Assembly (NCBI GenBank): GCA_002384765.1
Contig: DGBM01000283.1
Location: 1-8,408, forward strand
Source: Demequinaceae bacterium UBA4004
Lineage (GTDB): Bacteria > Actinomycetota > Actinomycetes > Actinomycetales > Demequinaceae
DNA length: 8,408 nucleotides
Reading direction: 5' to 3'
The translations under genes and the position numbers were made by a program. Under the pieces are notes generated by a model, which made no database searches, was not told where the DNA came from, and saw only the letters and a list, made by a program, of their open reading frames with translations. Shown here one piece after another: positions 1 through 8,408 of the stretch. Position 1 is the stretch's first letter. Each line of letters opens with the position of its first letter.

Positions 1-42
1 TGGCTCCGACGGGCGTCGATCCCGTGACCTCACGATTTTCAG
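1..42 (-). other. Attachment site: tRNA-Phe 3' fragment (positions 32-73)
   Basis: On the minus strand these 42 bases fit the end of a tRNA exactly: anticodon loop CTGAAAA (GAA anticodon, Phe), 3' stem strand TCGTG, variable loop AGGTC, T-stem ACGGG/CCCGT around loop ATCGACG, 3' acceptor strand CGGAGCC and discriminator A at base 1. A CCA end is not encoded within the window. The loop departs from the usual T-loop by starting with A. No D-arm or 5' acceptor strand lies beyond base 42, so this is not a whole tRNA. Integrases of this family commonly target the stretch from anticodon loop to 3' end, and the match stops precisely at the loop. Just past it the sequence CACAA can still pair 4 of 5 with TCGTG, which would preserve the inverted core-type sites around the crossover. 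The orientation fits the orphan copy of the repeat. Confidence 0.75.
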
Positions 43-209
43 TTGTGTGACACGGGTTTGTGGGTGCCAGTTGGTGCTCGATCACCGCGTGATTCCGCGG
101 ATGTCGTGCTCGTTGGTGATGGCTGGCTCTCGATGGTTTCAACCGAGTTCCCGGCCCGGGACCGGCCCGGTTCCCAATTCTGAATCAGAATTACTTCTAC
201 TCTGGCTTT
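43..209. other. Non-coding spacer between attachment site and first gene
   Basis: I see no credible gene here; an overlapping open frame from base 47 has no ribosome site and is out of frame with the gene it overlaps. The stretch holds a 9-bp direct repeat CCGGCCCGG at 151-159 and 162-170, the short palindrome GTGTGACAC at 45-53, and the stronger palindrome described separately at 176-192. Arm-type integrase sites are expected near an attachment site, but I cannot identify them without the integrase's own preferences. Confidence 0.5.
176..203 (+). promoter_or_regulatory. Perfect 17-nt palindrome and possible -10 box ahead of the nuclease-like gene
   Basis: AATTCTGA (176-183) and TCAGAATT (185-192) are perfect inverted complements around one base. 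TACTCT at 198-203 fits the actinobacterial TANNNT -10 pattern. A start point about seven bases further falls on the GTG at 210, so the message may be leaderless, which agrees with the lack of a Shine-Dalgarno sequence. No good -35 is visible; its expected place lies inside the palindrome, so a bound dimer would be expected to block or recruit polymerase. The AT-rich palindrome contrasts with the G+C-rich surroundings. The binding protein is unknown. Confidence 0.45.
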
Positions 210-1025
210 GTGAGTATGACGCCATCAGACGCCGCCGACTTCATTCGCAACGAGACTCCGTACGTCGTAGAGACCATCAACGAGTTCATGGCCGCCACGT
301 TCACGACCCGTGGCGGGCGGCTCGGGAGCGGCATGGGCCTTCTCTTGGAAGGACTCTGGGGCTATCACATGAGTAATGCCATCGCCGGGCACGGAATCGA
401 GATCGCCTGGATGGCGGACGATCAATACAACGACTACGCCTGCCTCGACATCGACTCAGATTGGGACCCGGTGACTGGCGAGGGCGAGCTCTTTCGTATC
501 GAGGCTAAGTCGATGAACTTGGGTGCGGACGAAAGCAAAGCGCACTTCGCGGAGTTGGTCGGCGGTATTGACCCCAACGACCTCCTGCTTGTAATCACGT
601 GGCGGTGGGAACCGGTGGGGCCTCGCGTTCATCCCAGGATTGTCGACGTATTCATCGAGCGCGCGCGTCCCATCGCTGAGCTCCGCGATCAGTTGCATCT
701 CGCCAGGGGCGGTAGCTTCGTCGATCCGTTCAACTGCCCCGATGGATGCAACCCTCAGCTTTGTCAGCACGCGGGCGAACCGTTGAACGCCGCCGGCAAG
801 CGCGAGAGGTTGAGTGGCCCGGAGTCCACTCGTCCGTCTCAAAGAGTGAGTTTTGCAGCGAACTTCGGTGGATTGTTCCGCATGATCGGGGTTCGAGAAG
901 CGTCAACCCGACGTCTGCTCGACCAAATCCGGGAATCTAGTCGCGAAGCCGATGACTATGTCGCCTTCGTCAATCGCGCACGCGGAAGACTCGAGGGTGG
1001 AGGTCGCGCGGGTCGGCTCGACTAG
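210..1025 (+). CDS. Putative PD-(D/E)XK restriction endonuclease-like protein
   Basis: This 271-aa protein is likely the DNA-cutting partner of the methyltransferase and specificity genes that converge on it. It shows a PD-(D/E)XK-like arrangement: a helix with Glu47 (LLEGLWGY), acidic strand residues around 78-84 (ACLDIDSD), then a strand carrying E98-A-K100. A hydrophobic strand, DLLLVITWRW, follows at about 124-133. A C176-x3-C-x4-C-x-H187 cluster could bind zinc. The C-terminus (about 225-265) is charged and helical. I see no helicase or ATPase motifs, so it is not an HsdR. The start is either GTG 210, which would be leaderless, or ATG 216; neither has a ribosome site. Its stop shares the bases CTAG with the stop of the opposite gene. 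The family is not recognised by name; the nuclease call rests on motif spacing and context, and it could also be an inactive or regulatory relative. Confidence 0.6.
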   Translation: MSMTPSDAADFIRNETPYVVETINEFMAATFTTRGGRLGSGMGLLLEGLWGYHMSNAIAGHGIEIAWMADDQYNDYACLDIDSDWDPVTGEGELFRIEAKSMNLGADESKAHFAELVGGIDPNDLLLVITWRWEPVGPRVHPRIVDVFIERARPIAELRDQLHLARGGSFVDPFNCPDGCNPQLCQHAGEPLNAAGKRERLSGPESTRPSQRVSFAANFGGLFRMIGVREASTRRLLDQIRESSREADDYVAFVNRARGRLEGGGRAGRLD

Positions 1026-1561
1026 AGAATCGACAGCTCCAACCGATCCAACTGCTCGAGAAGGAGCTGGGCTTCACTTCGCACTTCGAGTGCGCGCCGG
1101 GCGATCGTGTCTCTGCGAGATACTTCTCGCTCATCATCGGGCCACTCGAGCTCCAGATTGAGCAGTTCCCGAGCGTTGATTCGTGGCAGATTCGCCCCAC
1201 CGACGAGTCGGGCGACCTGGTCCGTGAATCCCTCGCTCCGAAGGACTGCCGCGAGGTAGTGCGCCGTGCCCAGGGCTACGGGCCGAAGCACGATGATGTC
1301 CAGGCTGCAGAAGCCTGAGCGCTCAGCTACGCAAACCTTGCGAAGCTGAGGGCGCAATTTTCCATACAGCACGTCGCCGGCTGCAAAACTGCCTTTCGCG
1401 GACTTGATCTCCTCAAGCTCCACTCGGCTAGGAGAGACGCGCCCCGTCTTCTGCGAAATGTGCTCGAGAAGAACGTAGTCGCCTTCGAGCAGCTTCTCGG
1501 GCGGAACGGAGCCCTTGACCTGCTCCACGAGAGACGCGAGGGGCACCTTCGTCGCGGTCAC
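1022..1561 (-). CDS. hsdS: Half-size type I specificity (HsdS-like) subunit
   Basis: This 179-aa protein probably recognises the DNA target for the methyltransferase. It resembles one target-recognition half of HsdS: an N-terminal segment with YVLLEHISQKTGRV (about 31-44), the typical strand-turn GDVLYGKLRPQLRKV (about 62-76), SLDIIVLRP (85-93), a GGANLPRINARELLNLEL stretch near 121-138, and a C-terminal helix rich in Arg, Leu and Glu (about 146-179) that would be the conserved spacer helix. Normal HsdS proteins have two such halves and about 400 residues. Single-half S proteins are known to work as dimers reading symmetric interrupted sites, which I infer here. Start GTG 1561 overlaps the methyltransferase stop in GTGA and is preceded by AAGGAG, so the two are translationally coupled. 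The 3' end meets the nuclease-like gene tail to tail. Confidence 0.8.
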   Translation of the reverse strand: MTATKVPLASLVEQVKGSVPPEKLLEGDYVLLEHISQKTGRVSPSRVELEEIKSAKGSFAAGDVLYGKLRPQLRKVCVAERSGFCSLDIIVLRPVALGTAHYLAAVLRSEGFTDQVARLVGGANLPRINARELLNLELEWPDDEREVSRRDTIARRALEVRSEAQLLLEQLDRLELSIL

Positions 1562-2847
1562 GCCAACTCCTTCTTGATTGCGTCGATTCCTCCGCCGATG
1601 CGGGCGAGTGTGGCGTCAATGTCGGTCAATACCTGAACGCTGTCGTGACTCTCGCGATCAGCGCCTTCGGTCGCCGATGCGACGTATCGTGAGGGATTTA
1701 GGTTGTATCCAGATCCGATCAAATCGCCTAGCGACACGGTCACATTCGCTACGGACGCTGAAGTGTTGCCCGCGAGCAAATCGATCGCCGCAGGGAGATC
1801 GCTTCCACCGACCGGCACACGTCGTTGGTCAAGACTGAAACCGTCTCGATCGATTCGAATCATCCGGATTTTGTCATCAGGCATGCGCCGGTGCCACAAC
1901 AGAATCGCCGTCTTAACGTCGGTATATGGTCGGAACACGCCCGACGGCAGTTCGATCACTGCCTCTAGATCGTGAGACTTCACGAGAGCTTCACGGATGG
2001 CCCGAGCAGCTGCAGTTCCGCCGGTGAGGACGCTGGTTGGCACGACTACGGCGGCGCGGCCCTGAGGTCGGAGCCGATTCATCATCGCCTCGAGAAACAA
2101 CAGCTCGGTCTTGCGGGTCTTCACACCGTAGAGACTTGCGACTTCATCGGATACGCTCCCGGCGAAGGGCGGGTTCGCCAGGATTACATCTGCATCCGGC
2201 GCGACTGGGAGCAACCCGTCGGCGTTGTCTATCTGCGCGTCGCTGATGCCGTGAAATCGAAGATTCGCCGTCGCAATTCGAGCGACAGTTCGGTCGATTT
2301 CCGTCCCACGGATTGTTCCCGATTGTCCTCGTTCTTCACGGTAGGTGCCTGCCGCGACGAGGAAACCGCCGGTGCCGGCCGCGGGATCGACGACGCACTC
2401 GCCAGCGCCGGGGCGAGCGATGTCGACCATAAAGCCAATGATGTGCCGCGGCGTCCGAAACTGACCGAACTGCCCAGCAGTCGCCAGTCGCGCAAGCACG
2501 TGCTCATAGATATCGCCGAGAACATCCACCCCCGCTTGGTCTTCCACAAGCGGATCGAGAAGTTCCATCGCCCGTTGCGCTGAAATGGTGGAACGCCAAA
2601 ACTCTCCCGACTCGATCTCTGAGCCCGCATCAATGCCGTAGTCACGCCGAACTCGCGTCAACGCTTTTGCAAGCCCAACCGAGTCTCCTGATTGAGCAGC
2701 GTCCAGGCAGATGCTCCACTGGGCGTCGTCGTTTGCCGCCATCAGGAGTGTGCCGATCAGGTCGGTAACTACGATCGGGTTGGTCACGCCACTCGACCAG
2801 ATAGCGTCCCAGACTCTGTCGACGGCCTGCCTAAAGTCCGGTGCCAT
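1558..2847 (-). CDS. hsdM: N6-adenine DNA methyltransferase, HsdM-like
   Basis: This 429-aa enzyme should transfer a methyl group from S-adenosylmethionine to adenine at the site chosen by the partner S protein, protecting host or element DNA. Numbering from the upstream GTG at 2850, it has an N-terminal helical region (1-120), motif X-like GQFRTPRHI at 129-137, AdoMet motif I DPAAGTGGF at 155-163, and catalytic motif IV NPPF at 226-229, typical of gamma-class HsdM and type IIG enzymes. The C-terminus includes GYNLNPSRY near 381-389. It is somewhat shorter than classical HsdM proteins of about 500 residues. I chose ATG 2847 because GAGGAG lies seven bases upstream; GTG 2850 would be only four away. 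A possible -10 (TATGTT, minus strand, 2883-2888) lacks a convincing -35. The downstream hsdS-like gene overlaps by four bases. Confidence 0.92.
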   Translation of the reverse strand: MAPDFRQAVDRVWDAIWSSGVTNPIVVTDLIGTLLMAANDDAQWSICLDAAQSGDSVGLAKALTRVRRDYGIDAGSEIESGEFWRSTISAQRAMELLDPLVEDQAGVDVLGDIYEHVLARLATAGQFGQFRTPRHIIGFMVDIARPGAGECVVDPAAGTGGFLVAAGTYREERGQSGTIRGTEIDRTVARIATANLRFHGISDAQIDNADGLLPVAPDADVILANPPFAGSVSDEVASLYGVKTRKTELLFLEAMMNRLRPQGRAAVVVPTSVLTGGTAAARAIREALVKSHDLEAVIELPSGVFRPYTDVKTAILLWHRRMPDDKIRMIRIDRDGFSLDQRRVPVGGSDLPAAIDLLAGNTSASVANVTVSLGDLIGSGYNLNPSRYVASATEGADRESHDSVQVLTDIDATLARIGGGIDAIKKELA

Positions 2848-2957
2848 CACGGCGCTCCTCTTCGATCAAGATCCACTTAGCCAACATAGATGCGTCGTCC
2901 GACAATTGCGTTACTGCGCGGGCTGGCGCGAGCGTGGGCCGGAAGCGAACACCGGAT

Positions 2958-3040
2958 GGGAGGGCTCTCGTGTGGCGAGGAACGCCCGGACCGCAGCGAA
3001 GCGAGGACCGGACGTACCGCAGTCGCACGAGAGCCCTCCC
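2958..3040. repeat. Nested inverted repeat with internal direct repeats
   Basis: The 15-base arm GGGAGGGCTCTCGTG (2958-2972) is perfectly complementary to 3026-3040. Inside it, ACGCCCGG (2982-2989) pairs with CCGGACGT (3008-3015) at 7 of 8 positions. The inner arms are themselves framed by direct repeats: GCGAGGA at 2975-2981 and 3001-3007, and ACCGCAG at 2990-2996 and 3016-3022. The result is two 22-base units with identical ends and inverted middles. A folded RNA would have a long basal stem, a near-symmetric internal loop (9 and 10 bases), an upper stem and an 18-base apical loop. No T-tract follows, so an ordinary intrinsic terminator is unlikely. Alternatives are a non-coding RNA, an origin or protein-binding site, or a miniature repeat. 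Confidence 0.75.
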
Positions 3041-3043
3041 GCT

Positions 3044-3061
3044 GCCGGCCGTCAGGCCGGC
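3044..3061. repeat. Short hairpin GCCGGCC-GTCA-GGCCGGC
   Basis: A perfect 7-bp G+C stem with a four-base loop, starting four bases after the larger inverted repeat. There is no run of T on the plus strand after it. It may be part of the same structured element. Confidence 0.6.
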
Positions 3062-3133
3062 CTTGAACGAGTAAAGAAAGTTCTCACAGCCTTGCCTCGG
3101 AGATGTCTGAGGAGGCGGGTAGAACGGATTACG

Positions 3134-3140
3134 GAGGAGG
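3134..3140 (+). promoter_or_regulatory. Strong ribosome binding site fixing the start at 3146
   Basis: GAGGAGG lies five bases before ATG 3146. The reading frame is open for 435 bases further upstream, but no other in-frame start has a comparable site. This one decides the start and makes the 114-aa product the credible protein. Confidence 0.75.
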
Positions 3141-3145
3141 CGACA

Positions 3146-3490
3146 ATGCTCGGATTCGCAGCGACGGTGCACCATCTGCTGCCCTTCGCGGAAGTCGCAG
3201 ATCTCCACCATGTTCGGCAGATGCATTATGGCGGTGGTGTGGACTACGCGAGGCGGTTCCGCGGTGAGGTCGTGATCCCGCGCTTCTTCACCAGAGGTGC
3301 TGGTGTGCTTGATCTTGTGGAGGCTGCCCGCGCAAAGCGCGTGATGCTCGTTCATGACGGGGGATACCCGTACATCGTCGTCGGGTTTGCGTCCGAGTTC
3401 CGCGGTGCTTTCGTCAACGCCACAGTTGAGTTTCCGTTCGACGTAGGCGATGCCGATCTGCTGTTGCTCGAAGCATGGGATCAGAGCTGA
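3146..3490 (+). CDS. Hypothetical protein, 114 aa
   Basis: I do not recognise this family. The protein is compact and mixed in structure. It begins with a hydrophobic, histidine-containing stretch (LGFAATVHHLLPFAEVADLH, 2-21). It continues with VVIPRFF near 42-48, a helix rich in Ala and Leu (about 50-65), a strand KRVMLVHDGG (about 64-73), IVVGFASEF (77-85), and an acidic leucine-rich end (DADLLLLEAW, 102-111). It has no signal peptide, membrane span or cysteine motif. The ATG has an excellent ribosome site. The gene lies alone between the structured spacer and a convergent gene, so it is probably transcribed singly as element cargo. It could be an accessory factor of the restriction module or an unrelated defence or stress gene; nothing in the sequence decides. 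Confidence 0.7.
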   Translation: MLGFAATVHHLLPFAEVADLHHVRQMHYGGGVDYARRFRGEVVIPRFFTRGAGVLDLVEAARAKRVMLVHDGGYPYIVVGFASEFRGAFVNATVEFPFDVGDADLLLLEAWDQS

Positions 3491-3492
3491 GT

Positions 3493-3539
3493 ACGTCGCA
3501 GCTCCGCTCGAGCGCGTGACGGATACTCTCCCGCGACGT
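3493..3539. terminator. Possible bidirectional stem-loop between convergent genes
   Basis: ACGTCGC (3493-3499) and GCGACGT (3533-3539) are inverted complements, and the spacer contains the perfect palindrome CGCTCGAGCG (3505-3514). The place, between two convergent stops, suits a shared terminator. There is no T-tract, and the outer stem encloses 33 bases, so the call is weak. Confidence 0.25.
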
Positions 3540-3544
3540 GGCCC

Positions 3545-4045
3545 TCAGTCTTGACGCGGGCGTCTGGCCTTCGCGTCGTAGTTGCCCGAGTCGAGCAACT
3601 CTTGCGCTCGTGCACCAACCACTCCACCGAGGTCAACGAGGTCAAGGATCGATACTGAGGGGAACGCGACAAGCAGCGCGTTGATGTCGGGTCTGGGAGA
3701 GAGCAGGGACGCGACGGCATCTACTGTTCCCTCCGAGTACCGGCGAATGAATCCCTGAGAGCTGGTGTCCTGCGCTCGCGCGAGATCAGAGATGATCGGG
3801 CGCGGATTGTGAAACTTGTGCGCGTAGGCGGACAGCAGCGCGCGTAGGTCGGTCGCAGCGCGCGTTGTCTTGTGAGCAGCGCCAATCGCGAGTCGGAGCT
3901 CATCCTGCACGTCGCCGGGCTTGTCTGGCCACTTGATGCGCTCAACGCGTCTCGCGTTCTCCGAGGCTCGTTTCGCGAAGAGGCGTGCGAGGTCGATGAT
4001 CACCGTCGGGACGGTGCCCCACGCAATCTCCAGTTCGTCGCTCAC
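3545..4045 (-). CDS. Hypothetical protein, possible repressor of the element operon, 166 aa
   Basis: This protein is not recognised by family. From GTG 4045 (AGGAG six bases upstream) it has 166 residues and is mostly helical. Residues 10-36 are an amphipathic, basic region. Residues 84-108 (IISDLARAQ through RRYSEGTV) resemble a helix-turn-helix, with a turn near DTSSQG. The C-terminal part, about 120-150, is hydrophobic (INALLVAFPSVSILDLVDLG). A longer frame starting at 4120 lacks a ribosome site. It is transcribed away from the backbone operon, the same position that the GntR-type repressor KorSA takes relative to pra in some AICEs. It does not look like GntR, so a repressor role is inferred from position and a weak HTH resemblance only. 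Confidence 0.65.
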   Translation of the reverse strand: MSDELEIAWGTVPTVIIDLARLFAKRASENARRVERIKWPDKPGDVQDELRLAIGAAHKTTRAATDLRALLSAYAHKFHNPRPIISDLARAQDTSSQGFIRRYSEGTVDAVASLLSPRPDINALLVAFPSVSILDLVDLGGVVGARAQELLDSGNYDAKARRPRQD

Positions 4046-4113
4046 GATGGTCTCCTGCGTCGAGATTACAGCGGCCGCTAAGAGTCGGCTGGAATACGAA
4101 GGTCGGCAACGTC

Positions 4114-4164
4114 TGCTCAAGGACTAAACAAATGTTGACAAAGTGAGCAAAGGTGATGCAGACT
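4114..4164 (+). promoter_or_regulatory. Candidate promoter and operator of the backbone operon
   Basis: TTGACA at 4135-4140 is a perfect -35. At 18 bases spacing CAGACT (4159-4164) is a poor -10, so another factor may be needed. The -35 lies between TGCTCA (4114-4119) and TGAGCA (4144-4149), perfect six-base inverted complements 24 bases apart, and ACAAA occurs on both sides of TGTTG. This would suit a repressor that covers the promoter. The -10-like TGTAAT on the minus strand (4065-4070) may serve the divergent gene. Confidence 0.45.
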
Positions 4165-4198
4165 GGCGCCAACGATTTCCAATCGAGAGGAAACAGAA

Positions 4199-4597
4199 AT
4201 GGCTATCCAGTCCGCAATTCCCGTCAACTTCGACGCATTTTTCCCCCGGGGCGCATTCGTCGTCGGCGAGGTCGAGCCGATCGTCAAGTGGTCCGACGAC
4301 GGCCAGCGTCAGGGGCAGGACCTCGACAAGGTTTCAGGACATCCGCTCTGGCAGGTCCGGGTCATCGATGCCGACCCTGATGCCAAGAAAGGTCAGGGCG
4401 AGGTGACGGTGAAGATCGCCAGCATCTCCGAGCCGGCGCTGCCGCCCGAGATGAACGGCCTGCCGTTCCGGCCCACAGTCTTCGAGGGGCTCACCGTGAC
4501 GCCCTATGTAAAGGAGGGTCAGGGCCGTCCTCGTGTCGCCTTCTCCCTGCGGGCTCGCGAGATGAAGCCTGCGCCGAAAGCCCGCGGGACCGAGTGA
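4199..4597 (+). CDS. pra: Pra-like activator of element replication, integration and excision
   Basis: This 132-aa protein has the conserved look of the small protein that precedes the FtsK-like gene in many AICEs, often named plasmid replication, integration and excision activator after Pra of pSAM2. Visible family features are IPVNFDAFFPRGAFVVGEVEP at the N-terminus, LWQVRVIDADP near 50-60, a beta-rich VTVKIAS segment, LPFRPTVFEGLTVTPYV around 87-104 and a basic C-terminus. If the name is right, it turns on excision and replication of the element. The AGAGGA ribosome site is correctly spaced before ATG 4199. It is the first gene of the operon, downstream of the TTGACA region, and its stop overlaps the next start as TGATG. 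The name is recalled from family resemblance; a biochemical role in this protein is not shown by sequence. Confidence 0.7.
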   Translation: MAIQSAIPVNFDAFFPRGAFVVGEVEPIVKWSDDGQRQGQDLDKVSGHPLWQVRVIDADPDAKKGQGEVTVKIASISEPALPPEMNGLPFRPTVFEGLTVTPYVKEGQGRPRVAFSLRAREMKPAPKARGTE

Positions 4598-6006
4598 TGG
4601 GTCACACCGTGCCCCGCGGCCTCCGCACCTGGGGCGACGAGTTCGGAATGTTCGCCAGGCGCTGGTGGTGGACGCTCCCAATCATCGGCTTGATGACGTG
4701 GCTTCCTCCAGTGCCAGCGGTGCACACTGCGTTCAATTGGGTGGTCCTCGGTTTCGTAGTGTTGGTCGCAATCTGGGCAATCTCGACCGCTCGTCGGATG
4801 CCACGTCGACCGGAGGAAAAGTGGAAGCGCGACGTAGGTCGCAACATCCACGGAAGCTGGGCGGCAGTCGCGACTCGCCTCGGCCTTGGGGTTCCCGACC
4901 ACACCACACGCGGCACGGTATCCCCGGCTATCAGCTATCCCGTGTGGGACGAGTGGACATGCATTCTGCGCGTCTCTCTCCCGCAGGGACTCGGGCGTGA
5001 GCATCTTCAGGCGCAGACCGGACTACTGGCTCAGGCGTTTGGCGCTCGGCGGGCAGTAGTCGAGGGATCTCACATCAGTTCGCTGCTGCTGCGGTTCGAG
5101 TACTCAGACGTGCTGGAGGAGCCGTTCAGGCTCGAGAACGACATGCCGTGGGATGGCAAGACCGTCCCCATGGGCATCTTCGCCTCGGGTGAGATTTGGC
5201 GTCTGCGGCTCGGTCCACACACGCTCGTGGCTGGCTCCTCCGGTAGTGGGAAAGCGTCGCTCGTGTGGGGGCTCTTGCTCGGTCTTGCCGAGCCGATCCA
5301 CACCGGTCTCATCGAAGTCTGGGGTGTCGATCGCAAGGGAGGCATGGAGCTCGCGCTCGGGCGTCAACTACTCACCCGGTTCGCCGACGACGCCCGGCGC
5401 TCGGTGATCCTGCTCGAGGAGGCCGTTGTTGCGATGCAGGCGCGTGCCCGACAGCTCGCTGGCAAGACGCGGCAGCACGTGGCGACGGAAGACAGCCCGA
5501 CGATCGTCGTCCTTATCGACGAACTCGCAGCTCTGACTGCCTATGAGACCGACCGTGATCTACTCCGGCGCGCGAACGCAGCAATCGCGACGCTCGCCTC
5601 ACAGGGAAGGGCAGTCGGTTTCGTGGTCTTCGCCTGTCTACAAGACCCGCGCAAGGAAACGCTCCCCGCCCGTGGCCTCTTCACGCAGACGGTCGGCTTG
5701 CGCCTCCGCGACCGGATGGAAACCGCGATGGTGCTCGGAGACGGAGCTGTCGTGGCCGGCGCGCTTTGCCACGAAATATTGCCCGAAACCCCCGGCGTGG
5801 CTTACGTGCTGCCGGAGGACGGTAGGCCGCCTGAACGCGTGAGGGCCGGGCTCGTCACCGACGAGATGATCCACGCCACGGCGTCAAAGTTTGCGGCACC
5901 GCGACAGATACCGATTGTCGTCCCCGAATCTCCACCCGACGTCCCTCGTCAGCCCCGCACGAGGCGTGAACCCCGTACATCCACACGAAAGGAAGATGCA
6001 TCATGA
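4597..6006 (+). CDS. FtsK/SpoIIIE-type conjugative DNA translocase (TraSA/TraB-like)
   Basis: This 469-aa membrane-anchored ATPase probably forms the hexameric pump that moves double-stranded element DNA between mycelial or neighbouring cells. In numbering from the GTG at 4594, two hydrophobic segments (about 24-40 and 45-64) anchor it. A Walker A motif GSSGSGKA is at 214-221, Walker B IVVLIDELA at 304-312, and a sensor-like region ATLASQGRAVGFVVFACLQ at 332-350 typical of FtsK motors. The residue after the Walker A lysine is Ala rather than Ser or Thr; from memory, related AICE translocases often have Gly there. The C-terminal tail (about 440-470) is Pro and Arg rich and may contact DNA. The start is ATG 4597, overlapping the previous stop by one base; GTG 4594 is equally open. 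Its own stop overlaps the lipoprotein start in ATGA. Confidence 0.9.
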   Translation: MGHTVPRGLRTWGDEFGMFARRWWWTLPIIGLMTWLPPVPAVHTAFNWVVLGFVVLVAIWAISTARRMPRRPEEKWKRDVGRNIHGSWAAVATRLGLGVPDHTTRGTVSPAISYPVWDEWTCILRVSLPQGLGREHLQAQTGLLAQAFGARRAVVEGSHISSLLLRFEYSDVLEEPFRLENDMPWDGKTVPMGIFASGEIWRLRLGPHTLVAGSSGSGKASLVWGLLLGLAEPIHTGLIEVWGVDRKGGMELALGRQLLTRFADDARRSVILLEEAVVAMQARARQLAGKTRQHVATEDSPTIVVLIDELAALTAYETDRDLLRRANAAIATLASQGRAVGFVVFACLQDPRKETLPARGLFTQTVGLRLRDRMETAMVLGDGAVVAGALCHEILPETPGVAYVLPEDGRPPERVRAGLVTDEMIHATASKFAAPRQIPIVVPESPPDVPRQPRTRREPRTSTRKEDAS

Positions 6007-6425
6007 AGAACTCGAACCCGGCTGCACTTGCAGGCATCGTCGCTATCGCCGCGGTGCTTGCCGGCTGTGGCGCGACACACTCCGCTGATCCCACCGAGTC
6101 AACTTCCGTCGAGACCCGCCCGGTTCGCGCCTTCGAGGCGGCTCCCTGCAACCTCGGAGAGCAATTCGACCGTGACGCGATGGTCAAGCGAGCCCGCTAC
6201 GACAGCCCGGCCGCTAGCGAATACGACCTCGAGCACTATGGCCCGATGATCGCGAACAACTCGTGCTCCGACGCGCAGATCATCAAGTGGCAGGAACTTC
6301 GGCGTGAGCTTGGCGAGAGCGACACGATCTGCCGCGTCGTCTACTACGACGACTACTTCTCCGCGGTGACCTACCCGATCGGCTGCGCCGTGCCCGTCAT
6401 GGTGGTGACGGATGCGTCTCGATGA
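6003..6425 (+). CDS. Small lipoprotein of unknown function
   Basis: The 140-aa product begins with two charges, a hydrophobic stretch (about 7-19) and a lipobox LAGC with the cysteine near residue 22. It should therefore be exported, lipid-modified and held on the outer face of the membrane. After a Thr/Ser/Glu-rich linker, the mature part has four further cysteines (near residues 49, 88, 109 and 127), enough for two disulfides, and many acidic and tyrosine residues (VVYYDDYFSAVTY). I do not recognise the family. ATG 6003 overlaps the translocase stop, with AAAGGAAG upstream, and its 3' end overlaps the rep gene by 14 bases. The position between transfer and replication genes suggests a part in mating-pair contact or in excluding a second copy, but this is inference. 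Confidence 0.8.
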   Translation: MKNSNPAALAGIVAIAAVLAGCGATHSADPTESTSVETRPVRAFEAAPCNLGEQFDRDAMVKRARYDSPAASEYDLEHYGPMIANNSCSDAQIIKWQELRRELGESDTICRVVYYDDYFSAVTYPIGCAVPVMVVTDASR

Positions 6426-7776
6426 ATCGGTCGCTCGGCGGCTCCGTAGCCCTGACTTCGACCGTTGGATGCGTGGCGTCTCTGCCACGGGTCACTGCCG
6501 CAACCCCGTACGCCTTGTGGGTTCGTCTACGACTCTTCACGAGCCCTCGGGTGAGGTCCTGTCCGAATATGCCTCCGCGAACGAGGCAGATGGCATCACC
6601 TTCACCCGCTGCGGCAATCGCCGCGCAATCCGCTGCGCGTCGTGCAGTCACGAGTACAAGGGCGACACGTGGCACATGATCATGGCCGGCGCCGCGGGCG
6701 GGATGAAGGAGGTGCCTGAAGCGGTCGCGACCCACCCGATGGTGTTCTTGACGCTGACAGCGCCCTCCTTCGGCGCGGTGCACACGACCGCCACTGATCA
6801 TCGTGACGGAACGTGTGAGCACGGGATGCCGCTGGGTTGTCGCTGCACCCATGCCGAGGATGATTCGCAACGCGGCGACGCCGTCTGCCCTGACTGCTAC
6901 GACTACGTCGGACAGGTGGTTTGGCAGTACCACGCGCCCGAGCTCTGGCGCCGGTTCACCATTCGTCTACGTCGCGAGCTGGCGCGTACCCTCGGCGTCA
7001 CTCAGCGGGCCGCGTCGCGAGTTGTGCGAGTGCAGTTCGCGAAGGTTGCGGAGTTTCAGCGCAGGGGAGTGGTGCACTTCCACGCCATCATTCGTCTCGA
7101 CGGTGTCGACCCGGTCGATCCGTTCCCGCCGGCTCCAGCATCCGTCACGACGGCGCACCTCATCGAGGCGATCGGCGCCGCGGTGAAGAAGACCAACGTC
7201 GTTGCCGCGCCGGCCCCCGGCGATGACAGTTCGCGAGAACTCCGGTGGGGCACGCAATTCGATGCCCGCGTGATCGTTCGCCACGACGGACTTGACGGCT
7301 CTCTCTCCGATCGTGCCGTCGCTGCGTACATCGCCAAGTACGCCACGAAAGCTACCGAGGATCTCGACTCAGCGAGCGGTGGTCGCGCTCATATCCAGCG
7401 CGTCAAGCAGACCGTGCGGCATCTCGCAAAGTTTGTTGATCCAGAAGGGCCATACGCGCAGCTGCACAAGTGGGACGGGATGCTCGGATTCCGCGGTCAC
7501 TTCTCGACAAAGTCGCGCCGCTACTCCGTGACTCTGGGTGCGCTCAGGGGTGCTCGACGCGCATGGCGTCTCAGCGCACTTCTCGACAAGGTCAGGCCGA
7601 CGGAAGACGTCACTCCGGATGAAGTGCTGGTCATCGGCTCGTGGTCCTACGCCGGGATGGGGTGGCTCACGGACGGCGACAAAGTTCTCGCGACCGAGGC
7701 AGCTAACGCCGCGCGCGAGTGGCGCAACGACCGAGCACGTGCCCGATACCAAACCCACGAAAGGAGAACGCCATGA
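6412..7776 (+). CDS. repSA: RepSA-type rolling-circle replication initiator
   Basis: The 454-aa protein matches the size and layout of RepSA of pSAM2, the HUH nuclease that nicks the double-strand origin and starts rolling-circle replication of the excised element. A cysteine-rich segment with CGNRRAIRCASC (67-78) and a second cluster (C135, C143, C145, C159, C162) look metal-binding. Motif I is FLTLTAPSFG at 112-121, the HUH pair is VVHFHAIIRLD at 220-230 (H222, H224), and the tyrosine motif is AAYIAKYATK at 304-313 with Y306 the likely catalytic residue. All key residues are present. ATG 6412 is preceded by a GGTGG-like site inside the lipoprotein gene, so translation is probably coupled. 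Its stop overlaps the excisionase start. Confidence 0.88.
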   Translation: MRLDESVARRLRSPDFDRWMRGVSATGHCRNPVRLVGSSTTLHEPSGEVLSEYASANEADGITFTRCGNRRAIRCASCSHEYKGDTWHMIMAGAAGGMKEVPEAVATHPMVFLTLTAPSFGAVHTTATDHRDGTCEHGMPLGCRCTHAEDDSQRGDAVCPDCYDYVGQVVWQYHAPELWRRFTIRLRRELARTLGVTQRAASRVVRVQFAKVAEFQRRGVVHFHAIIRLDGVDPVDPFPPAPASVTTAHLIEAIGAAVKKTNVVAAPAPGDDSSRELRWGTQFDARVIVRHDGLDGSLSDRAVAAYIAKYATKATEDLDSASGGRAHIQRVKQTVRHLAKFVDPEGPYAQLHKWDGMLGFRGHFSTKSRRYSVTLGALRGARRAWRLSALLDKVRPTEDVTPDEVLVIGSWSYAGMGWLTDGDKVLATEAANAAREWRNDRARARYQTHERRTP

Positions 7777-8012
7777 CCATAGGAGCCACCATCGTCGCCG
7801 AATCCGTGGCAACGCCCGAGGTAGATGCCACGGGATACCTGACGCGCAGAGAGGCCGCCGCTCGATGCCGTGTGCCGCAGTCGACCTTTGACTCTCTGCG
7901 CCGGCAGAACAGGTTTCCGTTTCCGGATGCACACATGGGCAAGCACATGCTGTGGCGTTCGTCGACGGTTGACGACTTCCTCGAGGCCGGTGGTACTCGT
8001 GGTGACGGGTGA
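7773..8012 (+). CDS. xis: Excisionase-like helix-turn-helix protein
   Basis: This 79-aa protein has the AlpA/MerR-like winged helix found in excisionases and plasmid HTH proteins: YLTRREAAARCRVP (22-35) forms the helix-turn-helix, STFDSLRRQNRFPFPD (37-52) the recognition helix and turn, and KHMLWRSSTVDDFLEAG (57-73) the wing and last helix. In this position, just before the integrase, it should bend DNA at the attachment ends and direct the integrase to excise. ATG 7773 has a strong AAAGGAG site and overlaps the rep stop in ATGA. A longer frame from 7719 would lie inside rep and lacks such a site. Residues 1-20 form a poorly conserved-looking tail. Confidence 0.85.
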   Translation: MTIGATIVAESVATPEVDATGYLTRREAAARCRVPQSTFDSLRRQNRFPFPDAHMGKHMLWRSSTVDDFLEAGGTRGDG

Positions 8013-8408
8013 CGGCGTGGGGCGCATCGATCCGAAGACGCGTCGCGCGCTACCCGCCGGCATCCGATACCGCGAAGACCGCAAGAAGTACCAAGTGCGC
8101 GTGTGGGCGGTGGGGATGAACGGCGAGTGGCGGGAGCGCAGCTTCTACGTCGCAACGCTCTCGGAGGCAAAGAAGCTCCGAGCCGAGACTCAGGCGCAAC
8201 GCTTCCCAGATGGCAGCCTGACCTTGATCGGGTGGCACGCGCGCTACTGGGCTGTCATCGCCGACAGCATCCGCCCGTCTACTTCCCGCGCCTACGAGCG
8301 GGCATGGCGGCTGAGGGTGAAGCCATGGCTGGGTCACGTCAAGCTCGAGAAGCTGACCGCCGGTGAGATCGAAGCGGCGATGGCGGAATGGTCGGGAAGT
8401 AGCTCGAC
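8002..8408 (+). CDS. int: Tyrosine integrase, N-terminal part (continues past the window)
   Basis: About 135 residues are visible and the frame is open to the last base. From about residue 10 (RIDPKTRRALPAGIRYR) the protein has the beta-rich arm-DNA-binding domain (KKYQVRVWA, then RSFYVATLSEAKKLRAE). It then has the SAM-like core-binding domain (LTLIGWHARYWAVIAD, SIRPSTSRAYERAW, KLEKLTAGEIEAAMAEW). The catalytic half with the Arg-His-Arg-Tyr residues is outside, so activity cannot be judged. It should recombine the tRNA-Phe attachment site. The start is uncertain: GTG at 7999, 8002 and 8017 are all in frame and none has a strong ribosome site. I took 8002, which overlaps the xis stop by 11 bases and implies coupling. 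Confidence 0.85.
   Translation, partial: MTGDGVGRIDPKTRRALPAGIRYREDRKKYQVRVWAVGMNGEWRERSFYVATLSEAKKLRAETQAQRFPDGSLTLIGWHARYWAVIADSIRPSTSRAYERAWRLRVKPWLGHVKLEKLTAGEIEAAMAEWSGSSS

Follow-up and report, generated by a model that had tools for sequence, protein, structure and literature searches.

A probable Type IIH-like restriction-modification set with a separate predicted PD-(D/E)XK endonuclease, likely carried by an actinobacterial integrative element

The gene plan of a separate methylase (M), a half-length specificity subunit (S) and a separate endonuclease (R) has been described for AhdI under the names Type IIH or "Type 1 1/2" in passages of two papers (PMC4081073; PMC3874165), the first of which adds that the Type IIH label is seldom used nowadays. 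In a 2025 review the examples named for Type IIH are instead BcgI and Sau42I (PMC12602166). M.AhdI itself is presented, in an excerpt, as an M2S2 enzyme in which each S is about half of a classical S (PMC2878638). The PshAI and BsaBI methylases are likened to that of AhdI in passages that describe their M and S only (PMC4081073; PMC3874165).

We analysed a stretch of 8,408 nucleotides (the window) from Demequinaceae bacterium UBA4004, in which such a trio stands beside genes of a mobile element. We consider it likely that the trio is a Type IIH-like restriction-modification (R-M) system, with an actinobacterial integrative element as its probable carrier; an M2S2 enzyme would methylate a symmetric interrupted site and R would cut alone, without ATP. 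The genes, their conserved arrangement, and the predicted fold and active site of R are documented below from sequence comparison and structural models. The features are as follows.

210..1025, plus strand: R, a predicted 271-aa PD-(D/E)XK restriction endonuclease (PADLOC, conservation, AF2 model, PDB folds); candidate active-site residues E47, D75 and E98-A-K100; CCCH cluster C176/C180/C185/H187
1022..1561, minus strand: S, a predicted 179-aa single-TRD "half" specificity subunit with one C-terminal long helix (PADLOC, profile, AF2 model)
1558..2850, minus strand: M, a 430-aa gamma-class N6-adenine DNA methyltransferase subunit (Pfam, PADLOC, motifs), starting at GTG 2850 or alternatively at ATG 2847, as in the first-pass annotation
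4594-8406: pSAM2-like integrative element genes (FtsK/TraB-like protein, RepSA, excisionase-like HTH protein, start of an integrase)

R is predicted to have the PD-(D/E)XK restriction-endonuclease fold. It matches the PADLOC model PDLC03408 (REase_II) with an E-value of 1e-75, and the best PDB folds for its AF2 model (pLDDT 86.3) are SwaI, EcoRV and HincII, so that model and motif together return the nuclease which the first-pass annotation had suspected and proposed to verify by fold. The E-A-K core and the possible CCCH site recognised there are indeed highly conserved: E47, D75, E98 and K100 are nearly invariant across the aligned R sequences, with E98, K100, C176, C180 and C185 kept in all 147 and H187 in 143. 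These 147 comprise 120 listed database matches, the window R itself among them, and 27 loci; alignment A1 holds the window R and 39 of the 120 listed matches, out of 718 found. All names shown among these 120 matches were "hypothetical protein", and Pfam, NCBIfam and PHROGs gave no family for R (the PHROGs search covered six stretches, one of them an arbitrary piece of locus L013 and not a gene). R thus shares with the Type IIP enzymes EcoRV, SwaI and HincII the fold and the active-site order E..D..E-x-K, which is that of EcoRV, but differs from them in having no sequence-level PDB match, nothing convincing being returned when the PDB was searched by sequence, either with R itself (best E-value 1.2) or with its profile (0.68). 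Set beside these enzymes, R features the CCCH cluster and a TRGGR loop; the probable role of the cluster is that of a structural zinc knuckle which helps R to read its site.

A relative of R, with 31.6% identity, was found in three Synechococcus phage records (QB2, S-M1 and WH25-B) of 50,697. In QB2 (4016-4714 of the phage region) it matches PDLC03408 at 2e-27 and keeps E47, D75, E98 and K100, the CCCH cluster and the TRGGR loop being lost; the sequence comparison suggests that cluster and loop may serve site reading in the enzymes of R-M systems. The relative comes after psbA and psbD in the regions read of QB2 and S-M1, the two genes next to it in QB2 gave no Pfam match to a methylase, and it is possibly a free-standing homing nuclease. 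F-CphI is a cyanophage homing enzyme; its family was considered for the relative and rejected, as F-CphI uses an Endo VII motif according to the title and abstract of the paper on it.

M was recognised at first pass as an HsdM-like methylase from DPAAGTGGF and NPPF, and both motifs are present, together with matches to Pfam N6_Mtase (E 1.7e-47) and to PADLOC PDLC03021 (MTase_I, 4.7e-83); NPPF occurs in all 28 M compared, the window's M counted. The protein paired with it had been read as a one-domain S, which its model bears out: one TRD and one long helix (pLDDT 90.3), with PacII S (7vru_C; E 4e-11, TMq 0.78) as top PDB match. PADLOC assigns S to Specificity_I (6e-23) and Specificity_II (5e-17), its top matches being specificity subunits (25 shown of 47), and a 24-row S family profile aligns to two stretches of the HsdS proteins 3okg and 5ybb (E about 1e-36); alignment A3 drew on 23 of the 27 loci, L003, L015, L021 and L024 being left out. 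By profile and model, S is best described as half of an HsdS.

In the window, R lies tail to tail with S and M (R> <S <M), its stop overlapping that of S by 4 bp, and since it is convergent with M-S it stands outside the M-S operon; M and S, whose ends share 4 bp, probably form one operon. The same order and orientation was found in 27 of the 27 other loci with enough sequence (among 32 genome loci), representing ten phyla by the labels of 25 of them, in answer to the first-pass question of whether R is conserved beside this M-S pair. These loci were collected with two peptide patterns and are not a random sample. L029 and L031 show S and then reach the contig end, L006, L017 and L032 end too early to be judged, and four viral contigs that score the same as L013 were counted with it as one lineage. 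R was not found among 72,556 plasmid records and, in 396 Actinomycetota genomes, occurred in the seed genome only (none of the 395 others).

In L013 and L036 (1050-3320 in each), a gene for a phage tail protein (Phage-tail_3, 1.8e-12) is found close to the R-M trio, and the trio probably travels as prophage cargo too.

The layout compares with AhdI, by gene plan as described in the passages cited, in its separate gamma-class M, its single-TRD S and its Type IIP-like endonuclease (PMC4081073; PMC3874165). It differs from AhdI in lacking a recognised C gene among the ten ORFs searched and in its convergent gene order. The first-pass annotation had proposed that the layout would be distinct, a view that we do not retain, as the Type IIH plan is already published and PADLOC contains the corresponding Type II trio of PDLC03408 (REase_II), PDLC03218 (MTase_II) and PDLC03590 (Specificity_II), to the first of which the window R belongs. 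With the Type IIB enzymes BcgI and BsaXI the window shares a methylase with a Type I-like S partner, and its S model resembles S.BsaXI (8w0p_C, E 3e-7); unlike them, it has a separate nuclease and an S with one TRD. R, a Type II-like endonuclease, is fused to neither M nor S, and because the genes for R and M are distinct and lie on opposite strands, a Type IIB/IIG enzyme was rejected. The separate gamma-class adenine methylase subunit and the separate single-TRD S are those of the Type IIH plan, and a 179-aa S with one TRD does not correspond to the two-TRD S of Type I. As had been noted at first pass, no HsdR translocase was found among the window ORFs examined; in the 36 relative loci a crude search with four DEAH-like strings matched none of the 24 ORFs of at least 600 aa.

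For window positions 210-2850, the best PADLOC labels are Type II for R and Type I for M and S, and automatic PADLOC rules might call the window an incomplete Type I system.

These mixed labels touch on the history of the trio. In the window and in L002, a locus from Acidobacteria, M is best matched by the Type I model PDLC03021 and S likewise by a Type I model (PDLC03069), whereas the M of the other relatives sampled is best matched by MTase_II PDLC03218 in four of four. Among the five same-order relatives sampled, four have PDLC03218 as best match for M and four PDLC03590 for S, and S shows the split less sharply than M; PADLOC covered the M and S of five of the 27 loci and the R of two loci and one phage. 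L013, for instance, matches PDLC03408 at 2.6e-163, PDLC03218 at 5e-242 and PDLC03590 at 2.6e-78. Mean identity between window plus L002 and the other loci, as compared with that among the others, is 47.5% vs 48.3% for R, 29.1% vs 36.4% for S and 25.6% vs 45.0% for M. This comparison used 27 of the 36 loci. Three (L006, L017 and L029) were left out because their contigs end with S or M missing, and six (L031-L036) were removed manually: L031 is broken, L032 is only a fragment, and L033-L036 have the same scores as L013. The M of L009 (331 aa), which appears shortened, was retained. In the R tree, from which as from the M tree L021 and L024 were also left out as near copies, the window and L002 are sisters (96/93) inside a larger set; in the M tree they stand apart on long branches, a placement that carries a caveat about both branch length and composition. 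Sequence comparison thus places a conserved R, in the window and one Acidobacteria locus, beside an M, and less clearly an S, of a different, Type I-like lineage; a third locus joins them by S alone. The S of L031 indeed matches that of the window well (E 4e-31), its M lying beyond the contig. On the simplest reading, one ancestor of the window/L002 branch would have swapped its M-S pair and kept R. The unusual branch counts only two complete loci.

Such a swap, if it took place with R kept, would make the action of R independent of a particular M; it agrees with an R that recognises DNA unaided, and it speaks mildly against docking on M-S. Docking had been proposed at first pass, where the nuclease was thought to join the M-S complex. 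R would then lack full specificity of its own and be targeted by M-S in a three-polypeptide, ATP-independent enzyme, like BcgI with the nuclease unfused, one nuclease serving either of two M-S lineages. The constant company of S and M around R in the genome loci (27 of 27 where judgeable) speaks for it, as does the description, in the passage available, of fused RM+S enzymes such as BcgI, which need both subunits for cleavage and methylation and so demonstrate that nuclease and M-S can form one complex (PMC3874165). Against it, the conservation of R is about the same whichever of two M lineages accompanies it, lineages that share only ~26% identity and show no obvious common docking surface, and the cyanophage relative has the catalytic residues while neither of the two genes that follow matches a methylase (one phage). 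The nearest folds of R are moreover those of SwaI, EcoRV and HincII, which are stand-alone dimeric enzymes. S keeps clear similarity across both groups and could carry a docking face, but on balance we regard a docked R as unlikely.

Two further explanations concern the integrity of the locus. Of the 28 S proteins compared, none is as short as that of the window (179 aa vs 218-275 aa in 27 relatives), which is also without an N-terminal stretch of about 30 residues found in most of them, and in the relative L031 the R gene is disrupted by a transposase-bearing insertion, so that S or R of the window might be inactive in a decayed copy. L002, of the same M lineage, is however without the same stretch of S, and we therefore take the N-terminal shortness as a trait of this lineage and not as decay. 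None of the three frames is interrupted, the motifs of the active site and of the methylase are preserved, and the model of the 179-aa S shows a full TRD with its helix (pLDDT 90), which leaves decay improbable. Still less credible is a Type I remnant, with HsdR lost, M-S an orphan methylase and R an unrelated chance neighbour: the best PADLOC matches of the window M and S are indeed Type I models, but the same convergent trio in 27 of 27 judgeable loci from ten phyla led us to reject chance proximity.

The insertion in L031, a Solirubrobacteraceae MAG, splits the R gene at 4441-5796 and bears a transposase (DDE_Tnp_1_4, 4e-34); the S adjoining the broken R stays open up to the contig end.

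The rest of the window reads as genes by which a mobile element is transferred, replicated and integrated, a set comparable to that of pSAM2-like elements. It includes an FtsK/TraB-like protein (1.3e-10) and a replication initiator of the RepSA type (2.6e-147), a weak HTH protein where an excisionase usually lies, and the start of an integrase (Phage_int_SAM_3, 1.5e-6) cut by the window end. Positions 1-43 align at 91% identity with the 3' portion of a tRNA-Phe gene from an actinobacterium; some match to them occurs in 32 of 149 genomes, and six matching loci that were checked gave tRNA-Phe in four, tRNA-Met in one and no tRNA in one. Rfam found no tRNA in window positions 1-300. Because of the match to the 3' part of tRNA-Phe genes, the window probably begins at an attachment site of the element, and the R-M set is probably cargo beside the attachment end of an actinobacterial element inserted in tRNA-Phe. 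Four ORFs (3545-4120, minus strand; 3146-3490, 4199-4597 and 6003-6425, plus strand) gave no family above the Pfam cut-off.

Two side observations were made in this part of the window. A perfect 15-bp inverted repeat (2958-2972 and 3026-3040, 53 bp between) lies upstream of M and is perhaps a replication, transfer or regulatory site. The ORF at 6003-6425 has a lipoprotein-like start, as judged by eye.

From a mechanistic point of view, and returning to the Type IIH-like reading, M and S would assemble as M2S2 with the two half S head to head; we infer the pairing of S and the symmetric interrupted site by analogy with M.AhdI. This enzyme would methylate one adenine per half of the site, and R, as a separate dimer, would read the same site itself and cut unmethylated DNA with Mg2+ and without ATP. 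The layout stands midway between the Type II and Type I forms of restriction, and the R family reaches many phyla, yet is sparse. The CCCH cluster and the TRGGR loop offer concrete candidate residues for site reading. Should the M-S exchange be borne out, the site of one conserved R would need protection by two M lineages with about 26% identity, and the exchange would provide a natural test of whether the specificity of the endonuclease is its own.
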